A stretch of DNA of 64,000 bases from contig NC_019682.1 of NCBI RefSeq assembly GCF_000316575.1, positions 930,001-994,000 on the forward strand, given 5' to 3'. The position numbers and the translations under genes were made by a program. The notes under the pieces are model-generated. The model saw only the letters and a program-made list of their open reading frames with translations, was not told the origin of the DNA and did not search any database. Positions 1 to 64,000 of the stretch are shown in pieces; position 1 is the first letter of the stretch, and every line of letters starts with the position of its first letter. Source of the stretch: Calothrix sp. PCC 7507 (GTDB lineage: Bacteria > Cyanobacteriota > Cyanobacteriia > Cyanobacteriales > Nostocaceae).

Positions 1-92
1 TGCTAAATAATTATTTGAATTTATTCACGACTTATACCATTGACAAAAATCTTTGCAATCCATGAATAGTAGGGGCGTACATCTTTACATTA

Positions 93-196
93 GTGGGCGG
101 TTATAAACCGCGTCTACACAAACAAAACCTGCCTCCGCAGGTTTCAAATCCTTAATTTTTCCTCAGTCTGCACAGGCGGACGAGAGTTGCAAAAAA
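93..196. repeat. Partial foldback repeat (family B)
   Basis: The stretch has ACCGCGTCTACACAAACAAA followed by two imperfect stems, AACCTGCcTCCGCAGGTT and GTCTGCacaGGCGGAC. The same arrangement recurs at 28955-29093 and around 48524-49025. No coding capacity is seen. The right end is degenerate. Confidence 0.5.
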
Positions 197-219
197 TTAG
201 GTTGGGGAGCCACTGCGTT

Positions 220-422
220 CATAGGTGTCAACTTAAGCCACAGATGGCTTATTGCAATTACCTACCACGGACGGGAATGAATTCCAAGGCTAATAGGCAA
301 AGTTTACTAAAGTAAACTGGGGATAAATGATAATTTTTAGTTAGCTTTAGCTTACTTTTGCTATTAGACTCAGAATTCATTCTGAGGCGGGATATGGGTT
401 TCACGTTAAGTTGACACCAATG
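220..422. mobile_element. MITE, family C, copy 1 (9-bp target duplication)
   Basis: This 203-bp element has imperfect terminal inverted repeats: CATAGGTGTCAACTTAA on the left and CATTGGTGTCAACTTAA as the complement of the right end. It is flanked by a perfect 9-bp direct repeat, CACTGCGTT (211-219 and 423-431). Inside are AT-rich hairpins, including AGTTTACTaaAGTAAACT, and a GAATTC-centred one. There is no transposase. A second copy sits at 3519-3733. It must have been moved in trans by an unidentified transposase. Confidence 0.75.
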
Positions 423-1080
423 CACTGCGTTGCGCGGGTTTCTCATGTTGTAGCAAGTGGCGTTGGAGGCTTTGCGTAACTCAACATCCTGATATATGTC
501 GGGTTGCGCTTCTCTTAGAGACGCTACGCGTTAAGCGTACCCCTGAGGGGAAGCAAGCTACGCGAATAGCGTATCGAAGAGAAGCTATGCCGTAGGCTTT
601 ACGCTCCACCCAACCTACACCTAATGCACCATTTTAGCCTTGACACGCCACTACATCTGTAGCGATCATTCTTCAAATTGGTATAAAAAATCATGCAAAA
701 TATGTCTAGTCACTGCCAGCGGAGCGTTCGCAATGACACAAAAGTAGCGTGAACCAAAAACCGGGAAATTCCATCAAAATCAGCAGCCTAGGCATAGCCC
801 TACCTACTTTCTTAGTAAATATAAAATATGTGAAGAAAAATGAAGTAGGCTCAAACCCTTCTACATATAGGACTCATATTTGATTTCTGAAATACATGTA
901 GGGGAGCCACCCTCGTGCGCGGGTTTCCCGCGTTGAGAGGAGTGGCGTTGGGCATTGCCCACCACATCCGGGTTTTGGTGGGCAATGCCCACCCTACACT
1001 TAAGATTAAAGTGTACGGAATTTTTTCAATAATCAAACCGGATTCCTATATTGCCTATTGCCTATTACCGGATTGCTATA

Positions 1081-1173
1081 TTTAATAATTAATCAGAGGT
1101 GATATCAAATGCCTAAATGGAAACTAAATTTAATAATTAATCAGAGGTGATATCAAATGCCTAAATGGAAACT
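1081..1173 (+). repeat. 48-bp tandem duplication over the queD start
   Basis: A 45-base block carrying the ribosome-binding site (AGAGGTGA), the start codon and the first codons of queD occurs at 1081-1125 and again at 1129-1173 without a mismatch, separated by AAA (period 48 bases). The downstream copy is the true queD start. The upstream copy now begins a 13-codon mini-ORF. Confidence 0.9.
1109..1150 (+). CDS. 13-residue leader ORF made by the duplication
   Basis: ATG at 1109 has the same upstream AGAGGTGAT as queD. It reads the first six queD codons (MPKWKL), then seven codons of the duplicated 5' flank, and stops at TGA 1148-1150. That stop lies inside the ribosome-binding site of the downstream copy, seven bases before the queD ATG (1157). 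Ribosomes ending here would sit on the queD start, so coupling or interference is possible. Translation itself is inferred. Confidence 0.4.
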   Translation: MPKWKLNLIINQR

Positions 1174-1543
1174 CACTACAGAATTTACATTTGACAGTGC
1201 TCACTACATCAAAGATTATGATGGTCCTTGTGGTCGGATGCATGGACATACTTATAAAGTCCACATAGAAGCCACATCATCACAGTTGCACTCTTCAGAA
1301 TACTGCCCACATTCCGTGATGGTAGCCGACTTTAAAACCTTGCGTTGGGCTAAACAAGATGTGACTAAGGGGGGACTGGATCACTGTATTCTTAACGAAG
1401 TCTTGCCTCCAGAATACGAAACAACGGCTGAGATGATTGCCAAGTATATTTATGACCAAACCAAGAAACAAGTACCGGTAGGAGTGCAACTAAAAGTCAG
1501 GGTTTCAGAAACGCCTAACAGTTGGGTAGAGTATGAAGATTGA
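1157..1543 (+). CDS. queD: 6-carboxy-5,6,7,8-tetrahydropterin synthase (QueD)
   Basis: This cytosolic enzyme converts 7,8-dihydroneopterin triphosphate to 6-carboxytetrahydropterin, the second step towards queuosine and other 7-deazaguanines. The 128-residue product has the family length. Zinc ligands His16, His29 and His31 lie in SAHY and MHGH. Cys25, in GPCGRMHGH, fits the catalytic cysteine. Asp75-His76 (LDH) and Glu118 (SETPNSW) complete the active site. The ATG at 1157 was chosen because AGAGGTGAT precedes it and the protein starts cleanly. The start region is duplicated upstream (1081-1173). No other queuosine gene is adjacent. The next gene, in the same direction, is a small hypothetical. 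Confidence 0.93.
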   Translation: MPKWKLTTEFTFDSAHYIKDYDGPCGRMHGHTYKVHIEATSSQLHSSEYCPHSVMVADFKTLRWAKQDVTKGGLDHCILNEVLPPEYETTAEMIAKYIYDQTKKQVPVGVQLKVRVSETPNSWVEYED

Positions 1544-1784
1544 CAAAGAATAAGTCAGAAGTCAGAATAAATAAGCTATTGACTCCTGCATTCTGAATAC
1601 TAACGAATACCTAAATACGCTACGAAAGTTTGCTAATTCGTTTGATTCTTAATGTACATAAAGTTATAAATCGCTTTATTAAGCCTTTGATAATACTTAT
1701 CTCAGCTTCGACATTTATGCGGTGATTTGCTGCCGAAATTGTGTAATCTGAAAACAACTAAGCGAATAATTAAATTGAGGTCTG

Positions 1785-2000
1785 ATGACTCCTACGATTA
1801 TGCGTCAGCTTTGGTCTGTAGTTGAAACTGCTCATGCAAAGACCCTCTTGCAGCTAGATGATGCTAGCTTGGTGCAGTGGCTAGTAAAACAAACCAACAC
1901 CCAAGTGTTGTTAGAAAAAAACGAAACTGATTATCTCAGTGACTACATCCAATCGCGACTCGCCCTGATTCGCGATCTTGCTTATGAGCGACAGTGTTAA
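1785..2000 (+). CDS. Small conserved-looking hypothetical protein (71 aa)
   Basis: I do not recognise a named domain. The product is 71 residues and looks helical, with an amphipathic N-terminal half (LWSVVETAHAKTLLQLDD) and a charged C-terminal half. There is no signal peptide and no membrane span. ATG 1785 has GAGG eight bases upstream. Codon use is ordinary for the window and no other gene lies in the interval, which favours a real gene. It stands alone between queD and the convergent ribD. Its role cannot be inferred. Confidence 0.6.
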   Translation: MTPTIMRQLWSVVETAHAKTLLQLDDASLVQWLVKQTNTQVLLEKNETDYLSDYIQSRLALIRDLAYERQC

Positions 2001-2185
2001 TCAGTGGATCGGCACAAGTAAAGTTAATCACGAGGATCGTCATTTGTTGGACGGGTTTACCAGTTGCAAGCAAGTGACATCATTGGTGAGAATTTCCGGA
2101 ATTTTGAGATCCGACAACACTACATTAGTCACTAGACAATAAGCACAAATCATAACTCTTAGTTATTGCCTATTCACCAATGAAC

Positions 2186-3373
2186 TTATGATCTGGTTTG
2201 GGGCAAATAACCTTCTACTAAGCAGTCAGAACCTACCACACGCCAACGGACACGTTCCAAGGGTAAAGCCTCTGTCATAGAGGTAAAACCCAAGTCCCCT
2301 ACAGGAGTAGGTGCATAATTACCACCAATGATTTTTGGTGCAATAAAGGCGAGGATTTTTTGTACTGCTCCTTGAGCGATCGCACTGGCAGCTAATGTAC
2401 CACCACATTCCCACAGAACGCTACAAACACCCCGATCATACAAATGCGCCATGACTTGCTCTGGAGTAAGTGATGTAAATTCCACCACTTCCACACCCTG
2501 TTTAAGCAATAATTCTCTAAAATCAGGAGAGCTGCCTACCTCCGTCAACACCAAAGTAGGAGCCTCTGTAGTTTCCCACAGGCGGGCATTTTCCGGTAAA
2601 TTTAGCTGACGACTCATCACCACTCGCAAGGGATTATGGAACCCTACCTGATGGCTCGTTAAGTAAGGATTATCCTGCCGCACCGTATTACCACCGACAA
2701 TAACCGCATCACAAGATGCCCGTAGTAAATGTACCTCACTACGGGCATCTTGATTTGTCACCCAAGCACTGTGACCAGAAGTAGTAGCAATTTTGCCATC
2801 TAAAGTCATGGCATATTTCAAAATCCCCAAAGGTCGTTTGTGGAGAATACGATGCACAAACCCTTCATTTAGCTGCTGACAAGCCTCTTGTTCCACTCCT
2901 ACCACCACTTCTATCCCCGCCGCACATAGACGGGCAATGCCACCACCTGCTACCAGTGGATTAGGGTCAACCATCCCTACTACCACTTTGGACACCCCAG
3001 CCTGAATCAACCCTTCAGAACAAGGGGGAGTGCGTCCGTAGTGATTACAAGGTTCCAGACTGACATAGATTGTGGCACCACGGGCTGCATCACCAGCCGC
3101 TCTCAAAGCAAAAACTTCTGCATGGGGTTCACCTGCACGGGGATGGAACCCTTCCCCAATAATTTCCCCATCTTTAACAATTACTGCCCCCACTAAGGGA
3201 TTTGGAGAAGTGCGCCCCAAAGCTTGACGAGCGAGTTCCAAACACCGCCGCATCATTAGCCGATCAAAGTCACTTCCTGCCTTTTTCTCAGTTGAATCCA
3301 TTGGCAGCGTATTTTCCAGAGTGTAGTTAGGTAGAGATGCATCTGCTTGAGCAACCACTGGGGAATTATCCAT
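2186..3373 (-). CDS. ribD: Bifunctional riboflavin biosynthesis deaminase/reductase (RibD)
   Basis: RibD catalyses two consecutive steps of riboflavin synthesis: deamination of the GTP-derived pyrimidine and NADPH-dependent reduction of its ribosyl side chain. The N-terminal cytidine-deaminase-like domain (about residues 38-150) shows the zinc signature HAE at 84-86, with Glu86 as proton shuttle, and Cys109 and Cys118 in EPCNHYGRTPPCSE. The reductase domain follows (about 180-395, with GKIATTSGHSAWVT and VGGNTVRQDNP). The 395-residue product has about 35 extra N-terminal residues compared with typical RibD, so Met25 or Met40 could be the real start. It is a lone gene on the minus strand. A family-E repeat lies just upstream. 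Confidence 0.95.
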   Translation of the reverse strand: MDNSPVVAQADASLPNYTLENTLPMDSTEKKAGSDFDRLMMRRCLELARQALGRTSPNPLVGAVIVKDGEIIGEGFHPRAGEPHAEVFALRAAGDAARGATIYVSLEPCNHYGRTPPCSEGLIQAGVSKVVVGMVDPNPLVAGGGIARLCAAGIEVVVGVEQEACQQLNEGFVHRILHKRPLGILKYAMTLDGKIATTSGHSAWVTNQDARSEVHLLRASCDAVIVGGNTVRQDNPYLTSHQVGFHNPLRVVMSRQLNLPENARLWETTEAPTLVLTEVGSSPDFRELLLKQGVEVVEFTSLTPEQVMAHLYDRGVCSVLWECGGTLAASAIAQGAVQKILAFIAPKIIGGNYAPTPVGDLGFTSMTEALPLERVRWRVVGSDCLVEGYLPQTRS

Positions 3374-3452
3374 GATTTTTGGGCAACACTCTCAATATTT
3401 TCCACGCTAGCTGGTATTTTGCGTGAGCTTTTAACAGTAATGTTTGGGTTTT

Positions 3453-3784
3453 ATATAGCGGTTCTCACTTGGATGCAATACAAAATTATATCGTCGCGTG
3501 TAGTAGCACAGCATTGCCCATACGTGTCAACTTAAGCTAAAAATAGCTTTACGCTTGGACTCCTCACCCGCCTGGGAATGAATTCCCAGGCTAATAGCAT
3601 AAGTCTACTGAAGTAGACTAAGGATTTGTGATGATTTTTAGTCATCTTTAGATGACTTTTGCTATTAGACTCCGAATTCATTCGGAGGCGGGCTATGTGT
3701 TTGGCGTGGTTTCACGTCAAGTTGACACCAATGGGCATTGCCGTGCCCCTAAGAGTGTATTGGACTCAACCGATAACTGCTATA
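3453..3784. repeat. Foldback repeat (family E), interrupted by a MITE
   Basis: TATAGCGGTTCTCACTTGGA at the left pairs imperfectly with the right end (TTGGACTCAA..GATAACTGCTATA). The same ends and interior (AAAATTATATCGTCGC, GAGTGTATTGGACTCAA) recur at 45465-45712. This copy is split by the family-C MITE at 3519-3733. Removing the MITE and one target copy restores a continuous element. Confidence 0.6.
3519..3733. mobile_element. MITE, family C, copy 2
   Basis: This 215-bp element has ends CATACGTGTCAACTTAA and, on the complement, CATTGGTGTCAACTTGA. It is flanked by GCATTGCC (3511-3518 and 3735-3742), or 9 bp with one mismatch. Internal hairpins match the layout of copy 1: GGGAATGAATTCCC, AGTCTACTgaAGTAGACT and CCGAATTCATTCGG. 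Stem changes relative to copy 1 are largely compensatory. No ORF of interest is present. Confidence 0.7.
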
Positions 3785-4048
3785 TTTGGCAATCTTAACT
3801 TACAAGGAGGCAGAGGGCAGGAGGAACAATTGACGGAGAGTCAAACCCCGCACGCCAGTTCTTTTAAGTAGTTAAACATAATTAATTACACAATGTCATT
3901 GCAAATGGAGCGAAGCGAAATGTTCGCGGAGCGTTCCCGCAGGGTAGCAATCCCAACCCTTGCGGGTGCAAACTTTGGCTATACGATCGCATCTACTTTC
4001 TAGTGTTGCTGAATCAGAATATAACAACAAGCGATCGCTTATGGGGAT
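3785..4048. other. Intergenic, no feature recognised
   Basis: This lies between the family-E repeat and the 3' end of mreD. It has a short purine-rich run (GGAGGCAGAGGGCAGGAGG, about 3803-3821) and a GCGAAGCGAAATGTTCGCGG palindromic patch near 3910-3935. I see no gene. Confidence 0.5.
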
Positions 4049-4687
4049 TTAAGATTGCTCTAACAATTTTATCTGTTGCCACCAATGATTCAGGGGATAA
4101 TAAACTACAGGTGCCCAAAGACTGCTGAGAATAGCAGAGGACAGGGCAACACGCTGGTAATATGTCCAGATATATTCTTTTTTGCTGAGGCTGTCTCCGC
4201 CATCGATATCGCCCATCCAAGTCAATTGCAAGCCAAAGATAGTTTCTGCAATTACTGCCATAGCAAAGACAATTAAAGCAATAGAAATAAAGTCTTCCTC
4301 AATAAAACGCTGCTTCTGAATCAAACTAGTTAGCATTCCTACTACCCCCAAAGTCACTGCGTGACTAGGGTTAGGTGCAGTCATGGCATCTTGAAGTAGC
4401 CCCAAAATTATCCCCGCAAATGCCCCCGCCCAAACTGTGCGCTTCACACTCCAAGCTACCACCCAAATTAATAACCAATTTGGCCCTATCCCTAATAATT
4501 CCATTCCTGGGAAGCGGGTTGGCAACATTAACAAACATAATAAAACAGATGCGATCGTCACCGTCCAATCCAGTAGTTGACGTGTACGCGGACGCCAACT
4601 AGCAAGTGGCTTAGTTGAGATATGGAATTTTCGCTCTGACGATTTTGGCTTTTTTTGCCTGCGGTCACCAAATGCCGGAATCTTCAT
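4049..4687 (-). CDS. mreD: Rod shape-determining protein MreD
   Basis: MreD is the integral membrane subunit of the elongation machinery that couples MreB filaments to peptidoglycan synthesis. The 212-residue product is very hydrophobic after a basic N-terminus (KIPAFGDRRQKKPKSSERK), with about five membrane segments. LGLLQDAMTAPNPSHAVTLG is the loop typical of the family. ATG 4687 was preferred to the in-frame TTG four codons earlier. It is last in mreB-mreC-mreD, 24 bases after the mreC stop, so the three are probably co-transcribed. Assignment rests on operon position and membrane layout as much as on motifs. Confidence 0.88.
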   Translation of the reverse strand: MKIPAFGDRRQKKPKSSERKFHISTKPLASWRPRTRQLLDWTVTIASVLLCLLMLPTRFPGMELLGIGPNWLLIWVVAWSVKRTVWAGAFAGIILGLLQDAMTAPNPSHAVTLGVVGMLTSLIQKQRFIEEDFISIALIVFAMAVIAETIFGLQLTWMGDIDGGDSLSKKEYIWTYYQRVALSSAILSSLWAPVVYYPLNHWWQQIKLLEQS

Positions 4688-4710
4688 TGTTTTGAGCAAT
4701 TTTCTAGAAT

Positions 4711-5505
4711 CTAATTAGACTTTTGCGACTGTTGGTTTGCTAACTCTGGGTTTTCCAGTTTCGGGTATACAGCAACCCAATCTAGTGAACGAATCGGTGG
4801 AAATAACTCCACTTTTGCCACTGATGTTGGCAGTTTCGCCAAATCCAGAGACTTAATTCTTCCTATGGCCAAACCAGAAGGAAACTTTTGACTGTAGGTC
4901 GATGTAGACACAAAATCTCCCACTTTCACATTTGGGACTTTCTCCAGGAACTCTAGCACCGCCTCAGCCGAAGAATCTCCCCTGAGAACGCCTTTTGCAG
5001 CTGTGCGACTAATTGTTACACCCACTTGACTTTTGAGGTCACTGATAAGCAGTACACGGCTAGTATTGGGAGTTACACTTTCTACCAAACCCACTAATCC
5101 GCCTTCTGCCTTGACTATAAAGCCTTCCTGAATTCCTGAGTTCGTGCCACGATTCAGGGTGACTTGCTGCCACCAATGGTCAGCACTGCGCCCCACCACC
5201 CGCGCCGGAATTGGTTTCGATGAAACTGGTTCTTTTTCTACGTAACTCAATAAATCTTTTAATTTTTTATTTTGAGTTTCTAGATCAACTATGCGTGTTT
5301 GCAATTCTAAAGAGCGCGCATCTCTCAGCTGTTCTTCTGGAGTTGGCCCTGTCTGCAACATTTGCAGCGGCCGGGTAATTCCCTGGTAAACCTCTAGTAG
5401 AAGTGCGCCTTGAGTTTGTCTTAATATCCAAGCACTACCTACTATGAGAGTTAATAACCCAACTTGTAACGCTTTCCGATCCCACCACCTACGTAGTACC
5501 ACCAT
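4711..5505 (-). CDS. mreC: Rod shape-determining protein MreC
   Basis: MreC is the periplasmic scaffold of the elongasome, anchored by one N-terminal membrane helix. The 264-residue product has a short cytosolic head (MVVLRRWWDRKAL), a membrane span at about residues 14-32, a coiled-coil region (about 58-92, RSLELQTRIVDLETQNKKLK) and then the beta-rich MreC domain with SADHWWQQVTLNRGTNSG and GLVGLVESVTPNTSRVLLI. Length is normal. It lies between mreB and mreD on the minus strand. The roughly 110-base gap to mreB carries a short direct repeat around ATAGAATC but no clear promoter. Confidence 0.95.
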   Translation of the reverse strand: MVVLRRWWDRKALQVGLLTLIVGSAWILRQTQGALLLEVYQGITRPLQMLQTGPTPEEQLRDARSLELQTRIVDLETQNKKLKDLLSYVEKEPVSSKPIPARVVGRSADHWWQQVTLNRGTNSGIQEGFIVKAEGGLVGLVESVTPNTSRVLLISDLKSQVGVTISRTAAKGVLRGDSSAEAVLEFLEKVPNVKVGDFVSTSTYSQKFPSGLAIGRIKSLDLAKLPTSVAKVELFPPIRSLDWVAVYPKLENPELANQQSQKSN

Positions 5506-5617
5506 CTCAACCCTGTTTTTATATTTTCAATTAAGTTTAAAAAATATTGGGTTCTATACATAGAACCCAATATTTGTTTGATTCTATACATAGAATCTCA
5601 GATTTGGTACTTTTTTG

Positions 5618-6661
5618 CTACATGTTGCGAGAACGTCCGCTGAAAACTCGTTCCAGTTGTTTGAAGTTTTCCAATACACGACCTGTTCCTAGCACAACAC
5701 AGCTTAAGGGATCAGCTGCAATGTGTGTGACAATGCCTGTCTCATGGCTAATTAGGGTGTCTATACCTTTGAGCAAGGCACCGCCACCAGCTAACATAAT
5801 ACCTCTGTCAATAATGTCGGCTGCTAGTTCTGGCGGTGTGCGTTCCAATGTCCGCTTCACCGCTTCAACAATTACCGATAGCGGTTCCAACATACTCTCA
5901 CGAATTTCTGGCCCTTTGATTGTCACAGTTCGAGGCAAGCCAGAAAGTAGATGTAAGCCTCGGACTTCCATCATCGCATCACCATCTTCGTGAGTGGGAT
6001 AAGCAGAACCAATGCGAATTTTGATGTCCTCCGCAGTACGTTCTCCAATCACTAAGTTATGAACTTTCTTCATATATTGGGTGATGGCTTCCGTCAGTTC
6101 ATCCCCCGCAATGCGTACTGATTCGCTAATTACTGTACCTTGGAGACTCAGGACAGCAACTTCTGTTGTGCCGCCGCCAATATCAATGATCATGTTACCA
6201 GTTGGTTCGGCTACTGGTAGTCCTGCACCAATTGCGGCTGCTACTGGTTCATCAATTAAATAAACTTCTCTGGCTCCAGCTTGAGTCGCTGCATCCATCA
6301 CAGCTCGTCTTTCCACTCCGGTGACACCGCTAGGAATGCCGATGACAATCCGGGGTAGAATTAGACTCCTGCCTTCATTTACGCGCTGGATGAAGCTTTT
6401 GAGCATCAACTCAGCTGTATCGAAGTCAGCGATTACACCATCGCGCAAAGGGCGCAGTGCAATCACGTTTCCAGGTGTTCGACCAAGCATTTTTTTAGCA
6501 TCTTCTCCGACTGCTAGTGCTACCTTTTCATTGACATCGATAGCAACTACAGAAGGCTCTTGAAGTACAATACCTTTACCAGATACGTAAACGAGGGTAT
6601 TGGCAGTACCGAGGTCGATACCCATGTCCCACGATGAGCGAAAGTTCCTGAACAGACCCAC
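5618..6661 (-). CDS. mreB: Actin-like cell-shape protein MreB
   Basis: MreB is the bacterial actin homologue whose membrane-bound filaments orient lateral wall synthesis. The 347-residue product shows the actin-fold nucleotide motifs: phosphate 1 DLGTANTLVYV (about 17-27), phosphate 2 IDIGGGTTEVAVL (about 159-171) and the adenosine loop MLAGGGALLKGID (about 289-301). The N-terminal MGLFRNFRSSW is amphipathic, as expected for membrane binding. The start is GTG at 6661. It is first in mreBCD. It diverges from ssb, and the 330-base AT-rich interval between them should hold both promoters. Confidence 0.97.
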   Translation of the reverse strand: MGLFRNFRSSWDMGIDLGTANTLVYVSGKGIVLQEPSVVAIDVNEKVALAVGEDAKKMLGRTPGNVIALRPLRDGVIADFDTAELMLKSFIQRVNEGRSLILPRIVIGIPSGVTGVERRAVMDAATQAGAREVYLIDEPVAAAIGAGLPVAEPTGNMIIDIGGGTTEVAVLSLQGTVISESVRIAGDELTEAITQYMKKVHNLVIGERTAEDIKIRIGSAYPTHEDGDAMMEVRGLHLLSGLPRTVTIKGPEIRESMLEPLSVIVEAVKRTLERTPPELAADIIDRGIMLAGGGALLKGIDTLISHETGIVTHIAADPLSCVVLGTGRVLENFKQLERVFSGRSRNM

Positions 6662-6965
6662 GCGTCTCTACGCCCCCTATTTGCGATACTTGTGACTACA
6701 ACGGTAAAAGTTAACCGTGCTGGATTCTATTACGTTTTTTATCCTGAGTCCAGTAAAGCTGGCTATTTTTTAGATAACTTTCGGCTATTTTTACTACATC
6801 TCAGGCTTCTAATTTTTGATATTCTTGGAGTATTTCAATTTATCCGTATATTTTTTGAGGATATCTAGACTAATTTGTATCATTATTAGTCAACACCCTG
6901 TTGTTAGATATTTAACATATTTTCACAAGTTTCACAATTCGCTATCATAGAACTCTCAACTAATA

Positions 6966-6979
6966 AGTACACCTGTACT
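6966..6979 (+). promoter_or_regulatory. LexA-type SOS box upstream of ssb
   Basis: AGTACACCTGTACT is a near-perfect inverted repeat 14 bases before the ssb ATG. It fits the Anabaena-type LexA consensus as I recall it, RGTACNNNDGTWCB. It suggests that ssb is repressed by LexA and induced by DNA damage. Confidence 0.6.
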
Positions 6980-6993
6980 GAAAGGTAACGAAC

Positions 6994-7353
6994 ATGAGTA
7001 TCAACGTTGTCACTCTCGTCGGTCGTGTAGGCAGCGACCCAGATATTAAATATTTTGAGTCAGGTAGTGTTAAGTGTAGATTAACACTAGCTGTGAATCG
7101 GCGATCGCGCAACAGAGATGAACCTGACTGGTTCACTTTAGAATTATGGGACAAAACAGCAGAAATTGCGGGCAATTATGTACGTAAAGGAAGCCTGATT
7201 GGCATCAAAGGTTCCTTAAAATTTGACACATGGAGCGATCGCAATTCTGGAGCAGCTCGTTCTACACCCGTGATTAGAGTAGACCAACTTGAGTTGTTGG
7301 GTTCCAAACGCGATGGCGATGGCGGTGCAGATTTATCCTCGGAGAATTTCTAA
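6994..7353 (+). CDS. ssb: Single-stranded DNA-binding protein
   Basis: SSB coats single-stranded DNA during replication, repair and recombination. The 119-residue product is essentially one OB fold: INVVTLVGRVGSDPDIKYF at the start, then the conserved DWFTLELWDKTAE and VRKGSLIGIKGSLKFDTW. The C-terminal tail is very short, and the final SSENF replaces the acidic DDDIPF tip seen in proteobacterial SSB, so partner recruitment may differ. ATG 6994 has AAAGG at 6979-6983. A LexA-type box lies just upstream. Cyanobacteria often carry more than one ssb-like gene, so this may not be the only one. Confidence 0.93.
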   Translation: MSINVVTLVGRVGSDPDIKYFESGSVKCRLTLAVNRRSRNRDEPDWFTLELWDKTAEIAGNYVRKGSLIGIKGSLKFDTWSDRNSGAARSTPVIRVDQLELLGSKRDGDGGADLSSENF

Positions 7354-7355
7354 AT

Positions 7356-7395
7356 TGGGGACTGGGGACTGGGGACTGGGGACTGGGGACTGGGA
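7356..7395. repeat. STRR heptamer array (GGGGACT)
   Basis: About five consecutive GGGGACT units lie directly after the ssb stop codon. A TTGACTC heptamer run follows at about 7418-7440. Such short tandem repeats are dispersed in heterocystous cyanobacteria. Confidence 0.85.
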
Positions 7396-7461
7396 GCAGG
7401 GGGAAGAACTAGGGTTTTGACTCTTGACTCTTGACTCTTGCCTATCCCCTATTCCCCAATA

Positions 7462-8208
7462 TCAGTAACTAATTTGCAATGTCACCGATGCTTCTACCTG
7501 CTGTTCGCCACCAACGACGGGAGTGGAAGCATTAGCACTTGTGACTTTGGCAAAATCCGCACGCTGTAACATTGGTGGTGGCGGGGGACTAGCACCATTA
7601 ATTTGAATACTCACCACTTCTTTGGGCTGGAAACCAAGAGCGTTGAATACAGCATCAGCTTGCTGTCGAGCGTCTTGGGTAGCTTCTTTGAGTGCTTGTT
7701 TTTGAGCAGTGGCGATCGCTTCATCAGTAGCCACAAAACTAATGCCGTTGATTTGCGATGCTCCTGCTTTGACGGCTTCATCCAATAATGTACCAGCTTT
7801 CTCTGTCGCTATCCGAAAACTCACAGTGTTGCTGGCTGCATACCCAGTAATGCGCTGCACATTATTCGTATAGCTATAAACTGGGTTAAGGGTGATGCCA
7901 GTAGTTTGTAATTTTTCCACATTCCGGCTTTTCAGCAGTGCTACTACAGCCGATGACCTACGAGCTGCCTCTTGCTGTACTTCCTGGGCTGTTTTACCTT
8001 GAACTTCTACCCCCAAATTGACTTGAGATAGGGTAGTAGGAATGGATTCCATCCCGCGGCCACTGACAGTTAAGGTGCGCCATAATTTTTCTTTTTCTTG
8101 CGCTGAACTGGGCTGAATAAAAATTACACATACCAGCAATGTCCAAGGGAGAATTTTCCAGAAGTTTCCAGCACGAAACCGAGAACTGGATAAAGCAGTT
8201 CTATGCAT
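7462..8208 (-). CDS. SIMPL (DUF541) domain secreted protein
   Basis: This is a 248-residue protein with a signal peptide (hydrophobic segment about 18-33, likely cleavage after SSA near 36). A single DUF541/SIMPL domain follows, beginning LWRTLTVSGRGMESIPTTLSQVNLGVEVQGKT and ending VEASVTLQISY. Proteins of this family are periplasmic or outer-membrane associated and form oligomers; no enzymatic activity is established. It runs convergent with ssb across an STRR-filled gap and is divergent from the antiporter gene. Family assignment is firm and role unknown. Confidence 0.88.
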   Translation of the reverse strand: MHRTALSSSRFRAGNFWKILPWTLLVCVIFIQPSSAQEKEKLWRTLTVSGRGMESIPTTLSQVNLGVEVQGKTAQEVQQEAARRSSAVVALLKSRNVEKLQTTGITLNPVYSYTNNVQRITGYAASNTVSFRIATEKAGTLLDEAVKAGASQINGISFVATDEAIATAQKQALKEATQDARQQADAVFNALGFQPKEVVSIQINGASPPPPPMLQRADFAKVTSANASTPVVGGEQQVEASVTLQISY

Positions 8209-8484
8209 ACAATTTGCACTCCTCTCAAAATATTTTACAGATGCTGTCCAACAAGCATATCAACCAATCTGCATAGAAATATTGCATAGCAACGTTTCTA
8301 CAGATGCGATCGCTCTAGCTTTGTGGGATTGAATGGATACAATCTTGATGTTCCTACTTTGACATTGGTAAAGTCAAAAGTCTCAATGGTTACATTTTTG
8401 GAAACTTAAAAAATTACCGAAAGTCTCAAAATAGTCACTTTCCATAAAGAGTTAAAAATAAAGAGAAGGATTTTCACAGAACCA

Positions 8485-9900
8485 ATGCAGTTTTTAGATG
8501 CAATCAACTTCTCTTTTCCTCTGCTGGCGATCGCAACAGCAGCAGTTGACAGTTCAATGGTAATAGCAGCTGTGCTGCTGAGTTTAGTAGTAATTTACCT
8601 GGCTAGCAAAGTTGGTGGGGAGTTATCTAACCGAGTGGGTTTACCACCTGTCTTGGGCGAACTTGTAGGCGGTGTAGTAGTCGGACTTTCTGTTTTGCAC
8701 CTGTTGGTGTTTCCAGAAGGTGGTACAGACAGTTCTAATTCCCTCATCATCTCATTCTTGCAAAGCACTGCTGGGTTGAGTCCACAAGCCGCTGAGGGGG
8801 TGTTTGCTGCCCAATCTGAGGTGATTTCGGTTTTGGCAGAGCTGGGTGTGATCATCCTGTTGTTTGAAATTGGCTTGGAGTCTAACTTAAAGGACTTGAT
8901 GGCAGTTGGTCCCCAAGCCTTTGTCGTAGCTGTGGTGGGGGTAGTAGTACCCTTCGCTGCGGGTACTATCGGGTTGATGACTTTGTTTGGTATTAGTGCT
9001 GTACCGGCAATTTTTGCGGGGGCGGCTTTGACTGCTACTAGTATTGGCATTACTTCTAAGGTGCTATCAGAATTGGGGCGGCTCAATTCTAGAGAAGGGC
9101 AGATTATTTTGGGTGCTGCCATTATTGATGATGTGTTGGGAATCATTGTTTTAGCAGTGGTTGCTAGCCTAGCTAAAGATGGTGAGGTAGATGTAACTAA
9201 AGTCATTTATCTGATTGTTAGTGCTACGGCTTTCTTACTGGGTGCAATTCTGTTGGGCAACGTTTTCAATAAGACTTTTGTGGCGATCGTTGACGTACTC
9301 AAGACACGGGGTGAGTTGGTGATACCAGCAATCATCTTTGCGTTTGTGATGGCATATCTGGCTGCTGCTATCCAGTTGGAGGCTATTTTGGGAGCTTTTG
9401 CTGCTGGTTTAGTCTTGGAGGAGACGGATAAGCGTAAAGAACTGCAAAAGCAAGTTATTCCCATTGCTGATATGCTGGTGCCCATTTTCTTTGTCACTGT
9501 GGGGGCAAAAACTGATTTAGGAGTGTTAAATCCAGCAATACCCAGCAATCAAGAAGGTTTAATGATGGCTAGTTTCCTGATTTTAGTAGCCATTCTTGGT
9601 AAAGTAGTTACAGGATTGTCGGTATTTGGTCAACCGGGAATTAACCGTTTGGCGATCGGTGTAGGAATGATTCCTAGAGGTGAAGTCGGGTTGGTATTTG
9701 CTGGTGTTGGTGCCGCTAGTGGTGCCCTCTCGAAACCACTGGGGGCAGCAATTATCATGATGGTGATCCTGACAACCTTTTTAGCTCCTCCTTTGTTACG
9801 GTTTGTCTTCCCAGATCCCAAAACAGCGGCGACGAATCCAGAGCAACTGATTTTAGATGCTGTGAGTGCAAAATCGGCTCCAGATTCTCAGGAGAGTTAG
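8485..9900 (+). CDS. Cation:proton antiporter (CPA2 family)
   Basis: This is a 471-residue inner-membrane transporter with about 12-13 helices, of the Na+/H+ or K+/H+ exchanger type (Kef/NapA-like). The hallmark is the pair of adjacent aspartates in AAIIDDVLGIIVLAVVAS (helix 5 region), which carry the ion in this superfamily. Supporting motifs are GLPPVLGELVGGVVVGLSVL, ILLFEIGLESNL and MIPRGEVGLVFAGVG. There is no C-terminal RCK/TrkA_N domain, so this is the transporter core alone. It is monocistronic, with a strong hairpin after the stop. Cation specificity cannot be read from the sequence. Confidence 0.92.
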   Translation: MQFLDAINFSFPLLAIATAAVDSSMVIAAVLLSLVVIYLASKVGGELSNRVGLPPVLGELVGGVVVGLSVLHLLVFPEGGTDSSNSLIISFLQSTAGLSPQAAEGVFAAQSEVISVLAELGVIILLFEIGLESNLKDLMAVGPQAFVVAVVGVVVPFAAGTIGLMTLFGISAVPAIFAGAALTATSIGITSKVLSELGRLNSREGQIILGAAIIDDVLGIIVLAVVASLAKDGEVDVTKVIYLIVSATAFLLGAILLGNVFNKTFVAIVDVLKTRGELVIPAIIFAFVMAYLAAAIQLEAILGAFAAGLVLEETDKRKELQKQVIPIADMLVPIFFVTVGAKTDLGVLNPAIPSNQEGLMMASFLILVAILGKVVTGLSVFGQPGINRLAIGVGMIPRGEVGLVFAGVGAASGALSKPLGAAIIMMVILTTFLAPPLLRFVFPDPKTAATNPEQLILDAVSAKSAPDSQES

Positions 9901-9928
9901 TTACTCTTAGATTATTCGCGCTTAATTA

Positions 9929-9961
9929 AGATCCCCGACTTCTTTGAGAAGTCGGGGATCT
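9929..9961 (+). terminator. Strong hairpin after the antiporter gene
   Basis: AGATCCCCGACTTCT pairs with AGAAGTCGGGGATCT around a TTG loop, 28 bases after the stop. No T-run follows, so it may act as a bidirectional terminator or be a dispersed palindromic repeat. Confidence 0.55.
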
Positions 9962-10089
9962 GTTGATCTGTGGTGTGGAAAAAAGCATGAAAAGAGCGAT
10001 CGCTTTTTCACTTCAAATTCCTGGAATCACGACTCCATCGTTCGATACCTCAGCTTGTTTAGGAGTAAGCAACAGCGCCTCGGGGCTAA

Positions 10090-10173
10090 CTAGTGGTTTG
10101 TCAATTTTGTTTTGAGGGGTTTTTGGTAGTGCGGGCCGAAAAGCCCGCGTGAGCGTCTCGCTCACACTACTAG
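10090..10173 (-). mobile_element. MITE, family A, end-deleted copy
   Basis: This copy reads CTAGTGGTTTGTCAATTTTG at the left, then the hairpin GCGGGCCgaaaaGCCCGC and the stem GTGAGCGtctCGCTCAC. Compared with the full 113-bp copies at 10944-11056 and 48798-48910, the other end is missing: ACTAC runs straight into TAG, as if about 29 bases were lost between two ACTAC direct repeats. Its last bases encode the end of the neighbouring CDS. Confidence 0.75.
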
Positions 10174-10848
10174 TTGCAAAAAGTTATTACAGATCAAGTC
10201 TTGATATGTCTGCAAATCTTGAGAAGTGCGATCGCTCACTCGCGCTAATACTCCTACCCGTTGCTCTGCTGTGATTTCATGCGTTAGTCCCCGTGCAAAA
10301 CTACCAGTAAATACCACCACTGGTACGACTTCTTGATCTGACACCCGCAGCCCTGCTTCGTGAATCTCCAGCACCAGCAAAGCATCAGACAGGCGATAAG
10401 TAAACTGAATTGTCGTTTGTATTGGTGCCCAGTCTGCGGTTTTCCCGGCTCCGGGTGCCAGCAGTATATTAACAATGTAGTCCCTGGCTGAGAGACGATT
10501 GGGGTCAAATGCCACATGTCCACGAAAGCTGGTGTTAATGCCCTGATATTCAATTTCTGGTAAGGTTTCTAGATATTTGCGTGCGATCGCCCCCACAGAT
10601 ACAGCATTTATTTCCTGATTTGTCAACTGTTGTGAAAATAAAATCCGATTCGGCTGTGCAGCGATCGCCACTCCGTTGATAAATACAAATTGTGCTGCTG
10701 TCTGATTCAACACCGAAGGACGCGCCAGTTCCCAATCCTGCGGTACAATGCCGCTAGATTTCAAAAAGTCAAGTGTGAGGACGCTGTGATTTTGTGGTTG
10801 TATGGTGAGGGCGATCGCTATTTCTTGAATGTTCAACACTTGGTTCAT
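10162..10848 (-). CDS. Hypothetical cyanobacterial protein; stop codon inside a MITE
   Basis: I do not recognise this 228-residue soluble protein. It has no signal peptide or membrane span. It begins MNQVLNIQEIAIALTIQ and has mixed alpha/beta character, with hydrophobic stretches such as DYIVNILLAPGAG and VVPVVVFTGSFARGL. I chose ATG 10848, with GAAGAG nine bases upstream, over an earlier in-frame start because the extra 17 residues are arginine-rich and low in quality. The final codons (LVV and TGA) come from the family-A MITE fragment at 10090-10173, so the C-terminus was probably remodelled by the insertion. A full MITE copy in the opposite orientation lies upstream. Confidence 0.75.
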   Translation of the reverse strand: MNQVLNIQEIAIALTIQPQNHSVLTLDFLKSSGIVPQDWELARPSVLNQTAAQFVFINGVAIAAQPNRILFSQQLTNQEINAVSVGAIARKYLETLPEIEYQGINTSFRGHVAFDPNRLSARDYIVNILLAPGAGKTADWAPIQTTIQFTYRLSDALLVLEIHEAGLRVSDQEVVPVVVFTGSFARGLTHEITAEQRVGVLARVSDRTSQDLQTYQDLICNNFLQLVV

Positions 10849-10943
10849 GATTTTTGCTCTTCTCGCTCTTCCTGAGCGGTAGCCTGCGACAAGCCCCATT
10901 CCTTTTTACAATGCGTGGATTTTAGCAATACCAAGTTCAGTAA

Positions 10944-11056
10944 CTAGTAGTCTGTCAGGGTTGAAATGAGGGACTGTAGTGTGAGCGTCTCGCTCACGCG
11001 GGCTTTTCGGCCCGCACTACCAAAAACCCCTCAAAACAAAATTGACAAACCACTAG
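10944..11056 (+). mobile_element. MITE, family A, complete copy
   Basis: This is a 113-bp element with imperfect terminal inverted repeats (CTAGTAGTCTGTCAGGGTTG; complement of the other end CTAGTGGTTTGTCAATTTTG). Inside are two perfect stems, GTGAGCG/CGCTCAC and GCGGGC/GCCCGC. It is inverted relative to the fragment at 10090-10173, so the two bracket the hypothetical gene. A further copy lies at 48798-48910. Confidence 0.8.
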
Positions 11057-11085
11057 ACCACCCATAGCAAAAAACATCATTGCCA

Positions 11086-11355
11086 TTAAACCAATACAGA
11101 TACAGTTGGTAAGGGCACGGCAGCGCGATATCGCATATAAGCTAAGTTACCGGTGGCGATCGCTAGCAAAGACCCAAAGTCATGAATCGTACCTATCCAT
11201 CTCTGCCAAGGACTCGGATGCAACAAGTTAATAAAGGGTAGAAATAGAAAAAGACTCGCAGACACAATACTCAAACCGTAAATACAAAATTTTGCAAGAT
11301 CAAGTTGCTTGGGAAACTCCCTCGTCATCAAATCAAAGCGTTCTTCTTGCACCAC
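11086..11355 (-). CDS. Small two-helix membrane protein (hypothetical)
   Basis: This 89-residue product has a charged N-terminus (VQEERFDLMTREFPKQLDL) and two hydrophobic segments, at about residues 22-45 (FCIYGLSIVSASLFLFLPFINLL) and about 58-77. I do not recognise a family. The start is GTG at 11355, with TTAGGA eight bases upstream; GTG at the next codon is equally possible. It follows the family-A MITE and stands alone. The membrane location is inferred from hydrophobicity only. Confidence 0.6.
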   Translation of the reverse strand: MVQEERFDLMTREFPKQLDLAKFCIYGLSIVSASLFLFLPFINLLHPSPWQRWIGTIHDFGSLLAIATGNLAYMRYRAAVPLPTVSVLV

Positions 11356-12775
11356 TAATAATTTCCTAACTGAGAACTTATTTCACTTGCTGAATATACT
11401 TTTTCCTAGAATCTGTTTGACCAATAAGTGAAAAACATATTCAATAATTAACAAAGTTTCTGATCTTCTTCTCTAGTAATTAGTCAAAAATACTCCTAAT
11501 TAGCTTTTGCAACTAATTAAGAGAATTTTGTAGCATTTACACAGCATAATGCCTACTCACATTCGTCTTAATAATCGTGAATAAACCAAAGATTTATCAC
11601 GGCTGATCAACGACGGCAAGCTGGTGATATGTGATTACTGCTATTCTATTTTTTGAGAAGCTGAATAATTAAAAGAATAGATTGTTACAGACTTACTGTC
11701 AATTACTCGCAACAAAATCTACAAACTTTCTTAACGAAGAAATGATTTTAATTATCAATAGCTGACGCGTAACCGAAAAATGACCTATGAAGAGTCAGCA
11801 ACTAAGCTGTCAGGCATTTAATTATCCCCTGTTGACCGAGGAGAGAAGTGTTGGAGTGGGAAGAGTTTAACGGATTTTCCCAAAGTTACAAATACGCAGA
11901 TTTAACGAAGTGGCTTGCCAGAAGAATCGCTGATTTTAGGCATCCTGCACTATCGCATCCCTTTTTTGTGATTGTAGTTACCCTGGTTACAAACGTAGGT
12001 AAGCTTTCACGCATACAATTTGCACACTTTGGACGAAAATACCCTGCACTCTCTCCTGCCACCAAACTACCGTAAGCTAAATCGCTGGTTCATTGCACAA
12101 GCGATCATTTTTCTTTGTTGACTGTGGAAAGAACCTCATTCTGATTCTGCTACGCAAAACTTGAGAATGGAAAAGAATGTCAGGAATTTTGGGTAATCGG
12201 ATCAATTGTGTCCACATCCTATACCCACTAAAGGGGATCGTCCTATTGTTGCCGGAAACTTCTATTGCCAAATCTCCGTCCCGTGAGATTGACAATTTTA
12301 ATTTTTTGCTGACTACTACCAAGATGCGGAATGTTATCTGTTTGCACTTCTTTGCTGTTTTCCGTCTTATTCCAGATATTTTTACCGTAATCAGAGGATA
12401 GCATCCTTCATCCTCAACACATCAGTTGGCAGCAGTAGAAATTCTCGATTTAGTGCATCGACTGTCCATAACCACACAACTTTACTCCAATTCCTGACTA
12501 AGTCAAGAGTTACTAACTGCGATTTACGAAGTAAAGTTAATTCTGGTTATCTTTTGGTTGTTGTCATCCCATGCAAGACTGGTTAACGTCCAAGGTGCTA
12601 AATTGTCCAAAATCATGGGGGTGTGTAAAATTCTATGCCATTGAATTATGTCTTTATCTCAACCTAAAAGCGCTAGAAGGCATCAGGGCTAAAGATTAGG
12701 TGGTGACGGTGTGAGGATTTGCCAATTTTTTTCAGGCTTAACAGCTCCCACGAATGCGAATCAGGAGAAAGGATT
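11356..12775. other. Long AT-rich intergenic region before amiC1
   Basis: About 1.4 kb has no convincing gene. The frames of 60-80 codons on both strands lack family signals and overlap one another. The last part (about 12690-12775) resembles the sequence before amiC2 (about 15535-15612): both share GTGACGGTGTGAGGATTT and GAATGCGAATCAGGAG, so the 5' leader was duplicated together with the gene. Confidence 0.6.
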
Positions 12776-14629
12776 TTGAAACTACACTGGTTACTACCTG
12801 GTACTTTTGGAACTATCTTCATGCTATCGTCGCCAGCAATGGCCGCGAGGCTGGAATCATGGCGTTTTGATGCCAATGAAAATAGGCTGGAAATCAACAC
12901 TGCGGGTGCTGTTCAACCCAAAGCACAACTCATCTTTAACCCCACTCGTCTGGTGATTGATTTACCAGAAACAACATTTGGGCGATCGCAGGTGACACAA
13001 CCTGTAGGTGGGGCTATTCGTTCAATTCGTGTTGGACAATTTGACCAACAAACAACGCGGATAGTCATTGAACTAACTCCTGGTTATACCCTAGACCCCC
13101 AGCAGGTGCAGTTTGTGGGCGCAACTGCCAGTCGTTGGACAGTAAAATTGCCCAAGCCAACAGCGGAAAAAGCACTTTCGTCGCCCAGTAATGTTTATAA
13201 TGCTGTCACCATAGGCTCTGAAAGACAACCTGAGTTATCTCAGGTTGCCAACACTGTAGGTGGAGCAACTCAAATTGAGAACCTACAAGTCACAGGCGAT
13301 GGCTTTTTCATCCGCACAAGTGGCGAGAATCCCAAAACTCAGGTCATTCGTAGCCGCGATCGCAATACCATTTTTATAGACATCGCTGGTGCTACTTTAT
13401 CACCACGGTTACAGCAAAGCGATCAGGCAGTCAATAAACATGGTGTCTCGCGCCTACAATTCACCCAACTCCAAACTAGACCGGCTGCAGTCCGTCTGAC
13501 GTTAAAGGTAGATAGCAATAGCCCCGATTGGCGCGCTACTAGTAGCGGTGGTGGCGGTTTGGTCGTTCTACCTAATCGTGTGGTGAGATTGCCAGGAGAT
13601 GATAACTCTAATCCCACACCATTTGCGAATAATTCCCCCTCGACAATTCAATCTGTGGAATTAGCTGGTAATGGCACACAACTGTTAATTAGAGGCGACC
13701 AAGCTTTATCTGCTACTGGTGGTTGGGATAGAACCTCTGGTTTATTCCGCATTACTATTCCTAATGCTCAGTTATCTCCGCGTGTCACCGGGCCCAATTT
13801 AAACGCTAATAGTCCTATCCTCCGGGTTCGTCTGCAACCACAGCCCGACTCTAATACTGTGGTTGTGCTTGTCCAACCTGCTGCTGGTGTGCAAATTGGC
13901 GAACTCAATCAGCTCGGTGGTCAACTTTTGGCTTTACAATTCCGACGCTCTCGTCTACTAACACGCCCTGGAATACCTCCCGTTGGTTTACCGCCTCTAC
14001 CACCACCAAACAGCGCACAATTACCAGACCCCACAAATCCCAATCGCCAGCCCATACCACAGCCAGCAACACGTCCTTCAGTTCCCAATGGGCGGGTGGT
14101 AGTCATGATTGACCCCGGACATGGCGGCAAAGACCCTGGAGCAATCGGCATTGGAGGAGTACGCGAGAAGGATATTATCCTACCCATTAGTAAAAAGCTA
14201 GCAGCGATTTTGCAGCAAAATGGTGTACAAGTGGTTATGGCTCGAAATTCTGACTATTTTGTTAGTTTGCCAGGGCGAGTAGAGATGGCTGCAAAAGCCA
14301 GAGCTACCGTATTTGTCAGCATTCACGCTAATTCAGCAGGTGCTGGTCGTCCGGATGTCAGTGGCTTAGAAACGTATTATTACGACAGTGGGTTGAATCT
14401 AGCTCGAACAGTCCATAAAAGCATTCTCCAGAGTTTGAATATCAGAGACAGAGGAGTGCGACGCGCCAGGTTCTTTGTCCTCAGAAAAAGTTCTATGCCC
14501 TCTATTCTGGTGGAAACTGGTTATTTGACTGGTCGAGAAGATGTCGCCAAACTACAAACCTCAGCTTATCAAAATCAGATGGCAGAGGCGATCGCTCGCG
14601 GTGTCCTCCAGTACCTAAAACAAAGATAA
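12776..14629 (+). CDS. amiC1: N-acetylmuramoyl-L-alanine amidase with AMIN domains (AmiC1-type)
   Basis: This is a periplasmic peptidoglycan amidase. In Nostoc and Anabaena, AmiC enzymes drill septal nanopores needed for cell-cell communication. The 617-residue product has a signal peptide (cleavage after AMA, about residue 23), a first AMIN domain (about 25-125), a second AMIN-like region (about 165-390), a proline-rich linker and an Amidase_3 domain (about 440-617). Zinc and catalytic residues are visible in IDPGHGGKDPGA, REKDI, SIHANS and VETGYLTGRED. TTG 12776 was chosen because AGGAG lies nine bases upstream and the start aligns with amiC2. It is the first of a tandem pair before murI. 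Confidence 0.9.
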   Translation: MKLHWLLPGTFGTIFMLSSPAMAARLESWRFDANENRLEINTAGAVQPKAQLIFNPTRLVIDLPETTFGRSQVTQPVGGAIRSIRVGQFDQQTTRIVIELTPGYTLDPQQVQFVGATASRWTVKLPKPTAEKALSSPSNVYNAVTIGSERQPELSQVANTVGGATQIENLQVTGDGFFIRTSGENPKTQVIRSRDRNTIFIDIAGATLSPRLQQSDQAVNKHGVSRLQFTQLQTRPAAVRLTLKVDSNSPDWRATSSGGGGLVVLPNRVVRLPGDDNSNPTPFANNSPSTIQSVELAGNGTQLLIRGDQALSATGGWDRTSGLFRITIPNAQLSPRVTGPNLNANSPILRVRLQPQPDSNTVVVLVQPAAGVQIGELNQLGGQLLALQFRRSRLLTRPGIPPVGLPPLPPPNSAQLPDPTNPNRQPIPQPATRPSVPNGRVVVMIDPGHGGKDPGAIGIGGVREKDIILPISKKLAAILQQNGVQVVMARNSDYFVSLPGRVEMAAKARATVFVSIHANSAGAGRPDVSGLETYYYDSGLNLARTVHKSILQSLNIRDRGVRRARFFVLRKSSMPSILVETGYLTGREDVAKLQTSAYQNQMAEAIARGVLQYLKQR

Positions 14630-15612
14630 GTAATTTAGTCTCAATTTTTTGGGTAAATACATTTAAACAATGCTGATTTTGATACAACTAAGTAGTAATC
14701 ATGAACAGCGTACACCAGAAGACATGAAAGAGGGACTGGGGATTGGGGACACTTCCCTGCGGGACGCTACGCGTAGCTTGCTTCTCCGGAGGGTTACGAC
14801 AAGCGGTAATTGAGCGCAGTCAAAACTCAGTGCAGCGCTGGGGACTGGTATTTTTTACTCAGGACTCAGCACTATCTCGCTTTTCCGCATCTACATTTAT
14901 GGTTCAATTTAACAAATCTCGACTTATGGAAGAGGACTACTCTAGAGGCAATTAATCTCAATCAGTACCACTCGACACATCTATCGATAAATATTTTTCT
15001 GAATATTAAAGATTAGCTGTCACTAAGTTAATTAAAGCAGTTGCCAGCAGTGGTGCTTTAGCACACTATTCTACACGGTTTGTAATTCTTTTTCGTGCCC
15101 CTGTCCCCTGCCTCTTATCAACTCCTCAAGATCAATCCTTGGCTAATTTTAAAGTGATTGACTAGGATTGACTGAGTCAAATAACTTTGATTTTAGACTT
15201 TCCTGCGGAACGCTGTTCGCGTTCGTCGTGACACTCCGACAAGTTCAGTGGAACGATTTTTGATTGACCCCATAGATAAATCTAGAGGCTGGGGAATTTT
15301 AGATGCAAGGATGTTTGATTGATTCCACAGACAAATCTGCTCGCTCTGCACCATCAAGGAATTATTAGTCAGATTAACTCTAATTATTTCTTTTTGGCTT
15401 TATTTGTTGCTTTACAGGTGATTTTCTAGATGGTGACGGCATGGCAAAATTACAAACACGTGCTAGAATCCTACGCCATTAGCTGTGTCTTGATACCAGA
15501 GCGAAATGCTTTTGCTGCATCAAAGCTAAAGTTTGGGCTGTGACGGTGTGAGGATTTACCAATATTTTGTAAGCTTAACGGCTCCCATGAATGCGAATCA
15601 GGAGAATTGACT
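14630..15612. other. Intergenic between amiC1 and amiC2
   Basis: There is no convincing gene. The interval has an STRR-like run (GGGACTGGGGATTGGGGAC, about 14733-14751), a CGCTACGCGTAGC palindromic patch at 14763-14780, and AT-rich sequence. The last 80 bases duplicate the amiC1 leader. Separate promoters for the two genes are therefore likely. Confidence 0.5.
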
Positions 15613-17556
15613 GTGAAACTACACTGGTTACTACCCGGTACTTTTGGAACTATCTTCATGCTATCGTCGCCAGCAATGGCCGCGAGGCTAGAATCATGGC
15701 GTTTTGATGCCAATCAAAAACGACTGGAAATCAACACTACAGGTGCTGTTCAACCCAAAGCACAACTCATCTTTAACCCCACTCGTCTGGTGATTGATTT
15801 ACCAGAAACAACATTTGGGCGGCCGCAGGTGACACAACCTGTAGGTGGGGCTATTCGTTCAATTCGGGTGGGGCAATTTGACCAACAAACGACTCGTATA
15901 GTTGTGGAACTTACCCCTGGTTATACCCTAGACCCTCAACAGGTAAAATTCACAGGTATCACTGCTAGCCGTTGGACAGTGCAATTACCTACCCCAGAGA
16001 CTGAGAAAGTCGCCTCATCAACGGAGATTGTACTACAGCCACAACCTCCGAGCGATCGCGAAATCCCTGTGAGGACACCACCGCTACCACCAGTGTCATC
16101 TCCGAGAAATATTTACAATGTGGTGACACCAGAATCTGCTCCTCCAGTGAATAACAGGAATGTTGTTAGTGCCAACACTGTAGGTGGAGCAACTCAAATT
16201 GAGAACCTGCAAGTCACAGGCGATGGCTTTTTCATCCGCACAAGTGGCGAGAATCCCAAAACTCAGGTCATTCGTAGCCGCGATCGCAATACCATTTTTA
16301 TAGACATCGCTGGTGCTACTTTATCACCACGGTTACAGCAAAGCGATCAGGCAGTCAATAAACATGGTGTCTCGCGCCTACAATTCACCCAACTTCAAAC
16401 TAGACCGGCTGCAGTTCGTCTGACGTTAAAGGTAGATAGCAATAGCCCCGATTGGCGCGCTACTAGTAGCGGTGGTGGCGGTTTGGTCGTTCTACCTAAT
16501 CGTGTGGTGAGATTGCCAGGAGATGATAACTCTAATCCCACACCATTTGCGAATAATTCCCCCTCGACAATTCAATCTGTGGAATTAGCTGGTAATGGCA
16601 CACAACTGTTAATTAGAGGCGACCAAGCTTTATCTGCTACTGGTGGTTGGGATAGAACCTCTGGTTTATTCCGCATTACTATTCCTAATGCTCAGTTATC
16701 TCCGCGTGTCACCGGGCCCAATTTAAATGCTAATAGTCCTATCCTCCGGGTTCGTCTGCAACCCCAGCCCGACTCTAATACTGTGGTTGTGCTTGTCCAA
16801 CCTGCTGCTGGTGTGCAAATTGGCGAACTCAATCAGCTCGGTGGTCCACTTTTGGCTCTAGAGTTACAAAGAAATCGTCGAGTTACATCCCCAAACATCC
16901 CTCCTGTTGGTTTACCTCCCCTACCATCACCAAACAGCGCACAATTACCAGACCCAAATGTCATAGATAATCCTCGGACTATACCGCAGCCACAGCCCCG
17001 CCCTTCAGTACCTCGAGGAAAATTGTTAGTAGTTATTGACCCCGGACATGGTGGTAAAGACTCTGGCGCACCCGGTATCGGCGGACTGCTAGAAAAAGAT
17101 GTAGTTCTGCCTATAGGTAGAAGGATTGCCGCAATTTTGCAGCAAAATGGTGTACAAGCCGTGTTAACGCGGGACGCTGACTTTTTTGTCGAACTTCAGG
17201 GACGGGTAGACATCGCCCAGCGAGTTAATGCGACTTTGTTTGTCAGTGTTCACGCGAATTCTGTAGATGCTCGACCTGATGTTAATGGGTTAGAGGTATA
17301 TTATTATGACAGCGGTTACGATCTAGCTAATGTAGTCCGCCAAACAATCCTCAATGAAATTGGTACGATCAAAGACCGGGGAACTCGCAAAGCACGTTTC
17401 TATGTCTTGAGGAAGAGTGCTATGCCCTCAATTTTAGTGGAAACAGGTTATATGACTGGTCGAGAGGATAATCCTAGATTAGCCAGTCCAGAGTATCAAA
17501 ATCGCATGGCGGATGCGATCGCTCGTGGTATCCTCAAGTACTTGCAAAAAAGGTAA
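15613..17556 (+). CDS. amiC2: N-acetylmuramoyl-L-alanine amidase with AMIN domains (AmiC2-type)
   Basis: This is the tandem paralogue of the preceding gene, with the same plan over 647 residues: signal peptide ending AMA, AMIN domain, a longer proline-rich insert (about 125-180, with PPLPPVSSPRN), a second AMIN-like region, a proline-rich linker and Amidase_3 (IDPGHGGKDSGA, LEKDV, SVHANS, VETGYMTGRED). In N. punctiforme AmiC2 is needed for septal nanopores, communication and differentiation. GTG 15613 was preferred to TTG 15607 because AGGAG (15600-15604) is then eight bases away. The middle about 690 bp is almost identical to amiC1 while the amidase domains differ, which points to gene conversion. 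murI follows in the same direction. Confidence 0.9.
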   Translation: MKLHWLLPGTFGTIFMLSSPAMAARLESWRFDANQKRLEINTTGAVQPKAQLIFNPTRLVIDLPETTFGRPQVTQPVGGAIRSIRVGQFDQQTTRIVVELTPGYTLDPQQVKFTGITASRWTVQLPTPETEKVASSTEIVLQPQPPSDREIPVRTPPLPPVSSPRNIYNVVTPESAPPVNNRNVVSANTVGGATQIENLQVTGDGFFIRTSGENPKTQVIRSRDRNTIFIDIAGATLSPRLQQSDQAVNKHGVSRLQFTQLQTRPAAVRLTLKVDSNSPDWRATSSGGGGLVVLPNRVVRLPGDDNSNPTPFANNSPSTIQSVELAGNGTQLLIRGDQALSATGGWDRTSGLFRITIPNAQLSPRVTGPNLNANSPILRVRLQPQPDSNTVVVLVQPAAGVQIGELNQLGGPLLALELQRNRRVTSPNIPPVGLPPLPSPNSAQLPDPNVIDNPRTIPQPQPRPSVPRGKLLVVIDPGHGGKDSGAPGIGGLLEKDVVLPIGRRIAAILQQNGVQAVLTRDADFFVELQGRVDIAQRVNATLFVSVHANSVDARPDVNGLEVYYYDSGYDLANVVRQTILNEIGTIKDRGTRKARFYVLRKSAMPSILVETGYMTGREDNPRLASPEYQNRMADAIARGILKYLQKR

Positions 17557-17669
17557 TAATGTAGTAAAAATTCCTCATTAAATTTATGTGCAGGATTTAG
17601 TAGTCAATTAACGACTTGTTAACTAGAGCCAGCACCTTAAAATCAAAAAACCTCAACTAACATCTGCCT

Positions 17670-18551
17670 GTGTATTCATCTTCTTTTTTTGAAGGCAATC
17701 TCTACCATTTTTCAGAACAAGAACCTCAACGTGCCCCAATCGGCATCTTTGACAGTGGGGTGGGTGGACTGACGGTACTGCGACAACTCTATCGACAACT
17801 CCCCCACGAGTCAGTCATTTATTTTGGTGACACAGCTAGACTTCCTTACGGCATTCGTTCTCAAACGGAAATCATCCAGTTTGTGCGCGAAATTCTCACC
17901 TGGATGCAACAGCAGCAGGTGAAAATGGTGGTTATGGCTTGCAATACTAGCTCTGCCTTGGCGCTGGAAACTGTCCGTGAGGAATTCAACCTACCCATTC
18001 TCGGCGTTATCCTCCCAGGCGCAAAAGCAGCAGTACAGCAAGGCAAGCGTATTGGTGTAATTGCTACCCCAGCCACAGCTAAAAGCAATGCCTATCGGCA
18101 CGCCATCCTGGAAATTGATCCTGATGTCCAGGTTTGGCAAGTCGGTTGTCCGGAGTTCGTGCCATTAATTGAGCAGAACCGCATTCATGACCCCTACACT
18201 GCTGAGGTGGCACGTTCTTATCTAGAGCCTCTATTACAGCAAAAAATAGACACTTTAGTTTATGGCTGTACTCATTATCCCCACCTTGCACCAGTGCTGC
18301 GATCGCTTTTACCCTCTCAGGTAACACTAATTGACCCAGCTGTTCACGTTGTAGCAGCCTGTTCTCAAGAATTAGACTTATTAGGATTAAAAAATACCCA
18401 TCCGCCATTACCAACTCGCTTCGCCGTCAGCGGTTGTTCCCAACAATTTACCCAATCGGGGGTACAGTGGCTAGGCTATACCCCAATGGTTGAAGAAGTG
18501 TGCTTCACTGATACTACAGTGTCACACTTACAACAAGACTTCGTTGGGTAA
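17670..18551 (+). CDS. murI: Glutamate racemase
   Basis: MurI interconverts L- and D-glutamate to supply D-Glu for peptidoglycan. The 293-residue product starts with the family signature IGIFDSGVGGLTVLRQL (about 23-39). The two catalytic cysteines are in VMACNTSSALAL and YGCTHYPHL. GTG 17670 is used; about 20 residues precede the conserved core, so a slightly later start is possible. It lies 113 bases after amiC2, so wall-precursor supply and septal wall remodelling genes are neighbours. Confidence 0.95.
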   Translation: MYSSSFFEGNLYHFSEQEPQRAPIGIFDSGVGGLTVLRQLYRQLPHESVIYFGDTARLPYGIRSQTEIIQFVREILTWMQQQQVKMVVMACNTSSALALETVREEFNLPILGVILPGAKAAVQQGKRIGVIATPATAKSNAYRHAILEIDPDVQVWQVGCPEFVPLIEQNRIHDPYTAEVARSYLEPLLQQKIDTLVYGCTHYPHLAPVLRSLLPSQVTLIDPAVHVVAACSQELDLLGLKNTHPPLPTRFAVSGCSQQFTQSGVQWLGYTPMVEEVCFTDTTVSHLQQDFVG

Positions 18552-18649
18552 TTGGTCAACAATCTAGAGTCCAGAGTCAAAAAGAGGAAACAGCAGCGGC
18601 AGCATAAATCCTCCCCCTGCACAAAAGCCTCTTCGGTGATCATACTTGA

Positions 18650-18841
18650 CTATTGACTATTGACTACTTCAGTCACATTTGACGTTACTGACGACTTGCG
18701 TTTTCTCTTCGCTGTCGCAGGAACATTGGCAGGTATAGAGTTTTTACCTGTTCGCTTTGCCAATGCTAATAATAGGTAGACAGTGAATAAATATCCAGCA
18801 GCTAAAATAAAAATCATCATAGGCATATTTCCGTAAATCAT
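18650..18841 (-). CDS. Small single-span membrane protein (hypothetical)
   Basis: The 63-residue product has one hydrophobic helix (about 7-28, PMMIFILAAGYLFTVYLLLALA) and a basic tail rich in Lys/Arg, Ser and Thr. That layout predicts one span with a cytosolic tail. I do not recognise a family. The upstream sequence gives only a weak ribosome-binding site. It is convergent with murI. It is plausible because of the well-formed helix with positive-inside tail. Confidence 0.45.
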   Translation of the reverse strand: MIYGNMPMMIFILAAGYLFTVYLLLALAKRTGKNSIPANVPATAKRKRKSSVTSNVTEVVNSQ

Positions 18842-19846
18842 TGTTCTACCAGCACTTTTGTGAAACTAATATGAAATCCAATAACATTAGTAGAACCTGA
18901 GCCAAGCAAGTTAATCCTTGATGGACAAAGCACACTATGATAAACTCCGCCGTAGAGACAAAGTCTTCCCCGGTCGTCAAGTTTATTGTTTAACTTAATT
19001 TTTCGCAGATCATACATCCCAGAGCAGCTAAATTGCCATAAGGCAACTTTCAGCTACACTCCTCAGCAGTCTACCCAGTCTGCGCTATTTTATTGCACCA
19101 CTATTAGTAGAGCAACGCTGGCGAACAACGTGCGCTCAAGACGCGTAACGACTTCCCCACAAAGGGATAAGCGCATAGCTCCAACACAAGAGGCTTTCAT
19201 GTCGCTAGAAAATACAAAGGAATTACTTCCTTAATTCAACCGCGACGACTTATTCTCGACTCATCGCACCTGGTAAGTAAAATTACTTATAGGTGATTTC
19301 CCTTTCGGGGGTGAATATCTGAAAAATTTAAAATCCCTAGATTTTAGCGTAACACAATGACTCTGAATTTTAAGCCAATTTTATGGCTAAATTTAAAATT
19401 TTCTAGATGGTTTGAACAAGGCTGCAAAAAACCTGTCTCACCCCGAAAATAGCTAATGTGTAATGGGTAATTAGGTAATGGAGGATCGATAAATTAACCT
19501 CATTCGTGGGGACAGGAAACAGGCAAGGGAAAACAATAGTGTGTAATTAATTCTGCCTCAGTACTTTTTCTCATCCCTCGTAACTATAGATACTGAAAAT
19601 CGACTAGCTTGAAAGTGCTGAGTGCTTTTAGCAGTAGCGGGGCGTTTAGCCCGTACTCAGTAAAAAATACTAGTCCCCAATCCCCATTGCCCTTTATCCC
19701 CAGAGGGGGCCCTGAGTTCCCCAATCCCCAGCAACAGACAATGAGTGTGGGATTCCTTAATCAAAACTTTGCGCTGGCACAGGATTATCTTAAAATGAGT
19801 ATAAGATATGTAAACTTTCGTAACCTCAGCCAGAGTCCGCCTATCC
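18842..19846. other. Intergenic between the small membrane gene and sds
   Basis: About 1 kb has no convincing gene. A 25-codon ORF (ATG 18921) and an 82-codon ORF (18986-19234) lack domain signals. An imperfect inverted repeat with AAATTTAAAAT cores lies around 19320-19405. STRR-like CCCCAATCCCC follows at about 19675-19685. sds probably has a promoter in the last 100 bases. Confidence 0.45.
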
Positions 19847-20818
19847 ATGACGTCAGCCACCTCTATGTTTAATCCTGTGGAAGCAGACCTGCAAATACTA
19901 GCAGATAACCTGATACAGCTAATTGGAAATGACCACCCCATTCTTTACGCGGCGGCAGAACATCTATTTGGAGCCGGGGGAAAGCGTATCAGACCGGCGA
20001 TTGTCCTACTAGTATCGCGGGCAACAATGCTAGAAAAAGACATTACACCACGTCACCGTCGTCTAGCTGAGATTACGGAAATGATTCATACAGCAAGCTT
20101 AGTACACGATGACGTTGTTGATGAATCAGAGGTGCGGCGAGGTGTTCCCACAGTTCACAGTTTGTTCGGGAACCGGATTGCTATCCAGGCAGGGGATTTT
20201 CTTTTTGCTCAAGCATCTTGGTATTTAGCAAACTTGGACAATTTAGAAGTGGTAAAGCTGTTATCGCAAGTGATTATGGATTTAGCTACAGGAGAAATTC
20301 AGCAGGGACTTAATCACTTTGATACTAGTACTTCAATCGAGACTTACCTAAAGAAGACCTATTATAAAGCCGCCACGTTATTTGCGAACAGTTCTAAGGC
20401 GGCTGGTTTACTCAGTGAAGTTTCACAGGAAATGGCGGAACATTTGTATGGCTATGGTCGTCACTTTGGTTTGGCATTTCAAATTGTTGATGATATTTTA
20501 GATTTCACTAGTTCCACAGATACACTGGGTAAACCCGCAGGCTCGGATCTCAAAAGTGGTAACTTAACTGCACCAGTTTTATTCGCTTTAGAAGAAAAAC
20601 CATATCTGGAAACGCTGATTGAGCGACAGTTTTCCCAAGCAGGAGATTTAGAGCAAGCGTTGTCACTGGTTCAAGACAGTCAAGGCATACAGCGATCGCG
20701 GGAATTAGCTGCACACCATGCTAAGGTAGCAGTTGACCATCTGGCCGTTTTCCCAACTTCAGAATCTCATCAAGCACTGATTAACATAGCTGATTATGTA
20801 TTGAGTCGGCTTTATTAG
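19847..20818 (+). CDS. sds: All-trans solanesyl (polyprenyl) diphosphate synthase
   Basis: This trans-prenyltransferase extends allylic diphosphates with isopentenyl diphosphate to make the C45 side chain of plastoquinone. The 323-residue product has GGKRIRPAIVLL (about 44-55), the first aspartate-rich motif in LVHDDVVDES, and the second in FQIVDDILDFT. Cyanobacterial homologues in this position are called Sds. The chain length made is inferred from the family, since small residues ahead of the first motif (MIHTASLVHDD) fit a long-chain enzyme. The gene is monocistronic. Confidence 0.92.
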   Translation: MTSATSMFNPVEADLQILADNLIQLIGNDHPILYAAAEHLFGAGGKRIRPAIVLLVSRATMLEKDITPRHRRLAEITEMIHTASLVHDDVVDESEVRRGVPTVHSLFGNRIAIQAGDFLFAQASWYLANLDNLEVVKLLSQVIMDLATGEIQQGLNHFDTSTSIETYLKKTYYKAATLFANSSKAAGLLSEVSQEMAEHLYGYGRHFGLAFQIVDDILDFTSSTDTLGKPAGSDLKSGNLTAPVLFALEEKPYLETLIERQFSQAGDLEQALSLVQDSQGIQRSRELAAHHAKVAVDHLAVFPTSESHQALINIADYVLSRLY

Positions 20819-21238
20819 GGCATAGGGCATAGGTAATCACCTCTTCGCCAATGACAAATGCCCAATACCCCGTTCCCTTGAGAGAACTCCATGAAATAAG
20901 GGACTTCCGACTAAAAAATATCCTATCGCTTTGTAGGCAGGGAGCAGGCTTGCCGTGAGCGTACCGAATGGGAGCAGGGAGCAGGGGGAGAAAGAAAAAT
21001 ATTATCTGAGTAAATTTGGATAAGCTATTTTCCGGAAGTCCCTAAATGATCCATTGTCATTTTTCCCTGCAACGTAGTGCAGGGGAGAATTTTAGGCTCC
21101 TGCGAATATCTAGATGCTACCCTACAGGAACGCTCCGCGTAGCTTGCTTCCCCGTAGGAGTACACTACGTAAGACTTCGTACCCTGCAGTTTCCGCTTGC
21201 GGTACAGCATGACACAGCACTTTTTTCTGTGGAGGTTT
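20819..21238. other. Intergenic with short palindromic repeats
   Basis: The interval holds a GGGAGCAGGGAGCAGGGGG-like STRR run (about 20938-20988) and a CGCTCCGCGTAGCTTGCTTC palindromic repeat at about 21130-21150. ACTTCCG/GGAAGT at 20903 and 21034 suggests a foldback. I see no gene. Confidence 0.45.
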
Positions 21239-21712
21239 CTAAGCAATATTAGGTGGAACCTGTCTTGACGAGCGGTTGTTTTGTAGTTTTCGTTGAATCT
21301 GTTTTTGCACGTCAACCCGTTTGACTTCGACGGCGTTGGTGGTCTTACCAGGAGTTTCAAAAAAAACTATACTATCTACTGGCTCTAATGCGAGCATTTG
21401 GAACAAAATGTGAGTGACAGGAACGGCTGTGGCTATTATCTGGGGGTCAAGTCCAGCAGATGAGGTCAAAGTAATATCTTGTAATGTAGGAAAAGCATAA
21501 ATTACGTGCTTTTCCAATTCTGGATTCGCGCGGTTGCTCAATGTAGTTAAAACCCAGTTTGATTCCGAGCTTTGGAGAATATAATACTGGGGGTGGCGCA
21601 ACTTTTTGGCGATCGCATTTAAAACAGGGGCAATTGCTGTGACGAGTTGTGGTGTTATACCATCATGGGGGGCATGATCAATCAGCAATTGAATTTGTGC
21701 TTCTAAATCCAT
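21239..21712 (-). CDS. Conserved-looking cyanobacterial hypothetical protein (157 aa)
   Basis: I do not recognise a named domain. The 157-residue product is soluble, with helix-rich ends (MDLEAQIQLLIDHAPHDG; KRVDVQKQIQRKLQNNR) and a central part in which YYILQSSESNWVLTTLSN and HVIYAFPTLQDI look beta-rich. It starts 205 bases from hetZ on the opposite strand. Whether it shares hetZ regulation cannot be told. Confidence 0.7.
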   Translation of the reverse strand: MDLEAQIQLLIDHAPHDGITPQLVTAIAPVLNAIAKKLRHPQYYILQSSESNWVLTTLSNRANPELEKHVIYAFPTLQDITLTSSAGLDPQIIATAVPVTHILFQMLALEPVDSIVFFETPGKTTNAVEVKRVDVQKQIQRKLQNNRSSRQVPPNIA

Positions 21713-21917
21713 AATGACTTGTAAACGGCTCCTGGGTAATGGCCATAATATCTATCAAAGTGTGAACAATCCCACCAAAGTTGGGAATAATAAATCAAGC
21801 CCAATCCAAGCGTGCAAGATTGGCCTGCATTTAGCTTATACGCAAAATTCATCAAGCCAAAACCCACGGTCGTACAGGTTGTGTTTAAGTATGTTAGGGT
21901 CTTTTTAAACTGAGACT

Positions 21918-23108
21918 ATGAATTCAGCCGCAACCGCAATTATTCAGGGAGAAAGTTCTATCGGCGTGGAGGTGATATTTCAACTCCTATTCCAGGAGTT
22001 TCAGCAGTCAACCAAAGCTTCAGAGCAAAATTGCCGCGATGTGGCAACACGAATTGCTGCCGAAGTCTACCGGATTTGCAATGAGAGTAAACGTATCCAA
22101 GCTTCCGGTGCTGTGGAAAACTCGGCGATAACCCTAGCCCGACATCGGCTGCAGCAGTGTCTCAGGTACTATCAGTTGGGTTCCAATCGGGGCAGGGTAG
22201 AATTACATAGTACTCTGAGTGCGATTATCTATCGTTACATTAATCCGCCTCAGAGGCAATTGAGCTATCAAGGGCGGCTGACAATTATTGAAGATTTTCT
22301 CCAGAGTTTTTATCTGGAGGCACTCAACGCTTTCCGGCGAGAGAACCAACTTGGCCCCACCTATCGCCCCCAGACACTTCTGGAATTAGCAGAGTACATG
22401 GCGTTTACTGAGCGCTATGGTAAGCGCCGGATTCCTCTACCAGGGCGTCAGCAGCAGTTGATTATCTTGCGGGCACAAACTTTCTCTCAACAGCAACCAC
22501 CAGAAACCAGCGTAGACATAGAACAAGCCGCTGAAGGTAGTGCTAATGAAGCTGATGGTTCCTGGGAAGAGCCAGCAGTGCAGCAACTGCGTTCGACAAT
22601 GGCGACGCAACCAGAACCCGAACCCGAAGAAGATACGTTGCGCTCTGTGGTGATTACGGAATTAATGGATTATCTAGAACAAAGACAACAATCTGATTGT
22701 GCTGATTACTTCTCTCTCCGCCTCCAAGATTTATCAGCACAAGAAATCGAGTCGGTTTTGGGTTTAACCTCTCGTCAGAGAGATTACTTACAGCAGCGCT
22801 TTAAATATCATTTAATTAGGTTCGCCTTATTACATCGCTGGGAATTGGTTCACGAGTGGTTAGAAGCTTCTTTGCACACAAATTTAGGCTTGACTCCCCA
22901 GCAATGGCAAGCATACACAACGCAACTGGACGATAAACAGCAATCTCTATTAGAGTTGAAGCAACAAGGAGAACCAGACGAAAAAATTGCTAAAACTTTA
23001 GGGTTGTCAATGGCACAACTTCAAAAAAGGTGGTTTAAGATTCTTGAACAAGCTTGGGAAATTCGTAACTCTTTAGTGTCCGGATCAGGTGCATCTACTC
23101 ATGAATAG
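21918..23108 (+). CDS. hetZ: Heterocyst differentiation protein HetZ
   Basis: HetZ is an early regulator of heterocyst differentiation, acting with HetR and PatS signalling. The 396-residue product starts MNSAATAIIQGESSIGVEV and carries the strongly conserved central stretch (NPPQRQLSYQGRLTIIEDFL, about 113-132; GKRRIPLPGRQQQLIILRAQ, about 172-191). An acidic linker follows, then a C-terminal helix-turn-helix-like region (LSAQEIESVLGLTSRQRDYL and DEKIAKTLGLSMAQLQKRW), consistent with DNA binding. Recognition rests on remembered similarity to Anabaena HetZ and on the following patU. It overlaps patU by 8 bp. I see no clear HetR palindrome in the 205-base upstream gap. Confidence 0.9.
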   Translation: MNSAATAIIQGESSIGVEVIFQLLFQEFQQSTKASEQNCRDVATRIAAEVYRICNESKRIQASGAVENSAITLARHRLQQCLRYYQLGSNRGRVELHSTLSAIIYRYINPPQRQLSYQGRLTIIEDFLQSFYLEALNAFRRENQLGPTYRPQTLLELAEYMAFTERYGKRRIPLPGRQQQLIILRAQTFSQQQPPETSVDIEQAAEGSANEADGSWEEPAVQQLRSTMATQPEPEPEEDTLRSVVITELMDYLEQRQQSDCADYFSLRLQDLSAQEIESVLGLTSRQRDYLQQRFKYHLIRFALLHRWELVHEWLEASLHTNLGLTPQQWQAYTTQLDDKQQSLLELKQQGEPDEKIAKTLGLSMAQLQKRWFKILEQAWEIRNSLVSGSGASTHE

Positions 23109-24081
23109 TGACTCAGAATCCTTACAACACCAGTTACTTAGTTGGGTTTTGGCAGATAATGCCGAAACCCACAAGCATCTTTCGGTAGAGTGTGAGGAAG
23201 TTGACGGGGTAGAAAACCCTCTCAAAGAAGCCACCGCAGCCAACAGTGGTGAGCCGGAGTTGGGAGGGACGCCCCAAACCTTTCAACTGGGAGAAATTCC
23301 TACTGTGCAAGAACGTTTCCAAGCCGTCCTCAAGCGTCGGTTACAAATCCAAATCCAAAGCCACCCGCCTTTATTCCCCTGGGAAACACAGCTAACAGAT
23401 TATCCCGACTACGTAGACGAGCCATCACTGGCATTAGTTCCTAGCTGGGGGTGGATGGCGCAGCAGTCCAAGCTGAATCTGCCAATTACCCTGCCGGAAA
23501 GAGTTTTCCAGCAATTGCTAGAAAAATGTCAAGAGTTGCTCACATCCTCGTTGCCACTCGGGGCAAAATTAGTTCAGGTGGTGGAGGACTTTTTCCCCAA
23601 TGATACTCAGACACTCAATGACCTGGCTGGATTGGTGCTCAGAAGCACCTATCGTTCTTCTGTAGATACCCTGACGACGCCTAATATTCAAAGCGATTAC
23701 TCAGAGTTACTAGAACGTCAGCAGATGGCGTTGTCGCTGCTAGCAGCTAAACAACTGCTGGAAAATTTGACTCTACCACTTTCTCTAACCAAGCCAGTGG
23801 TAGAAAGAGAATGGCTGACTAGCTTAGGTACTCTGACGCTCAAAGTAGAATACCAGTCTCAGAATCAGTTGAGAAAACTGTGTGTTCAAGGTGAGTTACC
23901 CGCTAAAGGAACTGTAAAACTTTATGGCAACAACACCCAAGTAATGGCACAGTCTTTGAGTGCAGGATCTGTGAGTGTAGAAATATATTGTGGGCGGTCC
24001 AACGAGACTTATACCTTAGAAGTTGAGTTTCCAGAAATGGAACAACAGCCACTTTTGTTTGTAATTAGCACCACAATGTAG
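23101..24081 (+). CDS. patU: Heterocyst patterning protein PatU, unsplit
   Basis: PatU influences heterocyst pattern. In Anabaena sp. PCC 7120 it is split into patU5 and patU3; here one 326-residue frame covers both parts. The N-terminal part is acidic and variable, a linker PHPLFPWETQL-like segment (PPLFPWETQLTDYPDYVDEP, about 90-109) is conserved-looking, and the C-terminal part (about 225-326) is a beta-rich domain (LTLKVEYQSQNQLRKLCVQG). ATG 23101 overlaps the hetZ stop, suggesting coupled translation; an in-frame GTG four codons earlier is less likely. There is no membrane span. The biochemical function is unknown. Confidence 0.87.
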   Translation: MNSDSESLQHQLLSWVLADNAETHKHLSVECEEVDGVENPLKEATAANSGEPELGGTPQTFQLGEIPTVQERFQAVLKRRLQIQIQSHPPLFPWETQLTDYPDYVDEPSLALVPSWGWMAQQSKLNLPITLPERVFQQLLEKCQELLTSSLPLGAKLVQVVEDFFPNDTQTLNDLAGLVLRSTYRSSVDTLTTPNIQSDYSELLERQQMALSLLAAKQLLENLTLPLSLTKPVVEREWLTSLGTLTLKVEYQSQNQLRKLCVQGELPAKGTVKLYGNNTQVMAQSLSAGSVSVEIYCGRSNETYTLEVEFPEMEQQPLLFVISTTM

Positions 24082-24181
24082 GTGAAATTACCACCGCTAG
24101 CACTCTACATTGATAAACGCCGATAGATAAAATAATTATCCTGGTTAGAACCTTGCCTTTTTTCAATAAGCGGTCATGAGT

Positions 24182-24310
24182 GCGTCTAAGCAAGCCCAAA
24201 ATCTGGGCAAAATTTATACTAGACGCTGGGATTTCCATAGACTTTTTGGTGACGTGTTATCCCTTTTTGAAGGGAGTTCCCAGGTTACAGAACTCAAAAA
24301 GTAAGATAAC
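24182..24310 (+). ncRNA. Candidate structured RNA downstream of patU
   Basis: Several nested complementary blocks lie close together: GCGTCTA (24182-24188) with TAGACGC (24220-24226), GCCCA with TGGGC inside it, CTGGGA (24226-24231) with TCCCAG (about 24278-24283), CTTTTTG with CAAAAAG, and GTTATC (24256-24261) with GATAAC (24305-24310). The last two would form a pseudoknot-like crossing with the previous helix. No known RNA family is recognised. The strand is assumed. Confidence 0.3.
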
Positions 24311-24375
24311 CCGTAGATGCGCTGAATGCGACTTGCCCCAGGCTAGGCTAGAGTAGCACCTGAAGGTAGGGAAGA

Positions 24376-24458
24376 ATACCAATTCAAAATTAACAGACTT
24401 TAGATGTAATCAAGGTTTCTGGATTTATATCTTTTGCTTGATTTGAGGGAATTGGTAT
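24376..24458. repeat. Short foldback with ATACCAATT ends
   Basis: ATACCAATTCAAAATTAA on the left and GGGAATTGGTAT on the right form inverted ends 83 bp apart. The same ends bound the larger element at 24697-24840. No ORF is present. Confidence 0.5.
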
Positions 24459-24696
24459 GACACTTTGCAAATCAGTATAAATCACCTCCTTAAGAGTTTG
24501 GGAAAAGGGAAGGGGATAGAAGAGGGAAAAAACTTAAAAGGGAAAGGGGAAGGGACTTAAATAAAGTTCCTCCCCTTTTCCCATCCCCCGCCTAGAAGCA
24601 AGGGGGTAGAGAGCAAGGGGGAATGCCTGCTGCACTACTCCTCTCTCCCCTGTTTCTTCGTTCAAGCGGCTCCTATTCAGATCAAATCGTTATCTG

Positions 24697-24840
24697 ATAC
24701 CAATTTAAAAGAAGAATGCGACAGATGCGTAGGTTGGATAGAACGAAGTGAAACCCAACACCTCAAAGTTTGGTGGATGTTGGGTTACTACATTCTTCAA
24801 CCCAACCTACATCTGTAGCGATCATTCTTCAAATTGGTAT
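24697..24840. repeat. 144-bp foldback element (ATACCAATTT ends)
   Basis: The left arm (ATACCAATTTAAAAGAAGAA, then CAGATGCGTAGGTTGG) pairs with the right arm (CCAACCTACATCTG, then TTCTTCAAATTGGTAT). The centre is a second stem, TGTTGGGTT/AACCCAACA. The right arm alone also occurs at 650-692. MITE-like; no clear target duplication is seen. Confidence 0.65.
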
Positions 24841-24970
24841 GAATTATCCCCCCCTTGCCTCTTGTGAGCCATCTTGGCTATACAGATAAAGCCTACTGTC
24901 TTGAGTCTGTAGGCTGATTCACACCATATTGGTCTATGGCGTCTACATCATCGCTTTTTTCAGGCTGAGA

Positions 24971-27301
24971 ATGTTTAATTTATCCAGGATGAATCGGTTT
25001 TGGCGTCCACCTGTGAGTCATGACTGGTGGCAAAACAGGCAGAAGTCGCCTTTGATGGCAGTGGAAAATTCAATTTCCTTAAGGGTGCTGGTGCTAGCGT
25101 TGGTAATTACGGGAATTGTGGCAACGGATATCGCTGCGGAGACGAAATTTAGTCTTTGGGCTATACCGCTGAGTGTCATGGGTGCGGTTTGGACTTACTA
25201 TCATCGCCGCGATGCCAATATTACAATCAAGTTCTGTATTGCCATCGGCATGTTAGTGGCACTGGGTGCTTTCTTTGGGCGGTTGTTTGGGGAATTGAAT
25301 GACACCCGGCTGGGTTTGGCAGAGTTATTAATTCAACTACAGGTTCTCCACAGCTTTGATATGCCACGTCGCAAGGACTTGGGCTATTCCATTGTTATTG
25401 GGCTAATTTTGTTGGGTGTGGCGGCGACGCTGAGTCAAACGTTGGCTTTTGCACCTGTGCTGTTATTATTTTTAGCGATCGCACTGCCAACTTTAGCTTT
25501 AGATTACCGCTCTAGACTGGATTTGGTACAGGTAAAAGTTAAAACACCAACGAGAAAAGCCAGAAAATTACCTGCTGCTTTACCTTTTTACTTTTTACTT
25601 TTTAGTTTAATTGTCGGGCTGGGACTGGCAATTTTTGCTGTGTTACCCCGATTCCCTGGCTATCAGCTGCGGAGTTTTCCTGTGAGTTCTACGATTCAGG
25701 TTAAAAGTGGGTTTACAGGGCGTAGTATTATTAATCCTGGTTATGTCCGCCAAGGTAATACTGGCAATCAGGGTGGTGGTGGTAGTGGCGTTAAACAAGG
25801 TCAAGCAGGTAAACCAGGAAGCCTGGATAATAGCTTTTATTACGGTTTTAATAGCCAAATTAATCAGAATCTGCGCGGAGAGATGAAACCCAAGGTGGTG
25901 ATGCGGGTGCGATCGCAATCTGAGGGTTTTTGGCGAGTTTTGGCGTTTGATCGCTACACAGGTAAGGGCTGGGAGGTTTCTCGCAACGATGATGTCACCA
26001 CACTTAAGCGATCGCCTTGGTCTTATCAAATCTTTCTGCCTCCACCGCTCATCTCTGGTAAAACCCAAGAGGTGGTACAAACTTATACAGTGGTGGCGGA
26101 TTTGCCTAACCTGATTCCGGCGATGGCTCACCCTAGGGAAATTTACTTTCCTACACCAATAATTGCTGTTGACAAGGAAAATGGGCTGCGATCGCCCGTA
26201 GGATTGTCAGAAGACCTCACCTACACCGTCATTTCGGATGTACCACACCGCGATCGCACTTTATTAGGACAAGCCGCTAATAAATATCCGAAAACTATTA
26301 AAAATCATTATCTAGAAATCCCACCAGAAATTGCGGCAAAAGTCAAGCAACGGACTGAAGAAATTCTTGCCAACTACAATCGGGAACGGGTGGCAAAGTC
26401 TTATAAAACCCTGGATTCTACCTACGAAAAGGTTCTCTACTTAGCCCAATACCTCAAGCAACACTACTCTATTCCCAAAGACCCCTTGGGTTTGCCCTTT
26501 TTGGGAGAAAAAGATGACTTAGTAGACGCTTTCTTATTCAAGTATAAAGGCGGCTATCCAGATCATTTCTCCACGGTGTTAACGGTGATGCTGCGTTCCA
26601 TTGGTATCCCAGCACGGTTGGTAGCGGGGTTTGGTGCAGGGCAATTTAACCCATTTACGGGGATGTATGTTGTCCGGAACACTGATGCTTACGCGATGAC
26701 GGAAGTATATTTCCCCAAATATGGCTGGTTTGCTTTTGACCCCATTCCCAATCATCCCCTGATTCCCCCATCAATTGAGGATACGCAAACTTTTAGTGTT
26801 CTGCTCCAATTTTGGCATTGGGTGGCTGGGTGGTTACCTTCGCCAATTACAGGTTTACTGGATCGTGTACTTGGGATGATATTTACCTGGTTGAGTAGAG
26901 CGATAGTTTGGTTTTTAGCTTTATTCACCCAAGGTTGGCTAGGTATATTGACTGGTTTAATCTTGACAACGACAACAGCTTTCTTTGGTTGGCTGGGCTG
27001 GCTACAGTGGCGCGAATGGCGTAGCCGTCGGCGGTTGAAGAGATTACCACCAATGGAAAGCCTTTATCAACAAATGCTGCAATGGGTAGCAAAAAAAGGT
27101 CTGAGTAAGCATCCAGCCCAAACACCCCTAGAGTATGCCAAAGGTTCATATCAGCATCACGCCCCAGCCACGGCTGAAGTAATAGATGAAATTTGTCAAG
27201 CCTATGTTGGCTGGCGTTATGGTGGTAACACGCCTAACTTACAGCAATTACGACAAAGATGGGAAGGGCTGAAGAAGACTGCTGGCGATCGCACAACTTG
27301 A
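24971..27301 (+). CDS. Transglutaminase-like membrane protein (TgpA/DUF3488 type), catalytic residues replaced
   Basis: This 776-residue membrane protein has about six N-terminal helices (about 30-220), a large extracytoplasmic part with a transglutaminase-like core (about 490-590), another one or two helices (about 635-680) and a C-terminal DUF4129-like tail (about 690-776). The core should show GxCxxF and DAHAW. Here they read GGYPDHFSTVLTVMLRSIGI and NTDAYAMTEVYF, so the nucleophilic Cys and the His both appear replaced (Pro and Tyr). ATG 24971 follows AGG at six bases; an earlier TTG and the later ATG 24989 are alternatives. It is a lone gene in a repeat-rich gap. Function is not established; an inactive scaffold is possible. 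Confidence 0.85.
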   Translation: MFNLSRMNRFWRPPVSHDWWQNRQKSPLMAVENSISLRVLVLALVITGIVATDIAAETKFSLWAIPLSVMGAVWTYYHRRDANITIKFCIAIGMLVALGAFFGRLFGELNDTRLGLAELLIQLQVLHSFDMPRRKDLGYSIVIGLILLGVAATLSQTLAFAPVLLLFLAIALPTLALDYRSRLDLVQVKVKTPTRKARKLPAALPFYFLLFSLIVGLGLAIFAVLPRFPGYQLRSFPVSSTIQVKSGFTGRSIINPGYVRQGNTGNQGGGGSGVKQGQAGKPGSLDNSFYYGFNSQINQNLRGEMKPKVVMRVRSQSEGFWRVLAFDRYTGKGWEVSRNDDVTTLKRSPWSYQIFLPPPLISGKTQEVVQTYTVVADLPNLIPAMAHPREIYFPTPIIAVDKENGLRSPVGLSEDLTYTVISDVPHRDRTLLGQAANKYPKTIKNHYLEIPPEIAAKVKQRTEEILANYNRERVAKSYKTLDSTYEKVLYLAQYLKQHYSIPKDPLGLPFLGEKDDLVDAFLFKYKGGYPDHFSTVLTVMLRSIGIPARLVAGFGAGQFNPFTGMYVVRNTDAYAMTEVYFPKYGWFAFDPIPNHPLIPPSIEDTQTFSVLLQFWHWVAGWLPSPITGLLDRVLGMIFTWLSRAIVWFLALFTQGWLGILTGLILTTTTAFFGWLGWLQWREWRSRRRLKRLPPMESLYQQMLQWVAKKGLSKHPAQTPLEYAKGSYQHHAPATAEVIDEICQAYVGWRYGGNTPNLQQLRQRWEGLKKTAGDRTT

Positions 27302-27565
27302 TTTACGTCATTTGCATCTATTTAGAGGTGTTGCATCCAGCGTCTCTAGTCCTGAAATAAATTAAAGCAATTAGTGATAACTGGTATTGGGATGATTTTT
27401 CATGTGTCATTGGATAGATTTTAAGTAAGATTGGCGGATAAAAGAGCTAAAAAAAGCATTTGCTCTTTAAAAACTAAAGCTGGCGTGAATTTAATCGTTG
27501 TAACTCCCATTTTTTAGGGATAACATGTAAATAAATTACTTACCAGCATTTGGTGCTAATTTTTT

Positions 27566-27832
27566 ATGGAGATTCAGCTAATCAACATCGGTTTTGGCAA
27601 CATCGTGTCTGCTAATCGAGTCGTTGCTATTGTTAGTCCAGAGTCTGCCCCGATTAAGCGGATCATTACCGATGCCAGGGACAGAGGTCAGCTAGTTGAC
27701 GCAACTTATGGTCGCCGGACTAGGGCTGTAATTATCACTGATTCCAGCCACGTAATTCTTTCCGCGATACAACCGGAAACGGTAGCCAATCGCTTCGTGA
27801 TTTCTCGGGAGCATCAAGTTGTAGATAATTAA
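27566..27832 (+). CDS. remA: RemA-like DNA-binding regulator (DUF370)
   Basis: The 88-residue product matches the RemA/DUF370 family: [32 protein letters not shown] in outline, then [38 protein letters not shown]. In Bacillus, RemA is a DNA-binding activator of biofilm and osmoprotection genes; the cyanobacterial role is not known. The symbol is given by family. It lies 175 bases before gmk in the same direction, a common arrangement for DUF370 genes. ATG 27566 starts exactly at the conserved N-terminus. Confidence 0.88.
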
Positions 27833-28007
27833 CTAGGGTGGGTTAATAACCCTATCCCTATTTGCTACATTTCAGCGGTACTATGTGAATTAGACGGTTT
27901 TTCTGTCACCCGTGCTACAAATTCCTTAGTCAACAGTTATCCTGAAAACGAACACCAGGATACAGACTAATGAATAATGTCTATTGATTAATTCACAGGT
28001 TTAGCGG

Positions 28008-28607
28008 ATGATGCAAGTTCTACCCATCCAGAGTGGTGCTACTACTAGAGAATGTTTGCCTCCGGGGAGGCTGATTGTTTTAACCGGCCCTAGTGGAGTC
28101 GGCAAAGGTACTTTAATGCGATCGCTTTTGCAGCGTCATCCGGAACTGTACTATTCTGTATCCGTGACGACGCGTTCTCCCCGTCCAGGAGAAATCAACG
28201 GTAAAAATTATTACTTTATTAGCCGCAGTAAGTTTGAACAATTAGTTGCTCAAGGTGAATTCCTGGAGTGGGCAGAATTTGCTGGTAATTATTACGGCAC
28301 TCCTCGTGAAGCTGTGTTGAATCAAGTCAAGTCTGGCAAATTGGTAGTGCTGGAAATTGAGCTAGAGGGTGCAAGACAAATCCGTCGTTCTTTCCCCAGT
28401 GCCCAAAGCATTTTTATTTTACCGCCTTCCTTTGATGAATTAGAGAAACGCATCCGCGGTCGTGCCCAAGACGCTGAAGAAGCGATCGCCCGTCGTCTAA
28501 GCTGCGCTCAAACAGAAATTCAGGCTGCAGACGAATTTGATATGCAAATCGTTAATGACGATTTTGAAACTGCTTTGAATGCCATTGAAGCAGCTGTATT
28601 TGGATAA
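28008..28607 (+). CDS. gmk: Guanylate kinase
   Basis: Gmk phosphorylates GMP to GDP with ATP. The 199-residue product has the P-loop [11 protein letters not shown] (about 27-37), the GMP-binding region [20 protein letters not shown] and [17 protein letters not shown], and the lid with [17 protein letters not shown]. Two adjacent ATGs (28008 and 28011) are possible; 17 residues precede the core. It follows remA, with which it may be co-transcribed. No unusual feature. Confidence 0.96.
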
Positions 28608-28700
28608 TTTCCTATCCCCACACCTGACCATTTTTTAATAATCAGCAAGGGACACAAGTAATAGAGCTATGTGTCCTTTGTTAACATAACTAGCAAGCAG

Positions 28701-28913
28701 TTATCTAGCATACTCACACAGGCGTTTTTCTATCCAAGAATTAAGACTTTGTCCCTCTTTTTTGGCTTTGACGGCAATTATTTTGTGTAAGTCAGGATTA
28801 ATCCTGACTATAAACTTACCAGAGAACGGCTTATCAGGCTCTTCACCGCGTTCTCTACAAAAGTCTAAATAATCATCGACTGAATTTAAAAAAGCGATCG
28901 GTAAGATGAGCAA
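28701..28913 (-). pseudogene. Truncated HicB-family antitoxin
   Basis: The 70-residue frame contains the C-terminal half of a HicB antitoxin: the end of the partial RNase H-like fold (SVDDYLDFCRERGEEPDKPF) followed by the ribbon-helix-helix part (SGKFIVRINPDLHKIIAVKA and GQSLNSWIEKRL). The N-terminal half, normally about 50 residues, is absent. The start (MLILPIAF) is AT-rich sequence beside a HIP1 octamer, and no hicA lies upstream. A foldback repeat begins about 40 bases further on. It could still make a short DNA-binding protein, but it reads as a remnant of a toxin-antitoxin pair. Confidence 0.65.
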
Positions 28914-28954
28914 GTGCGATCGCTCTGACAGATCACATCTTGCACCTAGCCCTA

Positions 28955-29093
28955 GCGATTAGAAATCGCGGCTATACAAACAAAGTCCGCCTGCGCGGAC
29001 TAACGGCAAATCAAGGTTTTTAACCCGCGTGGTGCGCTTCGCGCAGCGCAAGCGCGATAGGCGGGTTTTGCCTGTGTAGCCGCGACTTCCAGT
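28955..29093. repeat. Foldback repeat (family B), complete copy
   Basis: The ends are TAGCGATTAGAAATCGCGGC on the left and GTAGCCGCGACTTCC on the right. Inside are GTCCGCctgcGCGGAC and AACCCGC...GCGGGTT stems around a GCGCTTCGCGC core. The interval up to psaL (about 150 bases) is otherwise plain. Confidence 0.65.
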
Positions 29094-29248
29094 GCAAGAG
29101 TGCAAGATATGAGACAGGAAAGGTTGTTAAAAAGTGAATAAGCCAAAAGAAACCACAGATAAACACAGAGATGAATTATCTATATTTATCCGTGGTTTAA
29201 TTTCTGAAAAATTGACTTTTGCTGTAGGTTTATTGACTAATTACTAAA

Positions 29249-29770
29249 TTAACCGACTAAACCTTGAATCAATTCTAAATTGATCGTCAAGAAGTAAGCT
29301 ACTACTGCACCACCAATACCACCAATTAAGAAAGCACTGGCAAAGTTATTCCAGCCTTCTTTGGAATTAAAAGCATCTGCTGGAGGATTAGGTACAGTTA
29401 CACTCGCAAGTGCCTTGGGAGGATTGCTATTGGCGTATATAGATAGGGTAGCGGTAAGAACCACAACCAAGCCAATGGCTCCCAATAACCCAGCTAGGTC
29501 AGCGCTAGCTGTATCCCGCAGGGGACCCAATTTAGCAAAAGGCCCAAATAGAAGGTATCCATGAGCTTGGCCAATCTCTAACCCGCGTCTGAATGGAGTT
29601 AGACCAGGGCGATATGCAGGCAGATTATTAATCCACCACTTGACCACAGGAGAAGAATTAACTGGGGTTTCTAGATTGCCAATTTGGGGGTCGCGTCCTG
29701 CAGGAAAAACAACTTCCCGATTTCTCGGATCGCTGGCGAGATTTTTTGATGCGTCTACTGCTTGCGCCAT
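29249..29770 (-). CDS. psaL: Photosystem I reaction centre subunit XI (PsaL)
   Basis: PsaL is a thylakoid membrane subunit at the centre of the photosystem I trimer or tetramer. The 173-residue product has a hydrophilic N-terminus, the conserved NLPAYRPGLTPFRRGLEIGQ (about 49-68) followed by AHGYLLFGPFAKLGPLRD, and membrane helices at about 90-112 and 148-170. It is last in psaF-psaJ-psaL on the minus strand. It begins 276 bases after psaJ, a gap with an inverted repeat (29889-29926), so it may also have its own promoter. No psaI is seen next to it. Confidence 0.97.
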   Translation of the reverse strand: MAQAVDASKNLASDPRNREVVFPAGRDPQIGNLETPVNSSPVVKWWINNLPAYRPGLTPFRRGLEIGQAHGYLLFGPFAKLGPLRDTASADLAGLLGAIGLVVVLTATLSIYANSNPPKALASVTVPNPPADAFNSKEGWNNFASAFLIGGIGGAVVAYFLTINLELIQGLVG

Positions 29771-29888
29771 ATTTTGTGTTCGCCTCTAAAATTTAGAAAG
29801 GTAGCATTTTTATATTAATAATAATTGTCGCCAAAGAAGCTTTTTGATAGAGAAGTTTAGAAAAATTAATTTACCTGTTTTTCAAAGT

Positions 29889-29926
29889 ATGAAACTCGCA
29901 ACCTGTAAACAGCATTACGAGTTTCA
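29889..29926 (-). promoter_or_regulatory. Stem-loop in the psaJ-psaL gap
   Basis: ATGAAACTCG pairs exactly with CGAGTTTCAT across an 18-base loop. No proper T-run follows on the minus strand, so it is more likely an mRNA processing or stability structure than an intrinsic terminator. Confidence 0.4.
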
Positions 29927-30046
29927 TAAAAACATTTTAAGTGCCTATTTAGAGTGATAGTTTCACTTCACTTATGTCAAGCAACCTAAATAGATCATGT
30001 TAGGTGCAAGACAAAGCACCAAAATCTCAGAAATTTCCTATTCTAC

Positions 30047-30196
30047 TTATGGTAGGGGGTGGAAAAGGAGGTCTGGGAAAAAGCGGTTAAATTCAATCAA
30101 AATGCCTGCTGTAATCGTCAACCAAATGGTAGTGATCACAGGTGCTGTAGTCAAAAACGTAACAAAGTAGGATTTTGAATCGCCTTTGTCTGCCAT
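30047..30196 (-). CDS. psaJ: Photosystem I reaction centre subunit IX (PsaJ)
   Basis: PsaJ is a one-helix thylakoid subunit that contacts PsaF. The 49-residue frame starts [19 protein letters not shown], has one hydrophobic helix (about 11-34) and ends with the family-typical [15 protein letters not shown]. It lies 39 bases after psaF, the usual psaF-psaJ pair. ATG 30196 was chosen because it gives the full-length protein; a GGAGAC-like site precedes it. Confidence 0.96.
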
Positions 30197-30235
30197 AATT
30201 TTAGTCTCCAAAACCAGTGAATGACTGAAGCTGAA

Positions 30236-30730
30236 TTATCGTGGGGAAATGGTGATTTCCGAATCCTTGGCGGTTAATTCGCCGGACAAGAATTCTTTGA
30301 CAGCAGCCGCAGGCCAAGCAAAACCTGTGGCAATGATTGGTAATGCGACAGCAAGATCAATCTGGACTTCTTTTTGTTCAGCGTCAGATCCCTTTTTGAT
30401 GGCTTGTAGATAGGCACGACCTACCCAACCAATCCAACCCGTGATGTAGAGGAAGAGAATGCTGGGAATTAGGAAGTCACCAGCATGATCTAGACGACTA
30501 TCAACAATCAGGTGGGGATAACCCTCAGGGCCGCATAGCGCCTGAGAATAACGCTCGAATCTCTTTTTCCCGCCTTCGGGATCAGAAGTGGTATTCCGGG
30601 CATTTGCTGCTAATTCCTGGAATGCAGGAGTGTCTTTGCAGGGTGTCAAGTTAGCGCCCAAGGCTTGTGCTGGTGGGGCAAAATTGAACCAAAGACTTAC
30701 AGCTAACAGCAAAGCAAACAATCGTCGCAT
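30236..30730 (-). CDS. psaF: Photosystem I reaction centre subunit III (PsaF)
   Basis: PsaF is the photosystem I subunit with a lumenal N-terminal domain, implicated in electron-donor docking in algae and plants. The 164-residue precursor has a signal peptide (about 1-23, ending AQA). The mature protein begins [18 protein letters not shown]. It has two cysteines (CKDT and [20 protein letters not shown]) and a membrane segment at about 86-108 ([20 protein letters not shown]). It heads psaF-psaJ-psaL; the operon promoter should lie in 30731-31017. Confidence 0.97.
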
Positions 30731-31017
30731 GGAGTTGTTTCCTTTTATTACAAAACAAAAAGTTTCTTGTACAAAACGAAGCGGCTTGTACAGTCTTTAA
30801 TTTGCATAACTAGCAAGTCATCATACTCTTGGCTGGGAACCGAGTAAAGTTTAAGTAAATAAAAGTTAAAGCTTCTCAACCAAAATTAGTGCTGAGTCCT
30901 GAGTAGCGAGTGCTGAGTAACAGGTGCCGAGCATAGGAATTGTTGTAGTAGGGTAGTAAACAAGCAATATTTTTTCCCTACTACTCAGGACTCAGGACTT
31001 AGGACTCAGCACTCTCA

Positions 31018-32064
31018 ATGACAACCGTTTTAGCCATCGAAACTAGCTGTGATGAAACTGCCGTAGCAATTGTTAACAATCGTCAGGTTTACAGCAGTAT
31101 TATTGCCTCGCAAATTCCTATCCATCAGCAGTATGGTGGGGTAGTGCCAGAGGTAGCTTCCCGCGAACACCTGGAAACCCTCAATCAGGCGATCGCCCAA
31201 GCATTGGAGCAAAGCCAACTAAACTGGAGCCAAATTGATGGCATAGCCGCCACCTGCGCCCCTGGACTCGTAGGAGCGCTGTTAGTGGGTTTAACTGCTG
31301 CCAAAACCCTAGCGATGGTACACAAAAAGCCATTTTTGGGAGTTCATCACCTCGAAGGTCACATTTACGCAACTTACCTGAGTGAACCAAGTTTACATCC
31401 CCCTTTTCTTAGCTTACTAGTTTCCGGCGGACATACAAGCTTGATTTACGTCAAGGAGTGTGGTAATTACGAAACCCTAGGACAAACCCGAGATGATGCA
31501 GCCGGAGAAGCCTTTGATAAAGTAGCGCGGCTGTTAAAGCTGGGTTATCCCGGCGGCCCAGTCATTGATAAATTGGCACAACAGGGGAATCCCCAAGCCT
31601 TTGCATTGCCAGAAGGGAAAGTTTCTCTACCAGGTGGGGGATATCATCCCTACGATGGCAGTTTTAGTGGGTTAAAGACTGCAGTACTGCGTTTAGTGCA
31701 ACAGCTAGAGAAAGAACGGGGCAATGTGCCAATAGCAGACGTAGCAGCCAGCTTTCAAGAAACTGTAGCGCGATCGCTCACCAAAAGAGCGATCGCCTGT
31801 GCGATCGACCACGGTTTAGACACCATCGCTGTTGGTGGAGGTGTGGCAGCTAATAGTGGTCTGAGAAAAAATTTACAAGCAGCATCAAATAAACACAACC
31901 TACGTGTCCTATTCCCCCCCTTAAAATTCTGTACCGATAACGCTGCCATGATCGCCTGTGCAGCCGCCAACCACCTCTCCCTCGGTCATACATCCCCCCT
32001 CTCCCTCGGCGTCGAATCCAGGCTCTCACTCACCCAAGTGATGAAGTTATATCAATGGGAATAG
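31018..32064 (+). CDS. tsaD: tRNA N6-adenosine threonylcarbamoyltransferase (TsaD)
   Basis: TsaD transfers threonylcarbamoyl to A37 of ANN-decoding tRNAs, the final step of t6A synthesis. The 348-residue product has the ASKHA-fold signature [14 protein letters not shown] at the N-terminus, the metal-binding HHLEGH (about 112-117), SGGHTS and [20 protein letters not shown], and the late [12 protein letters not shown]. Its substrate comes from TsaC, encoded in this window at 38371-38961. ATG 31018 directly follows an STRR-type ACTCAGCACTC stretch. The stop runs into GGGGACT repeats. Confidence 0.96.
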
Positions 32065-32190
32065 GGACTGGGGACTGGGGACTGGGGACTGGGGACTGGG
32101 GACTGGGGATAATCATTCTTGACCCTTGACTCTTGACTCTTGACCCTTGACTCTTGACCCTTGACTCTTGACTCTTGACTCTTGACTCTT
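32064..32190. repeat. STRR arrays (GGGGACT and TTGACTC)
   Basis: GGGGACT units fill 32064-32108. TTGACYC heptamers follow at about 32119-32190. They separate the convergent tsaD and hydrolase genes. Confidence 0.85.
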
Positions 32191-32217
32191 CACAAATGAC
32201 AAATGCCAAATGCCAAA

Positions 32218-33129
32218 TTAACAACTAACAATCGACCGAATATGATTAGCAACTACGTCTGGCTGCTCTAACATAGCCAAGTGACCACAGTCAGGAATTT
32301 CAATCACATTATCCCCGCAGTACTGAAACAATCGGTGAAAGCTAGCTAAATGACGGACATACTTAGGTTCCATCACCTTGTCTTGAGTTCCAGCCAAAAA
32401 ATAAACTGGTTGCTGCAACTGAGATACCAACTGAGGTAAATGATTAATTTCCTCTTCAGTCGTAGAATCGAGGAGACTTCCTAGCGCCGCCTCTGGATCA
32501 GCCACAACGAAATCAATCACTCGCTGACGTGCCCAAAAACGATCCAAAGGACGCACCACACTAGCTCTAGTAAACAGCAAATCAATCAAAGGTATCTGGG
32601 ACAGCCAACGAGGGCGGACTTGCAAAAATCGCTGTCCCGCCGAACGAAACTGCTCGAAAGCTTCCTTTAGATAAATGCCACCACCCGCATTGATACAAAT
32701 AACTCCCTTAACACAATCAGGCATCTGAGCCGCCGCCCAAAGAGCGATCGTACCCCCCAAAGAGTGACCAATTAACCAAGCACTGGTAATGTTCAACTGT
32801 TGTAGGAGAATAGCTAAATCCTGAGCATAGGCAGATGGAGTATAAGGAGAATCGAAGGGTGAGTCAATTGCACTACTACTATAACTAGCAGTCAGGCTTA
32901 CAGAAACTTGTGCCTGACTAAAATCTGTTTCTGCCTGGGATTGAGACTCACCAAAACCCCTCAAATCATAAGATAAGCACTGCAAATCTATTGATAGGCG
33001 AGAAATCACAGGCTGCCAGTATCCACGGCTATTCAGCCAACCGTGGATAAAAACTAAAGCATGGGGGTAAGACGTGGGAGCCGTTAGCTCATATGCGTGT
33101 GGTACGCCCAAGATTTCGATAGTTGCCAT
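32218..33129 (-). CDS. Alpha/beta-fold hydrolase
   Basis: The 303-residue soluble protein has the oxyanion-region HGWLNSRGYW, nucleophile elbow GHSLGG (about 124-129), a candidate acid in GTQDKVMEP and the terminal His in PDCGHLAMLEQPD, so the catalytic triad looks complete. Substrate cannot be told; the family includes esterases, lipases and C-C hydrolases. ATG 33129 gives a clean start at MATIEILGVPHAYEL; the longer frame adds 45 residues without family character. It lies 97 bases after the ACT-domain gene on the same strand and may be co-transcribed. Confidence 0.85.
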   Translation of the reverse strand: MATIEILGVPHAYELTAPTSYPHALVFIHGWLNSRGYWQPVISRLSIDLQCLSYDLRGFGESQSQAETDFSQAQVSVSLTASYSSSAIDSPFDSPYTPSAYAQDLAILLQQLNITSAWLIGHSLGGTIALWAAAQMPDCVKGVICINAGGGIYLKEAFEQFRSAGQRFLQVRPRWLSQIPLIDLLFTRASVVRPLDRFWARQRVIDFVVADPEAALGSLLDSTTEEEINHLPQLVSQLQQPVYFLAGTQDKVMEPKYVRHLASFHRLFQYCGDNVIEIPDCGHLAMLEQPDVVANHIRSIVSC

Positions 33130-33226
33130 ATTTAATATCGTACCCTTAAGAGCGGGCGCGACTAAATACAGAAATTGAGAAAGTCGGGAAACTGAAAATT
33201 TCCTCCTGCATAATTCATAATTCGTA

Positions 33227-33946
33227 TCATTTACCCAACAACCTCTGTCGCACCCCTTCAGCAATTTTGTGCCCTAGATATTCAGGAATGAGGCTTTCAT
33301 TCGGTCCCAGTAAATAGAGAATTAGCCGTGTACGTCCACGCCAAACCAACAAATTGGCATTGACCACCAGCAAGTCTTCCTGCCAAATGGCGTACATCAC
33401 TTTGTAAAATAATCCCGGTTGATTATGGGCTTCAATCACTAGAGCCGGAAGATGAAAGACCGGATCTACGTAGAACTCAGTTTGTACCTGCTCTAAACCA
33501 GTGTCAAGGTTAAATTCTACTGCCAGCATTTCCTCTACCTCAAACCGCCCTCCTAGAGCTTCGCGAATGGCCCGACAGACATTATCGGCAGTTTTATCAG
33601 TAAGGGCTTTGCTGCCACGAGACACCAAAAGTTTGATAAAAACTAACATTGGTGGGCGGATTTGTCCGTATAGACTTAGACCGTGGATAGTCAGCCCATA
33701 GGCAGCCAGCACACCAAAAATATCGCTGAGAAGAAAAGACTGATTACGGTAGGCAAAATGCAGGGCACTTTTGCTACCTTCCGGTTTCAGCTCTATCACG
33801 GCGCGTCTGGTTTTATAGAGACGGTAGGCTAACCGTAAATTTTGCAGTTGAATCTCACTGCTAACAAATTGCTCATAAAACTGGGGAAACGCTCGATTAA
33901 AGCGCTTTAGAAGTTCCAATGTCGAAGATTTTAAACCAGAAGCCAT
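33227..33946 (-). CDS. ACT-domain-like protein
   Basis: This 239-residue soluble protein resembles the regulatory end of PII-uridylyltransferase (GlnD). A first ACT-like region is at about 70-110 (SFLLSDIFGVLAAYGLTIHG) and a second at about 165-215 (VIEAHNQPGLFYKVMYAIWQ and LVVNANLLVWRGRTRLILYL). No nucleotidyltransferase or HD domain is present. ACT domains usually bind amino acids, so a sensor or regulatory role is likely; the ligand and partner are unknown. Confidence 0.72.
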   Translation of the reverse strand: MASGLKSSTLELLKRFNRAFPQFYEQFVSSEIQLQNLRLAYRLYKTRRAVIELKPEGSKSALHFAYRNQSFLLSDIFGVLAAYGLTIHGLSLYGQIRPPMLVFIKLLVSRGSKALTDKTADNVCRAIREALGGRFEVEEMLAVEFNLDTGLEQVQTEFYVDPVFHLPALVIEAHNQPGLFYKVMYAIWQEDLLVVNANLLVWRGRTRLILYLLGPNESLIPEYLGHKIAEGVRQRLLGK

Positions 33947-35203
<1,257 letters not shown>

Positions 35204-35502
35204 GCTTAAAGACCAATAAAATCGACTGTAATTGCTTGACTTTCTTGAATGTGATGCAGTTTTCAGAGCCTTGGACAACAGGCAAACACATGTCTGATTA
35301 TCAGGCTCAATGGGTATTCAACGTTTTTGGAGTATCAGCATAAAACTAATTTCTTATTTGCGGATATTAAAAGAGATGAGCGAAAAGCCATTAGATATGA
35401 TATATTAGTAATAATGCTTTAGTTAAGCTATGTTACATGGGCTAAGTAGTGAAGCCGTTAGTTAGCATTAGAAACAAACTAGCAAGACTAGATTGATCTA
35501 GA

Positions 35503-35576
35503 CGGGATGTAGCGCAGCTTGGTAGCGCGCCTGCTTTGGGAGCAGGATGCCGCAGGTTCAAATCCTGTCATCCCGA
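35503..35576 (+). tRNA. tRNA-Pro (anticodon UGG)
   Basis: A 74-base cloverleaf is readable. Acceptor CGGGATG pairs with CATCCCG and is followed by A. The D arm is GCGC/GCGC, the anticodon arm CCTGC-TTTGGGA-GCAGG with anticodon TGG, and the T arm GCAGG-TTCAAAT-CCTGT. The CCA end is not encoded. A rho-independent terminator follows. Promoter elements were not identified. Confidence 0.96.
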
Positions 35577-35593
35577 TTTGAAATTGTCAATCA

Positions 35594-35630
35594 AAAAACC
35601 CTAGAACTAACAGCGTGTCTAGGGTTTTTT
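35594..35630 (+). terminator. Intrinsic terminator after tRNA-Pro
   Basis: CCCTAGA pairs with TCTAGGG and ends in TTTTTT. An A-run precedes the stem, so it could also serve in the opposite direction. Confidence 0.85.
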
Positions 35631-35893
35631 ATGTTTTCTATCAGAAATCAATATTTCACTAGGAGTTGTCTTGGTAAATAAATGTGCTTTGAAATTAGAT
35701 ATTTTCTCCGGAAAGTCTCATGTAGCCGTTATGTGATTAGCCTGTTGTATGAGGAATAACAGACAAAGTTGATCTTCAGCAACTAGTAGCCTTAATGCTG
35801 CGTATTGTACAAATTTGAGGAGATATTCAAGCTAAAGCAGTTGGAACGATTAACTATAAAATGGCGTCATTCATAAATAGGAAAGGTAGTTAA

Positions 35894-36058
35894 ATGGCAT
35901 TTATCGCTTCATTGGTTGGAGAAATTTTTCGCCACTGGAGAGCAGCGGATAAAAAGCGGTTACTGCATTTAGCGGTAAGTAACAAGACAAAATTGAGAAC
36001 AGCACAGCTTGAGTACAGTCAATGGCTGGCGACAACACCAGAAGCTGTGACTCATTGA
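35894..36058 (+). CDS. Possible small protein (54 aa)
   Basis: The frame begins ATG 35894 with AAAGGTAG seven bases upstream. It encodes a basic, helix-prone 54-residue product (MAFIASLVGEIFRHWRAADK, then an Ala/Leu/Gln-rich tail). No domain is recognised. Good start context and amphipathic character are the only support. Confidence 0.35.
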   Translation: MAFIASLVGEIFRHWRAADKKRLLHLAVSNKTKLRTAQLEYSQWLATTPEAVTH

Positions 36059-36325
36059 GATGACAGATTTTTGGGTCGTCACAACGAGTCAGTGTTACAC
36101 AGAGAAGTCGCCAGGAAGGAAACCCTCCTTTTGCTGGGCAGGCTAGAAAAAAAGGTTTATAAACTGGATTTAGTATCGCCTGTTGAGCGCTGACTATAAA
36201 AATTCAACAGTTGCCACAATTTTTTCACATCTGAAATGGATTGCTATATAACTAAAACAAGTTGGTGCTGTGCAAATCCAACTGTTTGTCTGACTTAAAT
36301 TGAATTATTGATGCGAGGAGCAGTC

Positions 36326-37165
36326 ATGAAATCATTAGTTCGCTGGGGCGCGACATTAGGTTTAGTCGGGAGTACTCTGCTGGGAGCGGTCTTTGCAGGA
36401 AGTTTTCCCGTCTTGGCATTGTCAGAACAACAAATCAAAGACAAATTAGACTCTGTCCCCGTTTACTTGATTACTAACGAGAAAGGCTTACCTTTAAGTC
36501 GTGCATTACCGGAAGCGCAAAGCGGTCCAAAAAAGGGAGGTTCCGTCACAGGGGTTTATCTGAGTCGCCAAGAGGCTCAGACCTTCATCAATGAACTGCG
36601 GAGTGCTAAAGGCAAAGATCCAAAACTGGAAGAAATCGCCAAAAACCTCCAGGTTACAGCTGTGCCTCTGGGAGTAATTTATCAACAATTGCAACAAACC
36701 AAAAACCAAGATAATCGGCTGTTATTTGCTTTTAAACCTGTAGATCAGGAAATTAAAGGGGCGTTGGAGTTGCTGCAACAAAGTGGTCAAAAGGTAGATC
36801 AGTTTAAAAGCGTACCTGTTTTTGCGGTGAGATTTGCGCCAGATCAGGGTTATGTGCCAATTCAAATGACAGCTGACAAACAGCAATTAATTCCTTTGTT
36901 TTTGAGCAAGCAAGATGCACAAGGCTTATTGGGACAGGTGAAGCCAAAGTATCCCAAAGCTGATATTCAAGTAATTGACGTAGATGGAGTCATTAAAACC
37001 TTACAAGATAAAAACGATTCGTGGCTGAATCAAGTTGTTTTAGTGCCATCTGCAGAATCTAGACAATATATCCAGACGTTACCTAGGGATAATAACGCTC
37101 CTAAAACTCCTGCTGTAGCGCCCAATCGGAATAATTCTCAGCCAGCGAAGCCCAAGCAACGTTAA
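36326..37165 (+). CDS. Tic22-like family periplasmic protein
   Basis: This 279-residue secreted protein is related to plastid Tic22. In Anabaena the homologue is reported to act in the periplasm in outer-membrane biogenesis. It has a signal peptide (about 1-32, ending VLA), then two similar halves typical of the family: VPVYLITNEKGLPL... with VTGVYLSRQEAQTFINELRS, and VPVFAVRFAPDQGYVPIQM with LIPLFLSKQDAQGLL. The C-terminus is Pro/Asn/Lys rich. ATG 36326 was preferred to ATG 36311 because GCGAGGAG lies just before it. prmC begins three bases after its stop. Confidence 0.85.
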   Translation: MKSLVRWGATLGLVGSTLLGAVFAGSFPVLALSEQQIKDKLDSVPVYLITNEKGLPLSRALPEAQSGPKKGGSVTGVYLSRQEAQTFINELRSAKGKDPKLEEIAKNLQVTAVPLGVIYQQLQQTKNQDNRLLFAFKPVDQEIKGALELLQQSGQKVDQFKSVPVFAVRFAPDQGYVPIQMTADKQQLIPLFLSKQDAQGLLGQVKPKYPKADIQVIDVDGVIKTLQDKNDSWLNQVVLVPSAESRQYIQTLPRDNNAPKTPAVAPNRNNSQPAKPKQR

Positions 37166-37168
37166 AGA

Positions 37169-38074
37169 ATGAGGGATCAACGGCTAAAAGTGGTTTCTGG
37201 TTTACAACTTTGGCGGTGGCGACATCAGGCGATCGCCTCAGCGATCGCTAGTAATGTCCCACCGGCAGAGGTAGATTGGCTACTCTTGGAGGTAGCTGGG
37301 TTAGACCGCTTGGCATTGCGTTTAGAATCTTTTAAAGATTGGCCTCAGATGCAACTGAAGTTTTCTTTAGATGATTTAGACCAACTGTGGCAGCGACGAT
37401 TACATGACCGCTTACCAGTACAGTACATTGCGGGTGTGACTCCTTGGCGACAGTTTGACATTGCTGTGTCGAGTGCAGTTTTGATTCCCAGACCAGAAAC
37501 AGAATGCTTGATTGATTTAGCTGTGGAAGCCGCTGTTAATCTACCCTCAGGAAACTGGGCGGATTTGGGGACTGGTAGTGGGGCGATCGCTCTGGGATTA
37601 GCAAGCGTGTTTCCGGAGTCTACAATTCACGCTGTTGATTACAGCCCAGAAGCTTTAGCGATCGCCCAAGCCAACGCCCATAATTTAGGGCTAGCCCACC
37701 GGATGCGATTTTATCAAGGTTCCTGGTGGGAGCCACTAGCAGCCCTCAAAGGTCAATTTAGTGGTTTGGTATCCAACCCGCCTTATATCCCCACTAGTAC
37801 CTTACCTACCCTGCAACCAGAAGTGTTTCACCATGAACCACATTTAGCTCTAGATGGGGGTGCGGATGGCTTAGATGCCATCCGCCATTTAATCGAGGTA
37901 TCCCCGGCTTATTTGCGGACTGGTGGTGTCTGGCTGATTGAGATGATGGCAGGACAGGCAGATACTGTCCGAGAACTGTTGCAAAATCACGGTAGTTATT
38001 ACGACATTCAAATTCATGCTGATTTAGCTGGCATTGAACGCTTTGCCCTTGCTTATGTCAGTGCTGAGTGGTGA
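37169..38074 (+). CDS. prmC: Release factor glutamine methyltransferase (PrmC/HemK)
   Basis: PrmC methylates the GGQ glutamine of release factors RF1 and RF2 using S-adenosylmethionine. The 301-residue product has the helical N-terminal domain (about 1-85), AdoMet motif I ADLGTGSGAIALGLA (about 131-145) and the diagnostic SNPPYIP (catalytic NPPY). VQYIAGVTPWRQFDIAV and PRPETECLID are the usual flanking motifs. It is three bases after the Tic22-like gene, so the two are likely co-transcribed. A MITE lies just downstream. Confidence 0.95.
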   Translation: MRDQRLKVVSGLQLWRWRHQAIASAIASNVPPAEVDWLLLEVAGLDRLALRLESFKDWPQMQLKFSLDDLDQLWQRRLHDRLPVQYIAGVTPWRQFDIAVSSAVLIPRPETECLIDLAVEAAVNLPSGNWADLGTGSGAIALGLASVFPESTIHAVDYSPEALAIAQANAHNLGLAHRMRFYQGSWWEPLAALKGQFSGLVSNPPYIPTSTLPTLQPEVFHHEPHLALDGGADGLDAIRHLIEVSPAYLRTGGVWLIEMMAGQADTVRELLQNHGSYYDIQIHADLAGIERFALAYVSAEW

Positions 38075-38085
38075 AATAGTTGTTT

Positions 38086-38201
38086 AGGACTTACGCAACT
38101 GGCTCATATATTTTCTGGTGTAAGAGTCAAGGGTCAAGGGTCAAGGTTTTTGGATTTTTGACAACCTCAACGAAAAAAAATATGGCACTTGCGTAAGTCC
38201 T
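38086..38201. mobile_element. MITE, family G (7-bp target duplication)
   Basis: The ends AGGACTTACGCAACTGGC and (complement of the right end) AGGACTTACGCAAGTGCC bound 116 bp. They are flanked by GTTGTTT on both sides (38079-38085 and 38202-38208). It contains CAAGGGT STRR units. A single end, CCAGTTGCGTAAGTCCT, also occurs at about 47972-47988. Confidence 0.7.
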
Positions 38202-38370
38202 GTTGTTTAACAGTCGATAGTTATCGGTGTTCTATGTATCTCTGGGTCGAAGTCTCCCCACGTAGACCAAGTGGCGAACCCGTCAGGACGCTTCTTTACC
38301 TATGCCGATACGCCTGATAACTGATAACTGATACTTCGACTCCGCTCAGTACAAGTAACTGATAACTGAT

Positions 38371-38961
38371 ATGACACAGGTTACTTTAGAAGCCCTGATC
38401 ACAGGGGCACGTGCTGGCTCTTTAGTTAGCTTTCCGACAGATACAGTTCCTGCATTGGCGGCTTTACCAGATAAAGCCGCATTAATTTTTGCAGCTAAAC
38501 AGCGGAGTCAAGATAAACCATTGATTTTGATGGCAGCTAGTGAGTCAGATTTATGGACTTACGTCCAAGGCAGTGATTTAGAGTATCAAATTTGGCAAGA
38601 ATTAGCGCACAAATATTGGCCAGGAGCGGTAACATTAGTATTGCCAGCGTCGGCGATAGTGCCAAAAGTGATGAATCCCACTGACCCCACGACAATTGGT
38701 GTCAGAGTTCCAGCAAGTGCGATCGCCCAAGCTATTTTGGCTCAAACAGGTCCACTGGCTACCACTAGTGCCAATTTTTCTGGTCAGCCTCCCTTGCAGA
38801 CGATGGCAGAGATTGAGGCGCAGTTCCCTGAAGTTCTAACTCTCAAAGAACCACAATTTCAGGGAGAAATATCAGGGATGGGTTTACCTTCCACCGTTGC
38901 TAAATGGACGGGGACGAATTGGCAAATTTTACGACAGGGTGCAATTAAGTTAAATTTTTAA
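38371..38961 (+). CDS. tsaC: L-threonylcarbamoyladenylate synthase (TsaC/YrdC type)
   Basis: TsaC makes threonylcarbamoyl-AMP from threonine, bicarbonate and ATP, the first step of t6A synthesis. The 196-residue product covers one YrdC domain: VSFPTDTVPALAALPD (about 19-34), KQRSQDKPLILM, YWPGAVTLVLPAS and GVRVPASAIAQAIL, ending with TTSANFSGQPP. The Sua5 C-terminal domain is absent. It starts after about 170 bases that follow a MITE, so it probably has its own promoter. TsaD is encoded about 6 kb upstream. Confidence 0.94.
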   Translation: MTQVTLEALITGARAGSLVSFPTDTVPALAALPDKAALIFAAKQRSQDKPLILMAASESDLWTYVQGSDLEYQIWQELAHKYWPGAVTLVLPASAIVPKVMNPTDPTTIGVRVPASAIAQAILAQTGPLATTSANFSGQPPLQTMAEIEAQFPEVLTLKEPQFQGEISGMGLPSTVAKWTGTNWQILRQGAIKLNF

Positions 38962-39225
38962 CCTGAAAAAGGCTAGATGGCTATAATGTTGTTTTCTCTG
39001 TGTGAATCTCACATCTAAGAGTTAAGACTAGGTATGGGGCATTGGCCATAGAGAATAAATTTAACTACGGACGCAGTGAGCTAGGAACTTGGGTTACTTA
39101 GTAAGAAACAGAAAAATTTTTAATTGCGTCTACGAATTAAAGAACTGGAGTTGAGCCTATAAAAGGGGAAATCCAGGGCTTGATTTTGCATCATTGTCGT
39201 CAATAAAAAAGTTAATATTTGCTAA

Positions 39226-40170
39226 ATGATAAATTGGAGCAACTGGTTATATCTAGGTGCAGGAATGGCACTAGGGACGGGATTATGTTGGTTATTTGTG
39301 CGAAAATCAAATGCCACAGTTAGCTCATCCCCCGTCACGCTAAAAGAGCAACAGATCCTGCAACAATTGCAGCAACTGCAACTGGCATACCAAATGGTTT
39401 GGGAAATGAGCCAGTTTAAAGCGGGTTTTTTGGCACGGACTACTCATGAATTGCGATCGCCTCTAAATGGTCTGATCGGCTTACACCAGTTAATTTTGTC
39501 GGATTTGTGCGAAGATCGGGCTGAAGAGCGAGAATTTATTGCTCAAGCCCACGAACGGGCGCTGAAATTGCTGAAGCTGATTGATGAAATTCTCCGTGTC
39601 GCCAGAACAGATCATGGAACCCACAAATTAGATATCCAGCCGCTAGCGCTAGCTGAAGTTTTGCAAGAAGTCTATCAATTAATTTATCTGTTGGCAGCAA
39701 ATCGGAATTTTCCCTTACAAGTGCTACCCGCAGATCCAGATATTTATGTTGTCGCAGACCCTAGATGGTTACGCCAGGTATTGGTAAATTTAGTAGATAC
39801 CGCTATTACTCAGATGGAGGAAGGCAGTATCTGTATTTCTAGTAATGTTTCACTAAGTAATGATTCTGTCAACATTTGGTTGGATATACCAGCCAATGCT
39901 TTGCCTTGGAGTGAGTCGATAGATTTCATCAAATCTATCGATTTTGTCAATTCTGAAGACAAGCTACCTCAGACTGGTAAAGAGCATCCGACTCTTTCTC
40001 CGGGAATGAAACTATTACTCAATCAAACTTTGTTGGAGACGATGGGAGGAAAGCTAGAGATTGTTTCATCTCCCATCACCAAGGAAGCAGCTGATCAATT
40101 TACCAGACTACAAGTTTCTATCCCCCTATTGATTCCTGAACCTGAATTTCTGCAGCTGTCAGAGAAGTAA
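39226..40170 (+). CDS. hepN: Sensor histidine kinase, HepN-like, with degenerate ATPase domain
   Basis: In Anabaena, HepN (Alr0117) is a histidine kinase needed for heterocyst envelope polysaccharide. The 314-residue product has one N-terminal membrane helix (about 7-24), a Gln-rich coiled coil (about 38-60) and a HisKA domain with phospho-acceptor His74 in TTHELRSPLNG. A HATPase region follows (about 180-305), but the N box reads RQVLVNLVDTAITQ (Thr where Asn is expected) and no DxGxG box is seen. Assignment rests on remembered gene order (Tic22, prmC, tsaC, hepN) and kinase type. Its 3' end overlaps the convergent acetyltransferase gene by 53 bp. No response regulator is adjacent. Confidence 0.75.
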   Translation: MINWSNWLYLGAGMALGTGLCWLFVRKSNATVSSSPVTLKEQQILQQLQQLQLAYQMVWEMSQFKAGFLARTTHELRSPLNGLIGLHQLILSDLCEDRAEEREFIAQAHERALKLLKLIDEILRVARTDHGTHKLDIQPLALAEVLQEVYQLIYLLAANRNFPLQVLPADPDIYVVADPRWLRQVLVNLVDTAITQMEEGSICISSNVSLSNDSVNIWLDIPANALPWSESIDFIKSIDFVNSEDKLPQTGKEHPTLSPGMKLLLNQTLLETMGGKLEIVSSPITKEAADQFTRLQVSIPLLIPEPEFLQLSEK

Positions 40171-40588
40171 GGCTGGATTGGTTGTATAACACCATTGTGG
40201 TGGTTGTGTTGGACTGAAAACCGATTTTTTTATAGAATCCCTGCTGGTGAGTTGTCATTAAATATACACGTTCAACCAATCTCACGCGGGGATGACTCAA
40301 CACTGTTTCCACTAATTTGTTTCCCAAGCCCATCTCACGATAGTCTGGGTGAATAACAACATCCCAAATCGTAGCGCGATAGATGCAATCAGAAGTCGCC
40401 CTAGCAAAGCCTATCAGTTGTTTGTTATCACAGACAGAAATTACTGGATCGCTGTTGGCAATAGCGATACCTAAATCTTCGATGCTGCGTCCTTTAGCCC
40501 AAAAAGCTGCAAGATTGAATAACTCTTGTAATTGGTAAAGGTCAATTTCCGAATGGCGATCGCTAAATTGAATCTGAGAATAATTCAT
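40118..40588 (-). CDS. GNAT-family N-acetyltransferase, paralogue
   Basis: This 156-residue soluble acetyltransferase-fold protein has acetyl-CoA motif A VVIHPDYREMGLGNKLVETV. It shares [10 protein letters not shown] and ATIWDVV with the 184-residue GNAT at 34649-35203, so the two are paralogues. It lacks that protein's N-terminal extension. ATG 40588 was chosen over TTG 40597. The last 53 bp overlap the hepN 3' end on the other strand; the overlapping residues (TSLTAAEIQVQESIGG) are poorly folded in character. The substrate is unknown. Confidence 0.8.
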   Translation of the reverse strand: MNYSQIQFSDRHSEIDLYQLQELFNLAAFWAKGRSIEDLGIAIANSDPVISVCDNKQLIGFARATSDCIYRATIWDVVIHPDYREMGLGNKLVETVLSHPRVRLVERVYLMTTHQQGFYKKIGFQSNTTTTMVLYNQSSLTSLTAAEIQVQESIGG

Positions 40589-40896
40589 TGATAACACTTG
40601 ATGTTAGCGGTATTTTTACCAAATGTAATCTCTATTCTGACAAATTTTGCTACAGATAAACCAGGAGTCAGAATACAGCATTCAGCATTCAGAATCCTTT
40701 ACCCATAAAGGAATAGAGTTTCAATTTAGGAAGAATATTTAATACTAGTTTCGCCCACCATTCCACTCGCTTTTAACCAATATTCAGACGTTCGCAGACT
40801 TTCGTAGAGAAGCCAGTCTGTAGGCTTTACGCTGCGCTATCACCCACTCGCACAGAATTCATACTGACTCCTGAATTCTTCTTATAAACAACTGGC
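40589..40896. other. Intergenic with short palindromes
   Basis: No gene is seen. AGTCAGAATACAGCATTCAGC-type direct repeats lie at about 40666-40693, and a CAGACTTTCGTAGAGAAG palindromic patch lies near 40796-40830. Confidence 0.4.
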
Positions 40897-41475
40897 TTAC
40901 GCAAAAATTGGCTCTAAATTTAAAATAAAACCAGGTAGAATATCTTCCCCAGATAAACTTGTAGGAGATTGTAAAACTTCAGGTGCTTGATGAGGATGAT
41001 AAATTATTACTTGTTTATCTTTAGGGTTGATTAACCAACCAAGTAATAATCCCGCAGCTAAATATTCTTGCATCTTGGCTTGAGTATCTTTCACCTCATC
41101 AGTTTCGGAAACTAATTCCACTGCAAAATCAGGACATAATGGCAAGAATTTTTTCCTTTGTTCTGGTGTGAGAGCATTCCATCTTTCCATCCTTACCCAT
41201 GAAGCATCAGGGGAACGAGTTGCACCATTGGGAAGTTTAAAACCAGTGGACGAATCAAAAGCTTTCCCTAATTTTTTTTGACTGTTCCAAAACCATAATT
41301 GACCTAATAAATCAAAATTACGATTCCCCGTTTCTCCACCAGTGGGCGACATAATGACTAATTCTCCTTCAGCAGTTAATTCTAAACCCAACTCTTTATT
41401 CACAGTAACAAGAAGCTCAAATTCCTCATCCGTAAATTTAAGATTAGGAGGTAATTGCAAAGTTAAATAAGTCAT
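40897..41475 (-). CDS. Uma2-family (DUF820) putative restriction-type endonuclease
   Basis: This 192-residue protein belongs to the large cyanobacterial Uma2/DUF820 family with a PD-(D/E)XK nuclease fold. The expected residues are present: Asp in ATRSPDASWV, then Glu in DFAVELVSETD, with a Lys (EVKDTQAKMQEY) shortly after. The N-terminal GELVIMSPTGGETGNRN and C-terminal GWLINPKDKQVIIYHP are family hallmarks. Cyanobacteria carry dozens of copies; biological role is uncertain. There is no methyltransferase partner beside it. Confidence 0.87.
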   Translation of the reverse strand: MTYLTLQLPPNLKFTDEEFELLVTVNKELGLELTAEGELVIMSPTGGETGNRNFDLLGQLWFWNSQKKLGKAFDSSTGFKLPNGATRSPDASWVRMERWNALTPEQRKKFLPLCPDFAVELVSETDEVKDTQAKMQEYLAAGLLLGWLINPKDKQVIIYHPHQAPEVLQSPTSLSGEDILPGFILNLEPIFA

Positions 41476-41530
41476 AATTAATTTTCTATGTTCAAAGTCC
41501 CAGGAACGTCAGTGACACAATCCCCCAGCT

Positions 41531-41956
41531 TTAGCTGCGGGGGGTTTCAAAAATCCACTTCCATAAAGGATGGGTTTGTCCCTGTTGACGTATACGGCAG
41601 ACTTGTTTTTCTAATTGTTGCTTTTCCTGCTGTGGTAGTCCGAATAGAATATTCCGGCTTTGCCAAATTAAAACAGCCGCAGTCGTACCAATACAAAAGG
41701 CTAAACCAAGGGTTGACAGTGGATGATAAAACAGTCCATAGCGCAGTGCGACCCAAGTAAAATATTGTTGCCAGAGAGTAACTTCTGTATGTAAATCCCA
41801 CAAGCAAAGAGGTGTAATAGTCAGCCATAAACAGCCGACAAACAACCACCTACCGTATACTGTCAACTGATGTAGCCTTTGCACTTGTTGAGCAAAAGAT
41901 GGGTCAGAGTTGTTAGTATATTTGCCGTTGATTGATGGTTGTTCCGGTTGATCCAT
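41531..41956 (-). CDS. Hypothetical two-helix membrane protein (141 aa)
   Basis: I do not recognise a named family. The product has a polar N-terminus (about 1-35), helix 1 at about 37-55 (WLFVGCLWLTITPLCLWDL), helix 2 at about 77-98 (PLSTLGLAFCIGTTAAVLIW) and a basic, Gln-rich C-terminal part. It lies about 130 bases downstream of secF on the same strand, separated by STRR repeats, so any link with secDF is uncertain. Confidence 0.7.
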   Translation of the reverse strand: MDQPEQPSINGKYTNNSDPSFAQQVQRLHQLTVYGRWLFVGCLWLTITPLCLWDLHTEVTLWQQYFTWVALRYGLFYHPLSTLGLAFCIGTTAAVLIWQSRNILFGLPQQEKQQLEKQVCRIRQQGQTHPLWKWIFETPRS

Positions 41957-41967
41957 AGGAGATGAGG

Positions 41968-42040
41968 GACTGGGGGCTGGGGACTGGGGGCTGGGGATTG
42001 CACTTCGACTACGCTCAGTGTCCGGGGATTGGGGATTGGG
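41968..42040. repeat. STRR arrays between secF and the membrane gene
   Basis: GGGGGCTGGGGACT units (about 41970-41997) are followed by CACTTCGACTACGCTCAGTG and GGGGATTGGGGATTGGGGG. Family STRR. Confidence 0.8.
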
Positions 42041-42090
42041 GGAAAAAATTAATGACTCTTTCCTATTGCCTATTGCCTATTGCCTGTTGC

Positions 42091-43077
42091 CTAACTATCG
42101 GCAGATGTATCAATTGATTCAGCACTTACTACTACTGGCGATCGCTCAGTACGTTCTCGCCACCAAGTTAATAAAGTACTAGCAATGAAAATGCTGGAAT
42201 AAGCGCCCATTGTAAAGCCAATAATTAGGGCTAAGGCAAAGTTTTTGAGGGTGTCTCCACCAAACAAAAAGATGGCAAATAATGTCAGCAACACAGTTAA
42301 GGTTGTATTGATTGACCTGCCTAGGGTTTGGTTGACTGCATCATCAACAATGTCAGTGATGGGGCGGTTGGGATTGATTTGTAGTGTTTCCCGGATGCGA
42401 TCGTAAATCACTACTGTGTCGTTGACGGAAAAACCTGTAATTGTTAGTAGGGCGACGATGAAGAGGCTATCGACTTCAGTACCTATTACTAAGCCTAAAA
42501 TCGAAAAAACCCCTGTTGTGATCAAAATATCATGAAACAGAGCGACGATCGCAAATACGGCATAGTCTAATTGGAAGCGGAAACTCAAATAGACAACGAT
42601 GCCCAAAAAGGAGACAATCAGGGCTAATAACCCAGAGGTGAACAACTCTCGCCCTAAGGTAGGGCTAACATCGTCTAGCTGGTTTTTGCTCTGGTCGAAA
42701 ACACCAATTTTCTCACTTAAAGCATTTTGTAACTTGGTACGCTGTTCCAGCTCTAATTTTTTAGTGCGGATTAAGATGCCATTTTCGGCTTTTGTGTCTT
42801 TATCAGCGACAATTTGGATGCTGCTGTCACCTAGTCCCTGGGCTTTAGCTACTTCCCGGACTAAATTGATATCTATTGGCTTGTCGCAGTTACCAGGTTT
42901 TGTGCAGTCTCTTTCTAGCTGTAATCTTGTCCCACCAACAAAGTCCAAACTAGGACGTAAGGGAGCGTTAATTTTGGGATTTTGCCAAGAAATTATCATT
43001 GAGGCGATACCTGCAACGATAATAGCAAGAGAAATTGTCCACCAAAGCGATCGCGATTTGTTAATACTGAGTTTCAT
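42091..43077 (-). CDS. secF: Protein translocase subunit SecF
   Basis: SecF pairs with SecD in the cytoplasmic or thylakoid membrane and aids Sec-dependent export using the proton-motive force. The 328-residue product has an N-terminal helix, a periplasmic domain with [16 protein letters not shown], and five further helices carrying [15 protein letters not shown] and [23 protein letters not shown]. Its ATG overlaps the secD stop (ATGA), so translation is coupled. The insert [10 protein letters not shown] adds two cysteines in the periplasmic part. Confidence 0.96.
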
Positions 43078-44495
43078 TGAGCCACCTCTGCCTTATTTGA
43101 TGCTGGCAGGTTCGGAGAGAAAAGTTCTGGTTTCCGCAGTGCAGGTATGGAGATTGCCAAAAACATGAAAGTACGACTACAGGTAATAGCAGTGAACATA
43201 CTGACTGCCACACCTAAAGCCAAAGTTAGGGCAAAGCCTTTAACCAAACCAGATCCTAGCCAGAAGAGGGCAGCACAAGCAATGACTGTGGTCACGTTAC
43301 CATCTAAAATACTAGAAAAGGCGCGGTAAAATCCAGACTCTACAGAACGATATAGGGTTTTGCCTGCTTGCAATTCTTCCCTTGTGCGCTCAAAAATTAG
43401 CACGTTTGCATCTACAGCCATACCAATGCTGAGGATAAAACCAGCAATTCCGGGCAGGGTTAAGGTGACACCAAACAAAGCGAATGTTGCCCAGGTCAAC
43501 AAGGAGTAGATTAGTAGGGCGATATCAGCTATGACACCTGGTAGTCGATAGTAGACCACCATAAAGATTAATACTAAAGCTAGACCACCAAGTCCAGCGT
43601 AAATACTGCTTTGAATACTATCTTTACCCAAGGTTGCACCAACGGTGCGAATTTCGGCAATTTTGACTGGTACAGGTAATGCACCACCCCGTAGCTGCAC
43701 ACCCACGTCGTTAGCTTCTTGGGCTGTAAACCGACCTGTAATCACAGCGCGACCACCAGTAATCCCAGCGGTAGCAAATTCTGGTGGTACACTCGGAGCG
43801 CTCTTGAGTTCATTGTCTACAAAAATACCAATGCTGCGACCAGTACCAGCGAGGTTTTTGGTGAGTCCGGCAAATAGTTTACCACCTTCATCATCGAAGT
43901 GAATGGCAATATTCCAATTATTATCGCCGCCTTGAGTGGGTTCACCGTAGGCATCTTTAAGGAATTTACCAGTCAGTGGTGGGGTTGTGCTTTCAAACAA
44001 TTCAGCGATCGCTTCGTTATTCTTTTGCAACTCTTCTTGATTTTTCGCAATTGCTGCACTGTCCTGAGATTTTCTTAATTCTTCCTGCTTGGCTTTTAGT
44101 TCAGTTCGGGAAACTTGAAAAGCACGCAGTGGAATTTCTGTACTAGGTTTTTGTGTGCGGAATTCTAATTGCGCCGTACCCTTTAACACCCGTTCTGCTT
44201 CTACTGGGTCATTAACTCCTGGTAGCTGCACAAGAATTTTGTTGGTGTTCTGTACTATTTGAATCACTGGCTCAGAAACGCCAAGACCGTTAATACGACC
44301 CTCAACGACTTTTTGCACAGCTTCTAATTCGCGTTGGGTGATTTTGGGAATTTCCGGTGTAGTTAGCACCTCAATTGTGAGCTGTGATCCTCCGCGCAAA
44401 TCTAGTCCTAAGGGTATAGGAATCGTAGCAATCACCGTAATGGCGGCGATTACCAGAACAAAAATCAAGGCTAATAGCGATCGCTGTCTTTGCAT
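43074..44495 (-). CDS. secD: Protein translocase subunit SecD
   Basis: SecD is the larger proton-driven subunit of SecDF. The 473-residue product has an N-terminal helix (about 7-26), [14 protein letters not shown] (D1), a long P1 periplasmic domain (about 35-280) with a Glu/Lys/Gln-rich coiled insert (about 120-165), and six-helix RND-type membrane part with [20 protein letters not shown] and [17 protein letters not shown]. The start was set at ATG 44495 ([12 protein letters not shown]); an in-frame TTG at 44516 is possible. A truncated paralogue lies directly upstream. Confidence 0.94.
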
Positions 44496-44560
44496 ACCGT
44501 AACTCGCAACTGACAAAGGCTATAATAGCGCTCTTTTAGACAGTTATCAGTTAACAGTTA

Positions 44561-45439
44561 TCAGTTATCAGTCTGTTCACTGTTAACTAATTTAATTTTC
44601 ACTGGAACTGGTAACGCCCCACCCCGTAACTGTATGCCTAAGTCCTTGGCTTGTTGGGCTGTAAACCTTCCGGTAATTACAGCCCGACCACCAGTAATCC
44701 CGGTATCCGCAAATTCTGGACCGACTATGGGAGAGCTGATGAGTTCATTATCTAGAAAAATACCAAGACTACGTCCAGTTCCAGCCAGATTTTTAGTAAG
44801 TTTAGTAAATAGCGCGTCACCCTCTTGATTGAAGGCAATAGCAACACTCCAGTTGTCACCCTGGGAGGGTTCACCGTAGGCATCCTTGAGGAATCTACCT
44901 GTGAGTGGTGGGTTGGTGCTGGTAAATATTTTAGCGATCGCTACTTGATTCTTCTGCAAATCTGCTAAATTTTTAGCGATCGCCACTTGATCATTTCTGA
45001 TTTTTAAATCTGCCTGATTTAACTTCAGTGCTGCTCTTGATGCCTGTAAAGCCAGCAATTCTTTTTCTGTACCACGCTTTTGCGGGCGGAATTCTAACTG
45101 TGCTGTACTCCCCAAAATCCGTTGAGCTTGCTCTAAATCTTTAACTCCTGGTAGCCGGACGATAATTTTATCTGTGCCAGATTTTTCAATTACTGCTTGC
45201 CAAATCCCCAAACCGTTAATACGTCCTTCAACAACCTTTTTAACAGCTTCCAGTTCTCGTGAGGATATTTGCGGAATTTCTGGTGTTTTTTGTAACTCAA
45301 TAATTAACTGAGAACTTCCCCGGAGGTTTTGATTTTGTCCTAACAGTACGGAATTACAAGAACTCAACGCCATTACCGCGACTACTTGAGTTGATATTAG
45401 GGCTAACAATGAGCGTTTTCTTTGCATACCATAGCTCAT
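44561..45439 (-). CDS. Stand-alone SecD periplasmic-domain lipoprotein
   Basis: The 292-residue protein is a paralogue of SecD without the membrane-embedded part. It starts like SecD (SYGMQRKRSLLALI) but has a lipoprotein signal with lipobox LSSC (Cys28). The P1 domain follows, with [40 protein letters not shown] and [20 protein letters not shown], and the frame stops shortly after GALPVPVKI, where SecD continues into helix 2. It shares the SecD leader sequence, so it arose by tandem duplication and truncation. The frame is intact, so it is probably functional, perhaps a chaperone-like partner at the export site. That role is inferred. Confidence 0.85.
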   Translation of the reverse strand: MSYGMQRKRSLLALISTQVVAVMALSSCNSVLLGQNQNLRGSSQLIIELQKTPEIPQISSRELEAVKKVVEGRINGLGIWQAVIEKSGTDKIIVRLPGVKDLEQAQRILGSTAQLEFRPQKRGTEKELLALQASRAALKLNQADLKIRNDQVAIAKNLADLQKNQVAIAKIFTSTNPPLTGRFLKDAYGEPSQGDNWSVAIAFNQEGDALFTKLTKNLAGTGRSLGIFLDNELISSPIVGPEFADTGITGGRAVITGRFTAQQAKDLGIQLRGGALPVPVKIKLVNSEQTDN

Positions 45440-45464
45440 GACTCACAAAAGCCATAATAGCGCC

Positions 45465-45712
45465 ATAGCGGTTCTCAGTTGGATGTAACGCCGTGTGCGA
45501 CTTTCTCTCAGACCTAACCCCCAACCCCTTCCCTACAAGGGAAGGGGAGCAAGAATCAAAGCTTCTCTCCGTTTCGGGGAGAGGTTTGGAGAGGGGTTTT
45601 AAGAATAAGTCGCACATCGCGTGATGTAACACAAAATTATATCGTCGCTTGTAGGGTCACGGCAATGCCGTGACCTTATGAGTGTATTGGACTCAAGCGA
45701 TAACCGCTATAT
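45465..45712. repeat. Foldback repeat (family E), copy 2, interrupted
   Basis: ATAGCGGTTCTCAGTTGGAT at the left pairs with the right end (TTGGACTCAAGCGATAACCG, then CTATAT). The interior matches 3453-3784. A different element (45490-45622) is inserted in it. Confidence 0.6.
45490..45622. mobile_element. Inserted foldback element (family F)
   Basis: This 133-bp element has complementary ends (GTGTGCGACTT and AAGTCGCACA), with internal stems CCCCTTCCCT/AGGGAAGGGG and CTCTCCgtttcgGGGAGAG. It is flanked by GATGTAAC on both sides (45482-45489 and 45623-45630), an apparent 8-bp target duplication. Confidence 0.65.
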
Positions 45713-45826
45713 TTTTGGGAGTTATTTAAGTTATTGGTTAAGAATTATGAGAGCAGACAAAATATTTTGCCACGAATCAATAATTTGTGGCATATATAGA
45801 GATAATGTGGCACTAAAATTCTGAGG

Positions 45827-46093
45827 ATGTCTGAATTACCTGCATACGCTGAAGTTCATTTGGGTCCCCAAGGTCGCGTGGTGATTCCTGCATCTTTAAG
45901 GCGATCGCTTGGCTTGGAAGCAGGGGATATCTTGATTGCCCGTCTGGAAGCAGGGCGGCTCGTTTTGGAAAAACAAGAGACTATTAAGCATAGACTCAAA
46001 GCTCGCTTTTCACACATACCCAAGGATATCAGTCTTGCTAATGATTTGTTAGCAGAACGCCGGGAAGAAGCCAAAAAAGAGTTTAGTGAATGA
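45827..46093 (+). CDS. AbrB/SpoVT-type antitoxin (VapB-like)
   Basis: The 88-residue protein has an N-terminal swapped-hairpin AbrB domain, GPQGRVVIPASLRRSLGLEA with GDILIARLEAG, followed by a charged tail (KHRLKARFSHIP, AERREEAKKEFSE) that would bind the toxin. Its stop overlaps the start of the PIN-domain gene (ATGA), the standard coupled arrangement. As in other such modules it likely represses its own promoter, which should lie in the roughly 110 bases upstream. A family-E repeat is immediately 5'. Confidence 0.85.
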   Translation: MSELPAYAEVHLGPQGRVVIPASLRRSLGLEAGDILIARLEAGRLVLEKQETIKHRLKARFSHIPKDISLANDLLAERREEAKKEFSE

Positions 46094-46470
46094 AAACAGT
46101 TCTTGACGCTTCGGCTGTGCTGGCCTATTTACAGGACGAACCAGGTAGTGAGGTAGTGGAGGTAGTGCTAGCTGAGTCGGTGATTTCGAGTGTCAATTGG
46201 GCAGAAGTAGTACAAAAAGCGATCGCTGCTGGTGTAGTCGTTGATGGTATGGGCGACGACTTGGAAGCGCTGGGACTGGAAACATACCCATTCACGCGAG
46301 ATGATGCCGAAGTGACAGGGCGAATCTGGCAACAAACTCGACAGTACGGTCTGTCTCTAGGCGATCGCGCTTGTCTGAGTCTGGGACTGAGGCTGAATAT
46401 TCCAGTTTTGACAACTGATCGAGTGTGGAGAAACCTGGATTTAGCTTTGGATGTACGCGTAATTCGTTAA
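46090..46470 (+). CDS. PIN-domain toxin (VapC-like ribonuclease)
   Basis: The 126-residue product is a PIN-domain Mg2+-dependent endoribonuclease, the toxin of the pair. Expected acidic residues are Asp6 (VLDASAV), Glu39 (SVNWAEV), Asp92 (LSLGDRACLSLG) and Asp110 (VLTTDRVW). The set is complete, so the enzyme is probably active when free of antitoxin. It is translationally coupled to the AbrB-type gene by a 4-bp overlap. RNA target not predictable. Confidence 0.9.
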   Translation: MKTVLDASAVLAYLQDEPGSEVVEVVLAESVISSVNWAEVVQKAIAAGVVVDGMGDDLEALGLETYPFTRDDAEVTGRIWQQTRQYGLSLGDRACLSLGLRLNIPVLTTDRVWRNLDLALDVRVIR

Positions 46471-46483
46471 CAGCTTAAGTATT

Positions 46484-46595
46484 TGTCAAGGGTCAAGGGT
46501 CAAATGTCAAGGGTCAAGAATGATTATCCCCAGTCCCCGGACACTGAGCGTAGTCGAAGTGCAGTCCCCAGTCCCCAGTCCCCAGTCCCCAGTCC
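46484..46595. repeat. STRR arrays up to the pdhB stop codon
   Basis: CAAGGGT heptamers (about 46488-46520) are followed by CACTGAGCGTAGTCGAAGTG and then AGTCCCC heptamers, ending at the pdhB stop codon. Confidence 0.8.
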
Positions 46596-47579
46596 CTATA
46601 CTCGCGCAGCTACCATTTTTTCTACAGCTTCCACAATTTGTTCTGGTTGGACAATTGTCAGCCGCTCCAGATTGCCATTGTAAGGTGTGGGAATATCTTG
46701 AGAAGAGAGCCGCAACACGGGCGCATCTAATTCATCAAATAAGCGATCGTTAATTGAAGCGATGACTTCTGCAGCAATTCCCCCAGTCCGCATCGCCTCT
46801 TCGACAATAATCACACGATGGGTTTTGCGGATAGATGCACCAATGGTGTCAAAATCTAGTGGCTTGAGTGATATCAAGTCAATTACTTCTGGGTCGTAAC
46901 CTGATTTTTCCAGAGTTTTCACCGCTTGCAACACATGGTGCCGCATTCTGGAATAAGTCAGAATTGTCACATCTTTACCGGAACGCACAACTTCAGCCTT
47001 ATCCAAAGGTAGATAATATTCTTCTTCTGGTAAGTTTTCTTTTAAGTTGTAGAGGAGAACGTGTTCAAAGAACAACACCGGGTTATCATCACGGATAGCA
47101 GATTTTAGCAACCCTTTAGCATTGTAAGGTGTAGAGCAGGTGACAATCTTCAACCCAGGAACGGCTTGGAAGTAGGTTTCTAGTCGCTGAGAATGCTCTG
47201 CCCCTAGCTGCCGTCCTACACCCCCAGGGCCCCGAATTACCATCGGAATTTTAAAATTACCGCCGGAAGTGTAGCGTAGCATCCCAGCGTTGTTAGCTAT
47301 CTGGTTAAAGGCTAGCAGTAAGAAGCCCATGTTCATTCCCTCAATGATGGGTCTTAACCCAGTCATTGCGGCTCCCACAGCCATACCAGTAAAGCTATTT
47401 TCTGCAATGGGTGTATCTAAAATTCGGAGTTCGCCATATTTTTTGTATAAATCTTTGGTGACTTTGTAGGAACCGCCATAGTGTCCTACATCTTCGCCAA
47501 GCACGAATACACTAGAGTCACGCGCCATTTCTTCATCAATGGCTTCCCGCAGGGCGTTGAAAAATAGAGTTTCTGCCAT
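46596..47579 (-). CDS. pdhB: Pyruvate dehydrogenase E1 component, beta subunit
   Basis: With the alpha subunit this thiamine-diphosphate enzyme decarboxylates pyruvate to feed acetyl-CoA. The 327-residue product has the family start [55 protein letters not shown] and the C-terminal transketolase domain with [20 protein letters not shown] and [16 protein letters not shown]. The alpha subunit and E2/E3 are not in the window, as is normal in cyanobacteria where these genes are scattered. Confidence 0.94.
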
Positions 47580-48070
47580 TTAGACCTTTAGTTACGATTA
47601 TTGTTTTAGAATCTTATCGCGCTGCCGTAGCAAATATAGTAGGCGATCGCACTACTTGAGTTTGGGAATGGGGAATTGGTTCTTCCCTAACGCTTCCTCT
47701 GTCGAGCCGCCCTGATACCCTATTGCTATTCTGCCGTGAAGAAGGCACAAATTTTTAAGATAACTCTATATTTAACTGATAACTAATTCAATCTATTGTG
47801 CAATCAACTACAAAACCGAGTGCATCACCCGAATTTCTCACCACACCTCCCAAAGCCTGCGCTTGAGTAGGTTCGCTAGGGGGAGAGTTCTTGTACAAAT
47901 TCTTTCCCCTCTGCCCCTCTGCTCCATCAAACGCTTGAAGCTTGTGAGAAATTACGAGAAGATAGGTCTGCCAGTTGCGTAAGTCCTGTTATCGATCAGT
48001 CTGAGAGAATTTCGGCAAATCTCTGATGGCTTTTGCTACACAGGAATGGTTGTAATTTAGTGTTGAAATT
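47580..48070. other. Intergenic upstream of pdhB
   Basis: No gene is seen. A lone MITE-G end (CAGTTGCGTAAGTCCTG) occurs at about 47973-47989. The pdhB promoter should lie in the first 150 bases. Confidence 0.5.
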
Positions 48071-48340
48071 ACCGAAATGAGAAAGCAAACCGCAGTTTGA
48101 GAAAGCAATATCTGCTTTTACTTGCTGAATCTACCGAAATGAGAAAGCAAACCGCAGTTTGAGAAAGCAATATCTGCTTTTACTTGCTGAATCTACCGAA
48201 ATGAGAAAGCAAAAAGGCATTTTGAGAAAGCAATATCTGTTTTTGCTTACTGAATCTACTGAAATGAGAAAGCAAAAAGGCATTTTGAGAAAGCAAACTG
48301 GAGTTTGAGAAAGCAATATCTGCTTTTGCTGATTAAATTA
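48071..48340. repeat. 62-bp tandem repeat array
   Basis: A 62-base unit starting ACCGAAATGAGAAAGCAA begins at 48071, 48133 and 48195, a variant unit begins at 48258, and a partial unit follows. Each unit carries two GAGAAAGCAA boxes. Units 1 and 2 are identical; units 3 and 4 share AAAAGGCATTTTGAG in place of AACCGCAGTTTGAG. No gene overlaps convincingly. Confidence 0.85.
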
Positions 48341-48629
48341 CCCAAAAGTTGCTCTCCAGATTCCTAACTTCTTGAAGAAGCCGGTGATCTAAACACTCGT
48401 CTGTAGTCTGTAACAGATGTCTTAAAAGTCATATACGAAGTCATATACAAAATCAAATAACCCATACATAAACTCATATATAGGACTGTGACAATTAAAT
48501 TAAAGGGTAAAAGAAAAGTGAAATCGGCGATTAGAAACCGCACGCCAGTTGCTACCCTGCGGGTTCCGCTTTAGCGGTACAAGTCAGCAGAGCCGCCCAA
48601 CGCACTGGCTCGTCTACACAAACAAAACC

Positions 48630-48943
48630 GGGAGCATCCACTTTTGGAAGAAATACCGGGCGATTGGAAATCGCGGCTACACAAACGTTCGCCCTTGGCG
48701 TTCCCGAAGGGTAGTCCGCCTTCGCGGACTCTCTGAAACCCGCGTTCGCGTAACGTTCCGCAGGAAAGACGGGTTTAGTTTGTATAGCCCCAGACTACTA
48801 GTAGTCTGTCAGGGTTGAAATGAGGGACTGTAGTGTAAGCGTCTCGCTCACGCGGGCTTTTCGGCCCGCACTACCAAAAACCCCTCAAAACAAAATTGAC
48901 AAACTACTAGTCTGAGAGCGATCCGCCAAAAGTGGATGCTCCC
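48630..48943. mobile_element. Composite 314-bp element with GGGAGCATCC ends
   Basis: Perfect 18-bp terminal inverted repeats, GGGAGCATCCACTTTTGG, and a perfect 8-bp target duplication, ACAAAACC (48622-48629 and 48944-48951). It carries a family-B copy (about 48658-48796) and a complete family-A MITE (48798-48910) as passengers. The ends are related to those of the 191-bp MITEs at 49121 and 52588. No transposase is present. Confidence 0.8.
48798..48910 (+). mobile_element. MITE, family A, complete copy nested in a larger element
   Basis: This 113-bp copy is nearly identical to 10944-11056, with one change in the first stem (GTAAGCG for GTGAGCG). It lies inside the 48630-48943 element. Confidence 0.8.
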
Positions 48944-49112
48944 ACAAAACCTACATCCGCAGGTTAAAAATCCTTGATTTCGGATTAGTCAACCTCCGTG
49001 GACTTTGTTTGTGTAGTAGCGAATTTTATTTGCCAAATACTTTTTAAACTCTTCCTTCTTTTACCTTTTACCTTTTAACTTTTAACTTGCATCTCATTAT
49101 TGGCAGGAAACC

Positions 49113-49316
49113 ATGACTACGGGTGCATCCCAGTTTTTATTATGCAGAAGGAGAAAAACCAAAATGTCATTGCGAGGAGGAACGACGAAGCAATCGCATA
49201 GACTTGTTATGAGTGGAAAATCTTGCGATTGCTTGTCTGCGACACGCTCCGCGAACGCTTCACTTCGTTATGCTCGCAATGACGGAGCATTTAAAAAAGT
49301 GGGATGCTCCCCATGA
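49113..49316 (+). CDS. 67-codon MITE-derived ORF coupled to cas1
   Basis: This frame begins at the original cas1 start codon (ATG 49113, with AGGA six bases upstream), then reads through the 191-bp MITE for 64 codons. Its TGA (49314-49316) overlaps the duplicated cas1 ATG (49313-49315) as ATGA. The product (MTTGASQFLLCRRRKTK...) is basic and shows no domain, so the peptide itself is unlikely to matter. The value of the frame would be to deliver ribosomes to the cas1 start. Translation is inferred. Confidence 0.5.
   Translation: MTTGASQFLLCRRRKTKMSLRGGTTKQSHRLVMSGKSCDCLSATRSANASLRYARNDGAFKKVGCSP
49121..49311 (+). mobile_element. 191-bp MITE inserted at the cas1 start codon
   Basis: The ends are GGGTGCATCCCAGTTTTT and (complement of the right end) GGGAGCATCCCACTTTTT. 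It is flanked by CATGACTAC on both sides (49112-49120 and 49312-49320), the duplicated target, which includes the cas1 ATG. The interior has a CATTGCGAG...CTCGCAATG foldback. It is identical base for base to the inverted copy at 52588-52778. Confidence 0.9.
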
Positions 49317-50329
49317 CTACTTTATATATAACTGACCAAGGTGCATATCTGAGCATAAAAAATCAGCAGTTTCAAGTATTTTGTCAAGGTCAGTTGCGGA
49401 TTAAAGTGCCAGTATCACGGGTAAGCAATGTTGTGCTATTTGGTTCTTGCAATGTATCACATGGTGCGGTGAGCATGGCATTGCGGCGACGAATTCCGAT
49501 TATGTATTTATCCCAGAAAGGGAGATATTTTGGCAGGTTGCAAGCAGAAGGTGATGCTAGGGTAGAATATTTGATGTTACAAGTTGAGCGTTGCCAAAAT
49601 CTGGAATTTACGCGCAATCAAGCAGAAGTAATTGTCACAGCTAAAATCCATAACTCTCGAATCTTATTAATGCGCTTAAATCGCAGAAAATCACCGGAAT
49701 TTGATGATAGTCTTGTCAAAGAAGCAATAAAAAATTTAGATGTTTTGATGGATAAATTACCCTTTGCAGAGAGTATGGATGCATTGCGAGGGTATGAAGG
49801 AAAAGCAGCGACAGTTTATTTTCAAGCATTGGGAAATTTATTCTCTGGTGCGTTTAAATTCGAGAAGCGTACCAAGCGTCCACCCACTGACCCAGTTAAT
49901 AGCCTTTTGAGTTTAGGATATACATTACTCAGCCAAAATGTTTTCTCGTTTATCCAATCTGTAGGATTGCATACTCACTTTGGTAATCTTCACGTCCCCC
50001 GCGATAATCACCCAGCCTTAGTTAGCGACTTAATGGAGGAATTTCGCGCTCAACTAGTTGATTCTTTAGTTGCTTATTTGATTAACTCGAATATTTTCAC
50101 AGCAGATGATTTTACTCTTCCTGATGAAAAAGGAGGTGTATATCTTCAACCCCATGCGTTGAAAAAGTTTCTCAAGCACTGGGAAGAAAAGCTGCAATCT
50201 GAGTTAACGCACCCAAATACAGGATATAAAGTGAGCTTTCGTAGGTGTTTAGAGCTACAAGTGCGGGAGTATGTAGCTTGTCTAAGGGGAGAGGTGAAGG
50301 TATATCGACCAATGATTTGGAAACCTTAA
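49313..50329 (+). CDS. cas1: CRISPR-associated endonuclease/integrase Cas1
   Basis: Cas1 inserts new spacers at the leader end of a CRISPR array, normally as a complex with Cas2. The 338-residue product has an N-terminal beta domain (about 1-75) and a helical catalytic domain with Glu162 (RGYEGKAAT), His227 (FGNLHVPR) and the acidic DLMEEF (about 239-244), so the metal site looks complete. No cas2 or effector gene is in the window. The ATG used is the copy created by a MITE target duplication; the original ribosome-binding site is now 200 bases upstream. The array leader begins right after its stop. Confidence 0.93.
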   Translation: MTTLYITDQGAYLSIKNQQFQVFCQGQLRIKVPVSRVSNVVLFGSCNVSHGAVSMALRRRIPIMYLSQKGRYFGRLQAEGDARVEYLMLQVERCQNLEFTRNQAEVIVTAKIHNSRILLMRLNRRKSPEFDDSLVKEAIKNLDVLMDKLPFAESMDALRGYEGKAATVYFQALGNLFSGAFKFEKRTKRPPTDPVNSLLSLGYTLLSQNVFSFIQSVGLHTHFGNLHVPRDNHPALVSDLMEEFRAQLVDSLVAYLINSNIFTADDFTLPDEKGGVYLQPHALKKFLKHWEEKLQSELTHPNTGYKVSFRRCLELQVREYVACLRGEVKVYRPMIWKP

Positions 50330-50658
50330 TAGGGAGATTGCATTTTGCTGGGTGCTATAGTATTATTTATACCAACACATGCACCTTGAAAATTCTATAA
50401 GTGTATACCGTTTACCTCTAACTTAATGGTTAGTTTCCTGAAGCCATTTTGTTAAGAAGTGTAAACTGAGGGGGTCGGACAAAGGCTGAAAAGCTTATTG
50501 TTTCGTAGACCCCCTCAGGTCGCTTACTGTATAAGGGTTTGAGTTACTTGGAGACTGTAGTTATTCTCAATAACTATGCTCTGTTGACAGGTAAAACATA
50601 CCCCCCTCAGTTTTACGGTTCTGTGAGCCTTATTTGGTAAGCTTTCTGTAACAGTAGA
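50330..50658 (+). promoter_or_regulatory. CRISPR leader region
   Basis: This AT-rich, non-coding 329 bases lie between cas1 and the first repeat. It contains a perfect 11-bp inverted repeat, CTGAGGGGGTC (50466-50476) against GACCCCCTCAG (50508-50518), and a further CCCCCCTCAG at about 50604-50613. The array promoter and Cas1 anchoring sites should lie here. No cas2 remnant is recognised. Confidence 0.65.
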
Positions 50659-52029
50659 GTTTTAATTCCTTTACCCCTCACGGGGATGGAAACCCTTGGG
50701 TGTCCACTGAAGCGCTGCCATTAATGGCAAACGCTGTTTTAATTCCTTTACCCCTCACGGGGATGGAAACATTTCCTTGGGTTTCTCCAGAATTTTTACT
50801 CGTCAAGTTTTAATTCCTTTACCCCTCACGGGGATGGAAACGGTCTTCCCGTTTTAGGGAAGTGCGAGTTAGCACCCTCTTGGGTTTTAATTCCTTTACC
50901 CCTCACGGGGATGGAAACGCTTTTAATGAAGCCGGAAATGATGCAATCTTTTGAGGTGTTTTAATTCCTTTACCCCTCACGGGGATGGAAACGTGATACC
51001 ACTTTGCAAGAAGTTACCCAAATCGGTTAAAGTTTTAATTCCTTTACCCCTCACGGGGATGGAAACTCTTGCGCTACTTTGCATCCACATCTTTTTGTGT
51101 TTGAAGTTTTAATTCCTTTACCCCTCACGGGGATGGAAACTGTTGGTAATCAAAAAGGGGAAACTAATTCAAATACTAAGGAGTTTTAATTCCTTTACCC
51201 CTCACGGGGATGGAAACTTTTGCCAACAGTGCAAGTGCATCAATTGATTCAGAAAGAATAGTTTTAATTCCTTTACCCCTCACGGGGATGGAAACTAGAT
51301 AAGTACACCTTTGATTTCATTTCCATCTAGCAGTAGTTTTAATTCCTTTACCCCTCACGGGGATGGAAACCAGCTACTGAACTTCGGTTGTTGTAGTTTT
51401 TTTGAGTTTTAATTCCTTTACCCCTCACGGGGATGGAAACTTTCGAGCCAGTGGGAGTAAAATCAAATCTTACTTTCGTTTTAATTCCTTTACCCCTCAC
51501 GGGGATGGAAACATTAGTTATTGACAACCGCAACTCCATTGGCTGTCATCGTTTTAATTCCTTTACCCCTCACGGGGATGGAAACTGAACTACCAGAAAA
51601 ATTAGAGCTATCAAAGAAAGAGGTTTTAATTCCTTTACCCCTCACGGGGATGGAAACCCTTGGTTGCTGGCAGTCCGTCCAAACGCAATTCCTGCATTGG
51701 TTTTAATTCCTTTACCCCTCACGGGGATGGAAACCGCTCTGATTTGTAGCTAATTCACCTCTTGGTTGTGCAGGGGTTTTAATTCCTTTACCCCTCACGG
51801 GGATGGAAACTCTCTCATAGCAACTATATGTAATAGTTGTAGGTGTACGAGTTTTAATTCCTTTACCCCTCACGGGGATGGAAACAAGTTCAACACTATT
51901 CCCAACGCAATCATCCACTTGTTTTAATTCCTTTACCCCTCACGGGGATGGAAACTTTCCTCGAATACCCGAGCTATAGAGAAATGATGTAAGTGTTTTA
52001 ATTCCTTTACCCCTCACGGGGATGGAAAC
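50659..52029 (+). CRISPR. CRISPR array, 19 identical 35-bp repeats, 18 spacers
   Basis: The repeat starts GTTTTAATTCCTTTACCCC and ends TCACGGGGATGGAAAC, with a short stem (CCCC..tca..GGGG with flanking bases). By eye all 19 copies are identical, including the last. Spacers are 35-43 bases, all different. The terminal GAAAC is the handle side seen in type I/III systems, which gives transcription on the plus strand from the leader next to cas1. The subtype cannot be set because no effector genes are present. The uniform repeats suggest a young or active array. Confidence 0.97.
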
Positions 52030-52077
52030 AAAATAGCATTGTTTGGGTCAGCTTTGGGCAAAGATGTTTTAAATCTC

Positions 52078-52587
52078 TGCTGTGAAATCACAGGCGATCG
52101 CATTTTTCATGAGATATCAAGCTATTGTCAGGCGATCGCTTTTTTAAGCAGTGCTGTGAAATCACAGGCGATCGCATTTTTCAGGGGATATCAAGCTATT
52201 GTCAGGCGATCGCTTTTTTAAGTCAGTGCTGTGAAATCACAGGCGATCGCATTTTTCAGGGGATATCAAGCTATTGTCAGGCGATCGCTTTTTTAAACAG
52301 TGCTGTGAAATCACAGGCGATCGCATTTTTCAGGGGATATCAAGCTATTGTCAGGCGATCGCTTTTTTAAGCAGTGCTGTGAAATCACAGGCGATCGCAT
52401 TTTTCAGGGGATATCAAGCTATTGTCAGGCGATCGCTTTTTTAAGCAGTGCTGTGAAATCACAGGCGATCGCATTTTTCAGGGGATATCAAGCTATTGTC
52501 AGGCGATCGCTTTTTTAAGCAGTGCTGTGAGATCACAGGCGATCGCATTTTTCAGGGGATATCAAGCTATTGTCAGGCGATCGCTTT
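52078..52587. repeat. 74-bp minisatellite carrying paired HIP1 sites
   Basis: Seven units begin at 52078, 52152, 52227, 52301, 52375, 52449 and 52523 (period 74, once 75). Each unit has two GGCGATCGC boxes, one after GAAATCACA and one after CTATTGTCA, so 14 HIP1 octamers lie in about 510 bp. Units differ at only a few bases. The unit length is not a multiple of three, so the open frames across it are incidental. The seventh unit is interrupted by a MITE. Confidence 0.93.
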
Positions 52588-52778
52588 GGGAGCATCCCAC
52601 TTTTTTAAATGCTCCGTCATTGCGAGCATAACGAAGTGAAGCGTTCGCGGAGCGTGTCGCAGACAAGCAATCGCAAGATTTTCCACTCATAACAAGTCTA
52701 TGCGATTGCTTCGTCGTTCCTCCTCGCAATGACATTTTGGTTTTTCTCCTTCTGCATAATAAAAACTGGGATGCACCC
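52588..52778 (-). mobile_element. 191-bp MITE, identical inverted copy
   Basis: The exact reverse complement of 49121-49311. It is inserted in the last HIP1 box of the minisatellite, with an 8-bp target duplication ATCGCTTT (52580-52587 and 52779-52786). With its partner it brackets cas1, the leader, the array and the minisatellite. Confidence 0.9.
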
Positions 52779-52786
52779 ATCGCTTT

Positions 52787-52977
52787 TTGTAATAAACCCC
52801 TTGAAAAAGTCATATTTTCGCGCTCTTCTTTGCGCCTACCCTGCGGGAACGACTTCTCTACGAGACGCTACGCGAACGTCAAATGCGCGAGCTTTTAAAA
52901 GAATTATTCAGCAACACCAAAGCATTTATGTAATAAATCTATTAATGCTGTCATAAAATAAAAACTCATATATGAAG
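52787..52977. other. Intergenic before the methylase 3' end
   Basis: No gene is seen. There is a CTACGAGACGCTACGCGAACG palindromic patch at about 52858-52878. CTCATATATGAAGTCA at about 52967-52982 resembles the TCATATACGAAGTCATATAC stretch near 48429-48448. Confidence 0.4.
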
Positions 52978-53856
52978 TCAGATGAAACGTTTAATTTCAT
53001 AATTGCTAATAAATAACTCTTTACCTTTAGCAGCAATACTCTTTTTATAGTTATTCATACCATATTGCAATTCCCATTCCCAGACATTTGCTAATTGAAA
53101 ATTGTTTCTTACTTCAGGTGAATCATCGTAAGTGATTAACCAAGAGTGAGGACATTTTATAATCAATTCAGCAAACTTTCGATCCTCAAAAGATGTGTGT
53201 AAATCACCATCTTTACCATATAACTTAGATTTTTTAGCAATGAAATAAGGAGGATCTAAAAATATAAATACATCTTTTCCATCAACTTGTAAAAGTTCAC
53301 TATAATCTAAATTGGTAATCTTTACATCTGGTGTGAGGATTTTTTCTAATTTCTCTAAGCGTTCTATGGATGAATAAGTAAAGCGTTTATGAAAAGCCTC
53401 CTCAGAAAATCCCCCAGATTCAACAGTGCCAGAAAAAGTAATTCTATTGAGAATAAAAAAGCGCACTGCTCTATCGAAATTAGATAAACTGTTAGTATCT
53501 ACACTGGTTAATTCCTCAAATAGTAATTTCCCATTTATACATTTATCTTTAGCACAACGTATTTCTTTCACTAGTTGAGGTAAAGCAGATTGAGCATATT
53601 TCCAAAACAGAAATAACTCACAGTTTAAATCATTAATCCAGATTTTTAAGTTGGGAATTTTTTGCTTTAAATAGATAAATACAGAACCGCCACCAACGAA
53701 AGGTTCTCGAAACTCCGAGAAACTACCTGGTAAGTATTCCGCTATTTGGTTAATGGCTTTTGATTTACCACCCGGATAACGTAGTGGACTTTTGATCAGC
53801 CTTATTTTCTTCACTAATATTTTAAGCTTTTGATTATGCGCGATAAAAAACTCCAC
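52978..53856 (-). CDS. D12-class DNA adenine N6-methyltransferase (Dam-like)
   Basis: The 292-residue product belongs to the D12 class of adenine methylases. It has an N-terminal KSPLRYPGGKSKAINQI, AdoMet motif I FREPFVGGGSVFIYL (about 53-67), motif IV FLDPPYFIAKKSKLYG and LITYDDSPEVRNNF. Target specificity is not readable; GATC is common for this class. GTG 53856 is the longest start, and GTG 53814 (VKKIRLIKSPLRYPGG) is a good alternative. There is no restriction enzyme beside it. AT-richer composition than its neighbours fits acquisition. Confidence 0.88.
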   Translation of the reverse strand: MEFFIAHNQKLKILVKKIRLIKSPLRYPGGKSKAINQIAEYLPGSFSEFREPFVGGGSVFIYLKQKIPNLKIWINDLNCELFLFWKYAQSALPQLVKEIRCAKDKCINGKLLFEELTSVDTNSLSNFDRAVRFFILNRITFSGTVESGGFSEEAFHKRFTYSSIERLEKLEKILTPDVKITNLDYSELLQVDGKDVFIFLDPPYFIAKKSKLYGKDGDLHTSFEDRKFAELIIKCPHSWLITYDDSPEVRNNFQLANVWEWELQYGMNNYKKSIAAKGKELFISNYEIKRFI

Positions 53857-53907
53857 CCACTCTGGGAATGGAGTTCCCGTCTGAGTTTCTATGAAATACC
53901 CAGTTGA

Positions 53908-54324
53908 CTATCTGTTATTTCTATCGTACCTATCATTTCCATCATTTCTATCGTATCTATCATTTCCATCATTTCTATCGTATCTATCATTTCCATCATT
54001 TCTATCGTATCTATCATTTCTACCGTTTCTGTTATTTCTACCGTTTCTGCGATCGCCAACTGCGAACTCAGCTCGACAACCATTTTTCACCCAAATACGA
54101 TTTCTCTCATAACCCCAATTCCCTCTACAACTGGCGTTAGATAATTGCCTAACAAGCCTCACTCTACCTCTATTAGGTATTGAACAACTATTCCTCTGAT
54201 TATTTTGGCTTGCACAAGTTATTACCGCCTGAGCTGAAGCGGGATTTGCAGTGCCCAAAAGTGTACCTATACCGACACTTGCAGCCACGAAGGTAGCTAC
54301 AATTATGTGATTTCGCATAGACAT
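53908..54324 (-). CDS. Secreted DUF3011-type protein with NDRYDR repeats
   Basis: This 138-residue protein has a signal peptide (about 1-32, ending ASA), then a DUF3011-like domain with paired cysteines (ITCASQNNQRNSCSIP; SNASCRGNWGYERNRIWVKN; GCRAEF). The C-terminal third is a low-complexity tail built from NDRYDRNDG units. The tail is encoded by a 27-bp tandem repeat, so its length should vary between strains. The protein is exported; function unknown. The tail is highly polar and could bind polyanions or metal. Confidence 0.78.
   Translation of the reverse strand: MSMRNHIIVATFVAASVGIGTLLGTANPASAQAVITCASQNNQRNSCSIPNRGRVRLVRQLSNASCRGNWGYERNRIWVKNGCRAEFAVGDRRNGRNNRNGRNDRYDRNDGNDRYDRNDGNDRYDRNDGNDRYDRNNR
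53927..54007. repeat. 27-bp tandem repeat inside the DUF3011 gene
   Basis: Three consecutive 27-base units (TATCTATCATTTCCATCATT, then TCTATCG) start at 53927, 53954 and 53981, with partial units on both sides. They encode the NDGNDRYDR tail on the minus strand. Confidence 0.85.
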
Positions 54325-54605
54325 AATTAAATATTCTACTTATTCAAAACAGAAACTATATTTATTGTAGCGAACTAAATTAATAGCCAATTTTTAACTC
54401 AGATTAAATGCAACTATTCTTTGCATTCTCAACAGGATTAAAGGCAGTAGAGTAATCTTATTTATTTGTATAAAAGTAATATCACTTGTAGTCAAACGAA
54501 TACTTAATCCAAACAACAATCTCATGCCCAAACACCAAAACACAAAGCAAAAACTTTGCGCCTTTGCGCCTACGCATGAGATTTTCCACTCTTCAATTGT
54601 CCAGC

Positions 54606-55586
54606 TTACTTTAACCAACGTGCCGCATCTTTAGCATGATAAGTCAAAATCAAATCAGCACCAGCGCGTTTAAACCCAGTCAAAGTTTCCATCACCACAC
54701 GCTCCTCATCAATCCACCCATTTAAGGCAGCGGCTTTCACCATAGAATACTCACCAGAGACATTGTAAGCAGCCACAGGTAAATTACTCGCTTCCTTAAC
54801 ACGCCAGATGATATCCATATATGCCAAAGCTGGCTTCACCATCAGCATATCAGCGCCTTCAGCAATATCAAGGTCAATTTCTTTAATCGCTTCACGCGCA
54901 TTACCTGGGTCCATTTGGTAAGTTCTTCTGTCACCAAACTGCGGGGTTGAGTCAGCAGCATCACGGAAAGGCCCATAGTAACCCGAAGCATACTTAGCAG
55001 CATAAGACATTATCGGTGTATCTTGGAATCCTGCTTCATCCAAACCTGCGCGAATTGCCTGCACAAAGCCATCCATCATCCCTGAAGGCGCGATGATATC
55101 TGCACCAGCTTTAGCTTGGGAAACTGCTGTTTTTTTCAGTAATTCTAGTGTGGGGTCATTTAAAACCCGTCCTGTCAAATCACCTACTTGCAGATAACCA
55201 CAGTGACCATGACTTGTATACTCACACAAACAAGTATCAGCGATGACAATCAAATCTGGTACTGCTGTTTTTACCGCAGTTGCTGCTTTTTGGACAATAC
55301 CACAATCATGCCAAGCACCAGTAGCATCGACATCTTTATCTTCAGGAATTCCAAAGAGAATAATTGCGGGAATTCCTAAGTCATAAACTTCTTTTGCCTC
55401 TTCCACAATTTTGTCTACCGAAAGTTGGTAGACTCCAGGCATGGATTTGACTTCCTTCGCAATTCCTTCACCTGCTACAGCAAACAGAGGGTAGATTAAA
55501 TCACTCGTTGTCAGAACAGTTTCACGTACCATCCGGCGTAGTTGGGGATGGGTCCGCAGACGGCGGGGGCGATGAGTGGGAAACAT
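54606..55586 (-). CDS. hemB: Porphobilinogen synthase (ALA dehydratase)
   Basis: HemB condenses two 5-aminolevulinate molecules to porphobilinogen, feeding haem and chlorophyll. The 326-residue product has the cysteine-type metal site [14 protein letters not shown] (about 121-134), the Schiff-base lysines in [16 protein letters not shown] and [15 protein letters not shown], and [17 protein letters not shown]. The cysteine motif suggests zinc rather than the aspartate-rich magnesium type of plants. ATG 55586 gives the normal length. It is monocistronic and sits in the same window as por, another tetrapyrrole gene. Confidence 0.97.
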
Positions 55587-55923
55587 AAAGTTTTATGAAG
55601 AATAACAACGCAAATGGACACAATACAAAGCGTCACAAAAACTAGGGCAAACCTCGGTTTTGTAAGACAGACTACCAACAGTGCTTAACTGTCCTTTGCC
55701 CTACTGTTGATGAAGCTGTGGGGCAATTTTGTTTTTGTATTGTACAGCTTGAGTGACATCCATCTCACGGCTTACAAACAAAACTATCTTAAAAATTTTT
55801 GTAAATTAATTTAGGGATTGGGGATTGGGTATTGGGTATTGGGTATTGGGTATTGGGTAAGCTTTTCACAAATTACCAATTACTTATTGCCTATTGCCTA
55901 TTCCCCAATTCCCATCATTCATG
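55587..55923. other. Intergenic with STRR repeats
   Basis: No gene is seen. GGGTATT heptamers run at about 55815-55858 (GGGGATTGGGTATTGGGTA) and the complementary CCTATTG units at about 55890-55905. The hemB promoter should lie in the first 150 bases. Confidence 0.55.
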
Positions 55924-56310
55924 TTAAAAGACTCGGAAAATAAATGGATAACGAAAGGGTACTTCTGGATTACTAAATACGTGAGTTAGTGCCCAAATTG
56001 TTAGTCCCCAGTGCAATACATAACCTAAGCCTGCTAGTGGTCCTAGCAATAATAATGGCAGTACTAACCAACCTGTGAGGAAAAACATAGCTCCCAGAAT
56101 TGCTCCATAAAACCACACATTAAAATGGAAGTTTATTGATTCTTTGGCATTTTCTTTGACAACAGGATCGTCACTTGTAAACAGTAGGGCGATAGGTATG
56201 CCTACAGATATAAGTGTGGTACTAAAAAAAATGGCTCCATGAGATAGAGCAGATAACAGCTTTCTCTTGTCTGGATCGTATGTGTTATGCATTCTTTTCT
56301 CGTGTGACAT
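55924..56310 (-). CDS. DUF4870 membrane protein
   Basis: This 128-residue protein has DUF4870 features: a hydrophilic start (DPDKRKLLSALSHGAIFF), the conserved VVKENAKESINFHFNVWFYG (about 50-69), and three to four membrane segments (about 22-44, 67-85, 87-110). ATG 56310 or ATG 56292 (MHNTYDPDK) could be the start. The function of the family is unknown. It is divergent from prfC. Confidence 0.83.
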   Translation of the reverse strand: MSHEKRMHNTYDPDKRKLLSALSHGAIFFSTTLISVGIPIALLFTSDDPVVKENAKESINFHFNVWFYGAILGAMFFLTGWLVLPLLLLGPLAGLGYVLHWGLTIWALTHVFSNPEVPFRYPFIFRVF

Positions 56311-56425
56311 TAAATGGTTGGTGATATTGCGACCCTATCACGCACGTCGTTGTCTTAAGATTAAAAGACTCGCTAGAGTCGGAAAAAATTAAGTTAAGTT
56401 AATTAACAAGCAAACAATTACACTT

Positions 56426-58054
56426 ATGTCAACTGAACTTCAGTCTGATCTTCATCAAGCAGTTGAACTTCGCCGCAATTTTGCGATTATATCTCACCCC
56501 GACGCAGGTAAAACTACTCTTACAGAAAAGCTACTACTCTACGGAGGGGCAATTCACGAAGCTGGGGCGGTGAAGGCGCGGCGGGCGCAGCGTAAGGCAA
56601 CATCTGACTGGATGGCGATGGAACAGCAACGGGGTATTTCTATTACCTCGACGGTGTTGCAGTTTGAATACAAGAATTGTCAGATTAATTTGCTAGACAC
56701 TCCTGGACACCAGGATTTTAGTGAAGATACGTATCGGACTTTAGCCGCAGCAGATAATGCGGTGATGCTAATTGACGTGGCTAAGGGTTTGGAACCACAG
56801 ACACGGAAGTTGTTTGAGGTGTGTAAAATGCGGGGTATCCCAATTTTCACGTTTGTGAATAAACTCGATCGCCCAGGCAGAGAACCTCTAGAATTGTTGG
56901 ACGAGATTGAGCAAGAGTTGGGATTGCAGACCTACGCGGTTAATTGGCCGATTGGGATGGGCGATCGCTTTAAAGGTGTGTATGATCGTCATCAACAACA
57001 AATCCACCTATTTGAACGTAGCGCCCACGGTAGCCGCGAAGCCCTGGATACCATAATTGATTTAGGTGATGCCAGAATTGAGGAACTTCTAGAACAAGAC
57101 CTGTATCATCAACTTAAAAATGATATAGAACTATTAGAAGGAGTGGGAGATGAATTAGACTTGCAGTTGGTACATCAAGGACGCATGACACCAGTGTTCT
57201 TTGGTAGCGCCATGACGAACTTTGGGGTGGAGTTATTCCTCAGGTACTTTCTGGACTACGCCCTAAAACCCGGTACACATCACAGCAGCCTTGGTGAAGT
57301 TCCCCCCACTTATCCAGAGTTCTCCGGCTTTGTTTTCAAACTCCAGGCGAATATGGACCCAAAACACCGCGATCGCGTCGCATTTGTCCGGGTCTGCACT
57401 GGTAAGTTTGAAAAGGATATGACAGTGAATCATGCACGGACTGGTAAAGCAGTGCGTCTGTCTCGCCCGCAAAAACTCTTCGCCCAAGAACGAGAATCGA
57501 TTGATGTCGCCTATCCCGGTGATGTGATCGGTTTGAACAATCCCGGCGTTTTTGCGATCGGTGACACAATTTACACTGGACAGAAGCTGGAATATGAAGG
57601 AATTCCGTATTTTTCACCGGAACTGTTTGCAACTCTCAGGAACCCCAACCCCTCAAAGTTTAAGCAATTCCAAAAAGGCATTTCGGAATTGCGAGAAGAG
57701 GGTGCTGTACAAATTATGTACTCCAATGATGAAGCCAAACGCGATCCCATCTTAGCGGCTGTGGGTCAGTTGCAATTCGAGGTGGTACAGTTTCGTCTGC
57801 AAAATGAGTATGGCGTAGAAACCATACTAGAATTGTTGCCTTATAGCGTCGCCCGTTGGGTAGCAGGTGGTTGGGAAGCTTTGAATAAGGTGGGACGTTT
57901 ATTCAACAGTACTACAGTCAAAGATAGTATGGGACGACCAGTGTTGCTGTTCCGTAATGAATGGAATTGTCAGCAGTTAGAGGGAGACCATCCAGAGTTG
58001 AAATTAAGCGCCACCGCCCCAGTATTTTCCAGTCAACAGCCAGTGGAAGGATAA
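56426..58054 (+). CDS. prfC: Peptide chain release factor 3
   Basis: RF3 is a translational GTPase that releases RF1/RF2 from the ribosome. The 542-residue product has G1 [15 protein letters not shown] (about 24-38), the switch region [14 protein letters not shown]3 [14 protein letters not shown] and G4 NKLDR. The later domains include [17 protein letters not shown] and [16 protein letters not shown]. Length and motifs are normal. The ATG 56426 start follows an AT-rich leader. Its stop is followed by GGGATTA STRR units. Confidence 0.96.
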
Positions 58055-58150
58055 GATTGGGGATTAGGGATTAGGGATTAGGGATTGGGGGAGAAATAAC
58101 TGATAACCCTTGACCCTTGACTCTTGACAGATGACAAATGACAACTGACG
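58055..58150. repeat. STRR arrays after prfC
   Basis: GGGATTA heptamers (about 58058-58085) are followed by CCCTTGACTCTTGAC and ACAAATGACAACTGACGACTG-like units. Confidence 0.75.
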
Positions 58151-58201
58151 ACTGACATTTAATAGATTCAGTTATGAAGAGATGGGAGTGCTAGTATTCG
58201 T

Positions 58202-60469
58202 ATGCCTTCACATGCAGAATCGTCTTTGGAGGCTGGTTTAGTCGCCCTCAAGCAGGGAAATTACCAAACAGCGATCGCTCAACTAGAACCTGTGGCTAAT
58301 AGCCAGAAACATGAAACTGCTGGCTTACAAGCCCAGGTTGGTTTAGTGATGGCTTACGCACGCAGTGGCGAAGTTCCCAAGGCGATCGCCCTATGTGAAC
58401 ATCTGGTTGAGAGTCATAATCATCAAGTTCAAGAGTGGGCAAAACGCGCTCTTGAACACTTGACAAAACGCCAAAAACGTCAACAAAAATCACCAAAAAA
58501 CTCGGAAACGGGATTTGTCGCTTTTGATAATTCCCACTCAGATGCAGTATCAGTTAAAAGTACAGTAGTCGCATCCACAAACTCTCCTACCTCGTCTGCT
58601 ATTCCAGCAGGTAGTCAACCAATCATATCAGTACCAACAAATTCGGCAATCTTGTCTACAAGTGGCTTTAAGCATACCATAGAAGAAGCGCCGTCTGGCT
58701 TGATTAAAGTATCTGGGTTCCGGCCACAAGCTAAACCATTCAGCATTTATTGGCGGCACGCAGGACGCGCTAAAGTATGGCAGCCCCTACAAAAATTTAA
58801 GTTACTGCCCTTGCGGTTGTTGACAGCAGGGACATTCATTGCTCTATTTTGGGTGGTGCGAGAAATAGTCAAGTTCGCAATGGGACTAATTAACCAGACT
58901 TTAGTCCGACTACCTTACTTAGAGCCGATACAGATTTTATACCGCGACCCTACCATAGTTTTATTCATAGGATTATTTCTAGCGATCGCCCTTTCACCCT
59001 GGTTGCTAGATCATCTACTAACAAGGTTTTATGGGCAGCGAGAGTTATCCAAGGAAATTTTAACAGGTCGCAGTCGTGAAACCATTCGAGTTTTGCAACG
59101 TTGTTGCCAACAACGGCGCTGGCCATTACCTAAACTACGGATTTTACCCATAGCGGCACCAGTTGTCTTAACCTATGGTAATCTCGCCCGCAATGCCCGG
59201 ATTGTGGTAAGTCAGGGGTTGTTAGATCAACTAGCAGATGATGAAATTGCTGTCATCTACGCCACTCAAATCGGGCATATTGTCCACAGAGATTTTGTAG
59301 TGATGTCTCTGATGCTGCTGGTAACGCTACCCATCTACAAGTTATATCAACAATTTTCGGAATGGGGAGACAGAGTACCACAGAAAATTTGGCGTTGGCC
59401 CTATACCATTGTGGCTAGTCTCGCTTATGTGGTTTGGTGTTTACTGACTGGGACTGCGTTGTTTTTGTCGAAGTTACGGCTGTATTATAGCGATCGCCTA
59501 GCCTCCGAAATTACCGGCAATCCCAACGCCTTGACTCGCGCTTTACTCAAAATGACTATTGGCATTGCTAGTGATGTCGCCAAACAAGAACACACCAGTT
59601 GGCAATTAGAAAGCTTAAATCTCCTTGCACCTGTAAGCTACCACCAGAGCATCTCTTTAGGTAGTGTTGCTGGTCACATCTCCTTTGAATCAATCTTGAT
59701 GTGGGAAAGTTTCAATCCCTATCGCCATTGGTTCACAATCAATAATACTCATCCAATGATTGGCGATCGCATCCAACGCCTCTCCAAAATAGCCCGTCAC
59801 TGGCATCTCGACCCAGAACTACATTTAATCACTGAACAATCTTTCAAAGGAAAGCATCAATCTTTCTTGTTACAAATTGCCCCTTGGCTAGGTATTCCCC
59901 TAGGTTTTTTATTTGCAGGTCTAATTTGGCTGACTTGGCAAATTGCCTTCGCCATCAAGCTTTTAAACCTCAAGTGGATCTACCAGGATTGGTCTTTTGT
60001 CACCGGTTGCCTACTAATTGGCTTTAGTATCGGTATCGTCATTCGGATGAATTCTATGTTTCCGGATATCCAACCTGCCACAGTCCAAACAGACGATCGC
60101 CTCCCCAACCTCTTAGCTAACCCCTCTGCCATTCCCATCGACAGCATCAATGTTTGTCTAGTCGGCAAACTATTAGGTCGTGAAGGTGTCAGCAACTGCC
60201 TAGCACAAGACTTAATCCTCCAGTCAAACATCGGTTTAGTGAAATTACACCATATTTCCTGGTTAGGACAGTCAATCAATCCTCAAGATTGGATAGGTCG
60301 GCAGGTTATTGTTACAGGCTGGTTTCGGCGTGGTGCAACCCCCTGGATTGATATCCAAACCTTGCAAACTCAGAATGGTACAACCCTCAATAGTTCTCAT
60401 CCCATCTGGTCTACGATTTTGGCAGTCGCAGCACAAGCATGGGGCGCATACATTTTCCTCACAGGCTAG
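58202..60469 (+). CDS. M48-like membrane protein with N-terminal TPR, protease site lost
   Basis: This 755-residue protein has a TPR-like N-terminus (about 1-90, ALKQGNYQTAIAQLEPVANS), a Ser/Thr-rich linker (about 95-180), two membrane helices (about 205-225 and 245-270), an M48-type domain (about 280-530), further helices (about 560-620) and a C-terminal beta-rich domain (about 650-740, GRQVIVTGWFRRGATPWIDI). In M48 peptidases HExxH binds zinc; here the position reads YATQIGHIVHRD, with the first His and the catalytic Glu missing. The later Glu ligand region (LRLYYSDRLASEITGNP) also lacks the expected Glu. It is most likely a pseudopeptidase. Partner and role are unknown. Confidence 0.78.
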   Translation: MPSHAESSLEAGLVALKQGNYQTAIAQLEPVANSQKHETAGLQAQVGLVMAYARSGEVPKAIALCEHLVESHNHQVQEWAKRALEHLTKRQKRQQKSPKNSETGFVAFDNSHSDAVSVKSTVVASTNSPTSSAIPAGSQPIISVPTNSAILSTSGFKHTIEEAPSGLIKVSGFRPQAKPFSIYWRHAGRAKVWQPLQKFKLLPLRLLTAGTFIALFWVVREIVKFAMGLINQTLVRLPYLEPIQILYRDPTIVLFIGLFLAIALSPWLLDHLLTRFYGQRELSKEILTGRSRETIRVLQRCCQQRRWPLPKLRILPIAAPVVLTYGNLARNARIVVSQGLLDQLADDEIAVIYATQIGHIVHRDFVVMSLMLLVTLPIYKLYQQFSEWGDRVPQKIWRWPYTIVASLAYVVWCLLTGTALFLSKLRLYYSDRLASEITGNPNALTRALLKMTIGIASDVAKQEHTSWQLESLNLLAPVSYHQSISLGSVAGHISFESILMWESFNPYRHWFTINNTHPMIGDRIQRLSKIARHWHLDPELHLITEQSFKGKHQSFLLQIAPWLGIPLGFLFAGLIWLTWQIAFAIKLLNLKWIYQDWSFVTGCLLIGFSIGIVIRMNSMFPDIQPATVQTDDRLPNLLANPSAIPIDSINVCLVGKLLGREGVSNCLAQDLILQSNIGLVKLHHISWLGQSINPQDWIGRQVIVTGWFRRGATPWIDIQTLQTQNGTTLNSSHPIWSTILAVAAQAWGAYIFLTG

Positions 60470-61180
60470 TACAAAAAGGCTGAAGTCTGAAGTCTGAAGT
60501 CTGAAAGGAATAAAGCTTTACAGTCAGCATCTGAGCGTTTTGTAGTGGTTGGTTTATTTGCGCCGTGATGAGCTAGTTATCGGGAATGGCAAATGACAAA
60601 TATGTAAAGAAAAGTTGCAGATTATTTTCACAAGTGTTACATTTATTTACACAAACCTTGTCAATCCCCACAACTCAGCATCCTAGCTTAGTTGTAGGCT
60701 TTAACCATGTTTGCCAATATCTCCTTTTTTTCTCCCAACACAGCAGCAAATCGACCAGCCACTGGCTGGTTTTTGTTTCAAATTTACCCTGTTGAGAAAA
60801 AAATGTATTTTATGCTACGATTCAATAAGGCTATTGCCAAAAATGTAGGCGCTGAACTAGCTACGTAGAAAATACCGTGATAATGTAGGAAATGGTATTT
60901 TATTCTGCGAACAGGGGCATAGAAGAAGACGTTTACTGTGGCAGGTAGTGGGCTATTTAATTTACAAATCTTAGAATTAAGGTGTTATGAGCCGAGCGTC
61001 CTGCGCGCTTTTGTATTAAGCAAGCTTGATCCCAACGAAAAACTGTATTGTATAGGTTGACAGTTTGGAGTAAAAAAATTGGTTTATGGCAGTTTTGGTC
61101 ACTAGCATTTATATGAAAGCCAAAGCCATGTGATTGTTTTCTCACCTTGCCATGTTCATTCAACTCTGGAGGTATAGTTC
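60470..61180. other. Long intergenic region before the RRM gene
   Basis: There is no convincing gene; a 69-codon frame at 60586-60795 has no domain signal. GAAGTCT STRR units lie at about 60481-60503. CCAGCCACTGGCTGG (about 60756-60770) and GTCCTGCGCGC (about 60999-61009) are short stems. The final part may be a long 5' leader of the RNA-binding protein gene, as is common for cyanobacterial rbp genes. Confidence 0.45.
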
Positions 61181-61675
61181 ATGTCCGTTCGCCTATACAT
61201 AGGTAATTTGCCAAAAGAAGAAATAGATCGTCAAGAGCTGCAAGCAGTTTTTGCTGCTGAAGGTGACGCCGTCACGACAAAACTAATCAAAGACCGGAAA
61301 ACTGGCAAATGTCGCGGTTTCGGTTTTCTCACAGTCAACAACGATGAACAAGCAGATCAGATTATTGAAAAGTATAATGGTCAATTGTTCAAAGACACTG
61401 CCATCAAGTTAGAAAAGGCATTGCCTCGCACTAAAGGTGAGGAAGGCGAGGAACAAGCGCCTAAAGCTGCCCCGAGTCCCAGCAGCACTCCTGCTCCAAA
61501 CACAAACAAAGAAAGCAGCAGCCGTCGAGAGAAAAGTTCTAAGAAGCCCCGTCGCGGTGGCAGTACACGGGAAACTGTCACTTCTTCTGATTCAGATGCA
61601 ATTCGTCCAGATCCCCGTTGGGCTTCTGAATTAGAAAAGCTGAAGCAGATGCTAGCCGCTCAAGCAACAAATTAA
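61181..61675 (+). CDS. RRM-type RNA-binding protein
   Basis: The 164-residue cytosolic protein has one RNA recognition motif (about 1-82): RNP2 LYIGNL (about 5-10) and RNP1 KCRGFGFLTV (about 43-52). A long Ser/Pro/Lys/Arg-rich disordered tail follows (about 85-140), then a short helical end (WASELEKLKQMLAAQ). Cyanobacterial Rbp proteins of this kind act in mRNA handling, often in the cold. The tail is much longer than the Gly-rich tail of small RbpA-type proteins. ATG 61181 has GGAGG nine bases upstream. Terminator-like hairpins follow. Confidence 0.92.
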   Translation: MSVRLYIGNLPKEEIDRQELQAVFAAEGDAVTTKLIKDRKTGKCRGFGFLTVNNDEQADQIIEKYNGQLFKDTAIKLEKALPRTKGEEGEEQAPKAAPSPSSTPAPNTNKESSSRREKSSKKPRRGGSTRETVTSSDSDAIRPDPRWASELEKLKQMLAAQATN

Positions 61676-61686
61676 CCTCCCCAAGA

Positions 61687-61739
61687 GAAAAATTAAAAAT
61701 TAAAAGTCAGACTTTTTTGATTTTTAATTTTTAATTTTC
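61687..61739 (+). terminator. AT-rich hairpin after the RRM gene
   Basis: GAAAAATTAAAAATTAAAAG pairs with TTTTTAATTTTTAATTTTCC around AGTCAGACTTTTTTG. It probably terminates the transcript. Confidence 0.45.
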
Positions 61740-61888
61740 CATTGCTCCTCCAGAGTCAAAACTATCAACTTGAGGGCATAGCAAGATTATTCAGCTCAAA
61801 TATCTTCAGACTGCATAAGTATTTATGTTACAAAAAGCTAACTTTATACCTCTGCACTTACAAAAGGTGTAAAGACGGCTAACAAGTT

Positions 61889-61939
61889 CAACCCCTTCAG
61901 TCACGACACCAAGTAATCAGGTGAGATTGAGGGGGTTTT
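61889..61939 (+). terminator. Possible second terminator
   Basis: CAACCCCTTCA pairs with TGAGGGGGTTT across a 28-base loop and ends TTTTG. It could terminate the RRM transcript or isolate the following small ORF. Confidence 0.35.
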
Positions 61940-61982
61940 GATATAAACGACAAAAAATTTACAATAAAACGAAAAAGTGCAT

Positions 61983-63087
<1,105 letters not shown>

Positions 63088-63102
63088 CAAGTTCGTCAAC
63101 TT

Positions 63103-63160
63103 GTTTGTAGTTAAGACTTTATCCCTTGATTTTTTAAGCACTAAAGTGCTTACTACAAAC
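63103..63160. repeat. Foldback after por
   Basis: GTTTGTAGTTAAG at the left pairs with the right arm (CTTACTACAAAC), and AAGCACTaAAGTGCTT forms an inner stem. It may double as the por terminator. The rest of 63161-63486 shows CTACTACAAG and AT-rich sequence, with no gene. Confidence 0.5.
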
Positions 63161-63486
63161 CTCTTCTTTTGGGACAGACCACTAGTAGCTGATAATACTA
63201 GAATTTTAACCGTGTGATAAGTAGCGCCTACTACAAGTAATTCTTGACTTTCCTTCTAAAATCAAATTCGTCAAGCTGTTATGCAGCTAATCAAGTGTCT
63301 TCTCCTCTCTGTCACAGTCCAGAGGGGAATTTTTCTTCTCAGGGAAAACACACAATTTTTTACATAAAATTTGTTATTTCTAGTAAAAATACGGGAATAT
63401 TAACATCGGACGGGGCTAAGGTATACAGACGATACAGTCGTTTTCCTTACTCCAAACTTGTAACCAGGGATTCTGGAGTTTAGGCT

Positions 63487-63690
63487 ATGCTTGAAAGCTT
63501 GATAAAGATAACGAATAAAAACACGGACGCTTTAGTAGATATAGTGCTTGGTTTTTACTTAGATGGCGACACTATTGATCGACAGCAAATCGAACGAGAA
63601 CTGCTCGACTTGGAGACTAAGCATCATATTGGAGTTGGTGAAAAATTGGTGCAAAAACTACGGCAATTAGCGGCAGATAGGGGTTTGTAA
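63487..63690 (+). CDS. Small hypothetical protein (67 aa)
   Basis: The frame encodes a charged, helix-rich 67-residue protein (MLESLIKITNKNTDALVDIV, then ERELLDLETKHHIGVGEKLV) with no signal peptide or membrane span. No family is recognised. The 140 bases before the next, convergent gene contain no other frame. Codon use is normal, and it ends cleanly. Confidence 0.5.
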   Translation: MLESLIKITNKNTDALVDIVLGFYLDGDTIDRQQIERELLDLETKHHIGVGEKLVQKLRQLAADRGL

Positions 63691-63821
63691 GATAATACAG
63701 TTCAGTTAGGCTGGAATTCAATATCTCGTAGAGGCACGGTTATTGTATGTATTAAACAATTGTGGATACCGTGCCCCTAAAAATATCATTAATTGTGCGA
63801 TCGCCTTAACTCAAGGAAATC

Positions 63822-64000
63822 TTAGGCAGCAACTTTTTCTTCCAGTGGTTTAAAAGTTTTTTTGCTAGCACCACAGATAGGACAATGCCAGTCATCAGGA
63901 ATTTGTTCAAAAGGTGTACCAGGAGCAATTCCTGAATCAGGATCACCAGCAACGGGATCGTAAATCATACTGCATTGTCGGCAAATCCATTTACGAGTTT
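63822..64000 (-). CDS. Rubredoxin (partial, runs off the window)
   Basis: The last 59 codons of a rubredoxin lie at the window edge; the N-terminus is outside. The single iron is held by four cysteines in two CxxC motifs: [13 protein letters not shown] and [33 protein letters not shown] is typical. The tail (KPLEEKVAA) is short and has no membrane helix, so this is a soluble rubredoxin rather than the membrane-anchored RubA linked to photosystem assembly. It carries electrons; the partner is unknown. Confidence 0.93.

What the first reader, a model, noticed from the sequence alone, without database searches (positions are those of the whole stretch)
49112..49320. MITE landed on the cas1 start codon and rebuilt it as a translationally coupled ORF
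The 9-bp target CATGACTAC is present on both sides of the 191-bp MITE and contains the cas1 ATG. The original ribosome-binding site (AGGA) and ATG (49113) now open a 67-codon frame through the MITE whose TGA overlaps the duplicated cas1 ATG (ATGA). The 200-base shift is the only reason the frame ends there. cas1 has no good ribosome-binding site of its own, so its expression may depend on reinitiation. The insertion and frames are seen directly; coupling is inferred.
Basis: partly seen in the sequence, partly recalled or inferred. Interest (0 to 1): 0.85.

Follow-up and report, generated by a model that had tools for sequence, protein, structure and literature searches.

The report
MITE splits former RT-Cas1 internal start
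In a cyanobacterium, a small mobile element landed on the start codon of a CRISPR cas1 gene that had already lost its fused reverse transcriptase, and relatives suggest that this start codon is a conserved second start hidden inside the fused gene.

Summary
In detail: a 191-bp MITE (49121-49311) with a 9-bp duplication sits on the cas1 ATG. Three exact copies in the genome have 8-9 bp duplications, and a second copy of the locus is the empty site.

The reading needs correcting. The closest homologues are the C-terminal half of RT-Cas1 fusions of about 680 codons. AGGA is part of the linker codons CAG GAA, and the ATG is the linker Met. The RT half was deleted between two ATCTCAT repeats (985 bp apart in the intact own paralogue), leaving that Met as first start. 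The MITE came later and now separates the ATG from its Shine-Dalgarno (SD) word.

That internal start looks selected. In 67 cyanobacterial RT-Cas1 genes the Met is ATG in 67. The codon three before it gives an SD word whether it encodes Gln (CAG 23/23), Arg (AGR 19/19) or Ser (AGY 11/11 after Trp); 11 of 67 genes lack the word. RT-cas1 probably makes RT-Cas1 and free Cas1. Two paper searches for this found nothing.

Coupling of cas1 to the 67-codon frame is plausible but unproven; a silent gene is the main rival.

The parts
49045..49097 (+). 5' leader, homologous to the leader just before the RT start codon of the intact own RT-cas1 gene
   Evidence: 94% over 53 bp to L085
49091..49097 (+). 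ATCTCAT, the 7-bp repeat at which the RT half was deleted
   Evidence: The intact paralogue L085 has the repeat twice, 985 bp apart, at the RT start and in the linker
49092..49112 (+). Remnant of the RT-Cas1 linker, codons S-H-Y-W-Q-E-T, in frame with the linker Met
   Evidence: Compared with L085 and G027 linkers
49105..49108 (+). AGGA, SD word formed by the Gln-Glu codons CAG GAA
   Evidence: Sequence; duplex energy -5.5 kcal/mol; conserved in relatives
49112..49120 (+). Left target-site duplicate CATGACTAC with the former linker ATG at 49113
49121..49311 (+). MITE, 191 bp, ends GGGTGCATCCCAG / GGGAGCATCCCAC
   Evidence: Three exact copies with duplications; empty site L087
49113..49316 (+). 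67-codon frame through the MITE, TGA overlapping the cas1 ATG
   Evidence: no family match in Pfam or NCBIfam at E <= 0.001
49304..49306 (+). Alternative in-frame cas1 start ATG supplied by the MITE end (M-L-P-M...)
49312..49320 (+). Right target-site duplicate CATGACTAC with the present cas1 ATG at 49313
49313..50329 (+). cas1, 338 aa, derived from an RT-Cas1 fusion; frame intact
   Evidence: PF01867 E 2e-91, TIGR00287, 92% to the Cas1 half of a 683-codon open RT-Cas1 frame in G027
50659..52029 (+). CRISPR array, 19 repeats (CRISPR-DR37, matched on the - strand), 18 spacers
52588..52778 (-). Second exact copy of the MITE, 8-bp duplication AAAGCGAT on the - strand

Best explanation
Three events made this locus. 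(1) An RT-cas1 fusion gene lost its RT half by deletion between two 7-bp repeats (shown by comparison). Cas1 could survive because the fused gene already carried an internal Shine-Dalgarno word and ATG exactly at the start of the Cas1 half (strong comparative inference). (2) The RT-less head is shared by two loci of this genome, and the window gene is a mosaic of a head mostly like the own copies and a body like G027, so recombination between copies took part (shown as pattern; direction inferred). (3) Recently a MITE inserted with a 9-bp duplication that included the ATG but not the SD word (insertion shown; recency inferred from identical copies). Now the SD word and first ATG head a 67-codon frame through the MITE that ends on the TGA overlapping the cas1 ATG. 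Most likely Cas1 is made at a reduced level by ribosomes that finish this frame, open the MITE hairpin and restart at 49313 or 49304 (inferred, not shown).
For: History: the closest homologues are fusions; no RT sequence anywhere in the 64-kb window at E <= 1e-3; deletion repeats; empty site with the same RT-less junction in L087; mosaic sites; identical MITE copies with duplications.

Internal start: among 67 distinct intact fusions the junction Met is ATG in 67 of 67, the only invariant Met column of the aligned stretch, in which the RT half was cut at 330 codons so that most RT initiator codons are left out. Codon -3 is CAG in 23/23 Gln (next best of 77 Gln columns 93%) and AGA/AGG in 19/19 Arg (next best of 69 Arg columns 41.5%, median 4.8%). 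SD energy is below all synonymous randomisations in both sets: 51 genes, none of 300, and 16 further genes, none of 500. The internal site is stronger than the putative RT start: four-base SD word in 53 against 16 of 63.

Coupling: ATGA overlap; no four-base SD word before 49313; the region folds strongly, z -3.9; the six bases ending at the cas1 ATG are less often open with the MITE than in the empty copy (0.011 against 0.21). Cas1 is intact with low dN/dS against G027 (0.062).
Against: No expression data. The MITE end gives a gapped anti-SD pairing of -4.9 kcal/mol. Mean openness of the start region differs little with and without the MITE (0.41 against 0.48). No Cas2 lies in the window. The RT-less sister L087 is broken by inserts and the G144 orthologue is cut by a transposase-like frame (by eye), so this kind of locus can decay. 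Low dN/dS mostly reflects time before the MITE. Branch counts (nonsynonymous codons / synonymous changes) are 13/40 for the window, 5/42 for G027 and 10/26 for F. muscicola; the window does not differ significantly from G027 (p 0.12) or from both pooled (p 0.39), and the mosaic head confounds them. The SD word is missing in 11 of 67 fusions. After Trp elsewhere in these genes Arg is already AGR in 8 of 17, so the Arg signal is weaker against that control (p 0.0003), and Lys shows none (4/5 against 17/29). The sequences are related, so these p-values overstate the case.
Confidence: 0.62

Rival explanations
1. The MITE silenced cas1. Ribosomes read the 67-codon frame and leave; the locus, already without RT and Cas2, is a decaying orphan beside an array.
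For: L087 is broken and the G144 orthologue is cut by a transposase-like frame; no Cas2 in the window; identical MITE copies suggest a recent insertion, so an intact frame says little; an intact RT-Cas1 with the same repeats exists elsewhere in the genome.
Against: The cas1 frame is full length with no stop; the ATGA overlap and the ATG at 49304 give two ways to start.
Confidence: 0.35
2. cas1 now starts independently at ATG 49304, or at 49313 with the gapped SD pairing from the MITE end; the 67-codon frame is incidental.
For: In-frame ATG 49304; -4.9 kcal/mol pairing before 49313.
Against: 49304 has almost no SD pairing (-0.6); neither site has a four-base SD word (read); both lie in or beside the terminal repeat.
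Confidence: 0.15
3. The SD-like word before the linker Met is a relic of two once separate genes, or a by-product of amino-acid choice, with no internal start in use.
For: Most of the fusions share a W-x-[E/D]-x-M motif; 11 of 67 fusions lack the SD word; cyanobacteria often start without SD (recalled); openness at the junction ATG is only slightly above other ATGs (0.44 against 0.42).
Against: Synonymous choice is constrained: CAG 23/23, AGR 19/19, while the residues at -4/-3 changed at least 18 times on the tree; the further set of 16 agrees; other in-frame ATGs average -2.0 and -2.2 against -5.4 and -7.1.
Confidence: 0.25
4. One reading: AGGA-ATG was the ordinary start of a stand-alone cas1 gene.
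For: Joined AGGA-ATG-cas1 occurs without the MITE.
Against: The closest homologues are fusions in which this ATG is internal; the leader matches the leader of an RT start.
Confidence: 0.04

Closest known systems
Insertion of IS elements and MITEs into cas genes (PMC10359306, abstract line and passages seen)
   Same: A mobile element inside a cas gene; that paper reports MITEs within cas genes too
   Different: Here the element sits exactly on the start codon, leaves the cas1 frame intact and creates an overlapping upstream frame; the words 'start codon' do not occur in that paper's main text
RT-Cas1 fusions of cyanobacteria, clade RT-CRISPR-3 (PMC5541045) / the cyanobacterial RT-Cas1 branch (PMC5513706); passages seen
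   Same: The Cas1 is 57-92% identical to the Cas1 half of the cyanobacterial fusions used here; the paralogue locus has a second, distant cas1, as reported for RT-CRISPR-3
   Different: RT half deleted; no second cas1 or cas2 in the window. 'internal' and 'start codon' occur 0 times in the main text of PMC5513706. Assignment to RT-CRISPR-3 rests on the second cas1 and was not tested by a tree
Cas11 made from an internal start in cas10d and other large-subunit genes (PMC10212523, passages seen)
   Same: A second in-frame start inside a fused cas gene, thought there to be the retained start of the once separate downstream gene
   Different: There it is an effector subunit and, by that review, expressed; here an adaptation gene, RT-cas1, and comparative evidence only
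Translationally coupled overlapping genes of the ATGA type (recalled)
   Same: Stop and start overlap by ATGA, weak own SD
   Different: The upstream frame is a MITE accident, not a gene; coupling not shown

Membership tests
MITE | Terminal inverted repeats | tested here: met
   11 of first 12, 16 of first 18 positions
MITE | Target-site duplication at several copies | tested here: met
   3 of 3 exact copies, 9, 8 and 9 bp
MITE | Short, multi-copy, no transposase gene | tested here: met
   191 bp; 3 exact copies plus partial relatives; related copies in 3 of 59 other relatives' genomes at E <= 1e-20; no family match for its frame
MITE | Autonomous partner element with the same ends | tested here: inconclusive
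   24 end matches in the genome; frames beside 15 of them looked at by eye, no family scan, none recognised; end matches close to contig starts in G026 hint at a collapsed repeat; of three G035 stretches fetched two were read: one short frame that looks IS630-like by eye, and no frame of 120 aa
RT-Cas1 fusion (cyanobacterial) | Cas1 domain | tested here: met
RT-Cas1 fusion (cyanobacterial) | RT domain fused upstream | tested here: not met
   No RT hit in the window; it is a derivative of the family, not a member
RT-Cas1 fusion (cyanobacterial) | Second, distant cas1 with cas2 in the module | tested here: not met
   Absent in the window; present at the intact own locus L085
Working Cas1 integrase | Metal-binding Glu, His, Asp (recalled) | tested here: met
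   RGYEG, NLH and SDLMEEFR aligned to 8d3l
Working Cas1 integrase | Cas2 partner at the locus | tested here: not met
   4 Cas2 matches in the genome, none in the window; supply in trans is possible
Translationally coupled pair | Overlapping stop and start | tested here: met
   ATGA at 49313-49316
Translationally coupled pair | Weak own ribosome-binding site | tested here: inconclusive
   No four-base SD word, but gapped pairing -4.9
Translationally coupled pair | Downstream output depends on upstream translation | not testable with these tools
   Needs reporters or ribosome profiling
Internal in-frame start within a cas gene (Cas11 type) | Conserved internal SD and start codon beyond codon bias | tested here: met
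   the SD word is absent in 11 of 67
Internal in-frame start within a cas gene (Cas11 type) | Shorter protein detected | not testable with these tools
   No proteomics at hand

The most novel reading that the evidence does not exclude
Cyanobacterial RT-cas1 genes are two-product genes. A selected internal SD and ATG at the RT-Cas1 boundary makes free Cas1 alongside RT-Cas1, so that the spacer-integration complex can contain both. RT loss then leaves a ready-made cas1 gene, and the window MITE is a natural mutant that cuts this start from its SD word.
Probability: 0.65. Interest if true: 0.78.

Novelty: new variant of a known kind. Interest (0 to 1): 0.62.

Why it matters
How RT-Cas1 integrases balance RT-bearing and plain Cas1 subunits matters for RNA-derived spacer capture. 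A conserved internal start predicts a second protein from the genes that carry it. It can be tested by a single-codon change, and it would alter how RT-Cas1 systems are expressed and purified. The MITE copy and its empty sister in one genome are a natural experiment on that start.

Tried and rejected
An autonomous partner for the MITE was sought by looking at frames beside 15 of 24 end matches in the genome (by eye, no family scan; the other nine are ends of the three exact copies or the second ends of elements already listed) and in two relatives (of three stretches fetched two were read). None was identified. The one frame found near such an end in G035 looks IS630-like to me by eye, which would not fit 8-9 bp duplications (recalled).

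A promoter in the MITE: the scan of 48300-49500 found no sigma-70-like site, with 1.6 expected by chance.

Relaxed selection on the RT-less cas1 was tested by branch counts and is undecided. A comparison of the leaders was offset by two bases and is not used; the 98.9% figure comes.

RNA opening around the starts gave a weak, mixed result (contexts of different length were used).

No exact spacer was shared among the arrays parsed (window, L085, L087, L165). L086 and L090 gave no array to that exact-match script, although both have similar repeats.

Literature: RT-Cas1 with 'internal start' and with 'internal translation' gave 0 papers; some searches were seen as listings with the starts of abstracts.

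Rows dropped: homologues below 55% identity or not starting within residue 3 were left out before counting; 90 rows became 69 after merging duplicates. The script called 52 of 69 intact fusions, 9 without RT and 8 with RT incomplete, broken or cut by a contig end. One of the 9 (L147) shows, in a longer stretch (L167), an RT in two pieces. One search used 51 of the 52 (one with partial Cas1 dropped). In one search, 22 loci gave 18 after 4 duplicates, and 16 were used (one short, one partial Cas1). One search used 63 of 67; its RT start codon was the one nearest 331 codons upstream, a rough rule. An earlier count said 12/12 Arg codons in the further set; among the 16 genes used it is 11 of 11.

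Full report
What was claimed and what is there. All of that is exact. The MITE has three exact copies in the 7.02-Mb genome, each with an 8-9 bp duplication. A second locus of the same genome, L087, is the empty site: 98.9% identity over the 177 bp up to and including CATGACTAC, one CATGACTAC, no MITE. The 67-codon frame arises because 200 is 2 modulo 3 and because one of the MITE's six frames is open.

The gene is not an ordinary cas1. The 338-aa product is Cas1. Its closest homologue over its full length, 92% in genome G027, is the C-terminal half of a 683-codon open RT-Cas1 frame; an own paralogue (L085, 83%) is likewise fused, and the closest named relative is the fused gene of Fischerella muscicola PCC 7414. 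Of 69 distinct homologues kept (90 rows before merging), the script called 52 intact fusions, 9 without RT and 8 with RT incomplete, broken or cut by a contig end; one of the 9 has an RT in two pieces when seen in a longer stretch. No RT sequence is found in the window. In L085 and G027 the sequence around the window ATG reads S-H-Y-W-Q-E-T-M-T-T-L-Y: the ATG is the linker Met and the AGGA is part of the codons CAG GAA.

How the RT half went. L085 has ATCTCAT at the RT start and again in the linker, 985 bp apart. The window and L087 have a single ATCTCAT joining the leader to the linker. So the RT half was deleted between short repeats. Because L087 has the same junction without the MITE, the deletion came before the MITE in this lineage. 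The window gene is a mosaic: to about base 300 of cas1 it mostly shares sites with L087 and L085 (a few with G027), after about base 310 mostly with G027. The leader is almost identical to L087 while codons 1-98 differ with dS 0.35. Recombination between copies is therefore part of the story; its direction is inferred.

The hidden start. Once the RT start is gone, the linker Met is the first start codon in the Cas1 frame after an upstream stop (read). I therefore asked whether it was already a start inside the fused gene. In most of 51 intact fusions the codon three before the Met gives a Shine-Dalgarno word although it encodes different residues; the mean pairing energy is -5.37 against -3.06 (sd 0.24) for synonymous shuffles, none of 300 as low, and other in-frame ATGs average -2.03 (483 sites), 11% of them reaching the junction median. 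Among 233 two-fold codon columns with at least 20 sequences, this Gln column alone uses one codon throughout. A further 16 fusions from the class-level search, all from outside the window's order, agree: -7.12 against -3.88, none of 500. In all 67, the Met is ATG in 67; Gln is CAG in 23 of 23; Arg is AGA or AGG in 19 of 19, where the next best of 69 Arg columns reaches 41.5%; the residues at -4 and -3 changed at least 18 times on the tree. The internal site has an SD word in 53 of 63 genes, the putative RT start in 16 of 63.

Limits of that test. The sequences are related, so counts are not independent events. The SD word is absent in 11 of 67, with at least 6 changes on the tree. Some other Ser columns also use only AGY, and Lys gives no signal. 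After Trp elsewhere in these genes Arg is AGR in 8 of 17, Gln is CAG in 7 of 27 and Ser is AGY in 6 of 15, giving p of 0.0003, 2e-8 and 0.002 for the junction excess. RNA openness at the junction is only slightly higher than at other ATGs (0.44 in 51 against 0.42 in 390, p 0.03).

What the MITE does now. The duplication took the ATG but not the SD word. The SD word and the first ATG open the 67-codon frame; cas1 at 49313 has no four-base SD word, though a gapped pairing of -4.9 kcal/mol is possible, and an in-frame ATG at 49304 has almost none (-0.6). The region folds strongly (z -3.9), and the six bases ending at the cas1 ATG are less often open with the MITE (0.011) than in the empty copy (0.21), although mean openness differs little. 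Reinitiation from the 67-codon frame is the most natural way to make Cas1, but a silent gene is nearly as likely.

Is the locus alive? The cas1 frame is intact and dN/dS against G027 is 0.062, but most of that time precedes the MITE, and branch counts do not decide. The 19-repeat array follows, without Cas2. L087 is broken, and the G144 orthologue (94% over residues 40-338) is cut by a transposase-like frame, by eye, and has no RT in the 16 kb read. RT-less Cas1 with an intact frame also occurs elsewhere: Nostoc calcicola FACHB-3891 and Desmonostoc geniculatum without an SD word, and L181 with one.

Compared with what is known. IS elements and MITEs inside cas genes are published (PMC10359306, passages). 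Cyanobacterial RT-Cas1 fusions, 15 of 15 fused in clade RT-CRISPR-3 and described there with a more distant second cas1, are published (PMC5541045, passages; PMC5513706, passages). An internal start making a second protein from a fused cas gene is published for Cas11 (PMC10212523, passages). An internal start in RT-cas1 was not found by the two searches made for it (open-licence papers only). So the insertion is a new example of a known kind, and the internal start, if real, is a known trick in a new gene.

Noticed in passing
window 52078-52587: About 7 copies of a 74-bp tandem repeat (98% matches) shortly after the CRISPR array; the second MITE copy sits at its end.
   Followed up: no
L088 (G000:C1:912000-930000), record positions 920561-921027: Remnants of another Cas1 and a Cas2 with an internal stop, about 9 kb left of the window.
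   Followed up: no
L087 5886-7431; window 48797-48911: The RT-less sister cas1 is broken by two inserts; one resembles (89%) an element that also lies upstream of the window cas1.
   Followed up: partly
L140 / L165 (genome G144): The orthologue closest to the window cas1 (94% over residues 40-338) is cut near residue 40 by a transposase-like frame (by eye) and has no RT in the 16 kb read.
   Followed up: partly
L103, L108, L168: Intact RT-less Cas1 with other neighbours (by eye) in two Nostoc-type genomes, without an SD word; possibly a separate loss of RT.
   Followed up: partly
L085 (G000:C1:3038000-3057900): Intact RT-Cas1 locus with a second Cas1-Cas2 and genes that I take, by eye, for a type III effector, with arrays of the same repeat; could serve the window array in trans.
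   Followed up: partly
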